A stretch of 64,000 bases of DNA, from positions 6,941,241 through 7,005,240 of the forward strand of contig NZ_JAUSQZ010000001.1 in the NCBI RefSeq assembly GCF_030811555.1, given 5' to 3'. Positions 1-64,000 of the stretch are shown piece by piece. Each line of letters starts with the position of its first letter. The stretch's first letter is position 1. Origin of the DNA: Kineosporia succinea (GTDB lineage Bacteria > Actinomycetota > Actinomycetes > Actinomycetales > Kineosporiaceae). Position numbers and translations under genes: made by a program. The notes under the pieces were generated by a model. It ran no database searches, was not told the origin of the DNA, and was given only the letters and a program-made list of their open reading frames with translations.

Positions 1-191
1 ACTCGATGAAGCAGCTGAACGCCGACGACCCGCGCGCCGCCGCCGAGCAGTTCATCCAGGGCAACCCGACCAAGCGTTACGGTGAGGCCCCCGAGATCGC
101 CTCGGTCGTCGCGTTCCTGCTCTCGGACGACGCCAGCTACGTCAACGCCACGGTGGTCCCGATCGACGGCGGCCAGTCCGCCGCCTACTGA
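1..191 (+). CDS. short-chain dehydrogenase/reductase, C-terminal fragment (cut by window start)
   Basis: The reading frame is open from the window edge (codon phase starts at base 3) to a TGA at 189-191. The visible residues end in the hallmark SDR C-terminus: a helix reading PEIASVVAFLLSDDASYVNA followed by the substrate-loop/dimer segment VPIDGGQSAAY. This places it in the classical NAD(P)-dependent SDR family, but the cofactor site and catalytic Tyr-Lys lie upstream of the window, so activity and substrate cannot be judged. It converges on the hydrolase gene on the other strand, with a hairpin between the two stops. Confidence 0.85.
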   Translation, partial: SMKQLNADDPRAAAEQFIQGNPTKRYGEAPEIASVVAFLLSDDASYVNATVVPIDGGQSAAY

Positions 192-212
192 TCCACCCCG
201 GGGCACCGGATG

Positions 213-242
213 CCGGAGGACGGAGCGTGCTCCGTCCCCCGG
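213..242. terminator. hairpin terminator between convergent genes
   Basis: GGACGGAGC at 218-226 pairs perfectly with GCTCCGTCC at 229-237, and the stem continues after one mismatch with CCGG/CCGG at 213-216 and 239-242. It lies 22 bases after the SDR stop and 36 bases after the hydrolase stop, so it can serve both strands. There is no U-tract, as is common in high-GC actinobacteria. Confidence 0.6.
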
Positions 243-277
243 CCGGTCTCACCGCAGCCGCAGCGCGCCCGCGCCGT

Positions 278-1129
278 TCACCGGACGCCGACCTGCGGTG
301 CGAGCCAGACGGTCTCGATCACGTCGGCCAGCGCGGCGGGCTGCGACAGCATCGGCGAGTGCGCGGAATCCAGCTCGAACACGCTCGTCGGGCGGCTCGA
401 GATCGCGTCGATCTCGCGGATGAAGCGTCGCTGCAGGGCCGGTCGCACCGCCCTGTCCTGGCTGCACGTCACGTAGCTGTGCGGCACCGCACCGAACCGC
501 TCCGGCGTGACGTCCAGGGGTTGCCCGGGCACCCCGATCGGGCCGTCGACGCTGATCAGGTCGAGCGCGGCCCGCGCGGTGCCGGGTTCGACGTCGGCGT
601 AGAGGGCCTGGCGCAGGTGCTCGTGCCGGCTCGGGTCCCGGGTGTCCAGGCGCAGGGCGCCGATCGCCGCGAAGTCACCGGTGAACGAGTGCCGCAGCAG
701 GTCCCCGTCGTTCTCCGGCGTCGCGATGTAACCGGCCGCGGGAAGGCCGGCCACCGGGGCGAAAGCGCTGACGTACACGAGGTGTTCGAACAGGTCCGGT
801 TCGAGCTGGGCGGCGAGGGTCGCGACGACGCCGTGCATGCTGTGCGCGAGCACGACGCACGGCGCTCCCCCGCCGATGAACCGGATCTGCTCCAGCAGCG
901 CGTGCGCGGCCGAGGTGGCGGTGACGTCGGCGAGCGGTGAGGGTTCGGTGGCGAAGGTCTCGGGGGCGAACGGACGCGTCCGGGCGGCTTCGGGAGCCCG
1001 GGCGTTCAGGCCGTGCCCCTGGACGTCCACCGCGACGGACGGGATGCCCCGGGCGGCCAGGTGGGTGGTCACCGGGCTCCACACCCAGCTGCCGTGCCAG
1101 AACCCGTGGACAAGAATGACGGTACGCAT
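278..1129 (-). CDS. alpha/beta-hydrolase fold protein
   Basis: A 283-residue cytoplasmic alpha/beta hydrolase. The N-terminus MRTVILVHGFWHG carries the HG oxyanion motif (residues 8-13), and the nucleophile elbow is AHSMHG with Ser97. This is unusual because the family normally has G-x-S-x-G; here the first Gly is Ala and a His follows Met. A late acidic segment (CSQDRAVRP) and DSAHSP near the C-terminus supply the expected Asp and His. The ATG at 1129 gives a start that exactly matches the family's beta-1 strand, although the frame stays open upstream. It lies 29 bases downstream of the MmyB-type regulator on the same strand and is probably co-transcribed with it. Likely an esterase or small-molecule hydrolase; substrate unknown. 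Confidence 0.85.
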   Translation of the reverse strand: MRTVILVHGFWHGSWVWSPVTTHLAARGIPSVAVDVQGHGLNARAPEAARTRPFAPETFATEPSPLADVTATSAAHALLEQIRFIGGGAPCVVLAHSMHGVVATLAAQLEPDLFEHLVYVSAFAPVAGLPAAGYIATPENDGDLLRHSFTGDFAAIGALRLDTRDPSRHEHLRQALYADVEPGTARAALDLISVDGPIGVPGQPLDVTPERFGAVPHSYVTCSQDRAVRPALQRRFIREIDAISSRPTSVFELDSAHSPMLSQPAALADVIETVWLAPQVGVR

Positions 1130-1158
1130 GGACCCGACGCTAGGAGCGCCGGACCGGC

Positions 1159-2019
1159 TCACCCACGTACAGGTTGTGAGGGGATGAGCGTGCGCCCGCT
1201 CAGCACCTGGTCCAGCCGCTGACGGCTCGGGGTCCCGGGCGCGGGCTTGAGCACGTACAGGCGCTGGGACGAGGTGACGCTGGTGATCACCGAGCACTCC
1301 AGGTGCAGCGCGCCGACCTGGGGATGGGTGATGACCTTGTCCGCGCAGTGCCGGGCCATCACGGTGTGCTGCTCCCACAGCTCGCCGAACTCCTCGCAGC
1401 AGGCCCGCAGGTCGTCCAGCATCGCCACCGCTCGCGGGTCGGGCTCATGCTGCTCCAGCACGGCGCGCAGGTCGGCCACGTACGCGAGCCCGGTCTGCGT
1501 GTGCTGCTCGCGCGGCTCCAGGAGGTCGCGCCAGCCCGGCTGCGCGAACCACCGCCAGGTCAGGTTGGGCTGCCATCCGGGCAGGTCGACCACGTCGCCC
1601 AGGAGTTCGCGGTTGAGCCAGTTCTGGGCCAGGACGTCGTTGAAGTGGTCGGTGATCGAGGCCGGTGTGGAGTCGTCGAGGGCTTCGAGCAGGTACTGCA
1701 GTCCCGCATCCACGCCCTCGCGTTCGCGGCGGTGCGGGGGCGCCGCGTGCCCGGCCAGCCGGTACAGGTACTCCTGCTCGGCGGCGCTCAGCTGCAGCAC
1801 GCCGGCGACCGAGGCCAGGACCGAGGCCGACGGGAGGGCACCGCGTCCTCGTTCCAGGCGCTCGTAGTAGACGGTGGAGATGCTCGCCCGCTCGGCGACC
1901 TCCTCGCGGCGAAGCCCCGGGGTGCGGCGGCGGGACCTCGGGGGCAGGCCGCAGGCCGCGGGGTCGGCCGCTTCCCGGCGGCGGCGCAGGAACTCTCCCA
2001 GCCGCATACGTTCGTCCAC
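1159..2019 (-). CDS. XRE-type regulator with MmyB-like ligand-binding domain
   Basis: 286 residues. Residues about 5-75 form a helix-turn-helix of the XRE class (GLRREEVAERASISTVYYERLERGRG), preceded by the family's typical R-rich N-terminus (LGEFLRRRREAADP). The remainder matches the MmyB/PAS-like sensor domain found in many actinobacterial regulators (pattern W..N..W..F..P..R, a paired-residue HPQVGALHLEC near the end). Such proteins usually control an adjacent oxidoreductase or hydrolase, and here the next gene downstream is the alpha/beta hydrolase. The start is next to a divergent TetR gene (88 bases apart). Ligand unknown. Confidence 0.88.
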   Translation of the reverse strand: MDERMRLGEFLRRRREAADPAACGLPPRSRRRTPGLRREEVAERASISTVYYERLERGRGALPSASVLASVAGVLQLSAAEQEYLYRLAGHAAPPHRREREGVDAGLQYLLEALDDSTPASITDHFNDVLAQNWLNRELLGDVVDLPGWQPNLTWRWFAQPGWRDLLEPREQHTQTGLAYVADLRAVLEQHEPDPRAVAMLDDLRACCEEFGELWEQHTVMARHCADKVITHPQVGALHLECSVITSVTSSQRLYVLKPAPGTPSRQRLDQVLSGRTLIPSQPVRG

Positions 2020-2107
2020 GCCCCGAGACTATCCAGCCTCTGTATGCCGCCGGACGCCGCTCAAGGCCGACGGTGGGGCGCCGCCGCCGCGCAGTAGCCT
2101 TGCCCGG

Positions 2108-2794
2108 ATGAACAACGCCGATGTCGAAAGCGGCCAGCCGGCCGAAGGATCGACCCTCGGCCGACGAGCGAGCCGCGCCGCCGCCGGGCGGGCCGATCCC
2201 CGGGCACTGCGCACGCGCGCCTACGTCCTGCAGGCCATCCGCGACGCCGCCGCGAAGGGTGACCTGGCCGCCCTCACGGTCAGCGAGGTGTGCCGCCGCG
2301 CCCAGATCAACCGCGTCACGTTCTACAAGCACTGGAACGAGCTGGCCGACGCCCTGGTCGAGGCCTTCGCCGAGAACTTCGACGCGCTCTCCACGATCCC
2401 GCAGGACGCGATCGCCCGCAGCGCCGACGTGGACCAGCTCGCGTCCCTGTACCGCAACGCGCTGCTCGCGCAGCTCAACGAGCTGAGCGCCCGCCGCGAC
2501 CTGTACCGGGAGCTGCTGACCGGCCCCCGCGAACAGCCTCTGCGGGTGGCGCTGCAGCAGGTCCTGCACGAGCGGGCGCAGCTGGCCATCGAGGTCCTCG
2601 CCCGGGCCGGCGTCGAGGTTCCCGACACCGGGCACGACCTGGCCGCCTCGTACATCGCCGGCGGCGGGACGGCCGCCCTCGTCGCCTTCACCCGCGGCGA
2701 CGACGACGACATCGAGCGCACCGCGACGGCCATCATGGCGCTGTTCCCGCCCTGGTGGCCCCGGCCGGCAGCCGCGGGCCTCACCCCGGCGTGA
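2108..2794 (+). CDS. TetR-family transcriptional regulator
   Basis: 228 residues starting at ATG 2108. After a basic, disordered N-terminus (about 35 residues, RRASRAAAGRADPRALRTR) comes the TetR DNA-binding domain: VLQAIRDAA...LTVSEVCRRAQINRVTFYKHW, with the conserved Phe-Tyr-x-His/Tyr-Trp end of the recognition helix. The C-terminal ligand domain is unassigned. No clear Shine-Dalgarno precedes the ATG, so translation may begin from a near-leaderless message; the frame is also open upstream, but that part overlaps the divergent regulator and lacks TetR sequence. Its target is not evident: the next gene is convergent, and the left neighbour is divergent across 88 bases. Confidence 0.85.
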   Translation: MNNADVESGQPAEGSTLGRRASRAAAGRADPRALRTRAYVLQAIRDAAAKGDLAALTVSEVCRRAQINRVTFYKHWNELADALVEAFAENFDALSTIPQDAIARSADVDQLASLYRNALLAQLNELSARRDLYRELLTGPREQPLRVALQQVLHERAQLAIEVLARAGVEVPDTGHDLAASYIAGGGTAALVAFTRGDDDDIERTATAIMALFPPWWPRPAAAGLTPA

Positions 2795-2800
2795 CGGCCG

Positions 2801-3628
2801 TCAGGAGCTGGTCATGGTCTGGGTCCCGATCGTCATCAGCAGATCGAGCTTGCTGCGGGCGTCGGTGCCCGGTTGCGCGGTGCAGACGAGGATCCGCAGG
2901 TCCGAGCCCTGCGTGGTGAGAGTGCTGCATTCCAGGGCGATGTCGCCGACCTGCGGGTGTCGCGCGGTCTTGCTGCTGCCCTGGTGATCTTCCACGGCCC
3001 GGCGCTGCCAGAGCTCGGCGAAGCGCGGTCTGAGCTGCAACGTCGCGATCAGGTCGTTCAGGTCGGGGTCGTGGGGGTAGCGGCCGCTGGTGACACGCAG
3101 GTCCGCGACGATCGACTCCTCGAACCGGGCCTGCACGGCCGGGCTCTGGTGGGTGCGGGGGAATCCCGGGCCGAACTGCACCAGCAGCGTGTTCTGCGGG
3201 CCCGGCACGACCCCGAAGACCGCTTCGAACAACGGGTTCCGGTGCAACTGGTTCCACGCCGCGTCGTAGACCGCGACCGGGTTGGCCGACAGCTGCTCCA
3301 GGATGCGGTGCACGCTGTGCGGGATCAGCCGCGGTACCCGGCCGGGCGCCGGGGCGTGCCCGGCCAGGCGCATCAGGTGCTCCTGCTCGGCGTCCGAGAG
3401 CTGCAGCGCCCGGGCCAGGGCCGAGCAGACCTGCGGTGAGGGGGTGCTGGCCCGGCCCTGCTCGAGCTGCACCAGGTAGTCGGACGAGATCCCGGCCAGC
3501 TCGGCCAGTTCCTGCCGGCGCAGCCCCGGCACCCGGCGCTGACCCGCCTGGGTGAACCCGGCTGCGGCGGGGTCCAGCCGGTCGCGCCAGGCCCGCAGCA
3601 CCGTGGCCAGTTGCTCCATGGCCACCAT
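2801..3628 (-). CDS. XRE-type regulator with MmyB-like domain, divergent from aldo/keto reductase
   Basis: 275 residues. The N-terminal helix-turn-helix reads GLRRQELAELAGISSDYLVQLEQGR (about residues 35-60), followed by the same MmyB-type sensor architecture as the regulator at 1159-2019, with HPQVGDIALEC near the end. The two are paralogues. Translation could start at Met1 or at Met4 (MEQLATVLRAWRDRLDP); the latter fits family N-termini. It is transcribed divergently from the YdbC-like reductase across 92 bases that contain a perfect inverted repeat, so it very probably regulates that gene and itself. Its 3' end converges on the TetR gene with only 6 bases between stops. Confidence 0.88.
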   Translation of the reverse strand: MVAMEQLATVLRAWRDRLDPAAAGFTQAGQRRVPGLRRQELAELAGISSDYLVQLEQGRASTPSPQVCSALARALQLSDAEQEHLMRLAGHAPAPGRVPRLIPHSVHRILEQLSANPVAVYDAAWNQLHRNPLFEAVFGVVPGPQNTLLVQFGPGFPRTHQSPAVQARFEESIVADLRVTSGRYPHDPDLNDLIATLQLRPRFAELWQRRAVEDHQGSSKTARHPQVGDIALECSTLTTQGSDLRILVCTAQPGTDARSKLDLLMTIGTQTMTSS

Positions 3629-3650
3629 GCTGCCCCACCGGGCACCGAGG

Positions 3651-3675
3651 TGCCTGGTACTGGTTTCACCAGGCA
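3651..3675. promoter_or_regulatory. inverted-repeat operator between regulator and aldo/keto reductase
   Basis: TGCCTGGT (3651-3658) and ACCAGGCA (3668-3675) are perfect inverted 8-mers separated by 9 bases. They sit in the 92-base gap between the divergent MmyB-type regulator (start 3628) and the reductase (start 3721). The position and symmetry fit a dimeric helix-turn-helix protein, most simply the adjacent regulator. Confidence 0.55.
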
Positions 3676-3720
3676 GTTCTGTAGCTCCCTGACCGCGGGC
3701 CGGGCGAGCAGCCTGGAGTC

Positions 3721-4557
3721 ATGAACAGCACCCTGGAACTGGCCGACGACCTCGTCCTGACCCGCCTGGGCTACGGCGCCATGCAGCTGGCCGGGCCCAA
3801 CGCCTTCGGCCCGCCCCGCGACCGCGCCGAGGCCGTGCGGGTCCTGCGCACCGCCGTCGAGGCGGGCATCACCCACATCGACACCAGCGACTTCTACGGC
3901 CCGCACGTCACCAACGAGATCATCCGCGAGGCCCTGCACCCCTATCGCGAGGATCTGCACATCGTCACCAAGGTCGGCTTCCGGCGGGGCCCGGACGGTA
4001 GCTGGGACCCGGCGCCGCACAACCTGCGCGAGCAGGTGCAGGACAACCTGGCGCACCTCGGGCTCGAGGCCATGGACGTCGTGAACTTCCGGACGGAGGG
4101 GCCCGGCCCGATCGGTGAGCACGTCGAGACCCTGGCCGCACTGCGGAAGGAGGGCCTGATCCGGCACCTGGGACTGTCGAACGTGAGCGCCGAGCAGGTG
4201 GCGGAGGCTCGCGCGATCGCGCCGATCGTGTGCGTGCAGAACCTCTACAACGTCGCCGCTCGCCAGGACGACGCCCTGGTGGACGCCCTGGCCGCCGACG
4301 GCATCGGCTACGTCGCCTTCTTCCCGCTGGGTGGCTGGAGTTCGCTGCAGTCCGACGTGCTGGCCGCGGTCGCCGCCTCGCTGAACGCCAGCCCCCAGCA
4401 GACCGCACTGGCCTGGCTGCTGCAGCGTTCGCCCAACCTGCTCGTCATCCCGGGGACCTCGTCCGTGGCCCACCTGCGCGAGAACATCGCGGCGGCCGAC
4501 CTGGAACTGCCCGCCGAGGCGGTGCGCCGCCTGAACGGATTGTGGACGGCGACCTGA
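3721..4557 (+). CDS. aldo/keto reductase, YdbC (pyridoxal reductase)-like
   Basis: 278 residues, full-length TIM-barrel aldo/keto reductase, probably NADPH-dependent. Asp54, Tyr59 (THIDTSDFYGP) and Lys84 (IVTKVGF) of the catalytic tetrad are present. The position of the usual catalytic His reads DVVNFRTEG, so Asn112 replaces it; this is shared with the E. coli YdbC/PdxI subgroup, whose sequence it follows closely (LGYGAMQLAGP, FGPPRDR, LLQRSPN...PGTSSVAHLREN). The cofactor-binding end (IPGTSSVAHLREN) is intact. The E. coli protein reduces pyridoxal; the true substrate here is unproven. Divergent MmyB-type regulator and shared operator upstream. Confidence 0.9.
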   Translation: MNSTLELADDLVLTRLGYGAMQLAGPNAFGPPRDRAEAVRVLRTAVEAGITHIDTSDFYGPHVTNEIIREALHPYREDLHIVTKVGFRRGPDGSWDPAPHNLREQVQDNLAHLGLEAMDVVNFRTEGPGPIGEHVETLAALRKEGLIRHLGLSNVSAEQVAEARAIAPIVCVQNLYNVAARQDDALVDALAADGIGYVAFFPLGGWSSLQSDVLAAVAASLNASPQQTALAWLLQRSPNLLVIPGTSSVAHLRENIAAADLELPAEAVRRLNGLWTAT

Positions 4558-4570
4558 GTCCGCTGCGCCG

Positions 4571-5170
4571 GTGCGGGCTCGGGTGCTCGACCGCTCCGAC
4601 GGGCCGCCCGCTCTCCCACGCGACGGCTACGGTTGGGGCAGCCGATCTCCCGAGGAGCGCACGATCACGACAGCACGCGTCACCGTCCGCCGGTTCGCGC
4701 CCGGTGACCTGGACGACTTCCTGACGTACCAGAGCGATCCGGTCGTGCGGGCGCACCTGCCCGGCGAGCCCATGAGCGCCGGGGCGGCCGCCGGTTTCCT
4801 CGCCCGGCAGGCCGATCTCGACGAGCGGCAGACCGACGCCTGGCACGCCTTCGCCGTTCACCACCCCGGTGACGACCGGGTGATCGGTGACGTCGGCGTC
4901 TGGCTGGCCGCCGATCGCCCGGGCACCGGTGACATCGGTTTCCAGTTCGCACCCGCCTACCACGGGCAGGGATACGCCCGGGAGGCGATGCAGCAGTTCC
5001 TGCCGTACCTGTTCGAGACGCTGGACCTGGGCGAGGTCACGGCCGGCTGCGACAGCGTCAACCGTGCCTCGTGGGGGCTGATGCGGCGTCTGGGCATGGA
5101 ACTGATGACGGACGACGGAACCGTCCGGCGCTACCGCCTGAGGGCCGGAACCTGGCGCGACCAGCCGTGA
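4571..5170 (+). CDS. GNAT-family N-acetyltransferase
   Basis: Acetyl-CoA-dependent N-acetyltransferase of the RimJ/RimL type. Core: VTVRRFAPGDLDDFLTYQSD at the start of the fold, then IGFQFAPAYHGQGYAREAM, whose Q/R-x-x-G-x-G/A loop (HGQGYA) binds pyrophosphate of acetyl-CoA, and CDSVNRASWGLMRRLGME. The listed start is GTG 4571, 13 bases after the reductase stop, giving 199 residues. However, the first about 30 residues are not family-like. A purine-rich GAGGAG at 4652-4657 precedes an in-frame ATC at 4664 (ITTARVTVRR), so a shorter protein from a rare start is possible. Acceptor substrate unknown. Confidence 0.82.
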   Translation: MRARVLDRSDGPPALPRDGYGWGSRSPEERTITTARVTVRRFAPGDLDDFLTYQSDPVVRAHLPGEPMSAGAAAGFLARQADLDERQTDAWHAFAVHHPGDDRVIGDVGVWLAADRPGTGDIGFQFAPAYHGQGYAREAMQQFLPYLFETLDLGEVTAGCDSVNRASWGLMRRLGMELMTDDGTVRRYRLRAGTWRDQP

Positions 5171-5236
5171 ACCGCCGCTTCACGCGGTCCCGGGGTGATG
5201 CGATGCCCACGCCCGCACCCGAGTGAGCGTCGCGGA

Positions 5237-5278
5237 AGAGGTACCCCCTATACCCGATCGGTATGGGGGGGCACCTCT
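5237..5278. terminator. long imperfect palindrome, terminator or metal-sensor-like operator
   Basis: The arms GAGGT...CCCCCTATACC and GGTATGGGGG...ACCTC pair over about 16 positions with one small internal loop and a five-base apex (CGATC at 5255-5259). It lies 66 bases after the acetyltransferase stop, between convergent genes, which favours a terminator. Yet the C5-TATACC/GGTAT-G7 core also resembles G/C-tract operators of CsoR-type metal regulators; no such regulator is in the window. The rest of the 5171-5545 gap holds two tandem repeats and no credible gene. Confidence 0.4.
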
Positions 5279-5328
5279 CTCCCCAGGCCCGGGAGATCCA
5301 GGATTCCGGCGAGGACGTCGTGCACCCG

Positions 5329-5362
5329 GCACGTCACCGGCACGTCACCGGGCACGTCACCG
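5329..5362. repeat. 11-bp tandem repeat, three copies
   Basis: GCACGTCACCG is repeated at 5329-5339, 5340-5350 and 5352-5362 (one extra G before the last copy). It lies in the non-coding gap between the acetyltransferase and the epimerase gene. Confidence 0.7.
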
Positions 5363-5473
5363 GCACGGATGACGGTGGCCGGTGATGGCACGGCCCGCTC
5401 GGTTCCGGTCGCGAATCGCGCTCGCAGGGCGACTTCTCGGTCCCCGCGTCGATGCCGGCCGTCCCGGTTCCGC

Positions 5474-5550
5474 CGCCCGGAGACCGGTCAGACGCCCGGA
5501 CCGGGGCAGGCGGCCGGAGACCGGGTCAGGCGGCCGGAGACCGGGTCAGA
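5474..5550. repeat. about 20-bp tandem repeat, four copies, overlapping a stop codon
   Basis: Units of 18-20 bp run 5474-5492, 5493-5510, 5511-5530 and 5531-5550; the last two are identical except for the final base (CGGCCGGAGACCGGGTCAG). The stop codon of the minus-strand epimerase gene (TCA on the plus strand, 5546-5548) is inside the last unit. The expansion therefore grew immediately 3' of that gene. Confidence 0.75.
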
Positions 5551-6517
5551 CGGCCAGCGGCCGGGCGGTCTCCAGCCGGCCGTCCGCGATGAGCCGGCGC
5601 AGCGACTCCAGCACCGCCGCCTCCGGCTCGTAGGCGGGCGAGTACCCCAGCCTGTCCCGGGCCTTGGCGATCGTGAAGGCGTGACTGCGGTGCAGGTGCC
5701 CCCAGCTGGACTCGGCGTGCTCCTCACTCGTGCCGGACCGGAACTGTTCCCACGTCACGGTTTCCAGGTTCGCCGTCTGCCCGAACCAGGCGGCACCGAT
5801 GTCCGCGTACCCGCGCACGGTCAGGGCCGTCGGGGCGGTGACGGTGAAGTCCTCGCCCGCCGCCGCGTCGCGCTGCTCGATGGCCAGCTCGAACGCCTGG
5901 GCCACGTCGTCGGCGTGCACGTGGTGCATGGACTCGGCCCCACTGCCCGGCACGGGCAGCGTCCCGCCGCCGGAAAGGGTGGTCCAGACGCCGGGATCGA
6001 CGTTGCCCAGAGGGCCGATCGGGTGCCAGCCGGGCCCCACGATGTGGCCGGGGTGCAGCGAGGTCGTGACCAGGCCACCCGAGGCGGTCTCCTGCTTCAG
6101 CATCGCTGCGATGCGGGCCTTCTCGATGCCGTACTCACCCAGCGGTGGCGTGCCCGCGTCCTCCGCGATCGGCAGCTTCGCACTGGGCCCGTGCCGCCAG
6201 ATCGACCCGCAGTGCAGCAGATGCCCCGTCCCTCCCCGCAGGGCCCGAACGAGCGCGGTGGCGGATTCCAGCGTGAAGCAGACCAGGTCGACCACGACGT
6301 CCGCGCCCAGGGCGGCCACGGTGCCCCCGAAGGTGCCCGACGCGTCCTCACGCTCCCGATCGACGACCACCTGACGCACCTGCTCCCAGGCCGGGTCATC
6401 GGCGTACCGGGCGCTCTGACCCCGGCTGATACTGACCACCTCATGACCGGCCCGCACCAGCCGGGGCACCAGGAACGTGCCGATGTGCCCGCTGCCTCCG
6501 ATGATCACGATCTTCAT
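5546..6517 (-). CDS. NAD-dependent epimerase/dehydratase-like protein (extended/atypical SDR)
   Basis: 323 residues from ATG 6517, which is preceded by a good ribosome site (GAGGGG). The N-terminus MKIVIIGGSGHIGTFLVPRL has the Rossmann dinucleotide motif GGxGHIG at residues 7-13. The centre LLHCGSIWRHGP...YGIEKARIAAML carries the active-site region with Tyr-x-x-x-Lys (YGIEK). The C-terminal lobe matches nucleotide-sugar epimerase relatives used for reduction or isomerisation. The frame is open 20 codons upstream but without family sequence. The substrate cannot be inferred, and the neighbours give no pathway. Confidence 0.85.
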   Translation of the reverse strand: MKIVIIGGSGHIGTFLVPRLVRAGHEVVSISRGQSARYADDPAWEQVRQVVVDREREDASGTFGGTVAALGADVVVDLVCFTLESATALVRALRGGTGHLLHCGSIWRHGPSAKLPIAEDAGTPPLGEYGIEKARIAAMLKQETASGGLVTTSLHPGHIVGPGWHPIGPLGNVDPGVWTTLSGGGTLPVPGSGAESMHHVHADDVAQAFELAIEQRDAAAGEDFTVTAPTALTVRGYADIGAAWFGQTANLETVTWEQFRSGTSEEHAESSWGHLHRSHAFTIAKARDRLGYSPAYEPEAAVLESLRRLIADGRLETARPLAV

Positions 6518-6676
6518 CCGTGCCGATCCCCTCACGACGTCGACGGTGGGCGTGTTCCCGGCGGTTGCCGACGACAACGCGACCGGAACGGGACGCTCAC
6601 CTGATCAGCGCCCGGGCAGCACATCAGGCCAGTCCGCGCCGTTCCGCGGGCGCCATCGATTCCGTCAGGTCTCGCC

Positions 6677-8224
6677 TCAACGGTAGCTCGGCCGTCTCCG
6701 TCGCGCCGGGTCCACGAGACAGGTCGCGTGTTCGTCCCACCCGGACCAGCACTCGAGCCGGGTGCAGGCACCTCCGGCGACCTCATCGCCCCCGGCCAGC
6801 CAGCGCACTATCCGATGCCTGACCTCAGGGAATCTGAAATACCCACAGTGCCAGACCGCGAGGAACTCGGGCGTCTGGAAGACTGAATGCGCCGGTATCG
6901 GGAATCCGGTTCCGGCAACCGCGCCGGTGACGTTGGCCACCCCCGACGTAGGCACGACCAGGTCATTGGGCCGGCTGAACAGCCCGTTGACGATCCGCTT
7001 CAGCGGATCCCCGCCGGGAGAGGTGTACTCCGACGTGACCGCGAGCAGGCGCGTATCCAAAGGGACGGACGTAGGAGTCCTGGCCAGATGTGCGAGGGTC
7101 GGGCTTCCAGGATTCATCGAAGCCAGCCCGTCGAACCTGACCAGCGCGTCCTCAGTCATGGCTCTCACCAGCCGAAGCACGATCGCCAGAACGTCTTTCA
7201 GATGACGTTGCGGGGTCGGCATCAGATTGGCCGCCGTCGTCAGCGTGTCGACGAACGCGTTCAGGTTGCTGGGGTCAGCCAGTTCCGTCCCGTCGTTCGG
7301 GACACCCACGAAAACGATCTTGCCGATGTTCATGTGCCCACGCACCGCGAGCAGCCGAGCCACGAGACCGCCCCGGCTGTGGCACACGATATCGACAGGA
7401 TGTTCTGTCCAGCAGATCCGGCTCAGGAGCTCGGCCACGTTGTCCTCGGGTGAGACCGACACGGTTGGATGATCGAAGGCGAAGACGCGACCACCGTACG
7501 ATCTGCACACATCGGCGAGAGACTGACCGGCCAGGTCCGAGAACGCGGCCGAACTCCTGCTCGCGGTCCCGTGGACGAGAAGAAGACTTCGCCCTCCGGC
7601 GGTCGCCCGCCGCCAGTCGCTGCTGTCCATGTCCTCGTCCGGGGCCGGACGACTCCGCCCCGCGGAAATCAGGCGGGGATAGTGGAACAGGATCGATGGA
7701 TGCCGCTTCTTCTCCCACGCCCGGTACCCCCTGGCGCCGAGAGCGCGAAGCTCCTGGGCAACCGGATAGGTCAGGAGCGAAAGGATGGTCCGGCCGGAGG
7801 ACGCGAAATAGTTCCCCATCCCGGGTCCACCGAAACCCAGGCGCGACATCGGCGCGGCGAATCGGGCCGTTCTGCCGGAACGATCCGGGACGACCCAGCT
7901 CAGCAACCCGTCACCGGACGAGATCAGCATGACGAGGTTCTGGCTGTCGTCGCCGAGTTCGACCACTACTTCCAGATAGGGTCCCGGATCCTCCGGACCC
8001 TGCGCCCGGGCCCCGGGAACGGGATCTGCGCGATCGATGACCACGGCTACTCGTTCAACCATCCGCGAATTTCTGAGCTCGGCCCGAACGGGGTACGAAC
8101 TCAGGGTGGTCAGGAGGTCGCCGTCGTAAACTTCCGCCGTCCCGTTCAGCCCACGAGACCGGAGCCGCACGAACCCCAATGACGTTTCTTCCGCGACAAC
8201 CGATTGCCCAGTGAAATCTGGCAT
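6677..8224 (-). CDS. lipase-like alpha/beta hydrolase with N-terminal extension, atypical base composition
   Basis: 515 residues. Residues about 1-215 have no recognisable domain; residues about 216-460 are an alpha/beta hydrolase with oxyanion strand LLLVHGTASR, nucleophile elbow VCHSRGGLVARLLA (C-H-S-R-G-G) and FVGVPNDGTELADP, the pattern of PGAP1/triacylglycerol-lipase-like and DUF7379-type hydrolases. A late Asp (RPNDLVVPTSG) and His (PIPAHSVF) complete the triad. No signal peptide is seen. Base composition is visibly less GC-rich than the flanks (62% by hand count at 7081-7140 against 77% at 8761-8820), suggesting recent acquisition. Substrate unknown; could act on lipids or as an effector hydrolase. 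The 288 bases upstream share the lower GC and hold no convincing gene. Confidence 0.8.
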   Translation of the reverse strand: MPDFTGQSVVAEETSLGFVRLRSRGLNGTAEVYDGDLLTTLSSYPVRAELRNSRMVERVAVVIDRADPVPGARAQGPEDPGPYLEVVVELGDDSQNLVMLISSGDGLLSWVVPDRSGRTARFAAPMSRLGFGGPGMGNYFASSGRTILSLLTYPVAQELRALGARGYRAWEKKRHPSILFHYPRLISAGRSRPAPDEDMDSSDWRRATAGGRSLLLVHGTASRSSAAFSDLAGQSLADVCRSYGGRVFAFDHPTVSVSPEDNVAELLSRICWTEHPVDIVCHSRGGLVARLLAVRGHMNIGKIVFVGVPNDGTELADPSNLNAFVDTLTTAANLMPTPQRHLKDVLAIVLRLVRAMTEDALVRFDGLASMNPGSPTLAHLARTPTSVPLDTRLLAVTSEYTSPGGDPLKRIVNGLFSRPNDLVVPTSGVANVTGAVAGTGFPIPAHSVFQTPEFLAVWHCGYFRFPEVRHRIVRWLAGGDEVAGGACTRLECWSGWDEHATCLVDPARRRRPSYR

Positions 8225-8512
8225 CCCTGTTCCCGTTCTGGTTCATGGCGGGCGCCCGGTCCGGGTGCCGGTCCACGGACATCGGCCTCGCGACGGCAAA
8301 GCTTGATCAACCCTGGGATTTCGTGAGCACCGGTAGCGATCTGCCGCCCGCCACGAACTTCTCGACGCCGACTCCGGACGGCGTTGTCCAGGTCTCGCTC
8401 AGACGCTCAGGCAAACCGGCCTCACGGTACGGATCCGAAACGCATATATGGCCCGGTGTCGTCTTTCTGTAGCATCTCTCCCGCGGGCACAACCGGCGCG
8501 GAGGTGGACGTC

Positions 8513-9583
8513 ATGGTGGAGTTCGGGGTCTTTCTGCCCATCGCCAACAACGGGTGGATCCTGTCGGAGACCTCGCCCCAGTACCGGCCGACCTTCGAGC
8601 TGAACCGCACGATCACCCAGCTCGCCGAGCAGAACGGGTTCGGGTTCGCGCTGTCCATGGTGAAGTTCCGGGGGTACGGCGGCCCGACCCGGCACTGGGA
8701 CTACTGCCAGGACTCCCTGACCCTGATGACCGGTCTGGCCGCGGTGACCAGCCGGATCAAGCTGTTCGCCTCGGTCGCCCCGATCACGCTGCACCCGGCC
8801 CTGGTGGCGCGGATGGCGGCCACGATCGACGACATCTCCGGCGGGCGTTTCGGCATCAACATCGTGGCCGGCTGGAACCGCGCCGAGTACGCCCAGATGG
8901 GGCTGTGGCCCGGTGACGACTTCTACCGCTACCGCTATGACTACGCGCAGGAGTACGCCCACATCCTGCGCGCGCTCTGGGAGCACGGAAAGCTGACTCA
9001 TCACGGCCGTTTCGATCTCGACGACTGCCAGGTGCTGCCGACGCCCGAGCACGGGGTGAAGCTGATCAGCGCCGGGCAGTCGCCGCGCGGCCAGGAGTTC
9101 TGCGCCCGCTACTGCGACTACCACTTCTCGGCCGTCGGCGATCCGGCGGCCGTGGCGGCGATGAACCGGCGCACCCACGAACTGGCCGCCGGGCACGGGC
9201 GTTCGGTGACGTCACTGAACCTGGCCACGATCGTGCTGGGCGATACGGACGCCGACGCCCGCCGCAAGGTCGAGCTCTACACCGAGGGAGCCGATGTCGA
9301 GGCCATCGGCTTCATGACGGGGCAGTACTCGCTGGACACGGCCAAGGACGGCTCATCGGCCAGTGTCGTGTCCGGGCACGGCGGCCCGCGCCCTTCCCCC
9401 TTCTACGGCGGAGCCGAGCCCATCGTCGGGTCCGCGGCGACCGTGGCCGCGCAGCTCGAGGAGATGGCCGCGATCGAGGGTACCGGCGGGATCATGCTCG
9501 TCTTCGACGACTTCATCGAGGGTGTGGCCCGTTTCGGGGCCGAGGTGCGGCCGCTGCTGTCCTCGTTCACCGCCCCGAGCTGA
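8513..9583 (+). CDS. rutA: RutA-type flavin-dependent pyrimidine monooxygenase
   Basis: 356 residues from ATG 8513, which follows GGAGG at 8500-8504. This is a luciferase-like (LLM) TIM-barrel flavoenzyme. It follows E. coli RutA almost motif for motif: FGVFLPIANNGWI, PTFELNRTI, FALSMVKFRG, TLMTGLAAVTSRI, ARMAATIDDISGGRFGINIVAGW, MGLWPGDDFY, ISAGQSPRGQEFCARY. RutA uses FMNH2 from RutF and O2 to open the ring of uracil. None of rutB-rutG lies nearby, so the electron donor and downstream enzymes must be elsewhere or the substrate differs. The Leu/Ile-Asp-Asp-Phe end (MLVFDDFIEG) is intact. Confidence 0.85.
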   Translation: MVEFGVFLPIANNGWILSETSPQYRPTFELNRTITQLAEQNGFGFALSMVKFRGYGGPTRHWDYCQDSLTLMTGLAAVTSRIKLFASVAPITLHPALVARMAATIDDISGGRFGINIVAGWNRAEYAQMGLWPGDDFYRYRYDYAQEYAHILRALWEHGKLTHHGRFDLDDCQVLPTPEHGVKLISAGQSPRGQEFCARYCDYHFSAVGDPAAVAAMNRRTHELAAGHGRSVTSLNLATIVLGDTDADARRKVELYTEGADVEAIGFMTGQYSLDTAKDGSSASVVSGHGGPRPSPFYGGAEPIVGSAATVAAQLEEMAAIEGTGGIMLVFDDFIEGVARFGAEVRPLLSSFTAPS

Positions 9584-9612
9584 ACCGATGCCGACGCCCA
9601 CGACGCTCCCGC

Positions 9613-9780
9613 TCACGAACGAGACGCCCCGTCCGGTCCGACCAGGACGACGTTGTCCCACGGGTCTTTCGGCAGTTCCTCACCGTCGCGCAGGTACTTC
9701 CCGGTTCGCGGGTTTCCGGGGTTCTCGATCACCAGATCGATCCCCTTGACGGTCACCGGGTAGCGGCGCCGGCGTTTCAC
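9613..9780 (-). CDS. 55-residue protein translationally coupled to PH-like membrane protein
   Basis: A GTG at 9780 opens inside the stop of the preceding gene (GTGA, four-base overlap) and the frame runs 55 codons to TGA at 9613-9615. The product begins MKRRRRYPVTVKGIDLVIEN and continues with PGNPRTGKYLRDGEELPKDPWDN, a basic N-terminus followed by a mixed, hydrophilic sequence. No membrane segment or known domain is evident. Third positions are strongly G/C, as in real genes here. The overlap implies co-expression with the membrane protein. I do not recognise a family. Confidence 0.55.
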   Translation of the reverse strand: MKRRRRYPVTVKGIDLVIENPGNPRTGKYLRDGEELPKDPWDNVVLVGPDGASRS

Positions 9781-10148
9781 GAGCGCTGGTCGTGGATCGG
9801 CAGGCCGGTGAGTTCGCTGATGGCCGGCACGTGTTCAGGTTCGACCTTGGGCAGACGGCGCCGGCGCCCGCCCGTGGTGAGGACGTAGACCGGGTCGCCG
9901 CCGACGTCGCGGATCACCAGCTCCTGCGTCTGGTCGACCGGCATCGTCCAGCTGTGCACGATCCCCCGGGCCTGGATGGTGTCGCGGGTGACGACCGTGC
10001 GGAACCGCTGATCGAGAGCGAAGTACATCATTCCCATGGCCGTCAGGAAGATGGCGTGGAGCCACCCGATCAGGAGCCCTCCCGCGACGAGGCACGCCAC
10101 ACCTGCCACACCTGCCATCGCCAGAGCCAGCCGACGCTTGCTCGTCAT
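9777..10148 (-). CDS. small PH-domain-like membrane protein
   Basis: 123 residues if started at ATG 10148 (MTSKRRLALAMAG), with AAGGAG 12 bases upstream; a GTG at 10190 would add 14 residues. Two closely spaced membrane segments (about residues 6-26 and 29-45) are followed by a cytoplasmic, beta-rich segment (TVVTRDTIQARGIVHSWTMPVDQTQELVI) typical of bacterial PH-domain (bPH2/YdbT-like) proteins, ending ELTGLPIHDQRS. The protein at 27278-27691 has the same layout and a similar ending (ALTGLPVRVSERPE), so the two are paralogues. Function unknown. Coupled downstream to a 55-codon gene. Confidence 0.7.
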   Translation of the reverse strand: MTSKRRLALAMAGVAGVACLVAGGLLIGWLHAIFLTAMGMMYFALDQRFRTVVTRDTIQARGIVHSWTMPVDQTQELVIRDVGGDPVYVLTTGGRRRRLPKVEPEHVPAISELTGLPIHDQRS

Positions 10149-10336
10149 GGCCGGCGACGGCTCCTTCGGCGGGAACACCAGGTGGATCACCGGGTTTCCC
10201 GGTCATCGCGAGACCTCTGCACGACCTCCGTGTCGACCACTCGTCCATCATCAATTGGACTGCGCCGGCCCGCATGTCGAGCACGGTCGTGCAGGCTGAC
10301 GCTCACGTCGAGGCCGGCGCTGCCCAGGCCGCCGAT

Positions 10337-10383
10337 CCGGATCGCTGCGCCGGGCGCGTCCCCCGCGTGACGCAGCGATCCGG
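10337..10383 (-). terminator. hairpin terminator of the secreted-protein gene
   Basis: CCGGATCGCTGCG (10337-10349) and CGCAGCGATCCGG (10371-10383) form a perfect 13-bp stem with a 21-base loop, starting 3 bases beyond the stop codon of the minus-strand secreted-protein gene. There is no U-tract. Confidence 0.7.
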
Positions 10384-10386
10384 GTA

Positions 10387-10878
10387 TCAGTAGTAGATCG
10401 ACACCAGGTTCGGCTCGGGGATGCTGGGCGCATCGGCCACACTGCCGCTGATCCGCAGTTTCACCACTCGGTAGGTGAAGTACGTCGCGCAGACCCAGCC
10501 GTTGGCCGATCCCAACCGGTTGATGAACCGGTCTGACTGGGTGTACGTGGTTCCGCCGGAGGTGGTTTCGAAAGCCCGGACGTAAGGCGCCAGCCCGTCG
10601 GCCCGCGTGTCCTTCACCGCGATCTTGATGGTGCTGCCGCCGTCCTCATCCTTTTTACCCACGCGGTACCAGCCGTAGGTGACGCCGTCCACCGTGATCG
10701 ACAGCTCGTAGGTGTTCACCGTCCCGGAGCCCATGTCGGGCGAACCGTTGCAGGCGGTGCCCACATCGGCCGCCTGCGCCAGGGCCGGGGTGGCCGCCAC
10801 CAGAGCGCCGGCCGACAGCAGCGTGGCCACGACCATACGAGCCGGCTTCTTGCGGAACATTGTGAAACGACCCAGCAT
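10387..10878 (-). CDS. secreted protein of unknown function
   Basis: 163 residues from ATG 10878, preceded by GGGGGAG six bases away. An N-terminal signal peptide has a basic stretch (FRKKPARM), a hydrophobic core (VVATLLSAGALVAATPALA) and a probable cleavage after AQA near residue 37. The mature part, about 125 residues, is beta-rich with two Cys (TACNGSPD and GWVCATYF) that may form a disulfide, and ends SIPEPNLVSIYY. No domain recognised. Probably exported by Sec and released. Strong terminator directly downstream; the preceding gene on this strand ends 198 bases away... the gap to it carries no gene. Confidence 0.75.
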   Translation of the reverse strand: MLGRFTMFRKKPARMVVATLLSAGALVAATPALAQAADVGTACNGSPDMGSGTVNTYELSITVDGVTYGWYRVGKKDEDGGSTIKIAVKDTRADGLAPYVRAFETTSGGTTYTQSDRFINRLGSANGWVCATYFTYRVVKLRISGSVADAPSIPEPNLVSIYY

Positions 10879-11075
10879 TGACGCTCCCCCACTCGTGCCC
10901 CTGCCCCAGCGTCCCGCCACTTCTGGAGGAACGCCCCATAGGAACACTGGGCGCCAGACGGTGTCAATGTCCCGTTTGTCACGCCTTCGCCGCCGCCGCA
11001 CGCCGCTCACCGTCGATCCCGCCTCGGAATCGGCGGCGTGCGCCGTGAGGCGGGACCGACAGCGCTCACGAGACG

Positions 11076-12302
11076 TCAGGCCCGCTGCCGGGCCATCCAC
11101 TGCCAGATGTGAGTACCGTTGGTACTCGGGTCGTTCCGGGCCACGTAGATCCATGACCAGTGCCCGGGGAACGGGTAGCCGTTCCACACCACACGGTCGT
11201 ACAGGGTCACCTTGGCGCGCGGGATGAGTTCGGACGCGTGAACGGTGTTGGCCTGCGGGTTCACCGTGGTGTCGTCGAGCGAGGTGACCAGCCAGGTCGG
11301 GGTGGTGATGGCCCTGAGCTCGGAATCCGTTATCAGGGGCGGGCTTCCGGCCACCACACCACAGATGGGAACGGACGCGGCGAACTCCTCCGGGTAGGTG
11401 GTGGTCATCTTCAGGCTCATGTAGCCGCCGTTGCTGCACCCGGCCACGTAGATGCGGTCGCGATCCACGTCGTGGCGGCGCACCACCTCCTGCATCACCT
11501 CGCGGATCAGCGGGGCGAAACGGGGCCCGTCCTCGATCCAGAACGAGGTGCTCTGCGGGGCGACGACGTACGCGCCGCCGAAGATCTTCTGGGCCTCCCG
11601 GGTGGCGAACCCGAGCGCACCACGGTTGGCCCGCAGCGTGGTCTCGTTGTCGTAGTAGTTCGCCGAGGGCAGGGCCCCCTCGCCGCCACCGTGGAGCCAG
11701 ACGATCAGGGGACGTCTGCCCCGGCCGGGTTCGAACAACCGGTATTTGAGTCCGGACGACGAGGAGTGGTACGAGAACGCGTCCACCTCGGGGTTGCTGA
11801 GCCGGCCCTGGGTGAAACGGGTGATGGTCAGGGGTTTGCCGCGGCGGCGCGGCAACGGGGTTTTCTGGGTGATGGTGTAGGTCAGGTCGAACCGCACGTT
11901 GCGGCCGCCGGCCAGCACGTAGCCGAGGGTGGCCGAGCCGGTCGTGCCCTCGCCGTGCCGTAGTTCGAGGACGATGTTGCCCTCACGGTCGAGATGGACG
12001 CCGGTCACCTCGCGGTCGAGGTCGTAGCCGGTGACCGTGACGCCGGGCAGCGGGCTGACCGCCGTGGCGTGCACGGTGAACGTGGCCGGGGTCAGCCCCG
12101 TCGCGTCGAACGGGCCGAGTCCGGCGGTCTCGAGAGTGACGGAGGTGATCTGCTCGCCCCCGTCGAGGGTTTCGGCGTCGAGCGTGAACCGGACGGCTCG
12201 GGGGTCGCCGGTGGCGTGGGCCGCCGTCCCTGGCAGCACCACGCCGGCGGCCGCGCCGACCCCGGCCGCGATCACTCCACGGCGGCTCATCGGAACAGAC
12301 AT
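11076..12302 (-). CDS. Tat-exported esterase of the prolyl-oligopeptidase/CE1-like class
   Basis: 408 residues from ATG 12302 with AGGAG seven bases upstream. The N-terminus SRRGVIAAGVGAAAGVVLPG followed by AHA is a twin-arginine signal peptide. Residues about 30-175 form an Ig-like beta domain; the rest is an alpha/beta hydrolase with HGGGEG (oxyanion), nucleophile elbow AGCSNGGYMS, acidic residue in SLDDTTVN and His in PFPGHWSW. Domain order (Ig-like plus esterase) resembles secreted feruloyl/acetyl-xylan esterases and PHB-depolymerase-like proteins. Likely releases ester groups from plant polymers outside the cell; exact substrate unproven. It precedes the small secreted-protein gene on the same strand. 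Confidence 0.85.
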   Translation of the reverse strand: MSVPMSRRGVIAAGVGAAAGVVLPGTAAHATGDPRAVRFTLDAETLDGGEQITSVTLETAGLGPFDATGLTPATFTVHATAVSPLPGVTVTGYDLDREVTGVHLDREGNIVLELRHGEGTTGSATLGYVLAGGRNVRFDLTYTITQKTPLPRRRGKPLTITRFTQGRLSNPEVDAFSYHSSSSGLKYRLFEPGRGRRPLIVWLHGGGEGALPSANYYDNETTLRANRGALGFATREAQKIFGGAYVVAPQSTSFWIEDGPRFAPLIREVMQEVVRRHDVDRDRIYVAGCSNGGYMSLKMTTTYPEEFAASVPICGVVAGSPPLITDSELRAITTPTWLVTSLDDTTVNPQANTVHASELIPRAKVTLYDRVVWNGYPFPGHWSWIYVARNDPSTNGTHIWQWMARQRA

Positions 12303-12424
12303 GTGCGGGCTCCTGTCCTCGTCATCCTTGACTTCTGGACATGCTGATGGAACCTGTTCAGCGAGAATCTCTTTCGCTGCCGTCAAACTAGCCCACCGGA
12401 AAACCGGGCACAATGGACGAGAAA

Positions 12425-12457
12425 TTCTCGCCGGGTTCTCTCGGAACCCGGCGAGAA
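12425..12457 (-). terminator. strong hairpin terminator of the LCP gene
   Basis: TTCTCGCCGGGTTC (12425-12438) and GAACCCGGCGAGAA (12444-12457) form a perfect 14-bp stem with a 5-base loop, four bases past the LCP stop codon. On the minus strand a T-containing run (TTTCTCG) follows. Confidence 0.8.
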
Positions 12458-12461
12458 CGGC

Positions 12462-14174
12462 TCAGCAGACCTCGCTCACGTCCTGGGCGTCGGAGGAGTC
12501 CGTGGCCTCGGCACTCGGTTTCACGTCGCCCTTGGCCCCGGCGCGCTTCGTGACCTCGGCCTTCGGGGTCGGGCTGGCCGACGGCGAAACCGATGCCGAC
12601 GCCGATGCCGACGCAGATGCCGAAGGCGACGCGGACGCGGTGGCGCTCGGGGTGGCGGTGGCCGACGCCCGCGCGGCGTCACGCTCGGAGTCGCGCAGCG
12701 CCTTGTTCACCTGGCGGCGGATCAGGTCGTAGTCCGGGTTCGCGCGGGAGGCGACCACGTCGTCCGTGAACGGAAGGCTGGTGACCGTGCCGCCCTGGAT
12801 GCGGGTGGCCAGCTCGACCCAGGCCTCCAGGTCGGACAGCGGGATACCGGTGGACATGTTGGCCTTGAGCGTGCGCGCGATCGAGGGGAAGTGGCGGGCC
12901 ACGGTGACCGGGTTGGTCTGCTCGGTCACGGCGGCGATCACGCAGCGCTGACGCCGCATGCGGTCGTAGTCGCTCGTGCTCCAGCGCGAGCGCGCGAACC
13001 AGAGGGCGTGCCAGCCGTCCATCTTCTGGTTGTCGCCGACCTCGAGGTAACCGATGGTCTCCCAGGGGTGCTCGGAGTCGCCGCCGATCGGCAGGCGCTC
13101 GTGCACGTCGAGGGTGACGCCGCCGACCGCGTCGATGAAGTCCTTGAAGCCGTCGAGGTTGAGCATCACGTAGGTGTCGATCTCGAGCCCGAGCACACCG
13201 GAGACCGCATCCTCGGTGGCCTTCAGCCCCGGGTTGCGGAAGCGGGAGTAGGACGAGTTGCTCTCGCCCTCGGCCCACGTCCACACGGCGTTGAGCAGGC
13301 ACGACTCGTCGGCGCAGTAGTAGCCGTCGGGCCACGCCTCGGCACCCGGGCTGCCCTTCTTGAACGGCACCCGCTCGAGGTTGCGCGGCAGGCTGAACAG
13401 CACCGTGTTGCCGCTGGAGGGCTGGATGCTGGCCACGATCAGGGTGTCGGGGCGGATGCCCTCGCGGTTGTCGCCCGCGTCGGACCCGATGAGCAGCACG
13501 TTGATGCGATCGGTGCCGGCCCACGGATCGGCCGCGACGGTCTGCGGTTTCGCGTCCTCGGCGTCGGCGTCGTTCTGGTCGTCGGAATTGAAGACGCTGG
13601 TCACGAGGTCGCGCTGCACGAGCGAGTAGTCGGTGATCGCGTAGGTGGGCGCCGCGACCAGGCCCACCATCACGGCCACGAGCACCCACGCGGCGATGCC
13701 CTGCCCGCGCCCGAGAGCGGCTTCGCGGCGCAGGAGGACGCCGGTGACCACGACGACCACGGCCCACAGCAGCCCGGCCACCACGACGGCGATCGCCAGG
13801 TAGAGCAGGCGCTGCGGGTCGACGGCGAACGAGATGCCCCGCTTGAGGATGTCGCCGGTCAGCAGCCAGATCGCGATGGCCGCCAGCACCACGGCAACGG
13901 CGCCGAGCACGGCGGCGCCGGTCTTGCGCCGGCCGGCGGCCACCAGGCCCAGCCCGGGCACCAGCGATCCGGCGACCGTCCAGGTCAGCACCCAGGGGAG
14001 GCCACGTTTCCCGGGGACGCCCCCGGACGTGGGTCTCCCGGGCTCCTCGGAAGCCGTCTCGCCCGGCTCCCCGCTCCCGGCCGGGGCGCCGGGGGCGGCA
14101 GCCCGCTCTCCGGGTTGTTCCGGCACCGCGGCCACCGGCGGACGGTCGATCGGCTGGGTCTCGTCAGCGGACAT
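12462..14174 (-). CDS. LytR-CpsA-Psr (LCP) family cell-wall polymer transferase
   Basis: 570 residues from ATG 14174 (GGGAGG eight bases upstream). Order: Pro/Gly/Glu-rich cytoplasmic tail (residues 1-55), four hydrophobic segments within about 60-180, then the extracellular LCP domain (about 220-470) with DRINVLLIGSDAGDNREGIRPDTLIVASI, SLPRNLERVP, GGVTLDVHERLPIGG and FARSRWSTSDYDRMRRQRCVI, covering the Asp and Arg residues that bind the polyprenyl pyrophosphate. LCP enzymes attach teichoic-acid-like or arabinogalactan-like polymers to peptidoglycan. The C-terminus is a low-complexity Ser/Ala/Pro tail (SASASASASVSPSAS) ending in Cys. More membrane segments than usual for LCP proteins. Confidence 0.92.
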   Translation of the reverse strand: MSADETQPIDRPPVAAVPEQPGERAAAPGAPAGSGEPGETASEEPGRPTSGGVPGKRGLPWVLTWTVAGSLVPGLGLVAAGRRKTGAAVLGAVAVVLAAIAIWLLTGDILKRGISFAVDPQRLLYLAIAVVVAGLLWAVVVVVTGVLLRREAALGRGQGIAAWVLVAVMVGLVAAPTYAITDYSLVQRDLVTSVFNSDDQNDADAEDAKPQTVAADPWAGTDRINVLLIGSDAGDNREGIRPDTLIVASIQPSSGNTVLFSLPRNLERVPFKKGSPGAEAWPDGYYCADESCLLNAVWTWAEGESNSSYSRFRNPGLKATEDAVSGVLGLEIDTYVMLNLDGFKDFIDAVGGVTLDVHERLPIGGDSEHPWETIGYLEVGDNQKMDGWHALWFARSRWSTSDYDRMRRQRCVIAAVTEQTNPVTVARHFPSIARTLKANMSTGIPLSDLEAWVELATRIQGGTVTSLPFTDDVVASRANPDYDLIRRQVNKALRDSERDAARASATATPSATASASPSASASASASASVSPSASPTPKAEVTKRAGAKGDVKPSAEATDSSDAQDVSEVC

Positions 14175-14503
14175 CGGTCCGACCTCCCGGCCTGCAGGGA
14201 CAGGCATGTGCACAGCGAACCGACGGCATGACTTCCGCACTCCTCAGGTCTCCACTACCAAGAGGTGACCTACGACTACTCAGCGGATTGGTCGGGTACG
14301 CAAAGCGCGCGTTTGTCACGTGTTTTCAAGTTTACGACGCATCGGGGGATGCTCGGATCGACGTGGCCCGGACGTGACCGATCCGTCATGAAAACAATCC
14401 CGGCGAAAGACGCCACCGACCGCTGGACGACCGGCGATCACCCACCTACAGTTGTCGCTTGATCCTATTTGTCCGTTTTCCTGGCCGCGACGAAGGAGAT
14501 CCC
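14175..14503. other. intergenic region upstream of the peptide/P450 locus
   Basis: 329 bases between the divergent LCP gene and the 20-codon peptide gene. It is less GC-rich than its surroundings, contains a GTCACGTG palindrome-like element at about 14315-14322, and holds the candidate promoter listed separately. No further gene seen. Confidence 0.5.
14424..14452 (+). promoter_or_regulatory. candidate sigma-70-type promoter for peptide/P450 operon
   Basis: TGGACG (14424-14429) and TACAGT (14447-14452) are spaced by 17 bases and match four of six positions each of the -35 and -10 consensus. Transcription would begin near 14459, leaving a leader of about 45 bases before the peptide start. The matches are moderate, so this is only a candidate. 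Confidence 0.35.
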
Positions 14504-14566
14504 ATGAAGCAGCTCATCGCCCGTCTCACGCGCAGGTCCATGCCCGGCCGGTACAGCTGGCACTGA
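14504..14566 (+). CDS. putative 20-residue RiPP precursor peptide (biarylitide-like), core YSWH
   Basis: ATG 14504 is preceded by GAAGGAGAT (14491-14499), one of the best ribosome sites in the window, and the frame ends at TGA 14564-14566. The peptide is MKQLIARLTRRSMPGRYSWH. It has a basic, amphipathic leader (four Arg and one Lys before the core) and ends in an aromatic tetrapeptide directly after Arg. The minimal biarylitide precursor known from Planomonospora is MRYYH, in which a P450 joins Tyr and His side chains of the C-terminal YYH and the core is released after Arg. The same logic (Arg then Tyr...His-COOH) is visible here, with Trp added and one residue more between Tyr and His. A P450 gene begins 14 bases downstream. 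Prediction of a crosslinked YSWH product is inference; the reading frame, ribosome site and neighbour are direct observations. Confidence 0.72.
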   Translation: MKQLIARLTRRSMPGRYSWH

Positions 14567-14580
14567 TCGAACCTTCCGGC

Positions 14581-15804
14581 GTGGGCGGGCGGGCCGCGCG
14601 GCCCGTCCCCCGCGCCGATGTCCGCGATCCCGTCGAGTCCGGACTCAGCTGGCGCGCTTTCACCCGCGCCTACAACACTGACCGCCTCGCGTTCCTCAGC
14701 TCGCTCCCCCGGCGCGGCCCGGTCGTCCGGATGGCCGCCAACCTCGTCTTCGTCACCGATCCGGGCCTGATCGAAACCATGTTCCGGCGCACGAACACCG
14801 ACTTCCTCATGCCCCTGAACCGGCGCCTGGAGCCGGTGGACTCGGCCCGCGGTGAGGCCGCCCTCGAAGCCTGGATGCGCGCCCGCCGCAACTCCGCCGC
14901 ACTCCTGCACGCCGCCGCCGGGCCGGCCGACGACACCACCCGGGCCGAGATGGCTCAGCAGGTCGAAACCTGGAGGGCCACAGCCGGTCCCGTCCCCGTT
15001 CTCCACGACCTCAACCGCCTGAGTCTGCGCGAGACGATCCGGCTCGTGACCGGCGTCCCCCGATCGGACCTGGAAAGCCGCACCCTGGAACTCATCGCGC
15101 CGCTCACCGAGGTGATCGACCGGGGCACCCGCCTGCGCGGCGCCCTGGCCCTGCTGACGCGGCGCCACCGGCGCACCGCCCGGCAGGACGCCGACCTGCG
15201 CAGACTGGTGCTGGCCGTTCCCGCGTCCGGAGGCCTGATCGGCGAACTGGCCCGGGAGGGGACCGACCCCGAGGTGGTGGCCAATTTCGCCGTGGCCGTG
15301 CTGCTGGCCGGGTCGGTGGTGCCGGCCTCCGCCGGGGCCTGGACGCTGGCCCTGCTCGCCGCGCACCCGGCCTGGCAGGAGCGCGCCCGGCACGATCCGG
15401 TGGCCCGCGGCTGGTTCGTCAGCGAGAGCCTGCGGCTCTATCCCCCCACCTGGCTGCTCAGCCGGAACGTCGCCCGCGACGGCATCTTCGCGGGCTGGCG
15501 GCTTCGAACGGGCGACGAGGTGGTCGCGTCCGCGTACGTCAGCCACCGGGACGCGTGGGTTTTCGACGACCCGCACACGTTCAGGCCCGAGCGCTGGCCC
15601 GGTCTGCGCCCGGGCCTGAGCGAGTACTTCCCGTTCGGGGCCGGGGCCCGGCGCTGTATCGGCGCGGGGCTGTCCCGGGCCCGGCTGGAGGATCTGGTCG
15701 CCGGGGTGCTGCGGCCCGGACGGCCGCTGGAGGGCCGCTGGCCGGAACGGATCTCGACCCGGGTCACCCTGGCCCCCGACGACCTGCGGATCAGCTTCGG
15801 CTGA
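14581..15804 (+). CDS. cytochrome P450, candidate peptide-crosslinking enzyme
   Basis: 407 residues if started at GTG 14581 (MGGRAARPVPRADV), 14 bases after the peptide stop; in-frame TTG 14452 would overlap the peptide gene and give a non-family N-terminus. P450 hallmarks: ExxR at Glu282-Arg285 (ESLRLYPP), PERF-like FRPERWPG, and the heme loop FPFGAGARRCIGAG with proximal Cys359. The I-helix segment reads LLAGSVVPASAG (residues 241-252): the usual acid-alcohol pair (AGxD/E-T) is absent, which suits an enzyme doing radical coupling rather than oxygen insertion, though this is inference. Probably co-transcribed and translationally coupled with the precursor gene, hence a candidate BytO-like Tyr/Trp/His cross-linking enzyme. 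Redox partners are not nearby. Its 3' end overlaps the convergent MBL gene by 14 bases. Confidence 0.85.
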   Translation: MGGRAARPVPRADVRDPVESGLSWRAFTRAYNTDRLAFLSSLPRRGPVVRMAANLVFVTDPGLIETMFRRTNTDFLMPLNRRLEPVDSARGEAALEAWMRARRNSAALLHAAAGPADDTTRAEMAQQVETWRATAGPVPVLHDLNRLSLRETIRLVTGVPRSDLESRTLELIAPLTEVIDRGTRLRGALALLTRRHRRTARQDADLRRLVLAVPASGGLIGELAREGTDPEVVANFAVAVLLAGSVVPASAGAWTLALLAAHPAWQERARHDPVARGWFVSESLRLYPPTWLLSRNVARDGIFAGWRLRTGDEVVASAYVSHRDAWVFDDPHTFRPERWPGLRPGLSEYFPFGAGARRCIGAGLSRARLEDLVAGVLRPGRPLEGRWPERISTRVTLAPDDLRISFG

Positions 15805-16507
15805 ACTCCCGGATCCGGCGCACGGCCTCGGCGGTGCCCTGGTTCCAGGGTGAGCCGTGCCCGGGCAGCACCCAGGTCGCCCCGATCGCGGCGAGCCGGT
15901 CGAGGGACGCGTCGGCCTGGGGGACGTCGTCGGTGAACGGGGCGGGCTGCGGGCCCTCGCTGCCGGTCAGCACGTGCCGGGTGGTGAGGGCGTCACCCAC
16001 GAAGACCGCGTCCACCCCGGGCACGTGAACGGCCACGCTGCCCGGCGAGTGCCCGGGCAGGGCGATGACGTGCGGCGAGCCGGGCAGGTCGAGCACGTCC
16101 CCGTCGGCGACCTCGGCCACCTGTGTCAGATAGGTGGTGCGCAGCCCACCTTTTCGGCCCGCGTACCAGAGGAACCTCGCCAGTGCCCCGATCCGGGCCC
16201 CGCGCATGTTCGGGCTGCTGCTGACCTCACCGCGGGCACGGGCGGCGTCGGCCGTGTGCACGTACACGGTGACCCCGTGCTCGCGGCGCAGGCGCTCGGC
16301 GAAGCCGATGTGGTCGCTGTCGCCGTGGGTGAGCACGAGGCCGCGGATGTCGGCCGGCGTGAGGCCCAGGCTGTCGAGTTCGGCGAGCAGATCGCGCCAC
16401 TGCCCGCTGAGGCCGGCGTCGACGAGGGTGACGCCGTCAGGGGTGACGACGAGGTACGCGGCGACGATGTCGTTGCCGATGCGGTGCAGTCCGTCCGCGA
16501 GCTTCAT
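15791..16507 (-). CDS. MBL-fold metallo-hydrolase
   Basis: 238 residues, complete metallo-beta-lactamase fold. The metal site reads VLTHGDSDHIG (H-x-D-x-D-H variant: the second His of the common HxHxDH is replaced by Asp), followed by LPGHSPGSVAVHV, FVGDALTT and LPGHGSPW for the remaining ligands. Start ATG 16507 has GGGGAGG upstream. Members of this subgroup hydrolyse lactones, thioesters or similar; substrate here unknown. It is convergent with the P450 (14-base overlap) and divergent from the PAP2 gene. Confidence 0.88.
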   Translation of the reverse strand: MKLADGLHRIGNDIVAAYLVVTPDGVTLVDAGLSGQWRDLLAELDSLGLTPADIRGLVLTHGDSDHIGFAERLRREHGVTVYVHTADAARARGEVSSSPNMRGARIGALARFLWYAGRKGGLRTTYLTQVAEVADGDVLDLPGSPHVIALPGHSPGSVAVHVPGVDAVFVGDALTTRHVLTGSEGPQPAPFTDDVPQADASLDRLAAIGATWVLPGHGSPWNQGTAEAVRRIREFSRS

Positions 16508-16636
16508 GTGGGCCTCCCCGGTTGTGGGTCACCATACCGGGGCGATTCGCCCATGATGAGGGTCGGCGTTGGGACGGCCGGGTGCGCTGTTGATATCCAT
16601 AGGGGGCTGACGCGCTACTGCTGGGAGTTGAGATCT

Positions 16637-17320
16637 GTGCCGAGAGCCGGAACCGCCGTGTGGCTGGCCGGGTGGGCCGTGCTGGCCGCGCTGACCGGGC
16701 TGGTGGTGGCCGGGGGCAGCCTGGGCGTGGACGACGCGACGCTGGGCTGGTTCACGGTGCTGGACCGCCCGGGAGCCGTGCACCTGACCTGGCGCACGCT
16801 GGTGATGGGCGGGCAGTTCTGGCTGGTCGGCACGGCGGTGATCGTCGTGGGGGTGCTGCGGGCGTGGCGGTCGCGGTCGTGGCGTCCGGCCGTGGTCGGT
16901 GCGCTGGCGGTGGGCGCGCTCGACGTGCTGATCATTGCCTCGAAGCACCTGGTGGGGCGCACGTCTCCGCACAGCGGGCTGAACGAGGTGCTGGCCGGCG
17001 GCAGTTCCTACCCCTCCGGGCACACCGCGAACGCCACGATGTGCCTGGCGCTGCTGACGGTGTTGCTGGCCGGTGGACGCCGGCGGCGGGTCTCGCTGAT
17101 CGCTGCGGTGGTGGGGGCGGTCGTGGTCGGCCTGTGCAACCTGGTGCTGGGCTACCACTGGCTCAGTGAGGTGGTGGCGGGGTGGCTGCTGGGTGGGCTC
17201 ATCGTGGTGGCCGCCGCCCACGTCCTCGACCGGTCGCCGGGAGCGACCGACGCGTCCTCACGCCCCACGGCCCCGCCGGTACCGTCCCGGCGGGTGCGCC
17301 CCGGACCGGGCGGCCGATAG
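16637..17320 (+). CDS. PAP2-superfamily membrane protein with altered phosphatase motifs
   Basis: 227 residues from GTG 16637 (GGGAG nine bases upstream). Five to six membrane segments in the order of PAP2 lipid phosphatases, with YPSGHTAN (His129) and GYHWLSEVVAG (His174) present. The first motif, normally K-x6-R-P, reads KHLVGRTSP (Lys103, but Ser at the Arg position). The third, normally S-R-x5-H-x3-D, reads CNLVLGYHWLSE, lacking Ser-Arg and with Glu for Asp. Two of three phosphate-binding Arg residues are therefore missing, and activity is doubtful or shifted. C-terminal tail of about 40 residues is Pro/Arg-rich. Divergent from the MBL gene. Confidence 0.8.
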   Translation: MPRAGTAVWLAGWAVLAALTGLVVAGGSLGVDDATLGWFTVLDRPGAVHLTWRTLVMGGQFWLVGTAVIVVGVLRAWRSRSWRPAVVGALAVGALDVLIIASKHLVGRTSPHSGLNEVLAGGSSYPSGHTANATMCLALLTVLLAGGRRRRVSLIAAVVGAVVVGLCNLVLGYHWLSEVVAGWLLGGLIVVAAAHVLDRSPGATDASSRPTAPPVPSRRVRPGPGGR

Positions 17321-17411
17321 GCACTGGGAAACCCCCTGCCGGTCATGGCATCTCGCGATCGGCGCTGCCTAGCATGGTCGAGCCACGGACGGACGATCAT
17401 GGGGAGCGACG

Positions 17412-17756
17412 ATGAAGATGAAGAGCCTGGCGGCAGGGATGCTGACGGCGGGGGCGGTTGCCTCGCTGGGGGTCATCGGCTCGGCGGACGCGGCTCAGGC
17501 GGCGGCCTGCGGCACCAGTCACTCGGTGACGAACGCCGGTGCGAAGTCGCAGTACTCGATCAGCTGCTCCGGCGGGAAGGTCTACGTGTCGGGCAGCGTC
17601 ACGGACACCGACGCCGACGGCAAGTGCGCCCAGGTGAAGGCGCAGATCATCGGAACCTGGTTCTACAGCGCGAAGGCCTGCCCCGAGGGACAGACGAAGT
17701 ACTTCAGCTGGTCGCACATCGGCAGCAGCGCCGCCGTGTACACCTACACGGTCTGA
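17412..17756 (+). CDS. small secreted protein of unknown function
   Basis: 114 residues with GGGGAG eight bases before ATG 17412. Signal peptide MKMKSLAAGMLTAGAVASLG...AQA with cleavage near residue 31. The mature 83 residues contain four Cys (ACGTSH, ISCSGG, GKCAQV, KACPEG), probably two disulfides, and end in a beta-rich segment (SSAAVYTYTV). No known domain. It resembles in plan the secreted protein at 10387-10878 (short, Cys-paired, beta-rich), but sequence similarity is not convincing. Followed by a strong bidirectional hairpin. Confidence 0.75.
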   Translation: MKMKSLAAGMLTAGAVASLGVIGSADAAQAAACGTSHSVTNAGAKSQYSISCSGGKVYVSGSVTDTDADGKCAQVKAQIIGTWFYSAKACPEGQTKYFSWSHIGSSAAVYTYTV

Positions 17757-17772
17757 CGGGCCCTCCCCGCGG

Positions 17773-17816
17773 CCGGCAGAGCTGGTGGCCGTGCCCGGGC
17801 CCACCAGTTCTGCCGG
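17773..17816. terminator. bidirectional hairpin terminator
   Basis: CCGGCAGAGCTGGTGG (17773-17788) pairs with CCACCAGTTCTGCCGG (17801-17816), 16 positions with one G-U, across a 12-base loop. It lies between convergent stops at 17756 and 17824. Confidence 0.75.
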
Positions 17817-17823
17817 GCGGGGA

Positions 17824-18351
17824 TCAGACCGGACGAACCGCCCGGTGCCGGCGCCCCAGGGCGCTGACCGCACTCCCGACCACGGCGGCGACCAGGAACG
17901 ACCCGACCAGGAGCATCAGCACCCCGACGGCGTACAGACCGGTGTCGTCGTTCTTCGACCAGTCCGTGGCCGCCATGGTCGCGAGGGTCACCGGCATCCC
18001 GAGCACGAGCGAGAGCGTGTAGTTCAGCCAGGCCAGGGGCAGCCCGACCGCGGCCAGCGTGAGCACGAGACCGACGACGCGCCCGGTCGGGTAGACGGTG
18101 TTGGAGCTCGGGTCGAGGCCCAGGCGCATCCAGCCGGACCAGGCCAGCCACGTCGTCAGCACCACGGCGGCGACGGTGACGGCGTCGCCGGCCGTCACCA
18201 GCGGCGCCCGGCCCCAGAGCTTCCAGCCCGGCGGCGGGTCGGGCCACGACGGGTCCGGTTGCCAGCCCCGGGGCGGTTGCCATCCGTGCGGCGGGACCGG
18301 CCAGTTCGGTGGCGGGTTGAGCGGACGGCGGCGCGGTGGTCGGGCGATCAT
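17824..18351 (-). CDS. membrane protein with Pro/Trp-rich N-terminal repeats
   Basis: 175 residues from ATG 18351 with AAGGAA eight bases upstream. Residues about 8-45 are a cytoplasmic Pro/Trp-rich segment in which a GWQPP-like unit repeats (PPHGWQPPRGWQPDPSWPDP). Three or more membrane segments follow (VTVAAVVLTTWLAWSGWM, VVGLVLTLAAVGLPLAWL, GVLMLLVGSFLVAAVVGSAV). This layout is common among actinobacterial envelope proteins of unknown role, where Pro-rich tails bind partner proteins. No catalytic motif. Converges on the small secreted-protein gene. Confidence 0.7.
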   Translation of the reverse strand: MIARPPRRRPLNPPPNWPVPPHGWQPPRGWQPDPSWPDPPPGWKLWGRAPLVTAGDAVTVAAVVLTTWLAWSGWMRLGLDPSSNTVYPTGRVVGLVLTLAAVGLPLAWLNYTLSLVLGMPVTLATMAATDWSKNDDTGLYAVGVLMLLVGSFLVAAVVGSAVSALGRRHRAVRPV

Positions 18352-18427
18352 CGATGAGTTCCTTCCCCGGCCCCGGTCTGAGTTCCGGAAGCAGTGATCC
18401 GATCCGATGCGATCCGGGGAGTACACC

Positions 18428-19042
18428 ATGGGCAGGCTGGTCGTGACCGAGTTCGTGACGCTCGACGGGGTGGCTCAGGCCCCGGGCGGTCCGGAGGAAG
18501 ACCCCGAGGGCGGGTTCACGCACGGCGGCTGGCAGGCGCCGCTGATCGGGCAGGACCGTCCCGAGGCCGTGTTCGAGCAGGCCGAGACCATGAACGTGCT
18601 GCTGCTGGGGCGGCGCACCTACGAGATCTTCGCGAACTACTGGCCGACGGGCCCGGCCGGCAGCCCGTTCACGGCGCTGCTGAACGAGGTGCCGAAGGTC
18701 GTGGCCAGCCGCACCCTTCGCGAGCCGCTGAGCTGGGCCAACTCGACACTGATCCAGGGTGATCTGGCCACGGCCGTCAACGCGCTGCGGGAGCGGCACG
18801 ACCACGTCCACGTGATCGGCAGCCTCGACCTGGTGCAGTCGCTGCTGCGCCTGGAGCTCGTCGACCGGCTGAACGTGTGGCAGTACCCGCTGCTGCTCGG
18901 CACCGGCAAGCGCCTGTTCGGTGAGGGCACGGTGCCCACGGCCCTGCGCCTGAGCGCCTCCGACGTGTACCCCACCGGCACACTGCAGCTGACGTACGAC
19001 CGCGTGGGGGTGCCGACCTACGGTGACATGACCACCGAATGA
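18428..19042 (+). CDS. dihydrofolate reductase-fold (RibD C-terminal-like) protein
   Basis: 204 residues from ATG 18428 with GGGGAG six bases upstream. MGRLVVTEFVTLDGVAQAPG is the characteristic N-terminus of the RibD_C/YyaP family; LLLGRRTYEIFANYWP, VVASRTL and VHVIGSLDLVQSLLRLELVDRLNVWQYPLLLGTGKRLF follow in standard order and hold the NADPH-binding loops. Such proteins are stand-alone reductases of unknown substrate and are abundant in actinobacteria. Upstream neighbour is divergent, downstream is the TSUP transporter 72 bases away. Confidence 0.88.
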   Translation: MGRLVVTEFVTLDGVAQAPGGPEEDPEGGFTHGGWQAPLIGQDRPEAVFEQAETMNVLLLGRRTYEIFANYWPTGPAGSPFTALLNEVPKVVASRTLREPLSWANSTLIQGDLATAVNALRERHDHVHVIGSLDLVQSLLRLELVDRLNVWQYPLLLGTGKRLFGEGTVPTALRLSASDVYPTGTLQLTYDRVGVPTYGDMTTE

Positions 19043-19114
19043 CCCGGGGCCGGGCCGGCGCCTCCCCCGACGTAGCATCGTTCGTCCCGCACCTGCAGAC
19101 GAACGGCTACGCAC

Positions 19115-19852
19115 GTGATCCTCGAGTCCGCCCCCGCCCTCGTCGTCTGGCTCGCCCTCGGAACGGCAGCCCTGTGCGCGGGATTCGCCAAGACCGCGGT
19201 CGGCGGGCTCGGGCTGTTCGCCGTCGTGCTTGGGGCCATGGTGATGCCCGCCGCCGAGTCGACCGCCGCGGTGCTCCTGCTGCTGCTCATCGGCGACGGC
19301 TGCGCCGTGGCCCGCTACCACCGCGACGCCGACTGGAAGCTCATCCGGCAGGTCGTTCCCGCGGTGCTGCCCGGCCTGCTGATCGGCGCCGCCCTGCTCG
19401 CCCACCTGCCCGACGCGTTCCTGCGGCGCACCATCGGCGTGATCCTGCTGTTCATGGTTGTGCTGCAGCTGCTTCCGCTGGGCCGGCCGCCGGAGAACTC
19501 GCGCGTGCTGGCCGCGGTGGCCGGGCTCGGCGCGGGGGCCTGCACCATGACGGCGAACGCGGCCGGGCCCGTCATGACGCTCTACCTGCTGGCCCGGGGT
19601 CTGGACAAGCGCCGGTTCCTGGGCACGTCGGCCTGGTTCTTCGCCGGGGTGAACGTGTGCAAGCTGCCCTTCGCGGCCGGGCTCGGGCTCTTCGACACCC
19701 CGATGCTGCTGCGCACCCTGGCCCTGGCGCCCCTCGTGCTGCTGGGCGCCCTGATCGGGGTGCTGGTCGTGAACCGGCTCGACCAGAGGCTTTTCGACCG
19801 GGCGGTGCTGGTCGCCAGCGGGATCAGCGCAGTGGCTCTGGTCGTGTTGTGA
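19115..19852 (+). CDS. TSUP (TauE/SafE)-family membrane transporter
   Basis: 245 residues from GTG 19115. About eight membrane segments arranged as two similar halves; the family signature lies near residue 15-40 (LGTAALCAGFAKTAVGGLGLFAVVLGAMVMP) and recurs after residue 130 (LGAGACTMTANAAGPVMTLYLLARGLDKRRFLGTSAWFF). TSUP proteins export or import sulfite, sulfoacetate, organosulfur or other small anions. No sulfur gene is adjacent, so the substrate is open. Confidence 0.88.
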   Translation: MILESAPALVVWLALGTAALCAGFAKTAVGGLGLFAVVLGAMVMPAAESTAAVLLLLLIGDGCAVARYHRDADWKLIRQVVPAVLPGLLIGAALLAHLPDAFLRRTIGVILLFMVVLQLLPLGRPPENSRVLAAVAGLGAGACTMTANAAGPVMTLYLLARGLDKRRFLGTSAWFFAGVNVCKLPFAAGLGLFDTPMLLRTLALAPLVLLGALIGVLVVNRLDQRLFDRAVLVASGISAVALVVL

Positions 19853-19924
19853 CGAGCGGCCCCGGCCGGGGGCCTCGAGCGATGATCAGGTCGCGGGGAT
19901 CGAGGAGTGGGGCAGGGTGGCACC

Positions 19925-20113
19925 ATGACTCAGCCCACTGACGAGACCGACGGTGTCCCGGACGGCACGAACGCCCCGGACCCGGACGCCGACCCGGAGA
20001 ACCTGAACCCCCGGGACGACCGTCACCCGGAGCCGTACACCGGTGATCCCGACGGCGATCCCGGCAACCTCAACCCTCGCGACACCCTGCCCGGGTCCGA
20101 AACGTCGCCGTAG
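19925..20113 (+). CDS. 62-residue acidic protein with internal repeat
   Basis: ATG 19925 follows GGGGCAGGG. The product is highly acidic and Pro/Asn-rich: MTQPTDETDG..., with DPENLNPRD and DPGNLNPRD as a repeated nonapeptide separated by 19 residues. Predicted disordered; no Cys, no membrane segment. Another small acidic protein starting MTQ follows 241 bases downstream. I do not recognise the family. Confidence 0.55.
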   Translation: MTQPTDETDGVPDGTNAPDPDADPENLNPRDDRHPEPYTGDPDGDPGNLNPRDTLPGSETSP

Positions 20114-20354
20114 TCCCCGCCGGGATCGGCGGTGAGGGCGGCGGAGCCGGAGCGTCGGGTCACCCGGCCGCCGGAAGCGTCCGCGCCCCGGTCGCACGAG
20201 TCCCGACGACGGTGACCTCGCCCGGACCCCACGATGAGCCCGACCGCACCGCGACGGCACCACCTCAGCCGCAACCGCTCCCTGGCTGCACCCAGGCCGG
20301 TTCCCGGCCGCGGGCAGGCCAAGGCCGCACACACGTCCGCCCAAGGAGCAGAAG

Positions 20355-20636
20355 TTGACCCAGGAACCGCACGACATCGACCCGCGCAACAACGCCGAAT
20401 CGCAGCAGGCTGAATCGACAGCCTCGCAGACCGGATCCCGTTCCAGCACCGGCGGGGCCGTCTTCTCAGCCGCTCGCGATGCGGATTCCGTTCCGGGGCA
20501 ACCCGACCCGAACGACGGCGACCCGAATTCGGGGGTGGGGGCGGGCCATCCGCTGGAGGGTGTGCTCATCGATCCGGCCGACGCCGAACAGGCGGTGGAC
20601 GCAGACACCGGTCCCGAGCACCCCGGCCGCCGCTGA
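20355..20636 (+). CDS. 93-residue acidic, disordered protein (TTG start)
   Basis: A TTG at 20355 is preceded by AAGGAG (20343-20348) at an ideal distance. The product starts MTQEPHDIDPRNNAESQQ and is Asp/Glu/Pro/Gly-rich throughout, with no hydrophobic core. The last third (HPLEGVLIDPADAEQAVDAD) is a little more ordered. Shares only the MTQ start and composition with the preceding small gene. Function unknown. Confidence 0.55.
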   Translation: MTQEPHDIDPRNNAESQQAESTASQTGSRSSTGGAVFSAARDADSVPGQPDPNDGDPNSGVGAGHPLEGVLIDPADAEQAVDADTGPEHPGRR

Positions 20637-20664
20637 TCTGCGAGCCGGCCCACCCGGGGGAACG

Positions 20665-20859
20665 ATGCGGTCACCGGCCGCCTGATCGGGCCGGTCCCGG
20701 CAGACACCCGCAGGGCGCCGGTCCCGCACCGCCGAGCACGATCTGGGCCACCGGCCGTTCGGTCCCGCACTCGCCCGGCAGTTCGCCGAGGAGTACGGGC
20801 CCGAACGGTTCCCGGCCGAGAAGCCGGACTTCTACCAGCTTCTCGACGAGTTCCTCTGA
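20665..20859 (+). pseudogene. short ORF interrupted by an in-frame TGA
   Basis: An ATG at 20665 with GGGGGA upstream starts MRSPAA, meets TGA at 20683-20685, and then the same frame stays open to TGA 20857-20859. The distal part reads convincingly as protein: HDLGHRPFGPALARQFAEEY followed by GPERFPAEKPDFYQLLDEFL. Either a nonsense mutation, a sequencing error or a remnant of a longer gene. No domain recognised. Confidence 0.35.
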
Positions 20860-20867
20860 AGAAGAAC

Positions 20868-22127
20868 CTAGGCCACGATGCGGAACGGGTTCTCGATCAG
20901 CTTCGTGAGCGTGGCCAGGAACTGGGCCGCGAGCGCACCGTCGATGATGCGGTGGTCCGCAGTCAGCGTGTAGCGGATCTTCTTGCGCTCCACCACGTCA
21001 CCGTCGACCAGGGCGACCTCGGACGAGGCCCCGCCGACGGCGAGGATCGCGCCCTGCGGCGGGTTGATGATCGCGGTGAAGTGCTCGACGCCGAACATGC
21101 CGAGGTTGCTGACGGTGAAGGTGCCGTCGGCCATCTCGGTGGTGGTCAGCGTGCGGTCGTTGGCCTTGCCCACGAGGGTCTTCGTGCGGGCGGAAATGGC
21201 CGTGACGGACGACTTGTCGGCGTCGTGGATGACCGGCACCATCAGGCCGGCCGGGGCCGCGACGGCCACGCCGACGTTGATGCGCGCGTGCAGCACGGTC
21301 TGGCCACGGCCCTCGGGCGAGTACGAGGCGTTGATGCCCGGGTGCTCGCGCAGGGCGACCGCGACGGCGCGCACGATCAGGTCGTTGACGCTGATCTTGG
21401 AGCCGGTGCCGTCGAGGGCCTTGTTCAGCTGGGCCCGCAGGGCCAGCAGGGCGTCGGCCTGCGCACCGGTCGTGACCGTGAAGGTCGGGATGGTGGTGGC
21501 ACTCTCGGTCAGGCGGGTGGCGATCGCCTGGCGCACGGCATCGAAGGCGACCGGGGTCGACTCGCGGTTGTCGCTCGTGGGGGCCACGGGCTGGGCGGCG
21601 CTGATGGTGGACGCCGGGGTCGCCGCGGGCGCGCCGGCCGCCTGGGGGGCGGTGCCCGCCTTGCTCGCGTGATCGAGGTCCGAGCGCACGATCCGTCCGC
21701 CGGGGCCGGTGCCGGTCACGGTGGAGAGGTCGATGTTGTTCTCGCGGGCGAGCTTACGCACCAGCGGGGTGGCGAAGCGGCGCTCGCCGTCCTCGGCCGG
21801 CTTCTCCGCCACGGCGGCCTTGGTCGCGGCCTTCGGCTCGGCGACGGCGGCCGGGGCGGCCTCGGCCGCCGGGGCCGGGGTGCTGTCTCCGGTGCCGTTG
21901 TCGAGACGCGCGATGGGCGTGCCGATCGCGACGTTCTCGCCCTCGGCGACCAGGATCTCGGCGAGCGTCCCGGCCTCGTAGGCCTCCTGCTCCATGATGG
22001 CCTTGTCGGTCTCGATCTCGACCAGCAGGTCACCGGCGGCCACGGCCTCGCCGGGCTTCTTGTGCCACGCCGAGACGGTTCCCTCGGTCATCGTGTCCGA
22101 GAGACGTGGCATGAGGATGTCGATCAC
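20868..22127 (-). CDS. pdhC: dihydrolipoyl acyltransferase, E2 of a 2-oxo-acid dehydrogenase complex
   Basis: 419 residues from GTG 22127. Residues 1-78 are one lipoyl domain (MPRLSDTMTEGTVSAWHKKPG...IETDKAIMEQ, lipoylated Lys42); an Ala/Pro linker follows; residues about 118-155 are the peripheral subunit-binding domain (FATPLVRKLARENNIDL...GTGPGGRIVRSDL); the rest is the catalytic domain with the acyl-transfer motif DHRIIDGALAAQFL near the C-terminus. Third gene of pdhA-pdhB-pdhC, 12 bases after pdhB. Acts in the cytoplasm, transferring the acyl group from E1 to CoA. The MIDILMP N-terminus fits pyruvate rather than branched-chain complexes, but substrate is not certain. No E3 gene in the window. 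Confidence 0.93.
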   Translation of the reverse strand: MIDILMPRLSDTMTEGTVSAWHKKPGEAVAAGDLLVEIETDKAIMEQEAYEAGTLAEILVAEGENVAIGTPIARLDNGTGDSTPAPAAEAAPAAVAEPKAATKAAVAEKPAEDGERRFATPLVRKLARENNIDLSTVTGTGPGGRIVRSDLDHASKAGTAPQAAGAPAATPASTISAAQPVAPTSDNRESTPVAFDAVRQAIATRLTESATTIPTFTVTTGAQADALLALRAQLNKALDGTGSKISVNDLIVRAVAVALREHPGINASYSPEGRGQTVLHARINVGVAVAAPAGLMVPVIHDADKSSVTAISARTKTLVGKANDRTLTTTEMADGTFTVSNLGMFGVEHFTAIINPPQGAILAVGGASSEVALVDGDVVERKKIRYTLTADHRIIDGALAAQFLATLTKLIENPFRIVA

Positions 22128-22139
22128 GGTGCGGTCCTC

Positions 22140-23135
22140 TCAGCGACGCCGGGCTACGGCGTCGAGCGTTTCACGGATGGCGTTGGCCGCGTCGTCGGCC
22201 GAGGGCAGGGCGGCGGTCTCGAGCGACTTGGCGTAGGGCAGCGGCACCTCGGCCATGGCCACGCGGCGCACGGGGGCGTCGAGGTAGTCGAAGGCGCCGT
22301 CGGAGATGGTCGCCGCGATCTCGGCGCCGATCCCGTAGGTCAGCCAGTCGTCCTCGAGCACCACGGCGCAGTTGGTCTTCTTGACCGACTCGATCACGGT
22401 GTCGCGGTCGAGCGGGCGCAGGCTGCGCAGGTCGACGACCTCGACGTCGATGCCGTCCTCCTTCGCCAGCTTGTCGGCGACCTGCAGGGCCACGTGGGCC
22501 ATGCGCGAGTAGGCCACGACGGTGATGTCCTTGCCCTCGCGGGTGACCTTGGCCTTGCCGATCTCGGCGGGCTCGTCGTGGTCGGGCACCTCGCCGGTGG
22601 TGTTGTAGAGCGCGAGGTTCTCGAGCACCAGCACCGGGTCGTCGTCGCGGATCGCGGCGAGCATCAGGGCCTTGGCGTCGGCCGGGCTGGAGGGCGCGAC
22701 CACCTTCATGCCGGGCACGAACGCGTAGAACAGCTCGATGTTCTGCGAGTGCGTGGCGCCCAGCTGCTGGCCGCCACCGCCGGGCGTGCGGATGACGAGC
22801 GGGACGCGTGCCTGGCCGCCGAACATGCCGTAGATCTTGGCGGCGTGGTTGATGATCTGGTCGATGGCGATCAGCGAGAAGTTGATCGTCATCAGCTCGA
22901 CCACGGGGCGCAGGCCGAGCATGGCGGCGCCGATCGCGGCGCCGGCGAAGCCCTCCTCGGCGATCGGGGTGTCACGCACCCGCTTCTCGCCGAACTCCTG
23001 GAGCATGCCCGCGGTGATCTTGTAGGAGCCCTCGAAGAGGCCGATCTCCTCACCGATCAGGAACACGTTCTCGTCGCGCAGCATCTCGCCGCGCAGGGCG
23101 TCGTGCAGGGCCTGGCGGTAGCTGATGACGCTCAT
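22140..23135 (-). CDS. pdhB: 2-oxo-acid dehydrogenase E1 component, beta subunit
   Basis: 331 residues from ATG 23135, which overlaps the pdhA stop (ATGA). Typical E1-beta: MSVISYRQALHDALRGEMLRDENVFLIGEEIGLFEGSYKIT, RVRDTPIAEEGFAGAAIGAAMLGLRPVVELMT, RTPGGGGQQLGATHSQ and the C-terminal transketolase domain (VVDLRSLRPLDRDTVIESVKKT). With the alpha subunit it decarboxylates the 2-oxo acid on thiamine diphosphate and hands the acyl group to the lipoyl domain of E2. Confidence 0.94.
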   Translation of the reverse strand: MSVISYRQALHDALRGEMLRDENVFLIGEEIGLFEGSYKITAGMLQEFGEKRVRDTPIAEEGFAGAAIGAAMLGLRPVVELMTINFSLIAIDQIINHAAKIYGMFGGQARVPLVIRTPGGGGQQLGATHSQNIELFYAFVPGMKVVAPSSPADAKALMLAAIRDDDPVLVLENLALYNTTGEVPDHDEPAEIGKAKVTREGKDITVVAYSRMAHVALQVADKLAKEDGIDVEVVDLRSLRPLDRDTVIESVKKTNCAVVLEDDWLTYGIGAEIAATISDGAFDYLDAPVRRVAMAEVPLPYAKSLETAALPSADDAANAIRETLDAVARRR

Positions 23136-24196
23136 GCCGACACCCCCGTACCGCTCGGGCGCGACGCGGCCGGGTACAGGGCGTCGCCGGGCAGGCGGCG
23201 CGAGTCGTTCGCCACGGGCGTGGCGTACGTGTAGTCGAACAACGTCTTGACCTCCGGGTGCGGGCTGGCGTCGGCGAACGCGGCCGCGGCCTGCACCTGG
23301 GCCACCGCCTCGGCGTCGATCTGCGCGACGAGGTCGTCGGTGAGCACACCGGCGTCCTTCAGTCGCGCGGCGTACGCGGCGACCGGGTCGCCGGCGCGGG
23401 CGGCCTCGGTGGCCTCCTTGCTGCGGTACTTGGCCGGGTCGACGACCGAGTGGCCCTTCATCCGGCCGGAGACCGTCTCGAGCAGGTACGGCTTGCCCTC
23501 GCGGGCGCTGGCCAGCGCGATCTGGGTGGCCTCGTACACCGCTTCCGGGTCGTTGCCGTCCACGCGGGCGGAGGCCATGCGGTAGGAGGACGCGCGCTTG
23601 TACAGCTCGGGCTCGGCCGAGGACTTCTCCACGGTGGTGCCCATGCCCAGGCCGTTGTTGATGACGACGAAGACGATCGGCAGGTTCCACAGGGCCGCGA
23701 TGTTGAGCGACTCGTGGAAGGCGCCGATGTTGGTGGTGCCGTCACCCATCTGGCAGATCACGGCCTCGGTGCCGCCGCGGTAGTCGATGGCGAGCGCGGC
23801 GCCGGTCGCGAGCGGCACCTGGCCGCCGACGATGCCGTAGCCGCCCATGAAGCGGGACTCGATGTCGAACATGTGCATCGAGCCGCCCCAGCCGCGGGAG
23901 ACGCCGTCGCTGCGGCCGTACAGCTCGGCCATGACGCGCTCGGGGGCGATGCCTCGGGCGAGGGCGTAGCCGTGCTCGCGGTAGTTCGTGAAGATGTAGT
24001 CGTCGGGCTGCATCGCGGCCATCAGGCCGGCGACGGTGCCCTCCTCACCCAGGTTCAGGTGGCAGTACCCACCGATCTTGGCCTCGGTGTAGGCGCGGGC
24101 CGCGCGCTCCTCGAAGCGGCGCACGAGCACCATCTGCCGGTAGAACGCCAGCTGCTCTTCCGGCGTCAGTGCACCGGGTTTGGTCTTCCGGGGCAT
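23132..24196 (-). CDS. pdhA: 2-oxo-acid (pyruvate) dehydrogenase E1 component, alpha subunit
   Basis: 354 residues from ATG 24196 (AAAGGAG upstream). The thiamine-diphosphate motif GDGTTNIGAFHESLNIAALWNLPIVF starts at residue 151 and ends at Asn180-Asn181; the phosphorylation-loop region YRSKE is present, and GGSMHMF/GGYGIVGGQVPLATG match pyruvate dehydrogenase E1-alpha. The C-terminal about 30 residues (DYTYATPVANDSRRLPGDAL) are an extension beyond the family core. First gene of the operon; divergent TetR with operator upstream. Confidence 0.94.
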   Translation of the reverse strand: MPRKTKPGALTPEEQLAFYRQMVLVRRFEERAARAYTEAKIGGYCHLNLGEEGTVAGLMAAMQPDDYIFTNYREHGYALARGIAPERVMAELYGRSDGVSRGWGGSMHMFDIESRFMGGYGIVGGQVPLATGAALAIDYRGGTEAVICQMGDGTTNIGAFHESLNIAALWNLPIVFVVINNGLGMGTTVEKSSAEPELYKRASSYRMASARVDGNDPEAVYEATQIALASAREGKPYLLETVSGRMKGHSVVDPAKYRSKEATEAARAGDPVAAYAARLKDAGVLTDDLVAQIDAEAVAQVQAAAAFADASPHPEVKTLFDYTYATPVANDSRRLPGDALYPAASRPSGTGVSA

Positions 24197-24287
24197 GGGA
24201 TCTCCTTTGTGCCCAGTCCGGGCGTGGACCGGGATGGCCCACGCCGGTGCGGATCGCTGCCGAGGGTGTTCGGGTGCGGCGACCCTT

Positions 24288-24310
24288 AATGAACCGAAGT
24301 TCGTTTCATT
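24288..24310. promoter_or_regulatory. palindromic TetR operator between pdhA and its divergent regulator
   Basis: AATGAACCGAA (24288-24298) and TTCGTTTCATT (24300-24310) are inverted 11-mers with one mismatch around a central G. It sits in the 154-base divergent region, 40 bases upstream of the TetR start, and is AT-richer than its surroundings. Confidence 0.6.
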
Positions 24311-24350
24311 CTAGGATCGGGGTGATCATAGAGCCGAGGAGGGGGTGTGT

Positions 24351-24935
24351 GTGACCGACGATCCTTCGGGTCCGCCCCGCAAACGGGGCCGCCCGACGGC
24401 GGCCGAGCGCGCCCGGCGCCGCGACGACATCCTCGACGCCGCCGTGCGGCTGCTCATGGCGGGCGGCTTCCAGCAGGTCACCCTCGACGACATCGTCATC
24501 GAGGCCCGCGTCACCAAGCGCACGATCTACGGTTACTTCGGCGACCGCACCGAGATCTTCCTGGCCGCCGTGGGCCGGCTGCGGCGCCTGACCCTCGAGC
24601 AGCCCACCGCCGAGGGCAGCCTGGCCGAGCTCGCGGTCAACATCGTGATCACGGCACACTCCGACCAGTCGGTGGGCCTGCACCGGCTGATGATCATCGA
24701 GTCGCAGAGCTTTCCCGAGCTGGCCCAGCGCTTCTACCGCGAGGGCCCGATGGGCTACATCGAGGCCATCGGCCACCGTCTCCCCCGCCCCGATCCCGAC
24801 CTGGCCACCTCACTCTTCACCCTGCTGCTGGGCGAGGCGCACCGGCAGCGCCTGCTCGGGCTCAGACGGGCGCCGACGAGGGACGAGGCGGTCGCGCACG
24901 CGCACCGGGCCCTCGGTCACCTCGGGCTGGGCTGA
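24351..24935 (+). CDS. TetR-family regulator, probable controller of the pdh operon
   Basis: 194 residues if started at GTG 24351, eight bases after AGGAGG (24337-24342); GTG 24345 is too close to that site. The basic N-terminus PPRKRGRPTAAERARRRDDILDAAVRLL leads into the TetR helix-turn-helix VTLDDIVIEARVTKRTIYGYFGDR. The C-terminal part (FPELAQRFYREGP) resembles the AcrR/TetR_C subgroup. Divergent from pdhA with a near-perfect palindrome between, so it probably represses both. Confidence 0.88.
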   Translation: MTDDPSGPPRKRGRPTAAERARRRDDILDAAVRLLMAGGFQQVTLDDIVIEARVTKRTIYGYFGDRTEIFLAAVGRLRRLTLEQPTAEGSLAELAVNIVITAHSDQSVGLHRLMIIESQSFPELAQRFYREGPMGYIEAIGHRLPRPDPDLATSLFTLLLGEAHRQRLLGLRRAPTRDEAVAHAHRALGHLGLG

Positions 24936-24945
24936 GAACCAGCCG

Positions 24946-25185
24946 CTACCAGCGCCCCTGGTGGCGGGTCAGCCAGGCCCCGACGAAGAAGAACAGCCCG
25001 AACGCGGCCACGTAGAACTGCCGGGGCCCGGGGGTCCCACCGCCCACGATCCAGACGGCGCAGGCGATCACCCACACCACCGGCACCACCGCCCCGGCCC
25101 AGACCGGGCCGCGCGCGAGCAGCAGGAGGTGCCCACCGACCAGGGCGAGCATGACCACGACGACGACCACCACGTCCACCGTCAC
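24946..25185 (-). CDS. small three-helix membrane protein
   Basis: About 79 residues from GTG 25185 (or 68 from ATG 25152). Three hydrophobic segments cover most of its length: VDVVVVVVVMLALVGGHLLLLA, VWAGAVVPVVWVIACAVWIVG and FYVAAFGLFFFVGAWL. The segments fill the chain in the usual small-membrane-protein pattern and end TRHQGRW. The same frame continues upstream as an implausible basic sequence, so the short start is preferred. It converges on the TetR gene, 10 bases between stops. Function unknown. Confidence 0.6.
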   Translation of the reverse strand: MTVDVVVVVVVMLALVGGHLLLLARGPVWAGAVVPVVWVIACAVWIVGGGTPGPRQFYVAAFGLFFFVGAWLTRHQGRW

Positions 25186-25503
25186 ACCCTCGCAGGAGTC
25201 AAGTGGCGCCGCATCCACCGGAGCGCCGCCCCCTGCGGCCGGAGCACGCGAGGCGCCCCGGCTCCGGGCCGGATCCGCTGTGGCATGCTGCGCCGGGCGT
25301 GCGACAGGACATGTGACAGGACATGTGGCAGGGCGTGTGGCAGGGCGTGTGGCAGGGCGTGTGGCAGGGCGTGTGGCATACGGCCCGGTGTGGGCAGCCG
25401 AGCGGAGGACGTGGTCGATGAGGTGGCGGGGCTGGGCGGACGTGCCGCCGGCTGAGGTCTCCCTGATCGGTGTCGCGACGGCGAACCTGAGCGCAGGCGG
25501 CGA
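25186..25503. other. intergenic region with minisatellite upstream of transporter gene
   Basis: 318 bases between divergent genes. It contains the seven-copy 12-bp repeat at 25296-25379. Reading frames across it in either direction give only short-period repetitive peptides, and I see no real gene. The promoter of the transporter gene must lie in the last 120 bases. Confidence 0.5.
25296..25379. repeat. 12-bp tandem repeat, seven copies
   Basis: Seven exact-length units: GGCGTGCGACAG, GACATGTGACAG, GACATGTGGCAG, then GGCGTGTGGCAG three times and GGCGTGTGGCAT. Variation increases toward the left end, as expected for a minisatellite growing from the right. Period 12 keeps frame in any translation. 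Confidence 0.9.
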
Positions 25504-26124
25504 GTGAACGCCGAGATCGACGCCGGGCTCCTGGCTCAGGCCGCCGGCCTGTTCGCCGTGACGAACATCGACGACATCCTGGTCCTGGCGCTCTTCTTCG
25601 CCCAGGGCGCCGGGCAGCGCGGGAGCACCAGGACCATCGCCACCGGTCACTACCTGGGGTTCGCCGCCATCCTGACCATCGCGGCGGCAGCCTCTCTCGG
25701 AGCCACCCTCCTGCCCTCGAGCGCCATCCCCTACCTCGGTCTCCTGCCCCTGGTCCTGGGTGTCCGGGCCGGGATCCAGGCCTGGCGGGACCACGGCACC
25801 CCCGAGGACGGGAGCACCCCGGGCCACCGCGGACCTCGCGCGCCGGAGGTAGCGGCGGTGACCTTCGCCAACGGAGGCGACAACATCGGCGTCTACGTGC
25901 CGGTGTTCGCCGGCGCCGGGGCGGGAGGGACGACCCTCTTCGTGGTCGTCTTCCTGATTCTGCTGGCGGTGTGGATCGCGGCGGGTCGCTCCCTCGCCGC
26001 CCGCCCGGCCGTCGCGCGCGTGCTGTCCCGGTGGGGGCACGTCCTGCTGCCTGTGGTCCTGATCGGCATCGGCCTGCTCATCCTGGTGGAGGGCGGCGCC
26101 TTCGGCCTCCCGTCCCTCGGGTGA
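25504..26124 (+). CDS. CadD-like cadmium-resistance/cation transporter
   Basis: 206 residues from GTG 25504. Five to six membrane segments; family signatures of the Cad/CadD group are AVTNIDDILVLALFFAQG at residues 18-35 and the mirror motif VTFANGGDNIGVYVPVFAG at about residue 118. Both carry acidic and Asn residues within the membrane, as in LysE-like exporters. Staphylococcal CadD confers modest Cd resistance; substrates of actinobacterial members are unproven. No metal regulator nearby. Minisatellite upstream. Confidence 0.85.
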   Translation: MNAEIDAGLLAQAAGLFAVTNIDDILVLALFFAQGAGQRGSTRTIATGHYLGFAAILTIAAAASLGATLLPSSAIPYLGLLPLVLGVRAGIQAWRDHGTPEDGSTPGHRGPRAPEVAAVTFANGGDNIGVYVPVFAGAGAGGTTLFVVVFLILLAVWIAAGRSLAARPAVARVLSRWGHVLLPVVLIGIGLLILVEGGAFGLPSLG

Positions 26125-26325
26125 GGGCGGGCACAGGTTCGGATGAGGTGGACTGCGGCACCGTCGAGCGGCACGTCTGCACCGGGCCGGTGCGCTCGTT
26201 CGCCACCTTCACGTTCGACCGGTGCACCCCGGCCGGTCAAATCCCTTCTAAAGCACCGTGAAATCCTCGCACCAGGACCTTCGTCCTACCGGAACGGCCC
26301 GCCGGCCCCTCTACGCTCGGCGACC

Positions 26326-27270
26326 ATGCCGCCCCTGACCCAGCGCCTGACCCAGCCCCTGACCCAGCCCCTGACCGCACGACGTACCGCCCTCGTGGCC
26401 GCCGCGGCCGTGGTCCTGACCGCGTCCGCGACCGCCGCCACCGCCGTGAACCGCTCCTCCGGTGAGGCGCCCGCGGCCGCGACCACCACGTCCACCATCG
26501 AGGCCGCCGCCCGCAAGGACACCGTCGGCCCGGTGAAGAAGGGCGCGGCGCTGTGGAACCAGAAGGGCATCACGAAGTCGCTGAAGGACTCGGGCGTGTC
26601 CTGGTACTACAACTGGTCGGCCGCCCCGAACGGGGTGAAGGCCCCCCAGGGCGTGGATTTCGTGCCGATGATCTGGGGCGCCGACTCGGTCACCACCTCG
26701 AACCTGGCCCAGGCCAGGAAGAACGGCAAGACGCTGCTCGGGTTCAACGAGCCCGACCTGGCCGAGCAGTCGAACATGAGCGTGTCCAAGGCCCTCAACC
26801 TCTGGCCCAAGCTCGAGAAGACCGGCCTGCGCCTGGGCAGCCCGGCCGTGGCCTGGGGCGCCGACCAGGACGGGCAGTGGCTCGACCAGTTCATGAAGGG
26901 CGCCAAGAAACGTGGCTACCGCGTCGATTTCATCACGCTGCACTGGTACGGCTCGGACTTCAACTCCCCTCGCGCCGTCAACCAGCTCAAGAGCTACATC
27001 CAGGGCGTGCACAAGAAGTACCCGAAGAAGAAGATCTGGATCACCGAGTACTCCCTGATCAACTTCGGCTCCGGCGCCAAGTTCCCGACCGCCGCGAACC
27101 AGGCCAACTTCGTGAAGAAGTCCACGGCCATGCTCGAGAAGATCAGCTACGTCGAGCACTACTCCTGGTTCGCGTTCCCGACCTCGACCAACGGCAAGAA
27201 CGAGACCGGCCTCTACCGGCCCGGCGGCGCGATCACCGCGCCGGGCAAGGCCTACCGGGCGGCGGGCTGA
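26326..27270 (+). CDS. secreted glycosyl hydrolase, GH128 (Asl1-like beta-1,3-glucanase)
   Basis: 314 residues from ATG 26326. An N-terminal repeat (QRLTQPLTQPLTARR) leads into a signal/anchor helix (LVAAAAVVLTASATAATA), then a disordered linker. The catalytic TIM barrel covers about residues 75-314: WYYNWSAAPNG, FVPMIWG, LLGFNEPDLAEQSNMS (acid/base Glu), FITLHWYGSDFN, and KKKIWITEYSLINFGS (nucleophile Glu). These are the fungal Asl1/GH128 signatures. GH128 enzymes cut beta-1,3-glucans such as curdlan or fungal wall glucan. Exported or membrane-anchored. Confidence 0.9.
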   Translation: MPPLTQRLTQPLTQPLTARRTALVAAAAVVLTASATAATAVNRSSGEAPAAATTTSTIEAAARKDTVGPVKKGAALWNQKGITKSLKDSGVSWYYNWSAAPNGVKAPQGVDFVPMIWGADSVTTSNLAQARKNGKTLLGFNEPDLAEQSNMSVSKALNLWPKLEKTGLRLGSPAVAWGADQDGQWLDQFMKGAKKRGYRVDFITLHWYGSDFNSPRAVNQLKSYIQGVHKKYPKKKIWITEYSLINFGSGAKFPTAANQANFVKKSTAMLEKISYVEHYSWFAFPTSTNGKNETGLYRPGGAITAPGKAYRAAG

Positions 27271-27277
27271 GCCTGCG

Positions 27278-27691
27278 CTACTCGGGACGTTCGCTGACCC
27301 TGACCGGGAGACCGGTCAGGGCACGGATGTCCTCGATGTCGTCAGGCGTGACGCGGGGCAGTTGCCAGGTGTGGCCGACCTGCGGTCTGAGCAGCACGTG
27401 ACGGCCGAACCTCCCCGGATGAACGATCTCCCGGAACTCCCCCACCGGCCGGGTGCGGGTGCGGAACGCCGTGCGCACGGTGATGTCAGCGGCCGTGACC
27501 CGGGTGCTCTGACGGCCCGTCAGCCAGGCGCCCAGGACGTTCACCAGCAGGGGGCCGATCAGGAGGGCCCAGGCGTCCCACCACCAGGCGATTCCGGCCG
27601 CCCCGGCGAACATGACCACCGCGAGGGCGCTCAGGCTCCAGAACTGCCGGCGACCGGGCGGCCCCGGGTAGACCAGCCGACCACCCGTCAC
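27278..27691 (-). CDS. PH-domain-like membrane protein, paralogue of the 9777 gene
   Basis: 137 residues. Two adjacent membrane segments (FWSLSALAVVMFAGAAGIAWWW and ALLIGPLLVNVLGAWL) followed by a beta-rich domain (STRVTAADITVRTAFRTRTRPVGEFREIV...LLRPQVGHTWQLPRVTPDDIEDIRALTGLP). Same order and similar C-terminus as the protein at 9777-10148. Bacterial PH-like domains of this layout sit under the membrane; function unknown. Stops 7 bases from the convergent GH128 gene. Confidence 0.72.
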   Translation of the reverse strand: MTGGRLVYPGPPGRRQFWSLSALAVVMFAGAAGIAWWWDAWALLIGPLLVNVLGAWLTGRQSTRVTAADITVRTAFRTRTRPVGEFREIVHPGRFGRHVLLRPQVGHTWQLPRVTPDDIEDIRALTGLPVRVSERPE

Positions 27692-27893
27692 GAGCGGCCG
27701 GCCCGCGCCGGGCCCACACCGCGAACGGCACCGGGACGGCGCCGGCGGCTCTGTCGATGACGGGCGATCTCGGGGGTGACCTCAGGCATGGCGGCATGAT
27801 CATCGCCGGACCGCCGGACCGCGAGCCGAAATGCCCGGCTTGCGACGCCCGGCGGGGTGCGCGCCGTTCAACCCCCGGAGACGGAGACCCTTT

Positions 27894-28463
27894 TCACGCT
27901 TCCCGTTCGCGGGCCGCCCGGGCCCGGGCCTTGATCGCGAGGATGACCTCGCTCTTGGCCATGGTGTAGTCGTTCTTGTCCTCCCACGACCGGCTGAGCA
28001 GCGCCCTTTTCGTGTCCTCGTAGAGGGCACGGTCGGCGGCGTCCGAACGCAGCCGATCGCGCAGGAGGAAGTACTCGTCCACGGCCGGGTGGTCGTGCTC
28101 GAAGACGTGCACGTGGACGTCGTGGGCCGGCGTGCGCACCAGGCGATGCCCCGGCTCACGCACCCGCAGCACGTACCCGGCGGCCAGGAGAGCGTCGAGG
28201 TAGTCCTCCTCGGCGGTGATGTCCTCGACCGTCACCACGATGTCGACGATCGGCTTGGCCGCCAGCCCCGGGACGGACGTGGAACCGATGTGCTCGATCC
28301 CCACGTCCACCCCGGTCAGGGCCTTCGCGATGCGGTCCCGGTGCTCACCGAAGATGCCCACCCACCGCTCGTCGTAGTCGTGCAGCTCGAGTCCGAGGGT
28401 CTCGACGCCTCCCACGGCCTCGCTGGTGGTGACGTCCGGACGGCGCGGTCGGCGGCTGCTCAC
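27894..28463 (-). CDS. GrpB-family nucleotidyltransferase-fold protein
   Basis: 189 residues from GTG 28463. HDYDERWVGIFGEHRDRIAKAL and the signature VGIEHIGSTSVPGLAAKPIVDIVVTVED (G-S-T-S...D-I-x-V) define the GrpB/UPF0157 family, whose fold is a minimal nucleotidyltransferase; GS and DIVV correspond to the active-site motif. The end (YTMAKSEVILAI) is family-typical. Biological role of the family is unclear; some members are fused to dephospho-CoA kinase. It lies 20 bases downstream of adhE's stop... transcribed in the opposite order on the same strand after adhE. Confidence 0.88.
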   Translation of the reverse strand: MSSRRPRRPDVTTSEAVGGVETLGLELHDYDERWVGIFGEHRDRIAKALTGVDVGIEHIGSTSVPGLAAKPIVDIVVTVEDITAEEDYLDALLAAGYVLRVREPGHRLVRTPAHDVHVHVFEHDHPAVDEYFLLRDRLRSDAADRALYEDTKRALLSRSWEDKNDYTMAKSEVILAIKARARAAREREA

Positions 28464-28482
28464 CCGGACATCCTGCCATCAC

Positions 28483-31080
28483 TCACAGTCCGCGGTAGGC
28501 CTGACGCATCAGCTCCTGCATGTCCTCCAGCATCGGCATCCGCGGGTTCGCCGGGGCGCACTGGTCCTCGTACGCGTTCAGCGCCTGCTGCGGCAGCGAC
28601 GCCTCGAACGCGTCCGCGTCCACCCCCAGCTCCGCGAACGACGACTCGATCCCGACCGCCGCCCGCAGCCTCTCCACCGCCTGGGCCAGGGCCTGGACCG
28701 GGTCGTCACCACCCAGACCCAGCATCCGCGCGATGTCCGCGAAACGCTCCGGCGCCCGGTAGCTCTCGTACTTCGGCCAGCCCGACAGTTTCGTCGGCGG
28801 CGTGCCGTTGTACCGGATCACGTGCGGCAGCAGCACCGCGTTCGTCCGCCCGTGCGCGATGTGGAACGTCGCCCCCAGCGTGTGCGACATCGCGTGCACG
28901 ATGCCCAGGAACGCGCTGCCGAACGCCATCCCCGCGATCGTGCCCGCGTTGTGCATGCGCTCGCGGGCCTCGGGATCGCCCTCCAGCACCGACTTCTCGA
29001 GGTTGGCGAAGATCAGCCGGATCGCGTGCAGGGCCAGGCCGTCGGTGAAGTCGTTCGCGTACACCGACACGTACGCCTCGATCGCGTGGGTCAGCGCGTC
29101 GAAACCGCTGTCGGCCGCGATGGCCCGGGGCATGCTGGCCGTCAACATCGGGTCGACGATCGCCACGGTCGGGGTCAGGGCGTAGTCGGCCAGCGGGTAC
29201 TTCTTGCCCGTCCGCTGGTCGGTGATCACCGCGAACGGCGTCACCTCGGCCCCGGTGCCCGAGGTGGTGGGAATACAGACCAGGCGGGCCTTCTCACCCA
29301 GCGCGGGGAAGCGGAACGCGCGCTTGCGGATGTCGAAGAACTTCTCCCGCATGTCGTCGAACACCACCTCCGGGTGCTCGTACTTCAGCCACATCACCTT
29401 GGCCGCGTCCATCGCCGAGCCGCCGCCCAGCGCGATGATGGTGTCGGGCCGGAACGATCGCATCAACGCGGCGCCCCGGTCGACCGTGGCCATCTGCGGC
29501 TCGGGCTCCACGTCGTCGATGATCTGCAGCACCACCCGCTCGGGCCGCCGCTGCAGCACCCGGTCGATGCGCTCGACGAACCCCAGTCGCGTCATCGTGG
29601 CGTCAGTGACGACCGTGACCCGGCGCACCCCCGGCATGTCGCTCAGGTAGCGGATGGCCTGCGGCTCGAAGTAGATCCGCGACGGCACCTTGAACCACTG
29701 CATGTTGTTGGTACGCCTGCCGATCCGCTTGATGTTGATCAGGTTGACGGCCGACACGTTGTCCGACACCGAGTTCCGGCCGTAGCTGCCGCAGCCCAGG
29801 GTCAGCGACGGCATGAACGCGTTGTACATGTCCCCGATGCCGCCCTGCGACGACGGCGAGTTCCAGATCACCCGCACCGCCTTGACCCGCTGCCCGAACT
29901 CGACGGCCAGGGCCTCGTCCTCGGTGTGGATGACCGCACTGTGCCCCAGGCCGTGGAACTCGACCATGTCGGTCGCCGCCTTCAGGCCCTCCTCACGGCC
30001 GCGCACCCGCAGCACGGCCAGCACCGGGCAGAGCTTCTCGCGGGTCAGCGGCTCGTCCGGCCCGATCCGGTCGACCTCGGCCAGGATCACCGAGGTCTGC
30101 GGCGGCACGCTGAAACCGGCCTGCCCGGCGATCCACACCGGCGACCGGCCGACCACATCCGGGTTGAGCTTCGCCTCGCCGCAGGACTTTCCGTAGGCCG
30201 CGGCGCCGAAGACGAACTCCTCCAGCCGGCGCTTCTCGTCGTCCGTGGCGACGTACGCGTGCAGCTTGCCGAACTCGCGCAGCGCCTCGTCGTAGATCTC
30301 GTCGTCGATGATCGCGGCCTGCTCGGAGGCGCAGATCATGCCGTTGTCGAACGACTTCGAGAGCATGATGTCGTTGACGGCCCGCTTCAGTTTCGCGGAC
30401 TTCTCGATCCAGGCGGGCACGTTGCCGGCGCCGACCCCGAGGGCAGGCTTGCCGGCCGAGTAGGCCGCGCGCACCATCGCGTTGCCGCCGGTCGCCAGGA
30501 TCGTCGCGACACCCGGATCGTGCATCAGCGCCGTGGTCGCCTCGAGGGAGGGCTCCTCGATCCACTGGATGCAGTCGGCCGGGGCCCCGGCCGCGACCGC
30601 CGCGTCCCGCACCGTGCGCGCGGCCTCGGCACTGCATCGCTGCGCGGAGGGGTGGAACGCGAAAACGATGGGATTACGCGTCTTCAGGGCCAGCAGCGCC
30701 TTGAAGATGGCGGTCGACGTCGGGTTCGTCACCGGCGTGATGCCCGCGACGACGCCCACCGGCTCGGCGATCTCGGTGATCCCGGTGATCTCGTCGGAGC
30801 TGATCACACCCACCGTGCGGACTTTCGCCATGCTGTGGGTGACGTGCTCGCAGGCGAAGATGTTCTTCACCGCCTTGTCCTCGAACACCCCGCGCCCGGT
30901 CTCCTCCACCGCCAGGCGGGCCAGGTCGGCGTGCCGGTCCAGCGCCGCCACCGACGCCTTCTTCACGATGTGGTCGATCGTCTCCTGGTCGAAAGAGCCG
31001 TACTCGTCCAGCGCTTTCAGGCCGTTCCCGACCAGGGTGGCGATCTGCTGCCGGACTGCGGCCGTCTGCTCCGCGGTCAT
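28483..31080 (-). CDS. adhE: bifunctional acetaldehyde-CoA/alcohol dehydrogenase
   Basis: 865 residues from ATG 31080, preceded by GAGGTGAG. Residues 1-about 430 are the CoA-acylating aldehyde dehydrogenase half (catalytic Cys250 in FDNGMICASEQA; NP(T)S at 119-122); residues about 460-865 are the iron-dependent alcohol dehydrogenase half (GGGSAMDAAKVMW, TTSGTGAEVTPFAVI, SGFDALTHAIEAYVS, MSHTLGATFHIAHGRTNAVLLPHVIRYN, with the metal His residues). The two-step reaction acetyl-CoA to acetaldehyde to ethanol regenerates NAD under low oxygen. The protein is close to the usual AdhE length (about 870-890). It suggests this organism ferments or survives hypoxia. No Rex operator recognised upstream. 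Confidence 0.96.
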   Translation of the reverse strand: MTAEQTAAVRQQIATLVGNGLKALDEYGSFDQETIDHIVKKASVAALDRHADLARLAVEETGRGVFEDKAVKNIFACEHVTHSMAKVRTVGVISSDEITGITEIAEPVGVVAGITPVTNPTSTAIFKALLALKTRNPIVFAFHPSAQRCSAEAARTVRDAAVAAGAPADCIQWIEEPSLEATTALMHDPGVATILATGGNAMVRAAYSAGKPALGVGAGNVPAWIEKSAKLKRAVNDIMLSKSFDNGMICASEQAAIIDDEIYDEALREFGKLHAYVATDDEKRRLEEFVFGAAAYGKSCGEAKLNPDVVGRSPVWIAGQAGFSVPPQTSVILAEVDRIGPDEPLTREKLCPVLAVLRVRGREEGLKAATDMVEFHGLGHSAVIHTEDEALAVEFGQRVKAVRVIWNSPSSQGGIGDMYNAFMPSLTLGCGSYGRNSVSDNVSAVNLINIKRIGRRTNNMQWFKVPSRIYFEPQAIRYLSDMPGVRRVTVVTDATMTRLGFVERIDRVLQRRPERVVLQIIDDVEPEPQMATVDRGAALMRSFRPDTIIALGGGSAMDAAKVMWLKYEHPEVVFDDMREKFFDIRKRAFRFPALGEKARLVCIPTTSGTGAEVTPFAVITDQRTGKKYPLADYALTPTVAIVDPMLTASMPRAIAADSGFDALTHAIEAYVSVYANDFTDGLALHAIRLIFANLEKSVLEGDPEARERMHNAGTIAGMAFGSAFLGIVHAMSHTLGATFHIAHGRTNAVLLPHVIRYNGTPPTKLSGWPKYESYRAPERFADIARMLGLGGDDPVQALAQAVERLRAAVGIESSFAELGVDADAFEASLPQQALNAYEDQCAPANPRMPMLEDMQELMRQAYRGL

Positions 31081-31285
31081 GTCTCACCTCAAGTGATGTC
31101 CTCGTGGGGTACACCTCAAGCCTGCCGCGCGGGGCGGTCGGCCACCTGGGTCACTGGTCCTCTCCCGGCCACCGCAAGTCCTGTCATCGTGACGAGAAGG
31201 GCGTCCGGGGCGACCACCCCGTCCCCCGTTCAGATCTGCGGGAACAGGCGTGGTCGATGGGCATCTCCCGCGCGGACAGGGCAGC

Positions 31286-32056
31286 ATGAGCCCCATGAAC
31301 GAACAGCTTGCCGCCCGCGCCCGCACGCTCGCCGACCTCCACGCCGCCGGCCGCCCCCTGGTGCTGCCCACGGTCTGGGACGTCTGGTCGGCCCGGACCG
31401 CCGTCAGCGCCGGGTTCGAGGCCCTGACCATCGGCAGCCACCCGCTGGCCGACTCCCGCGGCGCCGCCGACCAGGAGGGCCAGACCTTCGAGGAGGTGAT
31501 CGAGGCGGTGCGCCCGATCATCGCCGCCGTCGACGTCCCGGTCTCCGTCGACCTGGAGGCCGGCTACGGCAAGACGCCCGCCGAGCTGATCGCGGGCCTG
31601 CTCGACGCCGGAGGTGTCGGCCTGAACGTGGAGGACACCGTGCACTCCGAGGGCGGGCGCGTGCGCACCACCGCCGAGCACGCCGACTACGTCGCCGGGC
31701 TCCGTGCCGCGGCCGACGCCGCCGGCGTGCCGGTCTGGGTCAACGGGCGCACCGACCTCTTCGCCCACGCGAGCAACCACGACGAGGTCCTCGACGACGC
31801 GATCGCCCGCCTCCAGGCTCTGGTCGAGGCCGGCGCCGACAGCGTCTACCCGGTCAAGATCCACGAGAACGACGCGATCATCACTGCCATCGTCGGCGCC
31901 GTGAAGGCCCCGGTGAACTGCACCGCGCACCCGGTCAAGCACGACGTGGCCCGGTACGCCCGCCTCGGCGTCGGGCGGGTCACCTACGGCCCGCTGCTGC
32001 AGTCAGCCCTGACCGACTACCTGCGGGAGATCGTCACGCCCTGGAAGACCAACTGA
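31286..32056 (+). CDS. isocitrate lyase/PEP mutase family enzyme
   Basis: 256 residues from ATG 31286 (ATG 31295 equally possible; no strong ribosome site for either). (beta/alpha)8 barrel with the family pattern: LPTVWDVWSARTAVSAGFEALTIGSHPLA, VSVDLEAGYGKTPAELIAGLLDAGGVGLNVEDTVHSEG (metal-binding Asp/Glu cluster) and VWVNGRTDLFAH. These match the YkoU/2-methylisocitrate-lyase-like group of the PEP mutase superfamily, which cleaves or makes C-C or P-C bonds; the catalytic K-K-C-G-H loop of true isocitrate lyases is not seen. Substrate unknown. Its 3' end overlaps the convergent 2H gene by 54 bases. Confidence 0.88.
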   Translation: MSPMNEQLAARARTLADLHAAGRPLVLPTVWDVWSARTAVSAGFEALTIGSHPLADSRGAADQEGQTFEEVIEAVRPIIAAVDVPVSVDLEAGYGKTPAELIAGLLDAGGVGLNVEDTVHSEGGRVRTTAEHADYVAGLRAAADAAGVPVWVNGRTDLFAHASNHDEVLDDAIARLQALVEAGADSVYPVKIHENDAIITAIVGAVKAPVNCTAHPVKHDVARYARLGVGRVTYGPLLQSALTDYLREIVTPWKTN

Positions 32057-32668
32057 CCCGACCTTCGTCCACCCGAAGCCGGAGTCACTGACCCGGACCT
32101 CGAGCAGGTGCACCGAGTCCACGCGCATGCGCGCGTGGCTCGGCCGCACCCGCCGTAGTTTGCGGGCCAGCTCGTCGGTGGACGCCTCGCCGTGCGCGTA
32201 GCCCAGCGTCATGTGCGTGACCCCGGGGTGGAAGGTGCCGGCCGCCTCGCCCCGCAGCTCCCGGATCGCCGCGCGCAGTGTGCCGATGAGCTCCTGCAGC
32301 GGCTCGTCCTCCAGGTCGAGCAGGGCGCCGGTGGCGTAGGCCAGCGGGCTGCCGGCGGTGATCTCGAAGGGCTGCTGCCCGGCGAGCCTCTCCCGGAGCC
32401 CCTCCAGCAATGCCGCACGCTGGGCGGGGTCGATGCGGTCGGCCGTGGCGTCACCGACCTGGGCCAGCGTCACCCGCAGCTCGCCGTCGGGCACCGTGGC
32501 GATCGGGAATCCCCGCATCGCCTCCCGGCACCCCGCGAGCAACTCCCCCAGCGCGGCGTCCCGCGTGACGTCGGGCAGCAGGCAGACGAACAGCCAGGAG
32601 ACATCGGACGACCACGGCCCCTGCGCGGGACGGAACACGAACGGCTTCACACCCCGAGCTTCCCACAC
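32003..32668 (-). CDS. 2'-5' RNA ligase-like 2H phosphoesterase family protein
   Basis: 221 residues from GTG 32668 (GTG 32650 is an alternative). Family layout: WLFVCLLPDV at the start, two H-x-T/S motifs expected. The C-terminal one is intact (GVTHMTLGYAHGE); the N-terminal one reads LRVTLAQVGD, so Arg replaces the first His. With one catalytic His missing, cyclic-phosphodiesterase or ligase activity may be lost or altered. The last 18 codons overlap the convergent lyase gene. Stands alone; substrate unknown. Confidence 0.7.
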   Translation of the reverse strand: MWEARGVKPFVFRPAQGPWSSDVSWLFVCLLPDVTRDAALGELLAGCREAMRGFPIATVPDGELRVTLAQVGDATADRIDPAQRAALLEGLRERLAGQQPFEITAGSPLAYATGALLDLEDEPLQELIGTLRAAIRELRGEAAGTFHPGVTHMTLGYAHGEASTDELARKLRRVRPSHARMRVDSVHLLEVRVSDSGFGWTKVGSVGLPGRDDLPQVVGQG

Positions 32669-32814
32669 GATTCAGGCTTTTCCGGCCGCGGTGATGGTGG
32701 ACGCGGTGGTCACCACGGGTGCGCCGGGGCCGGTCGGGGTGGCCGTGGACGCGGTGCTCTCCCGGGCCACCGTGGCGGACCCGCGGTGGCCGGCCGGGCG
32801 CGTAGGGTCCGGGC

Positions 32815-33495
32815 ATGGATCTCGAACTGGACGGACGGGTCGTACTGGTCGCGGGCGGGACGGGCCTCATCGGCCGGGCCGTCGTGGGGCGCCTGCGGCA
32901 GGAGGGGGCCACGGCGGTGCCGGCCTCGCGCCACGCCGAGGACGGCATCGTGATGGACGCGCAGGATCAGTCGTCGGTCGACGGCGCGTTCGCGTCGGTG
33001 CTGGAGCGGCACGGGCGCCTGGACGGGCTGGTGGTCACCGCGGCACCCAGTGCGCGCACCCTCGACCCGGCCCGCAACAGCGACCCGCGCCAGGTGATCG
33101 AGGCGGTGGAGGCGAAGGCGATGGCGTTCCTGCGCCTGGCCAACGCCGCCCTGCCGCTCATGACCGCCGCCGGTTACGGGCGCATCGTCGGGGTCAGTGG
33201 CCAGAACGCTTTCCTGACCGGCAATGTCACCGGTTCGGTGCGCAACGCGGCCCTCATCCTGACGGCGAAGAATCTTGCGGACGCGGTGGCCGGGTCGGGC
33301 GTCACGGTCAACACCGTGAGTCCGGGGCCGGTGTCGGAAGACCCGGCTCGCGAGGTGCAGCCGGGCCGGCCGGGCGAGTCGAGCCCGGACCAGATCGCCG
33401 ACCTCATCGCGTTCCTGCTCTCACCGCGGGCCGCCGCGATCTCCGGGGAGTCGATCGCGACCGGGCACCGGGTGCACGGGGTCACGTCGATGTGA
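32815..33495 (+). CDS. short-chain dehydrogenase/reductase-fold protein lacking the catalytic Tyr-Lys
   Basis: 226 residues. Rossmann start GRVVLVAGGTGLIGRAVVGRL and later features (VTAAPSARTL, IVGVSGQNAF, VNTVSPGP, SGESIATGHRVHG) are classic SDR. At the Tyr-x-x-x-Lys position the sequence reads GSVRN (140-144) within TGSVRNAALILTAKNLAD, so Tyr is Gly and Lys is Asn. The flanking residues align perfectly, so this is substitution, not misalignment. It may bind NAD(P) or a ligand without reducing it. Adjacent on the same strand to the nucleoside-kinase-like gene (37 bases). Confidence 0.85.
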   Translation: MDLELDGRVVLVAGGTGLIGRAVVGRLRQEGATAVPASRHAEDGIVMDAQDQSSVDGAFASVLERHGRLDGLVVTAAPSARTLDPARNSDPRQVIEAVEAKAMAFLRLANAALPLMTAAGYGRIVGVSGQNAFLTGNVTGSVRNAALILTAKNLADAVAGSGVTVNTVSPGPVSEDPAREVQPGRPGESSPDQIADLIAFLLSPRAAAISGESIATGHRVHGVTSM

Positions 33496-33532
33496 GGTGC
33501 CGTCGCCCGGCGTGGTGCGGGACACTGGCGCC

Positions 33533-34123
33533 ATGACAGCGCAGGCGCGGCAGCTGGCAGCGATGATCCGGGAATCATGGAGTCCCGGAAGGCCTTTCGT
33601 GGTGGGCATCGACGGACGCAGCGGGGTGGGCAAGTCGACCCTCTCGGCCCGGGTGGGTGAGATCCTCGGTGAGGACTGCCGGGTGATCGGGGGCGACGAC
33701 TTCTACACCGGCGGCACACCCCAGGACTGGGACGCCCGCTCACCGGCCGAGAAGGCCGCGCACTGCCTGGACTGGCGCCGGCAGCACGCCGTGCTGTCGG
33801 CACTGCGCCGGGGCGAGGAGGCCTCGTGGCACCCGTTCGACTGGGACGCGTTCGACGGATCCCTGCACACCACCGCCACTTTCGCCCGGCCGGCGCGGGT
33901 GGTCGTGCTGGACTGCGTCTACAGCTGCCGTCCCGAGCTGGCCGGCCTGCTCGACCTGCGGGTCCTCGTCGAGACCGACCCGACCCGCCGTCGCGAGCGC
34001 CTGCGCGCCCGCGACGGCGACGACTGGCAGGCCACCTGGATCCAGCGCTGGGAGGAGGCCGAGGACTTCTACTTCGGTCAGGTGGTGACCCGGGCCGGGT
34101 TCGACCTGGTGGTGACGACGTGA
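33533..34123 (+). CDS. uridine kinase-like P-loop phosphotransferase
   Basis: 196 residues from ATG 33533. Walker A GIDGRSGVGKST at residues 25-36; Asp pair GGDDFYTGG, used for substrate and Mg binding in the udk/PRK group; VVVLDCVYSC resembles the Walker B strand; DPTRRRERLRARDGDDW is the mobile lid. This is the class annotated as uridine kinase-like or AAA ATPase, seen widely in actinobacteria. Phosphate acceptor not determined. Confidence 0.85.
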   Translation: MTAQARQLAAMIRESWSPGRPFVVGIDGRSGVGKSTLSARVGEILGEDCRVIGGDDFYTGGTPQDWDARSPAEKAAHCLDWRRQHAVLSALRRGEEASWHPFDWDAFDGSLHTTATFARPARVVVLDCVYSCRPELAGLLDLRVLVETDPTRRRERLRARDGDDWQATWIQRWEEAEDFYFGQVVTRAGFDLVVTT

Positions 34124-34366
34124 GGCGTTCTGGCCGGGCATGACGGACGTCGCCACAACGCGCGTTTCGTACCGGAAACGCCGAAAGCCTGCGGATGGCA
34201 ATGCCTGACCCCGACGAGGCGGCCCGGCAGCGCCTGGCCGACCATCTGCCGGTGATCTGCGGGGCCCTCCGGGGGCACCCCGGCTTGCGCTCCGGAAGTC
34301 CTGCCGCAGAGTATTTCCCACGCCCGGGGGAACGACACAGGCGCACGCACGGGGGATGCTGAGGTC

Positions 34367-34567
34367 GTGCAGAGCACCTTGAGGCGCAATGGCGCGCCGG
34401 ATCGGACGGACCACCCCATGCTTGCCACCGACCACCCCGCGAGACGTGGGCTCCGGCACCGGATCCCCGCATTCCTGCGCCCGTTCACCGGGCAGCATCC
34501 CGCCGTGTTCGCGGCCGGGCTCCTGCTCGCCGGCACCGCGCTGATCGTGCTGGCGCGGCTCCTGTAG
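34367..34567 (+). CDS. 66-residue single-span membrane protein
   Basis: GTG 34367, with a purine-rich TGAGG just upstream. Hydrophilic, Arg-rich first 45 residues (LRRNGAPDRTDHPM...HRIPAFLRPFTGQHP) followed by one C-terminal membrane helix, AVFAAGLLLAGTALIVLARLL, that ends at the stop codon, as in tail-anchored small proteins. No family recognised. Next gene on the strand is the GGDEF protein, 63 bases away. Confidence 0.5.
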   Translation: MQSTLRRNGAPDRTDHPMLATDHPARRGLRHRIPAFLRPFTGQHPAVFAAGLLLAGTALIVLARLL

Positions 34568-34629
34568 GCGGCCACCGTGATCGCGGTCACCCGCCGTGAC
34601 GGGGGCAGGGCCGTCCGGGTCGTCCCGGC

Positions 34630-36117
34630 GTGAGCGGGCAAGCCCGACACCGCCAGGCCCGAAGCAGGAACGTGCGGACGCGCGGGGTGTGGGTGGCAGG
34701 TGCCCTCGCCGTGCTCGCCGCCCTGGCCTGCGTCGTCCCGGACCCCGGGTCCCGGTCCCTGCTCATCACGCACGCCGTCTCGACGGCGCTCTCCGCGCTG
34801 TTCGTGGCCGCGGGCATCACCCGGCTGCCCCGGGCGGACCGGCGTCCGTACCGGATGATCCTTTCCGCGGTTCTCGCGTTCGGCGGCGGCGAGGTCACCT
34901 ACCTGTTCGAGGCCTCCTACCACCCGGACCGCTACCCGGGCCTGGCCGACCTCTTCACCATCGCCGGCTACCTGCCCCTGGCGGTGGGTGTCTGGAGCCT
35001 GGACCGGCAGCGGCGCACCAAGTACGGCGGCCTGCTCGACGCGGGCATCGTCACCGTGAGCACCGCCGTCCTGCTGGCCGTCTTCCTCGTGCTCCCGCAG
35101 ATCTCCGTGGCCGGTCTCAGCCTCGGCGAGCGGATCATGCACAGCATCTACCCCCTGCTCGACGTGCTGCTGCTGTTCATGACCAGCCGCATGCTCGCCG
35201 GGGCGGGCAACCGCGGGCCGGTGATCTGGTGCCTGGTCGTGGCGATGAGCTGTGGCCTGCTCACCGACGTCGTCGCCGGCATCGGGGCGGTCACCGGCGG
35301 ATCGGGCCTCAACCGCCTCATGTTCGTCTCCTGGGCCCTGTTCTACGTCTTCCTGGGCCTGGCCACCGCCGCCGCGGCCCACCGGCCTCCGGAACCGCCG
35401 GCCCAGGACGACGCGGCCAGTGGCCTGACCCTGACGCGTCTGGTCGTGCTCGGGGTCGCCGCGATGGCCCCGACGGTGATCCTGGTGCTGCTGTCCCCCG
35501 CCGGCCGGGACCTGGACATCGCCTACCTCGGCATCGGCTCCATCGTGCTCCTGGCCCTGGTCGTGGCCCGAATCTGGGACCTGCTGCAGGTGCTGCGCCG
35601 CCAGCAGGAGGCCCTGGAACGGGCCTCCCGCGTGGATCCCCTGACCGGCGTCGCCAACCGCCGGTCGTGGGACTCCGAACTGGCCCGGCAGATGGCCTCC
35701 GCGCTGCGTGACGAGCAGGTGCTGCTGGTCGGGCTGCTCGACCTGGACCACTTCAAGGCCTACAACGACACCCACGGGCACCAGGCCGGTGACGACCTGC
35801 TGCACGCCGCCGCGCAGGCCTGGGCTCTGGCCGCCGGCCCGCGGGGACGCATCGCCCGCTGGGGTGGTGAGGAGTTCACCGTGGCCCTGCTCTGCGACGA
35901 CGAGCAGGTGGGGATCGAGGACCTCGACCGCCTGCGCGCCGACGTGCCCTTCGGCCAGACCTGCTCGATGGGGGTCGCCCGGTGGGACGGGGTCGCGGGC
36001 CCCGACGAGCTGCTGCGGTACGCCGACGAGGCGCTCTACGAGGCCAAGCGTGCCGGTCGCGACCGGATCGCCGTCTCAGCCGGTTTGCGGAAAACGGTTC
36101 GGAATATGCGTATCTGA
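34630..36117 (+). CDS. membrane-bound diguanylate cyclase (GGDEF domain)
   Basis: 495 residues from GTG 34630. About nine to ten membrane segments occupy residues 20-320 (a 7TM-like sensory region of unknown ligand), then a short coiled linker (LRRQQEALERASRVD), then the GGDEF domain: VDPLTGVANRRSWD, LLDLDHFKAYNDTHGHQAGDDLL and the active site RWGGEEFTVALL with GGEEF at 412-416. All catalytic residues are present, so c-di-GMP synthesis is likely. No inhibitory R-x-x-D site five residues upstream (sequence PRGRIARW), so product feedback is probably absent. Confidence 0.92.
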   Translation: MSGQARHRQARSRNVRTRGVWVAGALAVLAALACVVPDPGSRSLLITHAVSTALSALFVAAGITRLPRADRRPYRMILSAVLAFGGGEVTYLFEASYHPDRYPGLADLFTIAGYLPLAVGVWSLDRQRRTKYGGLLDAGIVTVSTAVLLAVFLVLPQISVAGLSLGERIMHSIYPLLDVLLLFMTSRMLAGAGNRGPVIWCLVVAMSCGLLTDVVAGIGAVTGGSGLNRLMFVSWALFYVFLGLATAAAAHRPPEPPAQDDAASGLTLTRLVVLGVAAMAPTVILVLLSPAGRDLDIAYLGIGSIVLLALVVARIWDLLQVLRRQQEALERASRVDPLTGVANRRSWDSELARQMASALRDEQVLLVGLLDLDHFKAYNDTHGHQAGDDLLHAAAQAWALAAGPRGRIARWGGEEFTVALLCDDEQVGIEDLDRLRADVPFGQTCSMGVARWDGVAGPDELLRYADEALYEAKRAGRDRIAVSAGLRKTVRNMRI

Positions 36118-36152
36118 GCGCGAACCGGTGATTGCGACGGCACCGCGGGCGA

Positions 36153-36164
36153 TGTAACGTTTCA
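36153..36164. promoter_or_regulatory. LacI-type operator upstream of rhamnogalacturonan lyase
   Basis: TGTAACGTTTCA (36153-36164) differs at one symmetric pair from the LacI/GalR-family palindrome TGAAACGTTTCA, with the central CG. It lies 183 bases before the lyase start, in the 230-base gap after the GGDEF gene. Confidence 0.45.
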
Positions 36165-36347
36165 TGTTCGCCCGGCCCCGGTCACGGCAGAACCCCCATG
36201 ATGGACGTGGTGGTCGCCCGGGCGGGCCCGTCCCCGGGCGTCCGTTCGCCGACGAACACCCGGTCCGCCGCCCGTCGACGGCGTTGACGGGCACCGGAGC
36301 CGCCTCGGACAGTGAACACCCCTCACCAACCCTGACGAGGTGTTCCC

Positions 36348-38249
36348 ATGCGACTGATGAAACCCGCTGCCCGAAAACGGCACCTGGCCCTGTCCACGTC
36401 CCTGCTCGTCGGGGGTGCGCTCCTGATGAGCAGCGCCCCGGCCCAGGCCGCACCCCCGAGCACGACCAGCTCGACCAGCTCGACCAGCTCAAGCAGCACC
36501 GCCACCGACTCCGGCGAGAACCTGAACCGTGGCCTCGTGGTGCTCCGATCCGGCGCCGACAACTTCCTGTCCTGGCGCCTGCTGCCCACCGACGCCGCCG
36601 CCGCGGGCTTCGACGTGTACCGCGGCACGACCCGGCTCAATGACGAACCCGTCACCGAAGGAACCAATTTCACCGACGAAGGCGCACCCAGGGGCGCCAC
36701 GTACACCGTGCGTCCATCATCGGCCCCCACCACGCAGGCCGCGGCGACCACGAAGGCCGACACCACCGCGAGAACCGGCGCCACCGCGACCGCCCTGGCC
36801 GCCACGTCCACCGACATCCCGATCCAGAAGCCCGCGGGCGGCACCACGCCCGACGGCGTGGCCTACACGTACACCGCCGGTGACGCCTCGGTCGGCGACC
36901 TGAACGGCGACGGCTCCTACGAGGTCGTGCTGAAGTGGGACCCGACCAACGCCAAGGACAACTCCCAGTCCGGTTACACCGGCAACGTGTTCATCGACGC
37001 GTACACGCTCACCGGGACCCGGCTGTGGCGCATCGACCTGGGCCGGAACATCCGCGCCGGAGCGCATTACACCCAGTTCCAGGTGTTCGACTACGACGGT
37101 GACGGCAAGGCCGAGGTGGCCATGAAGACCGCGGACGGCACGAAGGACGGGACCGGCGTGGTGATCGGCTCGTCCAGCGCCGACTACCGCAACTCCAGCG
37201 GCTACGTCCTCTCCGGCCCGGAGTACCTCAGCGTGTTCGCCGGGCCGACCGGAAAGGCGCTGGCCACGGCCGATTACGTGCCCGCCCGGGGAACCGTGTC
37301 GAGCTGGGGCGACAGCTACGGCAACCGGGTCGACCGGTTCCTGGCCGGCACCGCGTACGTCAACGGCTCCTACCCGAGCATCATCATGGCCCGCGGCTAC
37401 TACACCCGAAGTGTGGTGGCGGCGTGGGATTTCCGGGGCGGCGTCCTGACCCGCAGGTGGACGTTCGACAGCAACTCCTCCACCAACGGCTCGGCCTGGA
37501 CCGGGCAGGGCAACCACCAGCTCTCGATCGCCGACGTGGACTCCGACGGCAGGGACGAGATCCTCTACGGCGCCATGGCCATCGACGACAACGGCGCCGG
37601 GCTGTGGGTGAACGGGCAGGGTCACGGCGACGCCTACCACGTCGGTGACCTGATCCCGAGCCGCGCCGGGCTGGAGGTCTTCAAGGTCGACGAGGACACC
37701 AGCAAGCTCGCGGCCTGGATGGCGGACGCCCGCACCGGGCAGATCATCTGGTCGAACGCCTCGTGCGGCTGCGACAACGGGCGCGGCGTCTCCGACGACA
37801 TCTACGCCGGCAGCCCGGGCGCCGAGTCCTGGTCGAGCGGCGTGTCCGGGCTGTTCAGCAGCAGCGGCGCGAACATCGGCCGCAAGCCCTCGAGCTCGAA
37901 CTTCGTGATCTGGTGGGACGGCGACGCCCAGCGGGAACTGCTCGACAGCACCCACATCGACAAGTACGGCACCGGCGCCGACACCCGGCTGCTCACGGCC
38001 AGTGGCGTCACCTCGATCAACGGCACGAAGGCCGTGCCGTCGCTGCAGGCCGACATCCTCGGCGACTGGCGGGAAGAGGTGATCTGGCCGACGACCGACA
38101 GCACCGCGCTGCGGGTCTACTCCACGACCGACGCGACGAGCATCTCGCACGTCTCGCTCATGCAGGACCGGATGTACCGCGAGGCCGTCGCCTGGCAGAA
38201 CACCGCCTACAACCAGCCCCCGCACCCGAGTTTCGCGCTCGGTAACTGA
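36348..38249 (+). CDS. secreted rhamnogalacturonan lyase (PL11, YesW/YesX-like)
   Basis: 633 residues with GAGGTG before ATG 36348. Signal peptide LALSTSLLVGGALLMSSAPAQA, then a Ser/Thr linker (SSTSSTSSSST). From about residue 58 the protein follows PL11 lyases: RGLVVLRSGADNFLSWRLL, a small beta domain, then a propeller with repeated calcium-binding motifs (VGDLNGDGSYEVVLKWDP, VFDYDGDGKAEVAMKTADG, IADVDSDGRDEILYGAMAIDD, DILGDWREEVIW). PL11 enzymes split the rhamnose-galacturonate backbone of pectin by beta-elimination. It ends ALGN with no binding module. Complete; strong terminator follows. Confidence 0.94.
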   Translation: MRLMKPAARKRHLALSTSLLVGGALLMSSAPAQAAPPSTTSSTSSTSSSSTATDSGENLNRGLVVLRSGADNFLSWRLLPTDAAAAGFDVYRGTTRLNDEPVTEGTNFTDEGAPRGATYTVRPSSAPTTQAAATTKADTTARTGATATALAATSTDIPIQKPAGGTTPDGVAYTYTAGDASVGDLNGDGSYEVVLKWDPTNAKDNSQSGYTGNVFIDAYTLTGTRLWRIDLGRNIRAGAHYTQFQVFDYDGDGKAEVAMKTADGTKDGTGVVIGSSSADYRNSSGYVLSGPEYLSVFAGPTGKALATADYVPARGTVSSWGDSYGNRVDRFLAGTAYVNGSYPSIIMARGYYTRSVVAAWDFRGGVLTRRWTFDSNSSTNGSAWTGQGNHQLSIADVDSDGRDEILYGAMAIDDNGAGLWVNGQGHGDAYHVGDLIPSRAGLEVFKVDEDTSKLAAWMADARTGQIIWSNASCGCDNGRGVSDDIYAGSPGAESWSSGVSGLFSSSGANIGRKPSSSNFVIWWDGDAQRELLDSTHIDKYGTGADTRLLTASGVTSINGTKAVPSLQADILGDWREEVIWPTTDSTALRVYSTTDATSISHVSLMQDRMYREAVAWQNTAYNQPPHPSFALGN

Positions 38250-38257
38250 TGATCGGG

Positions 38258-38295
38258 GACGGGGTGGGGCCTTTCGCGCCAGGCCCCACCCCGTC
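38258..38295. terminator. bidirectional hairpin terminator
   Basis: GACGGGGTGGGGCCT (38258-38272) and AGGCCCCACCCCGTC (38281-38295) form a perfect 15-bp stem with an 8-base loop, between convergent stops at 38249 and 38303. Confidence 0.85.
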
Positions 38296-38302
38296 CGCCG
38301 GT

Positions 38303-40654
38303 TCAGGAGTGGGTCAGCTCGACCGTCCCCGTCGCCGCGGCCGACCCGTCGGCCCCGATCAGGGTTCCGTCCCCGTCGTCGCTCCGGCCGGTCAGCGTCC
38401 ACCGGTAGATGCCCTGCTTCTGCTGGACGCCCTTGTCGGACAGCCCGTTCCAGCTGACGTCGCGCACACTGCCGTCGGGAGCGGTGCCGTCGATACGGGC
38501 CAGGGTCCGGGTGCCGGTCCGGTCCATGATCTTCAGCGTCACCGACCGCATCGGCTTGGTGATGTCGAACTGCGGGCGCCAGGTGTCTCCCACCCCGTCG
38601 CCGTTCGGCGTGAACCCGAGCGGGCCGAGGGCGGAGATCAGGCGCGGTGCGTACTTCGGCTGGAACGGCAGAGGCGACATCACGGCCCGGGCCTGCACGT
38701 CGCCGGGCCGGCGCCCCACCGTCCGGGCGATCAGGTGGTCGTCGACCGCGATCCTGGCGGCGTACTGCGGCAGCACCACGGGCGCCAGGGTGGAGGTGGT
38801 CAGGTCGAGCACCGTGGTCTGCTGCAGGCTGCTGCCCATCCAGGTCAGTGTGCCCTCGCTCAGGGTCAGCAGCATCGTGCGGCCGACCGGCCCGGCCGCC
38901 GCCTGGCGGGTCTCGCCGGTGCGCAGGTCGCGCACGAACAGGCGGTCGCCGCAGCTGTTCGACCAGGCGACCAGCTCGCCCCAGATCGACACCCTCGGCA
39001 GCGGCGCTCCCGCACAGGCGGCCAGCGTGACCAGCTTCGTCGGGGCCTTCGTCTCGGCGTCGTCCACCCAGATCTCGGAACTGCCGTCGCCCAGGGTGCG
39101 GGCGTACACCACCCGGGAGCCGAACAGGTCGTCCGCCCCGGCCGTGGTGCCCGCAGGAACCGGCTCGGTGTAGATCTTCTCGCCGTCGGGCCGGAAGACC
39201 CGACCGCCGATCAGCGTGTAGGCCCCGGAGACGTTCGGTGTGCCGGCGGCCTCGATCCGGGCGGTCTCGACACCCCGGTCGAGCAGCTGCCAACCGGCCT
39301 CACCGGGGAGCCCGAGAACACCCCGGGCGCCCGAGAACGCCATCTCCCCGGACGTGTTGGGTAGCCGGGTCTCCTCGGTGAACGAGGCCCGCCGGTCGCC
39401 GCGGACGCCCCGCTCGTACACCGGCAGGCCGGGTGAGGTGAGGTCGGAGCGGTCGCTGTACCGCAGCCGCCCGGAGCTCAGCGAGAGCCTCTCGGGCGTC
39501 AGGTTCGCCGCCGGGATCGTCGCCACCCGGGTCATGCCGGTGGTGTTGATCCGGTAGACGCCCTCCCGGTCGCTCCAGGAGCGGGAGGCGCTGCTGCTGC
39601 CCCGGCTGGCGGTGTAGAAACCGGTGCCCACCGCCGCCAGACCACTGGCGTCGTAGGGCAGGTCGACGCGGTCGGCGGTGGCGCCGTTGACGATGACCGC
39701 ATCGGCACCGGCCGTCCCGGGGATGAGATAGGCGACGCCACCTTCACCGGCGGCCAGGTGACTCACGTCCGCGGCCGCGTCGCTCTCGACGTACTTCAGA
39801 TCCTCCGCGGCGTTCGTGAGATCGTCCCGGTCGCGCTGATGGATCGTCGAGCCCCCGCCGGCGTCGCGCGTGGACCACACCAGGAAGTCCTCGCTGAGGG
39901 CGACCCCGAGGATCTCGTCCGTGCCCTCCGCGATCCGCTCGACCTGACCGTCGTGCAGGTCCACGACGTCGAGGTCGTACCCGGTGGGCGTCGTCGTGTT
40001 GTCCCGGGTGGCCCGCAGCACGGCGTGCGCGTCGGCGGCCAGACCCACCCCCAGGTGACCGGGCACGCCCGCGACGAGGACCTCCGGGCTCAGGCCCCCG
40101 CCCGGCCCCTTGCCCACCCGGTAGCGCATCAGCGGTGGCCCGTAGGTGCCCGGCGGGGCGGCGAAGCTCAGAACGGCGTCGGTGAACCAGCTCTCGCCGT
40201 TGAAGGCGCCCGGCCGGGCGATCGACGGCACCGCGTCGGTCGTGTCCTCGCCGGTCAGGATGTTCAGGCGGTGCGGCACCTTGGGCTGGCTGCCCGCCCG
40301 CTGCAGGTTCTCGTACCAGGCCAGCGTCGGGCCGGACACGTCGAGCGCGCTCGGTGCCTGCTGGTCGCTGACGTTGAGGTTCAGCTCCGGCCGGAACGTC
40401 AGGTCCCCACCGACCGGCCCGGTCCAGAGCTCCTTGCCGCCCGCCAGGCCGTTGTCGATGTCGGTGCGCTCCACGGCCACGCCCTCGTCCGACGCGCCGA
40501 TCAGGCGCAGGTCGGACGCGACCGGATGCAGCGGGATCGGCACCGTGTAGCTCGAGGCCGCCTGCGCCGGGACGCTGATCAGGGCCAGGCCCACGGCGCC
40601 GGCGAGCGTGCAGACCGGCACGAAGTGCCACCTGCGTTTCAGTTTTCGGTCCAT
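38303..40654 (-). CDS. large secreted beta-propeller-like protein with FlgD/CHU-type Ig domain
   Basis: 783 residues from ATG 40654. Signal peptide (LKRRWHFVPVCTLAGAVGLALISVPAQA). The bulk (about 40-680) is a repetitive beta-rich region with blades of the pattern 'ILGVALSEDFLVWSTRD' and 'TLVWYEN', consistent with a beta-propeller. The C-terminal about 100 residues begin LGFTPNGDGVGDTWRPQFDITKP and end in an Ig strand pattern (VSWNGLSDKGVQQKQGIYRWTL), the FlgD-like Ig fold seen in exported binding proteins. No catalytic motif seen. Function could be wall or polysaccharide binding. Convergent with the lyase gene. Confidence 0.8.
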   Translation of the reverse strand: MDRKLKRRWHFVPVCTLAGAVGLALISVPAQAASSYTVPIPLHPVASDLRLIGASDEGVAVERTDIDNGLAGGKELWTGPVGGDLTFRPELNLNVSDQQAPSALDVSGPTLAWYENLQRAGSQPKVPHRLNILTGEDTTDAVPSIARPGAFNGESWFTDAVLSFAAPPGTYGPPLMRYRVGKGPGGGLSPEVLVAGVPGHLGVGLAADAHAVLRATRDNTTTPTGYDLDVVDLHDGQVERIAEGTDEILGVALSEDFLVWSTRDAGGGSTIHQRDRDDLTNAAEDLKYVESDAAADVSHLAAGEGGVAYLIPGTAGADAVIVNGATADRVDLPYDASGLAAVGTGFYTASRGSSSASRSWSDREGVYRINTTGMTRVATIPAANLTPERLSLSSGRLRYSDRSDLTSPGLPVYERGVRGDRRASFTEETRLPNTSGEMAFSGARGVLGLPGEAGWQLLDRGVETARIEAAGTPNVSGAYTLIGGRVFRPDGEKIYTEPVPAGTTAGADDLFGSRVVYARTLGDGSSEIWVDDAETKAPTKLVTLAACAGAPLPRVSIWGELVAWSNSCGDRLFVRDLRTGETRQAAAGPVGRTMLLTLSEGTLTWMGSSLQQTTVLDLTTSTLAPVVLPQYAARIAVDDHLIARTVGRRPGDVQARAVMSPLPFQPKYAPRLISALGPLGFTPNGDGVGDTWRPQFDITKPMRSVTLKIMDRTGTRTLARIDGTAPDGSVRDVSWNGLSDKGVQQKQGIYRWTLTGRSDDGDGTLIGADGSAAATGTVELTHS

Positions 40655-40868
40655 CGGATCATCCCCCCGTTGATACCCGTGTGGGGGCTGATACTGACGG
40701 CCGGGCGGACGCGGCGGGCCCCGCCGGCGCACTTGGGAGGGTCCCCCCACATGCACCGGAAAACCCATTGCCCGGGCCGGGACGATCCGCCAGAGTGACG
40801 CCATGACGTACTGACCGGACACCCGCCCCCACGTCCTCCGTCATGCCCACTCCCCCGAAAAGGACATC

Positions 40869-41463
40869 GTGCCCGTCTCCCCGGACCAGGCCACCGTCAC
40901 CGTCTTCGCATCACCCCGGAGCTGGATCGAGACCACCGCGCTCGACCAGTGCCGCCAGGTCGCCGGCCTTCCCGGCATGCTCCACGTCGCCGGCCTGCCC
41001 GACCTGCACCCCGGCAAGGGTGCCCCGATCGGCGCGGCGATGAGCTCCACCGTGCTCTACCCCCACCTCGTGGGCGGTGACATCGGCTGCGGCATCGCCG
41101 TTTTCCCGCTGCACCTGCGAAAGCTCGTGCCCGAGCGCCTCGCGAAGCGTGGCCACGCACTCCCCGGCCGCGGCGAACTTCTCGGTGGCGCACGGGGCGG
41201 GCCGCAAGATGTCCCGCGCCGACGCCCTGCGCCGCGGTCAGGCCAAGCACACGGTGGCCGAACTGCGCCGCACGGCCGTGGGTTCCATCGTGGTCTGCGG
41301 CGACCGACAGCTGCTGTTCGAGGAGGCACCGACCGCCTACAAGCGCATCGAGCAGGTGGTCGGCGACCTGGTGACGCACGACCTGGCCACGCCGGTGCTC
41401 ACCACGGTGCCGGTCATCACCTACAAGACGGCAGACCAGCCGCAGCGGAGGGTGCGTCGGTGA
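40869..41463 (+). pseudogene. RtcB-family RNA ligase remnant with internal deletion and frame change
   Basis: GTG 40869 with AAAGGA upstream opens a frame that matches the N-terminus of RtcB-like RNA ligases: WIETTALDQCRQVAGLPGML, GLPDLHPGKGAPIGAAMSS, YPHLVGGDIGCGIAVFPL (the metal-binding DIGCG loop). Shortly after 41145 this frame turns to nonsense, and a second frame gives the family C-terminus SVAHGAGRKMSRADALRRG (catalytic His-Gly-Ala-Gly-Arg), then QLLFEEAPTAYKRIEQVV and ITYKTAD. Together only about 180 of the roughly 380-480 residues remain; the central metal-site region is gone. A non-functional remnant, unless the sequence has an error. Confidence 0.8.
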
Positions 41464-41470
41464 GTTCCGG

Positions 41471-42358
41471 TCACTGGCCCTGGGAGCGGGTCAGCTGCGC
41501 GGCGACGTCGAGCAGGGAGGCGTCGTCGAGCGACTCCTGCACACACCGGGCGAAGAGCCAGGCCGTGACCCGGTCACGGTCGAGCCCGGCCCGGTCGGCC
41601 AGGTGGTGGGCCAGTCCCGGGGCGTCGGCGGCGAGGCGGGCCCGGCAGTTGAGCAGGTGCTGCACCACGTCGTAACTCGGGTCCCCGACATACGGTTTCG
41701 GGTCGATGACCAGCCAGGGCGCCCGCTCGGCGGCGAGCACGTTACCGGCGTGCAGGTCGGTGCACAGCAGGCGTGGATCGTGGTGTTCGAGCGGCAGCTG
41801 ACGCAGCAGCGAGACCGCCTCGCGGGCCCAGCCCGGATCGAGGCGCCCGGCCGCCCCGGGCAGCCGGGCCTCGAAGGCGTCCGCCCACGCCGCCGTCATG
41901 GCGCTCAGCGGCCGGAACGGGTGATCGCCGGACGGCACCCGCCACAGCTCGTTCAGCACCGTGGCGATCACCTCGTCCTGCTCCGGCTCGGGGCGGCGGG
42001 CCAGAGGCGTTCCCGGTTCGCAGCGTTCGAGCAGGAGCGCGACCGTGGTCGGGGTCGTGTCGCTCGCGTGGACCCGCGCCGCGCCGTGCCCGTCCCAGGC
42101 CCGCAGGGCCGCGGCCTCGTCCATCGCCTCGTCGTGCCGCCACCCGATCTTCAGTGCCAGGGCCCGGCCCCGGGCGTCCACGGCCGGGGCGACCCAGGCC
42201 GATCCCCCGCCCGGCTCGTACGGCGCCCCCAGACCGAGTGACCAGCGAGACGCGTACTGCGCCACCACGTCCTCAAGTCCCGACACCCACGTCCGGAAAC
42301 CCTCGTCGCCGGTGCGGCCGGCCGACGACAGCAGCCGGGTGGGCAGCGGCAGGCTAAT
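41471..42358 (-). CDS. aminoglycoside/hydroxyurea phosphotransferase-family kinase (rare ATT start)
   Basis: 295 residues if started at ATT 42358. The family N-terminus (LPLPTRLL...GLEDVVAQYASRWSLGLGAPYEPGGGSAWVAP) requires a start here, and the only possible codon is ATT, seven bases after GGAGG and sharing bases with the TAG stop of the preceding gene (ATTAG). Core motifs of APH kinases: ALKIGWRHDEAMDEAAALRAW, LLERCEPGTPL, LLCTDLHAGNVLAAERAPWLVIDPKPYVGDPSYD (catalytic Asp and the DPK metal loop). Relatives phosphorylate streptomycin at O6 or hydroxyurea. Whether it gives resistance is unknown. Coupled to the glycosidase. Confidence 0.85.
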   Translation of the reverse strand: MSLPLPTRLLSSAGRTGDEGFRTWVSGLEDVVAQYASRWSLGLGAPYEPGGGSAWVAPAVDARGRALALKIGWRHDEAMDEAAALRAWDGHGAARVHASDTTPTTVALLLERCEPGTPLARRPEPEQDEVIATVLNELWRVPSGDHPFRPLSAMTAAWADAFEARLPGAAGRLDPGWAREAVSLLRQLPLEHHDPRLLCTDLHAGNVLAAERAPWLVIDPKPYVGDPSYDVVQHLLNCRARLAADAPGLAHHLADRAGLDRDRVTAWLFARCVQESLDDASLLDVAAQLTRSQGQ

Positions 42359-43241
42359 CGCCGGGCCTCCGCCACCGTCGCGCGTACTCGGCGCCGGCCC
42401 TCGGGTTCGAGCCGAAATCGCTGAGCAGTTCCGGCTCGCGGTGGTGGAAGTACGTCTCGAACAGCACGTCTCCGCCGCGGTCGACGTGGAAGCGCAGCCA
42501 CTTGTGGATCTCGGCGATGTAGCGCGGGTTGTCACCGCCCTGGTGGCCCGCCCACTGGGTGCCCGAGGCCACGCCCCATTCGGGCAGGGCCAGGGCCACG
42601 TGGTGCTCGAGCGCGAAGTCGGACCACCAGCGCAGCCCGTGCCGCCCGTTCCAGTGCGCGGCGATCTGCGCGTCGGTGGTGTAGGGCTCGTAGATGTCGT
42701 ACGCGTCGACACCGACCCAGTCGGTCAGCTCGGGCACGAACACGCGCTCGGCCCAGTCGGCGCGCATCCCGGTCTGTGAGCCGCCGATGTTCGCGTTCAG
42801 CCCGATCAGCGCCTTCTCGCCGAGTGCCTCGCGGAAGATCGAGGCGTACTGCACGAAGCGCTCGCGCCACCTCGGCAGCGTGGCCTCGGACAGGAACCAG
42901 GGCCAGCCGGCGAGATTGAACTCCCAGCCCAGCCGCAGCGCGCAGGCCCGGCCGTCGGCGGCCAGGGCCTCGGCCATCGACTGCAGCGGCCCGGCGAGGT
43001 CGTCGTCGAGCGAACCGCCGTCGTAGGCCATCGGCACGCCCACGCTGATCAGGTCGCCCAGGTCGGCCGGCGGCAGCCACCACATGCTGGCCAGGGCGTC
43101 GGGCCCGGCGTCGCGGGAGGGGAACGCGGCCACGTGCCCGAGCGGGCGGCCGCGGAGCCGGGCGAACTCCTCGGCCTCCTCGATCGAGTGCCCGGTGGTC
43201 AGCACCCCCGAGTTCCAGGTGATCGAGTCCGGTGCGGACAT
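42354..43241 (-). CDS. GH26-like glycoside hydrolase (putative beta-mannanase), cytoplasmic
   Basis: 295 residues from ATG 43241 (GAGGAG upstream). TIM-barrel clan-A enzyme. LRLGWEFNLAGWPWFLSEATLPRW contains the acid/base Glu in the GH26-like W-E-F-N motif; the probable nucleophile is in VALALPEWGVASG. YDGGSLDDDLAG and ADWAERVFVPELTDWVGVDAYDIY support the fold. No signal peptide, so it would act on imported oligosaccharides or on an intracellular substrate. Translationally coupled to the antibiotic-kinase-like gene, which is an odd partner. Confidence 0.82.
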   Translation of the reverse strand: MSAPDSITWNSGVLTTGHSIEEAEEFARLRGRPLGHVAAFPSRDAGPDALASMWWLPPADLGDLISVGVPMAYDGGSLDDDLAGPLQSMAEALAADGRACALRLGWEFNLAGWPWFLSEATLPRWRERFVQYASIFREALGEKALIGLNANIGGSQTGMRADWAERVFVPELTDWVGVDAYDIYEPYTTDAQIAAHWNGRHGLRWWSDFALEHHVALALPEWGVASGTQWAGHQGGDNPRYIAEIHKWLRFHVDRGGDVLFETYFHHREPELLSDFGSNPRAGAEYARRWRRPGD

Positions 43242-43320
43242 GGCACTCCTCAGGATGTGTGCTGGATCACCGACACCACCCGGCAATCCAATCACACGAT
43301 CCTCACCGAAAAACGCGCAT

Positions 43321-43905
43321 TCAGGCCTTCTGCGACAGCACCGGACCAATGGCCTCGGCCTGTAGCACCAGCCACGGGCTGAACGCGAAGGGCGTGCGCC
43401 GGACCGCTTCCCACAGGTCGGGCCAGGCCACCCAGGCGTACTCGGCGACCTCGGCCGGGTCGGGCCTCACGACCTGCCCGTCGGGGACGAGCGCGACGTG
43501 AACCGGGCAGACCTCGTGCTCGACGACCCCACTGGCATCGACGGCGTGGTACTGGAAGTCGGGCAGCCTGACGGTGAGATCGTCGGCGGTGAGCCGGATC
43601 CCGAGCTCCTCCCCGACCCGGCGGGCGGCGGCGACGCGGATGTCCTCGCCCGGGCGCGGGTGGCCGCAGCAGGAGTTGGTCCACACCCCGGGCCAGGTCT
43701 TCTTGCCCAGGGCCCGGCGGGTGACGAGAGTGCGGCCCTGCGCGTCGAGCAGGTGCACGGAGAACGCCAGGTGCAGGGGGGTGTCCGCGTCGTGCACCTG
43801 CAGCCGGGGTGCGGTGCCGCAGGGCCGGTGCGCGTCGTCGAGCAGGACCACCAGGTCGGCCGGGTCGAGCGTGGCGATCGGCGAGGCGTCAGTCATGTCC
43901 GCCAT
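43321..43905 (-). CDS. idi: isopentenyl-diphosphate delta-isomerase type I
   Basis: 194 residues from ATG 43905 with GAGAGG upstream. Nudix-like fold with type-I IDI signatures: VLLDDAHRPCGTAPRLQVHDADTPLHLAFSVHLLD, KTWPGVWTNSCCGHPRPGED (catalytic Cys and metal His), VRVGEELGI-type Nudix helix (RRVGEELGIRL), YHAVDASGVVEHEVCPVHVA (catalytic Glu). Interconverts IPP and DMAPP for isoprenoid synthesis in the cytoplasm. No other isoprenoid gene nearby. Stop lies 79 bases before the GH26-like gene start on the same strand. Confidence 0.95.
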   Translation of the reverse strand: MADMTDASPIATLDPADLVVLLDDAHRPCGTAPRLQVHDADTPLHLAFSVHLLDAQGRTLVTRRALGKKTWPGVWTNSCCGHPRPGEDIRVAAARRVGEELGIRLTADDLTVRLPDFQYHAVDASGVVEHEVCPVHVALVPDGQVVRPDPAEVAEYAWVAWPDLWEAVRRTPFAFSPWLVLQAEAIGPVLSQKA

Positions 43906-44010
43906 CCTCGCCTCTCCGGGGCCGTTCGCGCCCGTTGACCCGCAGGTATGGTCGCGGACGGGACAGATCGGGCTGGTGGGACGCTGCAGTCGCCCCACCG
44001 TTCCCAGGGC

Positions 44011-44757
44011 CTAGATCTGGTTCTCGCCGCCGTCCACGTACAGGTTGGCACCGAGCATGAAGCTGCTGTCACCGGAGGCGAGGAAGGCCACGGCGGCGGC
44101 GATCTCGTCCGGGTCGGCCAGGCGCCCGATCGCGATGCGGGCGGCCTCGCCGGTCTTGAACGCGGCCGCGTTCTCCCCCGCCAGCTCGTCGATGCCGTTG
44201 GTGTCGGTCGGGCCGGGCGAGATCGCGTTGACCCGCACCCCGCGGTGCTTGAGCTCGTTGGCCCAGGCCCGGGTGAACGTGCGCAGCGCCGCCTTCGACG
44301 CGCCGTAGGCCCCGAACCCGGCCGTGCCGCGGTCGGCCGCGGTGGAGGCGTTGACGATCACCGACGCACCCTCGTTGAGCAGGGGCACCGCCTTCTGCAC
44401 CGTGAACAGGGTTCCCTTGACGTTGACGTCGAAGATTCGGTCGTACTCCTCCGGCGTGATCTGCTCGACCGTGCCGAACGAGGCGGTGGCCGCGTTGGCG
44501 AAGAGCACGTCCAGCCCTCGGCCCCGCTGCCGCACCACGTCGTACAGCCGGTCCAGGTCCTCGGGTTTCGTGATGTCGGCGGGCACGGCCGTGACGCCCT
44601 CGCCGATCCGGGCCACCGCGTCCTCGAGCTCGGCCTCCCGGCGCCCGGCGATGAACACGTGCGCCCCCTCGGCCACGAACCGCGCCGCGGTGGCCCGGCC
44701 GATCCCCTTCGTCCCGCCACCGGTCACGACCGCCGTCTTGCCTTCGAGCCTGCGCAT
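44011..44757 (-). CDS. short-chain dehydrogenase/reductase, TetR-controlled
   Basis: 248 residues from ATG 44757 (GGGAGG upstream). Complete classical SDR: AVVTGGGTKGIGRATAARFV cofactor site at residues 8-20, VLFANAATASFG (NAG-like motif), VIVNASTAADRG (catalytic Ser), FGAYGASKAALRTFTRAWA (Tyr-x-x-x-Lys) and LYVDGGENQI at the end. Divergent from a TetR gene across 91 bases that carry two matching palindromes. The substrate is unknown; the pair is a typical xenobiotic or alcohol-responsive unit. Confidence 0.93.
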   Translation of the reverse strand: MRRLEGKTAVVTGGGTKGIGRATAARFVAEGAHVFIAGRREAELEDAVARIGEGVTAVPADITKPEDLDRLYDVVRQRGRGLDVLFANAATASFGTVEQITPEEYDRIFDVNVKGTLFTVQKAVPLLNEGASVIVNASTAADRGTAGFGAYGASKAALRTFTRAWANELKHRGVRVNAISPGPTDTNGIDELAGENAAAFKTGEAARIAIGRLADPDEIAAAVAFLASGDSSFMLGANLYVDGGENQI

Positions 44758-44770
44758 TGCTGACCTCCCA

Positions 44771-44800
44771 CTAGTTCGGCACCGATCGGTGCCGAACTAG
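44771..44800. promoter_or_regulatory. 30-bp perfect palindrome, TetR operator 1
   Basis: CTAGTTCGGCACCGA is followed directly by its exact reverse complement, centred between 44785 and 44786. The core GCACCGATCGGTGC (44779-44792) recurs as operator 2. It lies 13 bases before the SDR start, where binding would block transcription or initiation. Confidence 0.8.
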
Positions 44801-44814
44801 AAGCTAGCAGATCT

Positions 44815-44828
44815 GCACCGATCGGTGC
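44815..44828. promoter_or_regulatory. TetR operator 2
   Basis: GCACCGATCGGTGC is identical to the core of operator 1, centre-to-centre 36 bp away, and 20 bases upstream of the TetR GTG start. Occupation would give autoregulation. Confidence 0.75.
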
Positions 44829-44848
44829 GCAAGTTGTAGACTCTGGCC

Positions 44849-45451
44849 GTGGACACCAGGGCGCCGCTCGGCCGGCCGCGCGGCTTCGACGCCGACGAGA
44901 AGCTCGACGCCGCCGTACGCGTCTTCTGGGAGCAGGGTTTCGAGGGCGCCAGCCTCACCGCCCTGACCGAGGCCATGGGTATCAGCCGCAAGAGCCTCTA
45001 CGCGGCCTACGGCAACAAGGAAGAGCTCTTCCTCAAGGCCCTCGAGCGCTACACACAGAGCACGTCGGCGTACGTGCCGCTCGCACTGGCCGAGCCCACC
45101 GCCCTGGGCACCGCCACGGCCTACCTCGCCGGATCGGTGCGGGCGAACACGCAGCCCGACTCCCCGCCCGGCTGCCTGGGGGTGCAGGGGGCGCTGCCCG
45201 TCAGCGAGACCAGCCGCTTCGCGCACGACACCCTCACGGCCTGGCGCGAGACCGGCGTCACCGCCCTGCGCGAACGGTTCGAGCGCGCCGTCGCCGAGGG
45301 CGACCTGCCCGCCGGCGCCGATCCCGCGCTGCTAGCGCGGTTTCTCATGACCGTCTCCAACGGCCTGGCCGTGCAGGCCGCGGGTGGCGTCGGACGCGAA
45401 GAGCTCCAGCACCTGGCCGACGCGGCCATGCGGGCCTGGCCCCTGACCTGA
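44849..45451 (+). CDS. TetR-family regulator of the divergent SDR
   Basis: 200 residues from GTG 44849. [55 protein letters not shown] is a complete TetR helix-turn-helix. The ligand domain ([20 protein letters not shown]) with conserved Gly-Cys-Leu pattern matches the TetR_C subgroup related to YxaF/LmrA-like regulators. Two operators with a common 14-bp core flank its promoter. Confidence 0.92.
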
Positions 45452-45453
45452 CC

Positions 45454-45501
45454 AGCACCAGCACCGGCACCAGCACCGACACCGGCACCGGCACCGGCAC
45501 C
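45454..45501. repeat. hexanucleotide repeat, eight copies
   Basis: Eight units of (A/G)(G/A)CACC from 45454 to 45501, including three consecutive GGCACC. It begins two bases after the TetR stop. The 45452-45637 gap contains no gene in my reading; any translation of this stretch would be a Thr/Gly or Ala/Pro-type dipeptide repeat. Confidence 0.75.
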
Positions 45502-45553
45502 GGCCGACGTACCTCCGGGACCGGCGCACCGCATGCCGACCGGCCCGTCCCGC

Positions 45554-45600
45554 CGAAGCACGTCGAGCCGAAACACTTCACGGCGAAGCACGTCGAGCCG
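45554..45600. repeat. 17-bp direct repeat, 30-bp period
   Basis: CGAAGCACGTCGAGCCG occurs at 45554-45570 and 45584-45600, with CGAAACACTTCACGG as a diverged half-copy between. It precedes the stop of the minus-strand TetR gene by 38 bases. Confidence 0.6.
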
Positions 45601-45637
45601 AGCAGCACCGACCGGCCCACCCCCGGGCTGCCCCACC

Positions 45638-46255
45638 TCAACCCGCCTGGTTGCACCGCCCGCTGAACACCGTGCGCACCACCGGCTCCAGCACCTCCTC
45701 GTAGCGCCCGCCGGCCGGCCCCAGCCCGAGCTGGTCGGCCAGCCCGTAGGTCGTGGCGAGAATGCGCGTGGCGGCCACGTCTTCGTCGGTGCCCGGCCGC
45801 ACCTCGCCGCACTCCTTGCCGTTCACCACGGCCTGCCGGATGCGGGCCCGCAGCCGCTCGTCGTTCTCCACCGCGAGCCGGTGCAGCTGCGGCTCGCGCC
45901 AGGCCTCGGTGCGCAGCTGCTGCCCGACGCTGTGCTCCTGACGCCGCGCGTCGTCGAGCGGGAGCAGCTCGTGCAGCGCCGTCACGATCATCGCGCGGAT
46001 CGTCTGCCGCGCCCCGGTCCCGGCCTCGACGACGGCGGCCACCCGGGCCTCGCGCTCGTCGAGCAGCGCCTCGAACGAGTACCGCACCAGCTCCGACCGG
46101 TCGGCGAAGTAGTGCTGGATGGTGCCGACCGAGACCCCGGCGGCGGACGCGATGCGGGTGTACGTGGTTGCGCCGAAACCGTTCTCGGCCACCTCGGCCT
46201 GGTGGGCGCGCACGATCTGGCGACGCCGCTGCTCGTGATCGACAATCCTTGGCAC
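45638..46255 (-). CDS. TetR-family regulator divergent from beta-lactamase gene
   Basis: 205 residues from GTG 46255. MPRIVDHEQRRRQIVRAHQAEVAENGFGATTYTRIASAAGVSVGTIQHYFADRSELV is the DNA-binding domain; the His-Tyr-Phe end of the recognition helix is of the BetI-like type. The rest (GQQLRTEAWREPQLHRLAVENDERLR) has the alpha-helical C-terminal domain. It faces the beta-lactamase gene across 36 bases that contain a perfect AT-rich inverted repeat. Confidence 0.9.
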   Translation of the reverse strand: MPRIVDHEQRRRQIVRAHQAEVAENGFGATTYTRIASAAGVSVGTIQHYFADRSELVRYSFEALLDEREARVAAVVEAGTGARQTIRAMIVTALHELLPLDDARRQEHSVGQQLRTEAWREPQLHRLAVENDERLRARIRQAVVNGKECGEVRPGTDEDVAATRILATTYGLADQLGLGPAGGRYEEVLEPVVRTVFSGRCNQAG

Positions 46256-46260
46256 TGGTT

Positions 46261-46280
46261 AATCATACACTCATATGATT
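46261..46280. promoter_or_regulatory. AT-rich operator between TetR and beta-lactamase
   Basis: AATCATA (46261-46267) and TATGATT (46274-46280) are perfect inverted repeats with a 6-base spacer, in the only strongly AT-rich stretch of the region. With just 36 bases between the two starts, both genes' promoters must lie on it. Confidence 0.65.
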
Positions 46281-46291
46281 ATGGTTTCCGT

Positions 46292-47842
46292 ATGGCCATA
46301 TTACTAAGAGTCCTCCTGACGCTCCTGCTGCTCACCCTGAGCACCACCGCCGCCGCCTTCGCCCCCGAACCGGCCCACCGGCCCACCGCCGGGCCGGCCC
46401 CCGGCCCCGCCCGGCTCGACTCCTTCGTGCGCGAGCGGCTCCACGACACCGGCGTTCCCGGTGCCACCTACGCGATCGTCGGCACGAACGGCGTCGAGCA
46501 CTCGGCCTCGTTCGGCACCGACGGCGACGGCCGGCCGGTCACCACCGCCACGCCCTTCCTGTGGGGCTCGGTGTCCAAGCCGGTCACGGCGACGCTCGTG
46601 GTGCTCCTGGCCCGCGACGGCCTGCTCGACCTCGACGACCCGGTCGGCCGGCACATCCCCTCGTTCGCGAAAGACCCGGCCCGGCGGGCCATCACGATCC
46701 GGCAGCTGCTCACCCACACCAGCGGCCTGCCCCAGGGCCTGCAGCTCACCGACCACTACGGCGAGAACCGTTCGCCCGCGGCCGTGACCGGGCAGATCGC
46801 CCGCCTCGACCTCGGGCCGCACGTGCACGCCTACTCCAGCCTCAACTACGTGGTGCTGGCCGCCGTCGTCGAGTCGGTCACCGGGCAGCCGATGGGGGAC
46901 GCGCTGGCCCGCCGTCTCCTGTCACCGGCCGGAATGCGCTCGGTACCGGCCGACCCGCGCGAGGCCGAGCAGGTGCTCCCGCCCGGCCACCGGTTCGTCG
47001 CCGGGCACGCCAGGGCCTTCGGGAGCCGGGTCGACCCGGCCACCCGCGCGGCCGGTTATCTCGTCGGAACCCTCGACGACCTGTCCGCCTTCGCCCGCAC
47101 CCAGCTGACCGGCGGCGCCGTGCTCACCGACGCCGAACGCGCGACGCTGCACCGCGAGGCCGTCGACGGGTACGCCCTGGGCTGGCGCACCACCACCGTC
47201 CCCGGCACCGACGAGCCCATGGTCTGGCACGGCGGCGCTGCCCCCGGCTACCAGGCGGCCGTGCTCCTGCTGCCCGGGCGCGACCAGGCCGTGGTGCTGC
47301 TGCAGAACGCCTACAGTCCCTTCAAGGACGCCACCCTCATGGACACCTCCATGGGAATCGCCGCCCTCCTGGCCGGTTCTCAGCCCCCGGTCCACGGCAC
47401 CGACCCGCTCTACCCCGGTGTCCTGGCCGGCCTCGTCGCCCTGGCCCTCATCCTCCTGGGTGCCGCGACCCGCGTCGTGGTGCACCTCGTCCACCATCGA
47501 CCCGCGCGACCACTCACCACCGCCCTGACCGTGACCGCACTCGGCCTCACCGGCGCGGGCCTCCACCGGTTCCCCGGTCTGCTCGGTGTGAGCTGGGGCC
47601 AGGTGCCGCTGTGGGCACCCGACATCGCCGCGCTGCTCGACGTGTGCGCCGTGCTGCTTGTGACCCTCGCCGGGCTGATGCTCGCCCGGCTGATGCTCAC
47701 CCGGCTGGCCCTCACCCGCGTCCGGCTCACACCTTCAGGCGCCGCCGGATCTTCGCCCGGTCGGCCTCCGGGAGCGCCTCGAGGTCCGCGAGACGCGGCA
47801 GCAGAGCGGGTTCCAGGGTCATCGCCCGGAACGCCACACTGA
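46292..47842 (+). CDS. serine beta-lactamase/penicillin-binding-like hydrolase with membrane tail
   Basis: 516 residues from ATG 46292. N-terminal signal/anchor (LLRVLLTLLLLTLSTTAAAF); class C-like domain about residues 40-370 with S-x-x-K at Ser93-Lys96 (GSVSKPVT), a Tyr region AYSSLNYVVLAAVVE (Y-S-S in place of Y-S/A-N) and WHGGAAPGY as the third (KTG/HGG) box. Then three hydrophobic spans (VLAGLVALALILLGAATRVVVHL and two more, about 375-480). This build is the same as other actinobacterial membrane-anchored beta-lactamase-like esterases. The last about 40 residues overlap the antisense MOSC gene. Could act on D-Ala peptides, beta-lactams or esters. Confidence 0.85.
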   Translation: MAILLRVLLTLLLLTLSTTAAAFAPEPAHRPTAGPAPGPARLDSFVRERLHDTGVPGATYAIVGTNGVEHSASFGTDGDGRPVTTATPFLWGSVSKPVTATLVVLLARDGLLDLDDPVGRHIPSFAKDPARRAITIRQLLTHTSGLPQGLQLTDHYGENRSPAAVTGQIARLDLGPHVHAYSSLNYVVLAAVVESVTGQPMGDALARRLLSPAGMRSVPADPREAEQVLPPGHRFVAGHARAFGSRVDPATRAAGYLVGTLDDLSAFARTQLTGGAVLTDAERATLHREAVDGYALGWRTTTVPGTDEPMVWHGGAAPGYQAAVLLLPGRDQAVVLLQNAYSPFKDATLMDTSMGIAALLAGSQPPVHGTDPLYPGVLAGLVALALILLGAATRVVVHLVHHRPARPLTTALTVTALGLTGAGLHRFPGLLGVSWGQVPLWAPDIAALLDVCAVLLVTLAGLMLARLMLTRLALTRVRLTPSGAAGSSPGRPPGAPRGPRDAAAERVPGSSPGTPH

Positions 47843-48377
47843 TCGTGACGTCGTGCTCGGGGCGCGCGATCACCTCGATGCCGTCACCGGCCCGGACGGA
47901 GCCCGGCTCGATCACCCGGAAGTACGGGCCGGGCAGCGCGGTCTTCGTGAACTCCTTCATCCAGCCCTGCCGGTCCAGCCAGCCCTGGAACGTCGAGCAC
48001 GGGATCCGCGGCCGGGTCACCTCGAGCACCACCTGCTCGCCGATCCGCCAGCGCTCGCCGATCAGGGCCTCGTTCACGTCGATGCCCTCGGTGGTCAGGT
48101 TCTCGCCGAAGACGCCGTTGGGCAGGTCGCGGCCCAGGACCGGCTGCCAGGCGTCGAGGTCCTCGCGGGCGTAGGCGTAGACGGCCTGGTCGGTTCCACC
48201 GTGGTGATCGACGTCGTAGACGCGGTCGCCGGCCAGGCCGACCGACCCGTCCCCCATCGGCCCGGGAGCCGTGACCGCGACCGCTGCCCCGGTGGGACGC
48301 TTGTCGATGCCGGTCATCGAGGCGGTGCGCCAGGGGTTGTCGACGGGGCGGCCGATGTTGACCGACAGCAGCTTCAT
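47727..48377 (-). CDS. MOSC-domain protein (YiiM-like)
   Basis: 216 residues from ATG 48377; GTG 48386 is an alternative. KLLSVNIGRPVDN, GLAGDRVYDVDHHGGTDQAVYAYAREDLDAW, FGENLTTEGIDVNEALIGERWRIG and LEVTRPRIPCSTFQGWL, with the MOSC Cys in RIPCSTF, agree with the YiiM/6-N-hydroxylaminopurine-resistance group. MOSC domains bind sulfurated molybdenum cofactor. Stands alone. The C-terminal 39 codons overlap the convergent beta-lactamase gene by 116 bases. Confidence 0.88.
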   Translation of the reverse strand: MKLLSVNIGRPVDNPWRTASMTGIDKRPTGAAVAVTAPGPMGDGSVGLAGDRVYDVDHHGGTDQAVYAYAREDLDAWQPVLGRDLPNGVFGENLTTEGIDVNEALIGERWRIGEQVVLEVTRPRIPCSTFQGWLDRQGWMKEFTKTALPGPYFRVIEPGSVRAGDGIEVIARPEHDVTISVAFRAMTLEPALLPRLADLEALPEADRAKIRRRLKV

Positions 48378-48392
48378 GGCGCCCACCGTAGA

Positions 48393-49481
48393 TCAGGTTC
48401 GCGGGAAGGTCACGGTCACGATCAGGCCGCCCTCCGCGCGTGGACGCAGCCGCAGGTCGGCGCGGTGCGCCCGGGCGATCGACGCCACGATCGCCAGGCC
48501 CAGACCGCTGCCCCCGGCCCCTCCGGGAGTGCGTCCGCGACGGGTTCGTCCCGCCCCGCGCACGAACGGCTCGGTCAGTGTCGCCACCACCTCCTCGCTC
48601 AGCACCGGCCCGGCGTTGACGACCTCCAGCCGCGCCCGGCCTCCGTCGCCGGCGCCGACGCTCACCCGCACGAGCGGGTCGTCGGCGCGGTTGTGGATGA
48701 CGGCGTTGCGCACGAGATTGTCCACCAGCTGGCGCAGCAGGGGCAGGTTGGCCGTCACCACGACCGGGTTCAGGTCGGTGCCGACGCCCTCGTGCGAAAC
48801 GAGGACGTCGCGGGTCACCTCGGCGAGGTCGCAGGGCTCCCGGTGCAGGTCACCGCGCTCGGGCCGGGCCAGCTGCAGCAGGGCCTCGTGCGTGTCGATC
48901 GAGCGGTCGTTCATCTCCTGCAGCCGGGTCAGGAACGTCTCCAGATTCACCGCGCCCGGATTGGCCTGCGCGACCTGCAGCATGGTCTTCATGACGGTCT
49001 GCGGGGTGCGCAGCTCGTGCGAGGCGTTGGCGGTGAACCGGCGCTGCTCCTCGAACGCCTTCTCCAGCCGGGCCAGCATCGTGTCGAAAGTGTCGGCCAG
49101 CTGGTGCAACTCGTCGTCGCGGCCGGGCAGGGCGATGCGGTGCGACAGGGACCCGTCGGCCGCGGCCCGGGCCGCGGTGGTGATGCGTTCCAGCGGGCGC
49201 AGCATCTGCCCGGCCAGCAACCAGCCCGCGGCGAAACCCGCGAACGCCAGGAAGATCGTGCCCCAGACGGCCAGTTTCACCGCCTGCCGCATGAGATCGA
49301 TGCGCCGGGGCGCGAAAGCACCGGTCTCCACGACGGTCAGATGCCCCTCGGGAACGTAGTGCAGCAGCACGAGAACCACCGCGAACAGCACCATCCCGGC
49401 GAAGACCAGCAGACCGACGTAGCTCAGCGTCAGCTTCATCCGGATGCCGAGACCCGGCTGCCGGGGCGGCTTCCCGATCAC
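48393..49481 (-). CDS. sensor histidine kinase
   Basis: 362 residues from GTG 49481, overlapping the response-regulator stop by four bases (GTGA). Two membrane helices (SYVGLLVFAGMVLFAVVLVLLHY and AVWGTIFLAFAGFAAGWLLAG) enclose a short outer loop of about 35 residues; then HAMP (LRPLERITTAARAAADGSL), H-box ASHELRTPQTVMK, N-box LVRNAVIHN and G-box GGSGLGLAIV. The small sensor loop suggests sensing within or at the membrane. Pairs with the regulator upstream and lies divergent from a VanY-like gene, so it may respond to wall damage. Confidence 0.93.
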   Translation of the reverse strand: MIGKPPRQPGLGIRMKLTLSYVGLLVFAGMVLFAVVLVLLHYVPEGHLTVVETGAFAPRRIDLMRQAVKLAVWGTIFLAFAGFAAGWLLAGQMLRPLERITTAARAAADGSLSHRIALPGRDDELHQLADTFDTMLARLEKAFEEQRRFTANASHELRTPQTVMKTMLQVAQANPGAVNLETFLTRLQEMNDRSIDTHEALLQLARPERGDLHREPCDLAEVTRDVLVSHEGVGTDLNPVVVTANLPLLRQLVDNLVRNAVIHNRADDPLVRVSVGAGDGGRARLEVVNAGPVLSEEVVATLTEPFVRGAGRTRRGRTPGGAGGSGLGLAIVASIARAHRADLRLRPRAEGGLIVTVTFPRT

Positions 49482-50140
49482 GACGGACCGAACCGGTAGC
49501 CGGCCCCGGCCACGGTCTGGATGAGCTGCGGCTCACCCAGCCGCTTGCGCAACGTGGAGACGGTGACGCGCACGGCATTCGTGAACGGGTCGGCGTTCTC
49601 GTCCCAGGCCTGTTCCAGCAGGTCTTCCGCGCTGACCACGCCCCCGCCCGCGCCGATCAGCACGTGCAGCACCGAGAACTGCTTGCGGGTGAGCGCCACG
49701 TAGTGCCCGTCGCGGTAGACCTCGCGGCGGAACACGTCGAGCCGCACCCCGTCGCTCTCGATCACCGGCGGCCGGGCCTGCGCCGGACGCCGGCCCAGCG
49801 CCCGCAGCCGCATCACCAGCTCCCGCATGTCGAACGGCTTGGTCAGGTAGTCGTCGGCGCCCAGCCCGAACCCACTGGCCTTGTCGTCGAGCAGGTCGGC
49901 CGCCGTGAGCATGAGGATGCGCGGGCCGTCACCGGCCCCGGCCAGCCGCCGGGCCACCTCGTCACCGTGCACCACCGGCAGGTCACGGTCGAGCACCACC
50001 ACGTCGTAACGGTTCACGGCTGCCAGCTCCAGGGCCTGCGCCCCGTCGAGCGCCAGGTCCGCGGCGATCGCCTCCAGGCGCAGCCCGTCACGTACGGCCT
50101 CGGCCAGGTAGGGCTCGTCCTCGACGATCAGCACACGCAT
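49478..50140 (-). CDS. OmpR/PhoB-family response regulator
   Basis: 220 residues from ATG 50140. Receiver domain: MRVLIVEDEPYLAEAVRDG, phospho-acceptor Asp in VVVLDRDLPVVHG (near residue 51), MLTAADL, KPFDMREL with conserved Lys. C-terminal winged helix: REVYRDGHYVALTRKQFSVLHVL...ENADPFTNAVRVTVSTLRKRLGEP. First gene of the kinase operon; divergent from the carboxypeptidase across 86 bases. Confidence 0.94.
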   Translation of the reverse strand: MRVLIVEDEPYLAEAVRDGLRLEAIAADLALDGAQALELAAVNRYDVVVLDRDLPVVHGDEVARRLAGAGDGPRILMLTAADLLDDKASGFGLGADDYLTKPFDMRELVMRLRALGRRPAQARPPVIESDGVRLDVFRREVYRDGHYVALTRKQFSVLHVLIGAGGGVVSAEDLLEQAWDENADPFTNAVRVTVSTLRKRLGEPQLIQTVAGAGYRFGPS

Positions 50141-50226
50141 ACGGCCAGGCTAGCCGCCGGGGGTTTTCGCGGGCATAAACGAAACCGCAGACGCCCCCGC
50201 AACCTGCGCCCCGCTGTCCTGGAACC

Positions 50227-50823
50227 ATGACCGCGACCAGAACGCCTGCTTCACAACGATCCTGGCCCACCGCCCTGGTGACCCTCGCCCTCCTCGTGGC
50301 GGCCGCCTGCGTCGTCACCACGTTCGTCCTCAAGCCCACGTCGCCCGTGCGCTCACTGATCACGAAGGACGCGGCGGCCCGGGACATCGGGGCCGCCGAC
50401 GGTTACGTGGGAGCCGGGTCGGTGGACGTGCACGAGGACACCCCCGCGCTGACGCGCCTCGACCCCGACCTGCTCGCCGCGGTGCGCCGGGCCTCGGACG
50501 CGGCGGCCCGCGACGGCATCGACCTCCGCGTCACCAGCGGCTGGCGCAGCGAGCGCTACCAGCAGCACCTGCTCGACGAGGCGGTGGCGAAGTACGGCTC
50601 GTACGCCGAGGCCCGGCGATGGGTGGCCACCCCGCAGACGTCGCAGCACGTCACCGGCCAGGCCGTGGACATCGGGCCCACCGACGCAGCCGACTGGACC
50701 ACCCGGCACGGCGACGACTTCGGCCTGTGCCAGGTGTTCGCGAACGAGATGTGGCACTTCGAGCTGCTCACCCGGCCCGGCGGCGACTGCCCGCCGATGC
50801 GGGCGGACGGGTCCAGCGGCTGA
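50227..50823 (+). CDS. VanY-like D-Ala-D-Ala carboxypeptidase (M15), membrane-anchored
   Basis: 198 residues from ATG 50227. One N-terminal membrane anchor (ALVTLALLVAAACVVTTFVL); M15 zinc peptidase domain about 75-185: LRVTSGWRSERYQQHLLDEAV, TSQHVTGQAVDIGP (zinc His141 and Asp148) and EMWHFEL (Glu174, His177). VanY-type enzymes remove the terminal D-Ala of peptidoglycan precursors and contribute to glycopeptide resistance in some bacteria. Divergent two-component system suggests wall-stress control. No vanH/A/X present. Confidence 0.92.
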   Translation: MTATRTPASQRSWPTALVTLALLVAAACVVTTFVLKPTSPVRSLITKDAAARDIGAADGYVGAGSVDVHEDTPALTRLDPDLLAAVRRASDAAARDGIDLRVTSGWRSERYQQHLLDEAVAKYGSYAEARRWVATPQTSQHVTGQAVDIGPTDAADWTTRHGDDFGLCQVFANEMWHFELLTRPGGDCPPMRADGSSG

Positions 50824-50982
50824 GGGTCGAGCAGGGGGCGCGCAGCCGGCGGCTCGGTGCCACGGGCCGGGCGTTTCCGGCAGAAGTGGCGCCCGGTCTG
50901 TCGTTACGGGCCGGGACCGGGAAGGCGGCACCGGCGAGCCTGCGTCCGGTCGCGGTCGCGGGCCCTGGTCGTCGCGGGGTGA

Positions 50983-51321
50983 TTACCCGGGAGGGCTCTC
51001 GGGCTCGTGGGACTGCCCGAGTTCCCGGGCCGTTCGGGCTACTTCCTGCAGATAGCGGATGTGCCCGGCGAGCGCGTTACGGCCCGCCGGGCTCAGGCGC
51101 AGCCAGGTCCGGGGCCTCTTGCCCACGTACCCCTTGTGCACCTCGAGATATCCGGCCTTGCTCAGGTGTGACGCCTGCTTCGACAGTGCCGAGTCGCTGA
51201 GCCCGAGAGAGTCACGGACGTAGGAGAACTCGGCCCACCGGGTCGCGGCCAGCAACGAGACGATGCCGAAGCGGGTCGGGTCCATCAGTGCCGGGTCGAA
51301 CATCCCGGCGGTTTCAGCCAC
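50983..51321 (-). CDS. winged-helix regulator (MarR/ArsR-like), coupled to a membrane protein
   Basis: 112 residues from GTG 51321, overlapping the stop of the preceding membrane-protein gene by 8 bases. DPALMDPTRFGIVSLLAATRWAEFSYVRDSLGLSDSALSKQASHLSKAGYLEVHKGYVGKRPRTWLRLSPAGRNAL is the compact winged-helix fold of the PF13601-type regulators. The Arg/Lys-rich wing (VGKRPRTW) contacts DNA. It is co-translated with the membrane protein upstream, an arrangement seen where the regulator and its partner act together. An inverted repeat upstream of the operon is its likely site. Confidence 0.88.
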   Translation of the reverse strand: MAETAGMFDPALMDPTRFGIVSLLAATRWAEFSYVRDSLGLSDSALSKQASHLSKAGYLEVHKGYVGKRPRTWLRLSPAGRNALAGHIRYLQEVARTARELGQSHEPESPPG

Positions 51322-51799
51322 GGCTGACCCTACTGTAGAACAGGCGCTTGACCAGCGGCCAGGACGCGGCCAGCAGCACACCGGCTCCGGTCCAGGCCAT
51401 CGTGTGGTCGGCGCCCACCCCGGCCGAGTGCAGTGCGGTCTGCGCCATCAGGGCCACCACCATGACGGCCACCAGGAACAGGGCTCCCAGGAGCCGGGCG
51501 GGCGTCCAGCGCGGGCGCGCGTCGCTCCACGTGTTCGGCGCCATCCGCAGGCCCATCCGGGCCCCGAACCAGGGACTCTGGGCGAACACCGACAGGATGA
51601 GCGGTGCGATGAGCAGGAAGACGCCCCACCCGTTGCCGGGCCAGACGTCCTGCGTGACGCCGTACACGGCGAGCATCGCGCACTGCAGGAGCCACATCCA
51701 GCCCGGCAGCGGGGCGCCCGCCAGGTCACGCCGGCGGTTCTCGTTCTCCTGCAGCAGACGAGAGGCCTCTTCGGGGGTGGGCCGGTTGCTCGTGGTCAT
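51314..51799 (-). CDS. four-helix membrane protein upstream of winged-helix regulator
   Basis: 161 residues from ATG 51799 (GGAGGA upstream). A cytoplasmic N-terminus (MTTSNRPTPEEASRLLQENENRRRD) precedes four hydrophobic segments (WMWLLQCAMLAVYGVTQDVW, GVFLLIAPLILSVFAQ, LLGALFLVAVMVVALMAQTAL, MAWTGAGVLLAASWPL). No catalytic motif. In similar operons the membrane partner is of unknown function. First gene of the operon. Confidence 0.82.
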   Translation of the reverse strand: MTTSNRPTPEEASRLLQENENRRRDLAGAPLPGWMWLLQCAMLAVYGVTQDVWPGNGWGVFLLIAPLILSVFAQSPWFGARMGLRMAPNTWSDARPRWTPARLLGALFLVAVMVVALMAQTALHSAGVGADHTMAWTGAGVLLAASWPLVKRLFYSRVSRG

Positions 51800-51838
51800 G
51801 ATTCTCCTCCGTGACGGGCAGCGTTGCCCAGTGACCAA

Positions 51839-51861
51839 CTACTTTCCTGACAAGAAAGTAG
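51839..51861. promoter_or_regulatory. inverted-repeat operator upstream of membrane-protein/regulator operon
   Basis: CTACTTTC (51839-51846) and GAAAGTAG (51854-51861) are perfect inverted 8-mers around a 7-base spacer, 40 bases upstream of the first start, with a further half-site GTACTTTC (51865-51872). It stands out as AT-rich. Confidence 0.65.
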
Positions 51862-52069
51862 TAGGTACTTTCCACCCAGGCAAGTACAGGTGATCCTGGC
51901 GCCGGCGACGTCATGCGCGCGACGCCCGAGCGTGGCCGGTGGCTTCAGCGGCCCGGAGCGAGCTACCCGCGGGGCGACGACGACTGTTGACGCGAGCAGT
52001 GCGGCGAACGCCGTCACGGCGTTCGCCGGCGGTCAGAGACCGCCTGGCGGCGCGTGAGAAGCTCTGCGT

Positions 52070-52400
52070 ATGAACGTCTTCCGGTCCGAGGCCGTCGAAA
52101 GACTGGTCGCTCCGGACGGCAGCGTCGCGCCCATCGTTGGCCAGCCCCGGCAATGGCTGATCACCCCGATACGCGGGCAATGAGCTCGACCCGCCGACGC
52201 TGCTGGAGCTGGCCACCCGTGACGCCTTCGACGAGTACACGAGGCTCACCAGCGAGAGTCCACGATCTCCCGACCACGAGGGTGCCATCGCCGCTCTCCG
52301 GCAACACCTGGACGGGTTCCTGTCCGTCGAACCAGACCCGTGCGCCTGGTTCTCGACGGAGAGGGCCTGCATCCCCGGCCGTGCGAACCGGTGCGACTGA
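52070..52400 (+). pseudogene. frameshifted short gene, hypothetical protein
   Basis: ATG 52070 starts MNVFRSEAVERLVAPDGSVA and continues APIVGQPRQWLITP, then hits TGA at 52181. A one-base change near 52167-52176 moves the reading into a frame giving GNELDPPTLLELATRDAFDE and ending ACIPGRANRCD at TGA 52398-52400. Both halves have protein-like composition and strong G/C third positions. The intact product would be about 110 residues. Sequencing error or a real frameshift cannot be told apart. No family recognised. Confidence 0.55.
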
Positions 52401-52460
52401 CGGGTCCGGCGGCTGAGGGCGAGGGCGCAGTGACCGAGCCACCCAGGACCAGGATGCCGC

Positions 52461-52667
52461 TCAGGGTTCGGTGACGACATACCCGCCGTCAGGACCCAGT
52501 TCGGCCCAGCCCTGCTCGACCAGACATCGCAGCGCCTCCCGCACCGCCGGTCCCGAGTGCCCGGCCTGCTCCAGATCACCGGGCCCGGGCAGACGCTGCC
52601 CGGGCCGGTAACGGCCGGCCTGGATACGCGCGGCGATCTGATCGGCGAGACGCGAGATGTCGGACAC
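52461..52667 (-). CDS. small GntR-type winged-helix protein
   Basis: 68 residues from GTG 52667 (AAGGA nine bases upstream). SDISRLADQIAARIQAGRYRPGQRLPGPGDLEQAGHSGPAVREALRCLVEQGWAELGPDGGYVV covers just the GntR DNA-binding domain, with no effector domain. Such single-domain proteins are common in Streptomyces-like genomes. A longer reading upstream exists but lacks family features. Target unknown. Confidence 0.75.
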   Translation of the reverse strand: MSDISRLADQIAARIQAGRYRPGQRLPGPGDLEQAGHSGPAVREALRCLVEQGWAELGPDGGYVVTEP

Positions 52668-52755
52668 GCAGTGATCCTTGCCGCGTTCGTCCGGGTCAGG
52701 CACACCCCTGCGGGTGTGCTCCGACCGTGCCCACGCGTCGGGGACCAACGGGCAC

Positions 52756-53607
52756 CTACCGGCCGAGCAGCTCCTCGAGGACCGTCAGCATGCCCTGCTC
52801 GGCGTTGCTCGGGGCGATCGCGGCGGCCCGGGCCAGCACCTCCGGGTGGGCGTTGGCCATCGCGAACGACCAGGTGGCGGCGTCGAGCATCTCGAGGTCG
52901 TTGAGGTAGTCGCCGAACGCCACGGTCTGGTCGCGGGTGATGCCCAGGCTGTCCTGCAACTGCTCCACGGCGGCACCCTTGTTGGCGCGCGCGGCCATCA
53001 CGTCGACCCAGTGGTGGTTGGACACGACGACCTGCTCGCGCTCGCGGAACCGGTCGAGACGGGGGCCGGCACCGGTCTCGGCGTCGCCGAAGTCGAACAC
53101 GGCGATCTTGAGGATCTCGTCGTCAGGCGCCAGGAGGTCGTCGACGATCTCGAGCGCGGCGTAGTACTTGCGCACCTCGCCGACGAACGGCTCGTCGGTG
53201 CGCTCCACGTAGGCCGAGCGCTTGCCGCAGAGCACCACGCCGAGATCGAGCTCGGTGCGCGCCAGTTCGCGCAGGTGCTCGATCACCTCGACGACCGTCG
53301 CGCGGGTGAGCGTGGTGGAGCCGAGCTCGGCGCCCTCACGCACCAGGTACGTGCCGTTCTCGGCGACGTACGGGGTGTCGGCCGGGGCCTTCTCGAACAG
53401 CCGGGCGAGCGTGGCGTACTGCCGGCCGCTCGCGGGCACGAACACGATGCCGCGTTCGCGCATGCGCTCCAGCAGCGGCCAGAAGCCGGCCGGGACGTCA
53501 CCGTTCGCGTCGAGCAGGGTTCCGTCCATGTCCGCGACGACCAGCCTCAGGTCGAGGGCCCCGCCCGGGATCAGGACGGTCGGGGTGGACTCGGCGGTGC
53601 TCGACAC
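52756..53607 (-). CDS. HAD-superfamily (Cof/type IIB) phosphatase
   Basis: 283 residues from GTG 53607. Motif I VVADMDGTLLDANGDVP (nucleophile Asp), motif II VPASGRQY, cap domain in the middle, motif III Lys in ARANKGAAV and motif IV VAFGDYLNDLEML (acidic pair). ENGTYLV and MANAHPEV are typical of the YidA/Cof group, which dephosphorylate sugar phosphates or cofactors. Last gene on this strand before the GntR-like protein. Confidence 0.92.
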   Translation of the reverse strand: MSSTAESTPTVLIPGGALDLRLVVADMDGTLLDANGDVPAGFWPLLERMRERGIVFVPASGRQYATLARLFEKAPADTPYVAENGTYLVREGAELGSTTLTRATVVEVIEHLRELARTELDLGVVLCGKRSAYVERTDEPFVGEVRKYYAALEIVDDLLAPDDEILKIAVFDFGDAETGAGPRLDRFREREQVVVSNHHWVDVMAARANKGAAVEQLQDSLGITRDQTVAFGDYLNDLEMLDAATWSFAMANAHPEVLARAAAIAPSNAEQGMLTVLEELLGR

Positions 53608-53722
53608 TTCGCTCCTCGTGCAGGGGGACTCGCGGCACCGTCAATCTACGGGCGCGGTCGGGGTGCGGGCCGGACAGGTCGGGACAAAGCGGGGCGTGAA
53701 CCCCGTCACCCTCGGCCGACCC

Positions 53723-53756
53723 GGCCGACCCGGCCGCCCGATCCCCCGGGTCGGCC
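53723..53756 (-). terminator. hairpin downstream of prfC
   Basis: GGCCGACCCGG (53723-53733) and CCGGGTCGGCC (53746-53756) form an 11-bp stem with a 12-base loop, 43 bases beyond the prfC stop on the minus strand. A short CGGCCGACC repeat lies just before it. Confidence 0.55.
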
Positions 53757-53798
53757 CCGTCACCCCGGCCCGGCGCGTCCCCCGTCGCGGTCGAGGGC

Positions 53799-55421
53799 TC
53801 AGGCGCTGGTGGCCACCAGCGGCTGCAGCTTGATGCCCGGGTTGTCGCGCTCGATGCCCCGCACGCGCCACTCGTCGGTGAAGAGCGCGAACATCTGCCC
53901 GTCGGCGTTCTCGACCACCTCGACGTCGCGCTTGGTGCGCAGGATCGGCAGCACGTCCGGCTCGATCAGGCGCGCGGTGGTGAAGCCCAGTTCGGTGAAG
54001 CGCACCGGCGAACGGTATTCGTTGGTCATCCGGTACTGCACCACGTCGAACTGCAGGGCACCGACCGCGCTGAGGATCGGCTCGCCGAGACCGTGCGCGT
54101 CGTTGATGAGCACGCGCACCACGCCCTCGGCGTCGAGCTCGCGCAGGCCCTGCCGGAACGACTTGCCCGAGCCCAGATCCTTGGGGCGCACCGTGCGGAA
54201 GTGCTCGGGGGCGAACACCGGCAACGGCGGGTACTCGACCTTGCCCGCCTCGGAGATGGTGTCGCCCACGTTGATGTGGCGGGCGTTGACCAGGCCGATG
54301 ACGTCGCCCGGGTAGGCCACGTCGACGGTGGAACGGTCGGCGCCGAACACGGTCTGCACGTGCTTGAGCACCATCGGGCGGCCCGTGCGGTTGTCGCGGA
54401 CCGTCATGCCCCGGTGGAAGACGCCGGAGTGGATGCGGGCGAACGCGAGACGGTCGCGGTGGGCCGGGTTCATGCCGGTCTGGGTCTTGAAGATCTGGGC
54501 GCTGAAGCGGCCCGGCAGCGGCTGGGTGGCCCCGGCGACGTCGGGCTGGTCGCGCGGGGAGGGCGCGACGTCGACCAGTGAGTCGAGCACCTGGCCGACG
54601 CCGGTGTTCGCCACGGCGGCGGTGAAGTAGACGGGCGTGGTGCGGAAGGCGAGGAAGGCCTCTTCGTCGTGGTCGCCGTCGGAGATCGAGAGCAGGTCGC
54701 TCTCCTCGACCGCCTGCACCCAGGCGGAGCCCTCGACGGCCTCGGCCCGCACGGCGTCCATGCGCTCCTCGAGCGCCAGCGTGGCGCCACCGGGAGCCCG
54801 GGTGTACTTCACGTACTCACCGCTGCCGCGCTCGAGCAGGCCCCGGAAGTCGCCGGCGATGCCGACCGGCCAGGTCATCGGGGTGGGCTTGAGGCCGGTG
54901 ATGGACTCGATCTCGTCGAGCAGCTGCAGGGCCTCCTGGCCCGGCCGGTCCCACTTGTTGATCACGGTGATGACCGGCAGACCCCGGGTCTTGCAGACGC
55001 CGAACAGCTTGCGGGTCTGCACCTCCATGCCGCGCGCGGCGTCGACCAGCATGATCACCGCGTCGACGGCGGTGAGGGCGCGATAGGTGTCTTCGGAGAA
55101 GTCGGCGTGACCGGGGGTGTCGACCACGTTGATCACCTGGTCGCGGTGGTCGAGCTGCACCACGGCCGAGCTGATCGAGATACCGCGCTGCTTCTCCATG
55201 TCCTGCCAGTCGGTGACCACGCCCGCGCGCCCGCCGCGCCCGTGCACGGCCCCGGCCTCACGCAGCGCCTTGGCGTGCAGGGCCAGCGCCTCGGTCAGCG
55301 TGGACTTACCGGCGTCGGGGTGAGAGATGACGGCAATGGTGCGGCGCCGGCCCGCCTCGGCCAGGATCTTCGGGGCCGGGATGTCGCTGGTCTGGGCGGG
55401 GGTCTGGGTATCGGCGCTCAC
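53799..55421 (-). CDS. prfC: peptide chain release factor 3
   Basis: 540 residues from GTG 55421 (AGGAGAG upstream). Full translational GTPase: G1 AVISHPDAGKSTLTEAL, G2 region RGISISSAVVQ, G3 DTPGHADFSEDTYRAL, G4 NKWDRPGQEALQ, and the RF3-specific middle and end (TGMNPAHRDRLAFARIHSGVF, GLVNARHINVGDTISE, LGSGKSFRQGLRELDAEG, LSAVGALQFDVVQYRMTNEY). RF3 recycles class-1 release factors off the ribosome using GTP. Length agrees with the family (about 530). A four-copy repeat lies upstream. Confidence 0.96.
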   Translation of the reverse strand: MSADTQTPAQTSDIPAPKILAEAGRRRTIAVISHPDAGKSTLTEALALHAKALREAGAVHGRGGRAGVVTDWQDMEKQRGISISSAVVQLDHRDQVINVVDTPGHADFSEDTYRALTAVDAVIMLVDAARGMEVQTRKLFGVCKTRGLPVITVINKWDRPGQEALQLLDEIESITGLKPTPMTWPVGIAGDFRGLLERGSGEYVKYTRAPGGATLALEERMDAVRAEAVEGSAWVQAVEESDLLSISDGDHDEEAFLAFRTTPVYFTAAVANTGVGQVLDSLVDVAPSPRDQPDVAGATQPLPGRFSAQIFKTQTGMNPAHRDRLAFARIHSGVFHRGMTVRDNRTGRPMVLKHVQTVFGADRSTVDVAYPGDVIGLVNARHINVGDTISEAGKVEYPPLPVFAPEHFRTVRPKDLGSGKSFRQGLRELDAEGVVRVLINDAHGLGEPILSAVGALQFDVVQYRMTNEYRSPVRFTELGFTTARLIEPDVLPILRTKRDVEVVENADGQMFALFTDEWRVRGIERDNPGIKLQPLVATSA

Positions 55422-55537
55422 CGGCCCATTCTCTCCTGTGCGGAGGTGTGCTCGGGACACCCGCGGGCCTGCGGCCGACCGGGATGTTCCGGACGGCGAC
55501 CGGCGAGACTTCCTGGTCCCGTCCCCCGGATCACCAG

Positions 55538-55581
55538 GCAAGCCCCGTGCAAGCCCCGTGGAAGCCCCGTGCAAGCCCCGT
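55538..55581. repeat. 11-bp tandem repeat, four copies
   Basis: GCAAGCCCCGT at 55538-55548, 55549-55559, GGAAGCCCCGT at 55560-55570, and GCAAGCCCCGT at 55571-55581. It lies in the 169-base gap between prfC and the deacylase gene. Confidence 0.85.
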
Positions 55582-55590
55582 GCACCACGT

Positions 55591-57159
55591 TCACCGGTGG
55601 TGACGCAGCGCCCGTCCGGGCACCGCGCCGGTGCGCACGCCGTCGGCGATCACCGGCGTGCCGGCCACGAGCACGTGGGGGATGCCGACGGACGCGCGGC
55701 GCGGGTCGTCGAACGTGGCTGCGGCAGCCACCGTGGCCGGGTCGAACAGGACCAGGTCGGCGACCGCGCCCACGCGCAGCACGCCGCGGTCGGTCAGGCC
55801 CAGCCGCCGGGCGGGGCGGGAGGTCAGGTGGGCCACGCACTCCTCCAGGCCCAGCACCCCTTCCTCACGGACGTAGTGGCCGAGGTACCGGGGGAAGGTC
55901 CCCCAGGCCCGGGGGTGGGGTTTGGCTCCGGTGAGCAGGCCGTCGCTGCCACCGCAGTGACGGGGATGGGTCATGATCGCGCGCACGTTCTCCTCGTGGC
56001 CCACGTGCTGCAGAATCGTGGTGCCCAGGCGGTCGCGGCGCAGGATCTCGGTGAACACGTCGAACGGGGCCCGGCCGGCGGCGGCCGCGATCTGCGCGAT
56101 CGTGCGGCCCACCCAGGCGCCGAGCTCCTCGTGGCGCACGCCGGAGATCTCGAGCGAGTCCCAGTCGGCGGCCACACCGTGACAGCCGTCCGACCCGACG
56201 ACCTCCACGTCGTGCCGGATGCGCCCGAGCACCGCCGCGTCGTCGAGCCGGGCCAGCGTGGCCGCCGGGCCCCCGGCCGACGCCCAGCTGGGCAGCACGG
56301 CCGACAGCGTGGTCGAGCCCGGGAGGTAGGGGTACGTGTCCAGGGTGACGTCCACGCCCGAGGCGACCGCCGCGTCCACCATCGACAGCAACTGGGACGC
56401 CCGGCCCGCGTTGACCGCGAAATTCATGGTGGCGTGGGTGAGATGGAGCGCGGCGCCGGATCGCCGGGCCACCTCGACGACCTCGGCGTAGGCCTCGAGC
56501 GCGCCCCTGCCGTACGAGCGCTGGTGCGGTGCGTAGAAGCCCCCGTGGGCCGCGACCACCTCGCACAGCGCCACGAGTTCTTCGGTGTCGGCGTACATTC
56601 CGGGCACGTAGGTGAGACCGCTCGACAGGCCGAACGCACCGTCCCGCATGCCCTCGTCGACGAGTTGCCGCATGCGGACGAGCTCATCACCCGTGGCGGG
56701 GCGATCGTCGTTACCCATCGCCATCATTCGCACGGTGCCCTGCGGCACGAGGTAGGCGACGTTCACGGCGGCACCCCGGTCGACGCGGTCGAGGTACTCC
56801 CCCACCGTGCGCCACGACCAGTCGATGTCGGGGATGCCGTTCCAGCCGGCCAGCTGCTCGCGGAGCACGTCGAGCACCCTGTCGTCGGCCGGGGCGTAGC
56901 TCAGTCCGTCCTGCCCCAGGACCTCGGTGGTGACGCCCTGGGTGGTCTTGGCCAGGTGCTGCGGGTCGGTGAGCACGGCCAGGTCGGAGTGGGCGTGCAT
57001 GTCGATGAAGCCGGGGGCGAGGACGAGGCCGCCGGCATCGATATCGCTCGAGCCTGTTATCAGGCCGATCTCGGCGATGCGCCCCCTCTCGACGCGGACG
57101 TCGGCCCGGCGGGCGGGCGCTCCCGTGCCGTCCACGAGGGTGGCACCACGGATCAGCAC
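55591..57159 (-). CDS. N-acyl-D-amino-acid deacylase-like amidohydrolase
   Basis: 522 residues from GTG 57159. DAGGLVLAPGFIDMHAHSDLAVL carries the first metal-binding H-x-H (His55, His57); LTHATMNF, QGVTTEVLGQDG, GLSSGLTYVPGMYADTEELV and GSDGLLTGAKPHPRAWGTFPRYLG match D-aminoacylase/N-acyl-D-Glu deacylase enzymes, including the late Asp of the site. Removes acyl groups from N-acyl-D-amino acids in the cytoplasm. Lies 25 bases downstream of the RidA gene, a common neighbour of this enzyme. Whether D-amino acids, dipeptides or other amides are cut is not known. Confidence 0.92.
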   Translation of the reverse strand: MLIRGATLVDGTGAPARRADVRVERGRIAEIGLITGSSDIDAGGLVLAPGFIDMHAHSDLAVLTDPQHLAKTTQGVTTEVLGQDGLSYAPADDRVLDVLREQLAGWNGIPDIDWSWRTVGEYLDRVDRGAAVNVAYLVPQGTVRMMAMGNDDRPATGDELVRMRQLVDEGMRDGAFGLSSGLTYVPGMYADTEELVALCEVVAAHGGFYAPHQRSYGRGALEAYAEVVEVARRSGAALHLTHATMNFAVNAGRASQLLSMVDAAVASGVDVTLDTYPYLPGSTTLSAVLPSWASAGGPAATLARLDDAAVLGRIRHDVEVVGSDGCHGVAADWDSLEISGVRHEELGAWVGRTIAQIAAAAGRAPFDVFTEILRRDRLGTTILQHVGHEENVRAIMTHPRHCGGSDGLLTGAKPHPRAWGTFPRYLGHYVREEGVLGLEECVAHLTSRPARRLGLTDRGVLRVGAVADLVLFDPATVAAAATFDDPRRASVGIPHVLVAGTPVIADGVRTGAVPGRALRHHR

Positions 57160-57184
57160 GAGAGCACCTGCCCGGTCATGGGAT

Positions 57185-57592
57185 TCAGTCCAGCACGGCC
57201 AGGGCGTCGATCTCGACCAGCATCTCGGCGCGGGGCAGGCCGGTCATGACCGTGGTGCGGGACGGCAGGATGCCCGAGGCACTGTGCTGCGTCACGTACT
57301 CACCGTACGCCTCGTTCATCGCGGCGAAGTCGTCGCGGGTGGTCAGGTAGACGCGCAGCATGACCACGTCGTCGAAGGTCGCGCCGCCCGCGGTGAGGAT
57401 GGCGTGCACGTTGGCCAGGGTCTGCAGGGTCTGGGCCTTCACGTCGCCCGGGTGGAGGTATTCGTTGGTCACCGGGTCGACCGGGCCCTGGCCGGAGACC
57501 TGCAGGATCGGGCCCTTACGCACCCCCTGCGAGAACGTGTGCGCGGGGGCGGGGGCCTCGGGGGTGGAGACGGCGGTGCGGGGCGTGCTCAT
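57185..57592 (-). CDS. RidA (YjgF/YER057c/UK114)-family enamine/imine deaminase
   Basis: 135 residues from ATG 57592 (AAGGAG upstream). APAHTFSQGVRKGPILQVSGQGPVDPVTNEYLHPGDVKAQTLQTLANVHAIL and RVYLTTRDDFAAMNEAYGEYV...PSRTTVMTGLPRAEMLVEIDALAV are the YjgF fold; the Arg of the active site lies in SRTTV. RidA hydrolyses reactive 2-aminoacrylate and imines formed by PLP enzymes and oxidases. Between the GH5-like and deacylase genes on one strand, probably co-transcribed. Confidence 0.93.
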   Translation of the reverse strand: MSTPRTAVSTPEAPAPAHTFSQGVRKGPILQVSGQGPVDPVTNEYLHPGDVKAQTLQTLANVHAILTAGGATFDDVVMLRVYLTTRDDFAAMNEAYGEYVTQHSASGILPSRTTVMTGLPRAEMLVEIDALAVLD

Positions 57593-57641
57593 GAAAGCTC
57601 CTTCGGGCACAGGGCAGGACCAGGAATGATCTTGCCCGATC

Positions 57642-58877
57642 TCAGACGGTGACGGACGGGCGGACCAGGCTCTCGATGCCCCGGGCGGCCAGGACCTGCG
57701 GGCTGTCGGCGCTGGTGACGACGGCCGGGAAGTGGCCCGCCGCGCGCAGTTCGTACCAGGCCTCGACCACGGCGCCGCCCGGGGCGAGGGAGGCCCGCGA
57801 GAGCGGCACGTGGTGCTCGTCGACCTCGATGACGACGGCCTCACGGCGCACCGGGGCCACGGGCGCGGTGGCGCGGGCCTGGGCCACGGCCTCGGCGTAG
57901 GCCCGGCCCACCGGCTTGACCTGGTTGTTCACGTCGAGCAGACCCAGGCTGTACTCCAGGTCCTTGTAGTCGCCCAGGTCGCGGCTCACGTCGTGCGAGC
58001 ACCACCAGGTGATGCCGTGCAGGTGGCGCGTGGTCAGCACGGACTCGACCGTGCGGCGGCAGAACTCGGGCATCTCCTCGGGCGTGAGGTTCAGCGCGGG
58101 GGCGCCGACCTCCTGCACCCAGACCGGCCGTTCGGGGTCGGTGGCGAACGCCCGCGACAGCTCGGCCATCCACTCGGCGTGCCAGGTCGCCCGGTCGGAC
58201 AGGCCGCCGTAGCGCTGCCCGGTGCCGTTGAAGATCCACGAGTGCACGGTGGTCACGTCGCCGAGCCGGCTGGCGTGGGTGGGCAGGAACGGGTGCCCGT
58301 CGCGGTACCAGAGGTGGTCGTTCTCGCTGTGCGTGATCACGTGGCGCGGGTCCGGATCCTTCGCCCCCGCCAGCAGGCTGCGCAGCCAGTGCCCGATCTG
58401 CTCGCTGTCGGCGGGCATGGCGGCCGGGTTCGGCGGCTGGAACTGGTTGACCTCGTTGCCGAGCGTGAGGCCGGTGAAGTTCGGGGCGTCGCGCACCGCC
58501 TCGTAGACCGCGCCGACCAGCGCCGCCTGGGCCCGCACCGCCTGCTCGTCGGTGAACATGTTGCCCGCGTGCCAGTTCACCAGCCAGGCCGGAACGAAGT
58601 CGAAACCGCTCATGTGGCCCTGGATCACGTCGACCGAGGCGTCCAGCCCGAACTCACCGGCCAGGTCGACGACCAGCCGCACGTCGTCGAGCGCGCGGCG
58701 CCGGATCAGCGTGCGGTTGGGCTGCAGCACCGGCCACAGCGGGAAGAGTCTCACGTGGTCGAGCCCGAGACCGGCGACGGCCTCGAAGTCGCGCCGCACG
58801 GCATCCGCCTCGACGGCCATCCACTGAAACATCCAGTCCTGGCTGGGGACGTAGTTCACGCCGAAACGGGTTGTCAC
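57642..58877 (-). CDS. GH5-like glycoside hydrolase (mannosidase/cellulase type), cytoplasmic
   Basis: 411 residues from ATG 58877. Clan GH-A TIM barrel: GVNYVPSQDWMFQW, GLDHVRLFPLWPVLQPN, FTGLTLGNEVNQFQ (acid/base Glu in N-E) and PVWVQEVGAPALN (nucleophile Glu). The last about 85 residues form a small beta domain. No signal peptide, so it acts on imported oligosaccharides. It is 38 bases downstream of lacI and upstream of ridA, opposite to the ABC transporter genes. Beta-mannoside or beta-glucoside cleavage is likely, exact specificity unknown. Confidence 0.88.
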   Translation of the reverse strand: MTTRFGVNYVPSQDWMFQWMAVEADAVRRDFEAVAGLGLDHVRLFPLWPVLQPNRTLIRRRALDDVRLVVDLAGEFGLDASVDVIQGHMSGFDFVPAWLVNWHAGNMFTDEQAVRAQAALVGAVYEAVRDAPNFTGLTLGNEVNQFQPPNPAAMPADSEQIGHWLRSLLAGAKDPDPRHVITHSENDHLWYRDGHPFLPTHASRLGDVTTVHSWIFNGTGQRYGGLSDRATWHAEWMAELSRAFATDPERPVWVQEVGAPALNLTPEEMPEFCRRTVESVLTTRHLHGITWWCSHDVSRDLGDYKDLEYSLGLLDVNNQVKPVGRAYAEAVAQARATAPVAPVRREAVVIEVDEHHVPLSRASLAPGGAVVEAWYELRAAGHFPAVVTSADSPQVLAARGIESLVRPSVTV

Positions 58878-58915
58878 TGGGCTCCTTCGAACGAGGGACG
58901 CGGTGGTCGGGTGTT

Positions 58916-60022
58916 TCAGGAACGGCGGGCTTGCGCGGTGGACTCGCGGACCACCAGGCGGCGGCCGGGAACGACCACCGAGGCGGCACTCTCACCCCGG
59001 ACCATGCGGTGCAGCAGGTCGACGGCGGTGCGGGCGCTCTCTTCGACCGGGGCCGAGAGGGCCGTGAGCCGGGGACGCACCAGCTCGCTCACCCACGAGT
59101 CTTCCCACGACAGCACCGAGAGGTCAACCGGCACACGCACTCCGATCTCGGGGGCGTGCGCCACCACCTGGGTGGCCAGGGCCTCGCTGTCGAGCACCAG
59201 GGCGGTGACGTCACCGCGGGCGCCCAGCAGGGCGGCGACCGGATCGGACGCCTCTTCGTCCCAGGCCAGCGACCGCACGCTCATGTCGCGACGGCGGGCG
59301 GCGGCGCTCAGCACCTGGTTGCGGCGGCGGCTGTGGGCCAGGCCGGGAGCGGAGGTGACGCGGGCGATGCGGCGGTGCCCGAGACCGGCCAGGTGGTCGA
59401 GGAGCTCGGCCAGACCACTCTCGTCGTCGAGCGTCACCCCGGGCACGGCCGACGTCACCGGGGTCGGGCCGAGCGCCACGGCGGTGGCGGACAGACTGCG
59501 CAGCAACGGGATCCGGGGGTCTTTCGTGCGCAGGTCGACGAGCAGGAACCCGTCGACCCGCTGCTCGGTCCACCACTGCCGGTAGACCTGCGCCTCCTCG
59601 TCGGGCGGCACGACCGTGAGGGACAGCGACCAGCCCACCCTGGCCAGCGGCCCGGTGAGCCCGGCGATCAGGCGGATGAAGAACGGGTCGCGCCGGAACG
59701 ACTCCTCGGACTGGGTGACGACCAGCCCGATGCTGTTGCCGACGGCCCCGCCGCTGGAGCGTGAGACCCGGCGGCCGGCCAGGTTGGGCCGCCAGTTCAG
59801 CGCGTCGGCGGCCTCCCGGATGCGCCGGGCCGTCTCCGGGGAGATGTTCGTGCGGCCGTTGAAGACGTGCGAGACGGCCGAGACCGAGACCCCGGCGGCC
59901 TGGGCGACGGCGGCGATGGTGGGACGACGGGCGGCACCGGCAGACCCGGCCGCACCGGCAGACCCGGCCGCACGGGCAGACCTGGCCGCTCCCGCTGCAC
60001 TGCCCGACGCGCTGGTGCCCAT
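58916..60022 (-). CDS. LacI/GalR-family transcriptional repressor with repeat-encoded linker
   Basis: 368 residues from ATG 60022. The first about 33 residues are low-complexity (SARAAGSAGAAGSAGAARRP), encoded by an 18-bp tandem repeat. The LacI helix-turn-helix then reads PTIAAVAQAAGVSVSAVSHVFNGRTNISPETARRIREAADALNW, with a hinge helix LAGRRVS, and a periplasmic-binding-protein-like effector domain (NSIGLVVTQSEESFRRDPFFIRLIAGL...LDDESGLAELLDHLAGLGHRRIA). It probably senses an oligosaccharide and represses the flanking operons. Two LacI half-palindromes lie upstream, 31 bp apart. A start further upstream is unlikely, since the extra sequence (MSAVRYTGVL) contains no family features. Confidence 0.94.
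   Translation of the reverse strand: MGTSASGSAAGAARSARAAGSAGAAGSAGAARRPTIAAVAQAAGVSVSAVSHVFNGRTNISPETARRIREAADALNWRPNLAGRRVSRSSGGAVGNSIGLVVTQSEESFRRDPFFIRLIAGLTGPLARVGWSLSLTVVPPDEEAQVYRQWWTEQRVDGFLLVDLRTKDPRIPLLRSLSATAVALGPTPVTSAVPGVTLDDESGLAELLDHLAGLGHRRIARVTSAPGLAHSRRRNQVLSAAARRRDMSVRSLAWDEEASDPVAALLGARGDVTALVLDSEALATQVVAHAPEIGVRVPVDLSVLSWEDSWVSELVRPRLTALSAPVEESARTAVDLLHRMVRGESAASVVVPGRRLVVRESTAQARRS
59934..59987. repeat. 18-bp in-frame tandem repeat, three copies, in lacI
   Basis: GCACCGGCAGACCCGGCC at 59934-59951 and 59952-59969, and GCACGGGCAGACCTGGCC at 59970-59987. The period is a multiple of three, so copies add six residues each (Ala/Gly/Ser) to the N-terminal linker. Confidence 0.85.
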
Positions 60023-60088
60023 GTCGACCCGCCCGAGGTTGTTTTGATCAGATGACCGTTCCCCGCCGCTCTTGACGCGGTACGGCAG

Positions 60089-60100
60089 TACACCGGTATA
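60089..60100. promoter_or_regulatory. LacI operator O1
   Basis: TACACCGGTATA is a near-palindrome centred on CG (one symmetric mismatch), typical of LacI/GalR operators. It lies in the divergent promoter region between lacI (60022) and the binding-protein gene (60158). Confidence 0.65.
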
Positions 60101-60119
60101 CCTTACGGCAGACATCTAG

Positions 60120-60131
60120 TACACCGCTATA
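60120..60131. promoter_or_regulatory. LacI operator O2
   Basis: TACACCGCTATA repeats O1 with one change (G to C); the centres are 31 bp apart, about three helical turns, so two dimers would sit on one face of the DNA. O2 ends 26 bases before the ATG of the binding-protein gene. Confidence 0.6.
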
Positions 60132-60157
60132 TCCGTTCCCACCGTCGGGAGGATCCG

Positions 60158-61450
60158 ATGAGCGAGTCCCTCAGCAGGCGCACCCTGCTGACCGCAGGCG
60201 GGGCCGCTGCTGCCCTCATGTCACTGACGGGATGCGGTGCCGTGCAGGCACTCCGCCCCGCCTCGGGCGGGGCCGGCACCCTCGTCGTGCACTCCCAGTT
60301 CAACGGCGCCGTGGCCGGGGCCGACGTGTTCCGGGCGATCGTGCAGCAGTACCGCGACACCACCGGCCGCTCGGTCGCCACGCTCAGCAACGGCAGCGAC
60401 CTGCCGATCGTGTTCGAGACCTCGGTGCTCGCCGGCAAGGAGGCCGACGTCGCGATCATCAACATGGTCGGCAAGACGCTGGCCTGGACCGACGCCGAGG
60501 CGACGATCCCGGTCGAGGGCTACCTCGGGCAGTGGGGCCTCGACACGCGGATCGAGCCCGGGGCGGTCCAGGAGTGGACGACGCCCAGCGGTCACCTGCG
60601 CGCGTTCCCGTACACCCGCACCAACTGGCCGGTGGCGTTCAACACCCGGCTGCTCGAGGAGGCGGGCCTCGAGATCCCGCTCACCAGCGCCGACCTCATC
60701 GACGCGGCCGACCGGCTGCGCAGCAAGGACATCGGGCCCGTCACCATCGGCGGGGGTGACTGGAGCGGGCAGAAGCTCTTCATCCAGGTGATCCAGTCGT
60801 TCCTGACCGCCGACGAGGCCGCCGACGTCTTCGCCTCCGGGAGGTTCAGCGAGTCCGAGGGAGCGGTCGCGGGCATCCGGCACTTCGCCGAACTGCGTGA
60901 CGCGGGCGTTTTCGTGGACAGCGCGCAGGGTTTCACCAGCGACTCCATGCTCACGCAGTACAACACCGGCAAGGCCGCGATCATGTCGTCGATGTCCTCG
61001 GCGCTGGCCAAGGTGCCCGCCGACCGCGCCGCCGAGACCACCATCGGGGGCTGGCCGGTGCCGCCGGGCGCGATCTCGACCAGGCCCACGGTGATCCAGA
61101 GCTTCAACGGCATGGGCGTGTGGATCAGCGAGAACGGCTCCAGGAAGCTGGATCTCGTCGAGCCGTTCGTGCAGTGGCTGTTCAGCGACGAGGTGGTGGC
61201 GCAGTTCATCACGCAGTCCGGCCGGGACATGAACGCCGTCACCGACGTCACCAGCGACCGGTTCCCGCTGGTGGCCCAGGCCCAGGCCCTGGCCGCCGGG
61301 GACAGCGTCGACCCGGTGATCCTTCCCGACCTGCTCATCCCCGAAGCCGTTTTCGAGCCGATGACCCAGGCCACGGCGCAGGCGTTCGGCCCCGGCACCA
61401 GCCCGGAGCAGATCGTCGACGTCCTCGAAGCCTCGTACAAGAACGCCTGA
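60158..61450 (+). CDS. ABC transporter sugar-binding lipoprotein
   Basis: 430 residues from ATG 60158 (GGGAGGA upstream). Signal SRRTLLTAGGAAAALMSLTGCG has a twin-arginine pair and lipobox LTGC with Cys26, so it is exported by Tat and lipidated. The mature protein is a carbohydrate-type (SBP_bac_1) solute-binding fold: VVHSQFNGAVAGADVFRAIV, YTRTNWPVAFNTRLLEEAGLE, MLTQYNTGKAAIMSSM and GGWPVPPGA. First gene of a four-gene operon (16 bases to next). Gives substrate recognition; ligand probably an oligosaccharide. Confidence 0.94.
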   Translation: MSESLSRRTLLTAGGAAAALMSLTGCGAVQALRPASGGAGTLVVHSQFNGAVAGADVFRAIVQQYRDTTGRSVATLSNGSDLPIVFETSVLAGKEADVAIINMVGKTLAWTDAEATIPVEGYLGQWGLDTRIEPGAVQEWTTPSGHLRAFPYTRTNWPVAFNTRLLEEAGLEIPLTSADLIDAADRLRSKDIGPVTIGGGDWSGQKLFIQVIQSFLTADEAADVFASGRFSESEGAVAGIRHFAELRDAGVFVDSAQGFTSDSMLTQYNTGKAAIMSSMSSALAKVPADRAAETTIGGWPVPPGAISTRPTVIQSFNGMGVWISENGSRKLDLVEPFVQWLFSDEVVAQFITQSGRDMNAVTDVTSDRFPLVAQAQALAAGDSVDPVILPDLLIPEAVFEPMTQATAQAFGPGTSPEQIVDVLEASYKNA

Positions 61451-61466
61451 GAGCAGGGAGACCCGG

Positions 61467-62390
61467 ATGACCACCCAGCTCGACCCTCCCCGCCCCGACC
61501 TGGCGACCCCACCGCCCCTGAGGCGCCCGGACGCCTGGCGCCAGAAGTTCCCCGGCCTCGCCCTGCCCGGCCTGATCTGGTACGCGGTCTTCACCATCGG
61601 CCCGGTGATCGCGATGTTCGTCATCGCGTTCCTGGACTGGCCCGGCATGCTCGTCGACCCGGGCTTCGCCGGCCTCGGCAACTTCCGGGACGTGTTCTCC
61701 GACCCGGTGTTCTGGGACGCCGTGCGCAACAGCGCCGTGCAGATCGCCGTCGGCCTGCCGATCATGATGGTGCTCGCGTTCCTGCTCGCCTTCTACGTCG
61801 TGCGCAAGCCGCGCGGTCACAAGGTGCTGCGGTTCTGGCTCTTCGTGCCCGCCCTGATCTCGGCGCCCGCGACCGCGCTGATGTTCTACTCGCTGCTCAA
61901 CCCCGACGGCCTCGTCAACGGGGTGCTCGCCGCCCTCGGCCTCGACGGCTCGCGCGCCTGGCTCGCCGACGAGGCGACCGCCCTGCCGTCGCTCATCATG
62001 ATCGACCTGTGGGCCGGGATCGGTTACTCGGCCGTTCTTCTCGCCTCCCGGCTGGACTCGGTGGACGAGGAGATCGTGCAGGCCGCGATGGTCGACGGCG
62101 CGAACAACACCCGCCTGGCCTGGGGCATCTACTGGCCGATCGCCCGGGACTTCATCGGGGTCGTGGCCATGCTGCAGTTCCTGTCGATCCTGTTCAGCTC
62201 GGCCCAGAACGTGCTGCTGCTGACCAAGGGCGGGCCCGGCACGTCGACCACCACGCTGTCGTACCTGATCTACCAGAAGGCCTTCGTGGACGCCGATCTC
62301 GGCTACAGCCAGGCCGTCGGCATCGTGCTGTTCGTGGTCGGGCTGATCGGCATGTTCACCATCCGCCGCCTGCTGCGCCCCACCCACTAG
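61467..62390 (+). CDS. sugar ABC transporter permease (MalF-like)
   Basis: 307 residues from ATG 61467. Six membrane helices; LPGLIWYAVFTIGPVIAMF begins the family pattern and VDGANNTRLAWGIYWPIARDFIGVVA is the EAA loop that contacts the ATPase. GGPGTSTTTLSYLIYQKAF is the typical end. No ATPase gene is in the operon, so the pair presumably uses a shared MsiK-like ATPase, as in other actinobacteria. Confidence 0.94.
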   Translation: MTTQLDPPRPDLATPPPLRRPDAWRQKFPGLALPGLIWYAVFTIGPVIAMFVIAFLDWPGMLVDPGFAGLGNFRDVFSDPVFWDAVRNSAVQIAVGLPIMMVLAFLLAFYVVRKPRGHKVLRFWLFVPALISAPATALMFYSLLNPDGLVNGVLAALGLDGSRAWLADEATALPSLIMIDLWAGIGYSAVLLASRLDSVDEEIVQAAMVDGANNTRLAWGIYWPIARDFIGVVAMLQFLSILFSSAQNVLLLTKGGPGTSTTTLSYLIYQKAFVDADLGYSQAVGIVLFVVGLIGMFTIRRLLRPTH

Positions 62391-62402
62391 AAGGAGTCCG
62401 CT

Positions 62403-63221
62403 GTGAAATTCCCCCGCATCAGTGGGTTCCTGGCCTGGGGCTACGCCCTGCTGCTGGTGATCCCCTTCTACTACCTGGTCGTCTCGTCGTTCAAGGAGAA
62501 CGACGACATCTTCACAAACCCGCTGAAGCTGCCCGCCACCTGGGACTTCGGCAACTACGGGGAGGCCGTCGGCAGCGCCGACCTGGTGCCCGCCGTGGCC
62601 AACTCGGTGATCGTGACCGGCCTGGCGCTGGCCCTGACCCTGCTGCTGGCCGTGCCCGCCGCGTTCGCCCTCTCGCGTTCCACCGGCCGGGCCGGGCGCA
62701 TCGTCGAGGCCACGTTCTCGCTCGGCTTCCTCATCCCCACGTTCGCGGCGCTGTTCCCGACGTTCCTGCTCGCCGCGTTCACCGGCCTGTTCCACACCCG
62801 CACGTTCCTGATCCTCCTGCTGCCCGCCACCGCGATGCCGCTGGCCGTCGTGATCCTCACCCAGTTCATGCGCACCATCCCGCGTGAGCTCGAGGAGGCC
62901 GCGTCGATGGACGGCGCCTCGACCCTGACCATCCTGCGCCACGTGCACCTGCCCATCTGCATCCCGGGCATCGCGACGGTCGTGCTGCTGTGCTTCCTGT
63001 CGTTCTGGAACGAGTACCTGTACTCACTCATCATCATCGGGCCCGACCCCGCACAGCGCACGATCCAGGTCGCACTCCCCACCCTGCAGCTGACCACCGG
63101 CACCGACTACGGCGTTCTCATGGCCGGTACGGTGTTCACGCTGCTGCCGGTGTTCGCGGTCTACGCCATCACCCAGCGACAGATGCAGCGGGCCCTGGTC
63201 TCCGGGGCGGTGAAGGGATGA
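62403..63221 (+). CDS. sugar ABC transporter permease (MalG-like)
   Basis: 272 residues from GTG 62403 (AAGGAG upstream), 12 bases after the first permease. Six helices; ISGFLAWGYALLLVIPFYYLVVSSFKENDD is the MalG-like start, and EEAASMDGASTLTILRHVHLPICIPGIATV is the EAA loop. It ends in MQRALVSGAVKG, which is the conserved MalG C-terminus. Overlaps the GH3 gene start by four bases (ATGA). Confidence 0.94.
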   Translation: MKFPRISGFLAWGYALLLVIPFYYLVVSSFKENDDIFTNPLKLPATWDFGNYGEAVGSADLVPAVANSVIVTGLALALTLLLAVPAAFALSRSTGRAGRIVEATFSLGFLIPTFAALFPTFLLAAFTGLFHTRTFLILLLPATAMPLAVVILTQFMRTIPRELEEAASMDGASTLTILRHVHLPICIPGIATVVLLCFLSFWNEYLYSLIIIGPDPAQRTIQVALPTLQLTTGTDYGVLMAGTVFTLLPVFAVYAITQRQMQRALVSGAVKG

Positions 63222-64000
63222 AGCACGTGCTGGAACGCCTCACGCTGAAAGAGAAGATCGGCCAGCTGAACCAGCGGCTGCCGGGCTGGGACGCGCTGGA
63301 GGTCACCCACGGGAAGCTGGTGGTCACCGACGCACTGAAGCAGGAGGTCGAGCGCTTCGGCGGCATCGGCTCGCTGTACGGGCTGCAGCGCGCCGACCCC
63401 TGGTCGGGCCGGCACTGGGGCAACGGCATCCCGCCGGAACGCTCGGCCGAGGCCACGGCCCTGGTGCAGTCGTACATCCGGTCGCAGTCGTCGTCCGGCC
63501 TGCCCACCCTCTTCGTCGAGGAGGCCCCGCACGGGCTGCAGGGCCTGGGTGGGCACGTGCTGCCGGTGAACCTCGCGGTCGGCGCGGCCTGGGACGACGA
63601 CCTGGTCGCGGAGCTCGCCGCCCAGGTGGCGCACGAGCTGCGGGCCCGGGGCATCCACGTGGCGCTGCTGTCCGGCCTGGACATGCTGCGCGACCCGCGC
63701 TGGGGCCGGGCCGAGGAGTGCTTCTCCGAAGACCCCTACATCGCATCGCATCTCGTGCGATCAACGGTCATGGCCATGCAGGGAGCCGGTGAGCGGATCG
63801 ACACCGAGCACGTGGCCGTGGTGGTCAAGCACCTGGCCGCCCAGGGGGCCGGGATCGGCGGCCGCAACGGGTCCGGGGCCCCGCTCGGCTGGCGTGAGCT
63901 GCACGAGATCCACCTGCCCGCCGCGCGGGCCGCGGCCGAGGCCGGGGTCGCCGGGTACATGGCGGCCTACAACGACGTCGACGGCATCGCCTGCAGCGCC
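63218..64000 (+). CDS. GH3 beta-glucosidase/xylosidase-like hydrolase, N-terminal part (cut by window end)
   Basis: 261 codons visible from ATG 63218 (overlapping the permease stop). The N-terminal GH3 barrel: MKHVLERLTLKEKIGQLNQR, FGGIGSLYGLQRADPWSGR, PTLFVEEAPHGLQGLGGHVLP (E-E-x-x-H-G), LDMLRDPRWGRAEECFSEDPYIA, and VAVVVKHLAAQGAG (K-H of the sugar-binding site). The catalytic Asp region and second domain lie beyond the window. No signal peptide, so it cuts imported oligosaccharides. Last visible gene of the LacI-controlled operon. Confidence 0.93.
   Translation, partial: MKHVLERLTLKEKIGQLNQRLPGWDALEVTHGKLVVTDALKQEVERFGGIGSLYGLQRADPWSGRHWGNGIPPERSAEATALVQSYIRSQSSSGLPTLFVEEAPHGLQGLGGHVLPVNLAVGAAWDDDLVAELAAQVAHELRARGIHVALLSGLDMLRDPRWGRAEECFSEDPYIASHLVRSTVMAMQGAGERIDTEHVAVVVKHLAAQGAGIGGRNGSGAPLGWRELHEIHLPAARAAAEAGVAGYMAAYNDVDGIACSA

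What the first reader, a model, noticed from the sequence alone, without database searches (positions are those of the whole stretch)
14504..15804. Candidate two-gene RiPP cluster: a 20-residue precursor ending RYSWH directly before a P450
Seen: a very strong ribosome site (GAAGGAGAT) and a 20-codon ORF, MKQLIARLTRRSMPGRYSWH, ending 14 bases before a P450 gene. Known: biarylitides are the smallest RiPPs, made by a precursor such as MRYYH and one P450 that joins Tyr and His side chains, with the core released after Arg. Inferred: the present core would be YSWH, with Tyr, Trp and His all able to be coupled. The core is one residue longer than YxH and carries Trp, so the ring size and bond would be new. 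The locus has no protease, transporter or acetylase, as in minimal clusters. The 60-bp gene is too short for ordinary gene callers, so it will often be missed.
Basis: partly seen in the sequence, partly recalled or inferred. Interest (0 to 1): 0.93.

Follow-up and report, generated by a model that had tools for sequence, protein, structure and literature searches.

The report
Tiny peptide gene paired with P450
A 20-residue peptide gene overlooked by ordinary gene finders sits directly in front of an enzyme gene, and the same pair recurs in two other bacteria, so it is very probably a real minimal pathway that makes a small ring-shaped peptide; it is a new variant of a known kind of pathway.

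Summary
MKQLIARLTRRSMPGRYSWH (14504-14566, +) has a strong ribosome site and ends at the start of a P450 gene. It is the only one of 237 short ATG ORFs in the window ending in Y-x-W.

Conservation confirms the pairing. The two closest P450s found (64% and 60% identity) each follow a matching ORF: Kineosporia babensis MKRIIERLTRKTMPGRYSWH and Streptomyces hoynatensis MKFFSRLTRKSMPGRYPWH. Flanking genes differ in K. babensis, so the pair is the unit.

This is not a biarylitide, which uses a five-residue precursor. The P450 is sister (96/95) to P450s preceded by ...GAYPWIP precursors, within a clade whose precursors share Y-x-[W/Y]. These short-leader P450s replace the I-helix acid-threonine pair with V/I-P, which fits side-chain coupling rather than oxygen insertion. 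The likely product is a Tyr-x-Trp ring, a kind already known for YPW (micitide 982), carrying an extra invariant C-terminal His. Ring chemistry, leader removal and activity are untested; a Tyr-His or double ring is not excluded. No held paper reports this core, but the library is incomplete.

The parts
14492..14503 (+). Shine-Dalgarno region of the peptide gene (GAAGGAGATCCC just before ATG)
   Evidence: sequence
14504..14566 (+). precursor peptide gene, MKQLIARLTRRSMPGRYSWH: leader MKQLIARLTRRSMPGR, predicted core YSWH
   Evidence: conserved before P450s in L031 (15/20 identical) and L032; one hit in the genome
14563..14565 (+). candidate CTG start codon of the P450, overlapping the peptide stop TGA (14564-14566)
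   Evidence: same CACTGATC junction in K. babensis, where no ATG/GTG/TTG is available in frame; inference
   Evidence: Pfam p450; NCBIfam best match ApyO, below cut-off; tree; AlphaFold model of 14581-15801 with pLDDT 87.8
15274..15360 (+). I-helix VVANFAVAVLLAGSVVPASAGAWTLALLA: V-P in place of the acid-threonine pair
   Evidence: alignment
15628..15663 (+). heme-binding motif FPFGAGARRCIG

Best explanation
A two-gene RiPP pathway. The 20-aa peptide is translated from a strong ribosome site, and translation of the P450 is probably coupled to it (CTG start overlapping the stop). The basic leader (RLTR[RK][ST]MPG) docks on the P450, placing the last four residues at the heme. The P450 joins the side chains of Tyr17 and Trp19 (Y-x-W, i to i+2, loss of 2 H), leaving His20 as a conserved C-terminal tail. 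A general host protease then cuts after Arg16 to give cyclic YSWH; in S. hoynatensis the adjacent S33-type hydrolase may do this. Shown here: the genes, their conservation as a pair, the P450 relationships, the shared Y-x-[W/Y] motif and the loss of the I-helix acid-threonine pair. Inferred: docking, the coupled residues, bond type, cleavage site, and translation from CTG.
For: The precursor-P450 pair recurs in K. babensis and S. hoynatensis. The two Kineosporia ORFs are 50/63 identical in DNA against about half in the flanks, with Ser kept through AGC to TCC. The K. babensis flanks differ, and the window's MBL gene lies elsewhere in G004 and G005 without the pair. The P450 is sister to four P450s behind GAYPWIP precursors (bootstrap/SH-aLRT 96/95), in a wider group with GRYPYW, G[FM]YTYW, TYLYPYP and GYY[AS]YP precursors. 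Aligned precursors share Y-x-[W/Y], mostly as G-x-Y-x-[W/Y], behind basic leaders. The I-helix is VVPA/LVPA instead of ETT, as in the other short-leader groups. Tyr-Pro-Trp C-C rings are known for micitide 982 (PMC13250620), and a P450 acting on a YPW motif is cited in PMC13383641 (ref 42).
Against: No product or enzyme assay exists for this family. Only three full precursor-P450 pairs were found, so the invariance of H is weakly tested. The AlphaFold attempt to dock the S. hoynatensis precursor in a read-through chain was uninformative (pLDDT below 50 for the peptide).
Confidence: 0.66

Rival explanations
1. Same two-gene RiPP, but the terminal His takes part: a Tyr-His (i to i+3) ring as in a stretched biarylitide, or two rings involving Tyr, Trp and His.
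For: His is the last residue and invariant in all three precursors; biarylitide P450s couple Tyr to a C-terminal His, including MKYWH (PMC13417212); the cittilin P450 makes two links in one short core (PMC8708641).
Against: The nearest P450 groups share Y-x-W/Y and have no His at this place (GAYPWIP).
Confidence: 0.2
2. Precursor and P450 belong together, but the P450 hydroxylates, nitrates or oxidatively cleaves the peptide, perhaps to supply a modified amino acid, as RufO does with a biarylitide-like pentapeptide.
For: A related switch is documented for RufO (PMC13417212; PMC12186263 abstract).
Against: The I-helix acid-threonine pair used in oxygen insertion is replaced by V-P; no NRPS or nitric oxide synthase is seen beside the pair; the core keeps two or three coupling-competent aromatics.
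Confidence: 0.08
3. The ORF is not a substrate but a short upstream ORF that controls P450 translation by coupling; the P450 acts on a small molecule.
For: The stop overlaps a possible CTG start in both Kineosporia.
Against: Amino-acid sequence, especially the C terminus, is conserved with synonymous drift; in S. hoynatensis the P450 has its own ribosome site and an ATG 237 bases downstream, yet the peptide is kept; related P450s have comparable basic-leader, Y-x-W/Y peptides.
Confidence: 0.04

Closest known systems
Micitide 982 (mci; MciB) and the YPW-acting P450 MpoB ('cyptide synthase')
   Same: P450 cross-links Tyr and Trp across one residue (Tyr-Pro-Trp ring in micitide; YPW motif for MpoB, title cited). 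S. hoynatensis has YPW itself and the window has YSW.
   Different: Here the core ends at an invariant His, x is Ser or Pro, and the precursor is only 19-20 aa. MciB and MpoB sequences were not held, so kinship to them is by motif only.
P450s behind ...GAYPWIP precursors in Streptomyces (L048-L051, found here)
   Same: Sister clade of the P450 (96/95), same V-P I-helix, basic leader, G-x-Y-x-W core.
   Different: About 34% identity, longer precursor (28-31 aa), core continues I-P, heme motif PYGxGxRWCVG. Not described in the papers searched.
Biarylitides (BytA/BytO, P450Blt)
   Same: Minimal precursor plus one P450, aromatic-x-aromatic cross-link, precursor missed by gene callers (PMC13417212).
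   Different: Biarylitide precursor is five residues, MxYx[Y/H/W]; here 20 residues with a conserved leader and core YxWH.
Cittilins
   Same: 27-aa precursor and P450 CitB linking tyrosines in a tetrapeptide (PMC8708641). The cittilin-type precursor L084 shares the leader string ARLTRK with this family.
   Different: Core is Y-x-Y-Y with two links, and the L083/L084 P450s keep the I-helix ETT.
Atropopeptides (tryptorubin A)
   Same: Two-gene clusters, 10-40 aa precursors, P450 builds aryl links, generic protease (PMC11450843).
   Different: No KSLK-type leader motif and no W-x-x-W/Y core here.
Aminopyruvatide P450 ApyO
   Same: Best NCBIfam match for the three P450s (112-138 bits); ApyO forms a Tyr-Tyr link in YLY (PMC13192836).
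   Different: Far below the equivalog cut-off of 525 bits; ApyO clusters also use an MNIO; separate branch (L040).

Membership tests
P450-cross-linked RiPPs (general kind) | short precursor gene adjacent to a P450, conserved as a pair across genomes | tested here: met
   three genomes, two families
P450-cross-linked RiPPs (general kind) | P450 installs an aromatic side-chain cross-link (2 Da loss) | not testable with these tools
   needs expression and MS/NMR
Biarylitide | five-residue precursor MxYx[H/Y/W] | tested here: not met
   precursor is 19-20 aa with an in-frame conserved leader in three genomes
Biarylitide | P450 within the BytO/P450Blt clade | not tested
   no BytO/P450Blt sequence could be fetched; MRYYH pattern absent from 150 Streptomyces
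Micitide / YPW group | Y-x-W core, link between Tyr and Trp | tested here: inconclusive
   Y-S-W or Y-P-W present in all three precursors; the bond itself not testable
Micitide / YPW group | P450 groups with P450s of YPW precursors | tested here: met
   sister to the GAYPWIP P450s, 96/95; identity of that group with MciB/MpoB not tested
Cittilin | core YxYY and P450 in the cittilin-type clade | tested here: not met
   core YxWH; L083/L084 P450s lie on a separate branch with ETT I-helix
Atropopeptide | KSLK-type leader motif | tested here: not met
   leader has R[RK][ST]MPGR instead
Atropopeptide | W-x-x-W/Y core | tested here: not met
   core Y[SP]WH
Aminopyruvatide (ApyO equivalog) | NCBIfam NF050147 cut-off 525 bits | tested here: not met
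   112.8, 127.6 and 138.2 bits

The most novel reading that the evidence does not exclude
The P450 makes a bicyclic tetrapeptide from YxWH in which Tyr, Trp and His are all joined (for example Tyr-Trp plus Trp-His or Tyr-His), a ring system not among the cross-links described in the papers read here, from a translationally coupled two-gene cassette.
Probability: 0.12. Interest if true: 0.75.

Novelty: new variant of a known kind. Interest (0 to 1): 0.52.

Why it matters
It adds a conserved, very rare precursor-enzyme pair (three intact cases found) to the P450-modified RiPPs, with a Trp-His tail that can be tested by simple co-expression. It also ties the pair to a set of related short-precursor P450 clusters that share one I-helix change. 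That change offers a sequence marker, V/I-P in place of the acid-threonine pair, for finding more of them where peptide genes are too short to be called.

Tried and rejected
A search for exact core strings in the papers found nothing relevant. A search for biarylitide MRYYH genes as a phylogenetic yardstick found none in 150 Streptomyces. The profile search of 396 phylum-wide and 395 class-wide genomes found no further close member; Kineosporiaceae held: 2 of 13. The plasmid collection gave none. AlphaFold of the S. hoynatensis precursor read through into its P450 did not dock the peptide. A fold search of the P450 model returned general P450s (CYP175A1, CYP184A1, P450 BM3), no RiPP enzyme among the listed hits. 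A -1 frameshift fusing peptide and P450 was considered and set aside: no slippery sequence at the junction, and S. hoynatensis has separate genes. The empty-site test could not be done: other Kineosporia lack the same gene order around the site.

Full report
The observation. The window carries, on the + strand, GAAGGAGATCCC followed by ATG and 20 codons, MKQLIARLTRRSMPGRYSWH, stop at 14564-14566, then a P450 reading frame to 15804 with the Pfam P450 domain. Of 237 ATG ORFs of 12-40 residues on both strands of the window, 17 have a Shine-Dalgarno and only this one ends with Y-x-W. The DNA pattern for MPGRYxWH-stop occurs once in the 8.07 Mb genome with up to 2 mismatches. The neighbours are a LytR/CpsA/Psr-like gene and an MBL-fold gene, both on the other strand; there is no dedicated protease, transporter or acetylase.

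The pair is conserved. A scan of about 85,000 bacterial and archaeal genomes for relatives of the P450 found two full-length close homologues: Kineosporia babensis (64%) and Streptomyces hoynatensis (60%). Both have the peptide. K. babensis has MKRIIERLTRKTMPGRYSWH directly before the P450, and S. hoynatensis has MKFFSRLTRKSMPGRYPWH 237 bases before it. Within Kineosporia the ORF is 50/63 identical in DNA against roughly half in the flanks. The 13 nucleotide changes include several silent ones, among them Ser kept through AGC to TCC. The K. babensis flanking genes are unrelated, and the window's MBL gene sits elsewhere in two other Kineosporia genomes without the pair. So the unit is peptide plus P450. 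A third relative, in Sciscionella marina, is only a C-terminal P450 fragment beside an alpha/beta hydrolase. S. hoynatensis also has a TauD-like oxygenase, an FMN-dependent dehydrogenase, an S33-type hydrolase directly after the P450, and an MFS transporter.

What the P450 is related to. A profile search of 393 Streptomyces found four next-nearest P450s at 207-232 bits and many near 120-137 bits. Reading upstream of them, and of relatives in the family of Sciscionella, gave short basic precursors with aromatic ends: GAYPWIP, GRYPYWPY, G[FM]YTYW, TYLYPYPT, GYY[AS]YP, and a signal-peptide-like set ending AYYYYYVQAR. Two more from the class-wide search end PYIYY and PYSYY, like cittilin. In a maximum-likelihood tree the window, K. 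babensis and S. hoynatensis form a clade (100/100) sister to the GAYPWIP P450s (96/95). Aligned on the core, these precursors share Y-x-[W/Y], mostly as G-x-Y-x-[W/Y], behind a basic leader. In the short-leader groups the I-helix reads V/I-P where ordinary P450s, and the cittilin-type P450s found here, read E-T-T. General P450 knowledge holds that the acid-threonine pair serves oxygen activation for hydroxylation, so its loss fits oxidative coupling; that step is inference.

How it most likely works. The leader docks on the P450, the enzyme couples Tyr17 and Trp19 with loss of two hydrogens, and a host protease frees the tetrapeptide after Arg16. The Tyr-x-Trp choice rests on the related precursors and on micitide 982, a Tyr-Pro-Trp ring with a Tyr-Trp C-C bond (PMC13250620), and on a reported P450 acting on a YPW motif (cited in PMC13383641; that paper is not held). 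The invariant His could be a tail or a second coupling partner. Three sequences cannot decide this.

Start of the P450. K. babensis has no ATG, GTG or TTG in frame between the peptide and the conserved P450 body. In both Kineosporia the best shared candidate is a CTG overlapping the peptide stop (CTGA). Translational coupling through a CTG start is therefore likely but unproven.

Membership. It is not a biarylitide (precursor 20 aa, not five), not a cittilin, not an atropopeptide (no KSLK motif) and not ApyO (below the cut-off). It works like the YPW-type P450 RiPPs and its P450 is sister to a YPW-precursor group, but identity with the micitide family could not be tested. No held paper mentions this core; the library omits most subscription papers, so a published genome-mining table may already list it.

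Noticed in passing
L031:4929-5016 and window 14563-14581: The K. babensis P450 frame has no ATG, GTG or TTG start; a CTG overlapping the peptide stop is shared with the window.
   Followed up: partly
L053, L056, L061, L064, L062, L074, L079, L060, L063, L073, L075: Further P450-linked short precursors in Streptomyces and the family of Sciscionella (GRYPYWPY, G[FM]YTYW, TYLYPYPT, GYY[AS]YP); I do not know whether they are described.
   Followed up: partly
P450s of L048-L064, L073-L079: I-helix acid-threonine pair replaced by V/I-P in all short-leader groups but not in the cittilin-type or AYYYYYVQAR groups; a possible search marker.
   Followed up: yes
L048-L051 P450s: Heme motif reads PYGxGxRWCVG, with Tyr in place of the usual Phe.
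   Followed up: no
L039:4971-6134 (Sciscionella marina): Remnant of the same P450 (about 75 residues) next to an intact alpha/beta hydrolase of the S. hoynatensis kind; a decayed cluster.
   Followed up: partly
L040:5939-5995 (Nitrospira MAG): ORF ending GRLGEGWLYD after an ApyO-like P450; looks like an aminopyruvatide-type precursor outside Burkholderia.
   Followed up: no
window 17412-17756: 114-aa ORF that looks secreted (MKMKSLAAGMLTAGAVASLGVIGSADAAQAAACG...); not examined.
   Followed up: no
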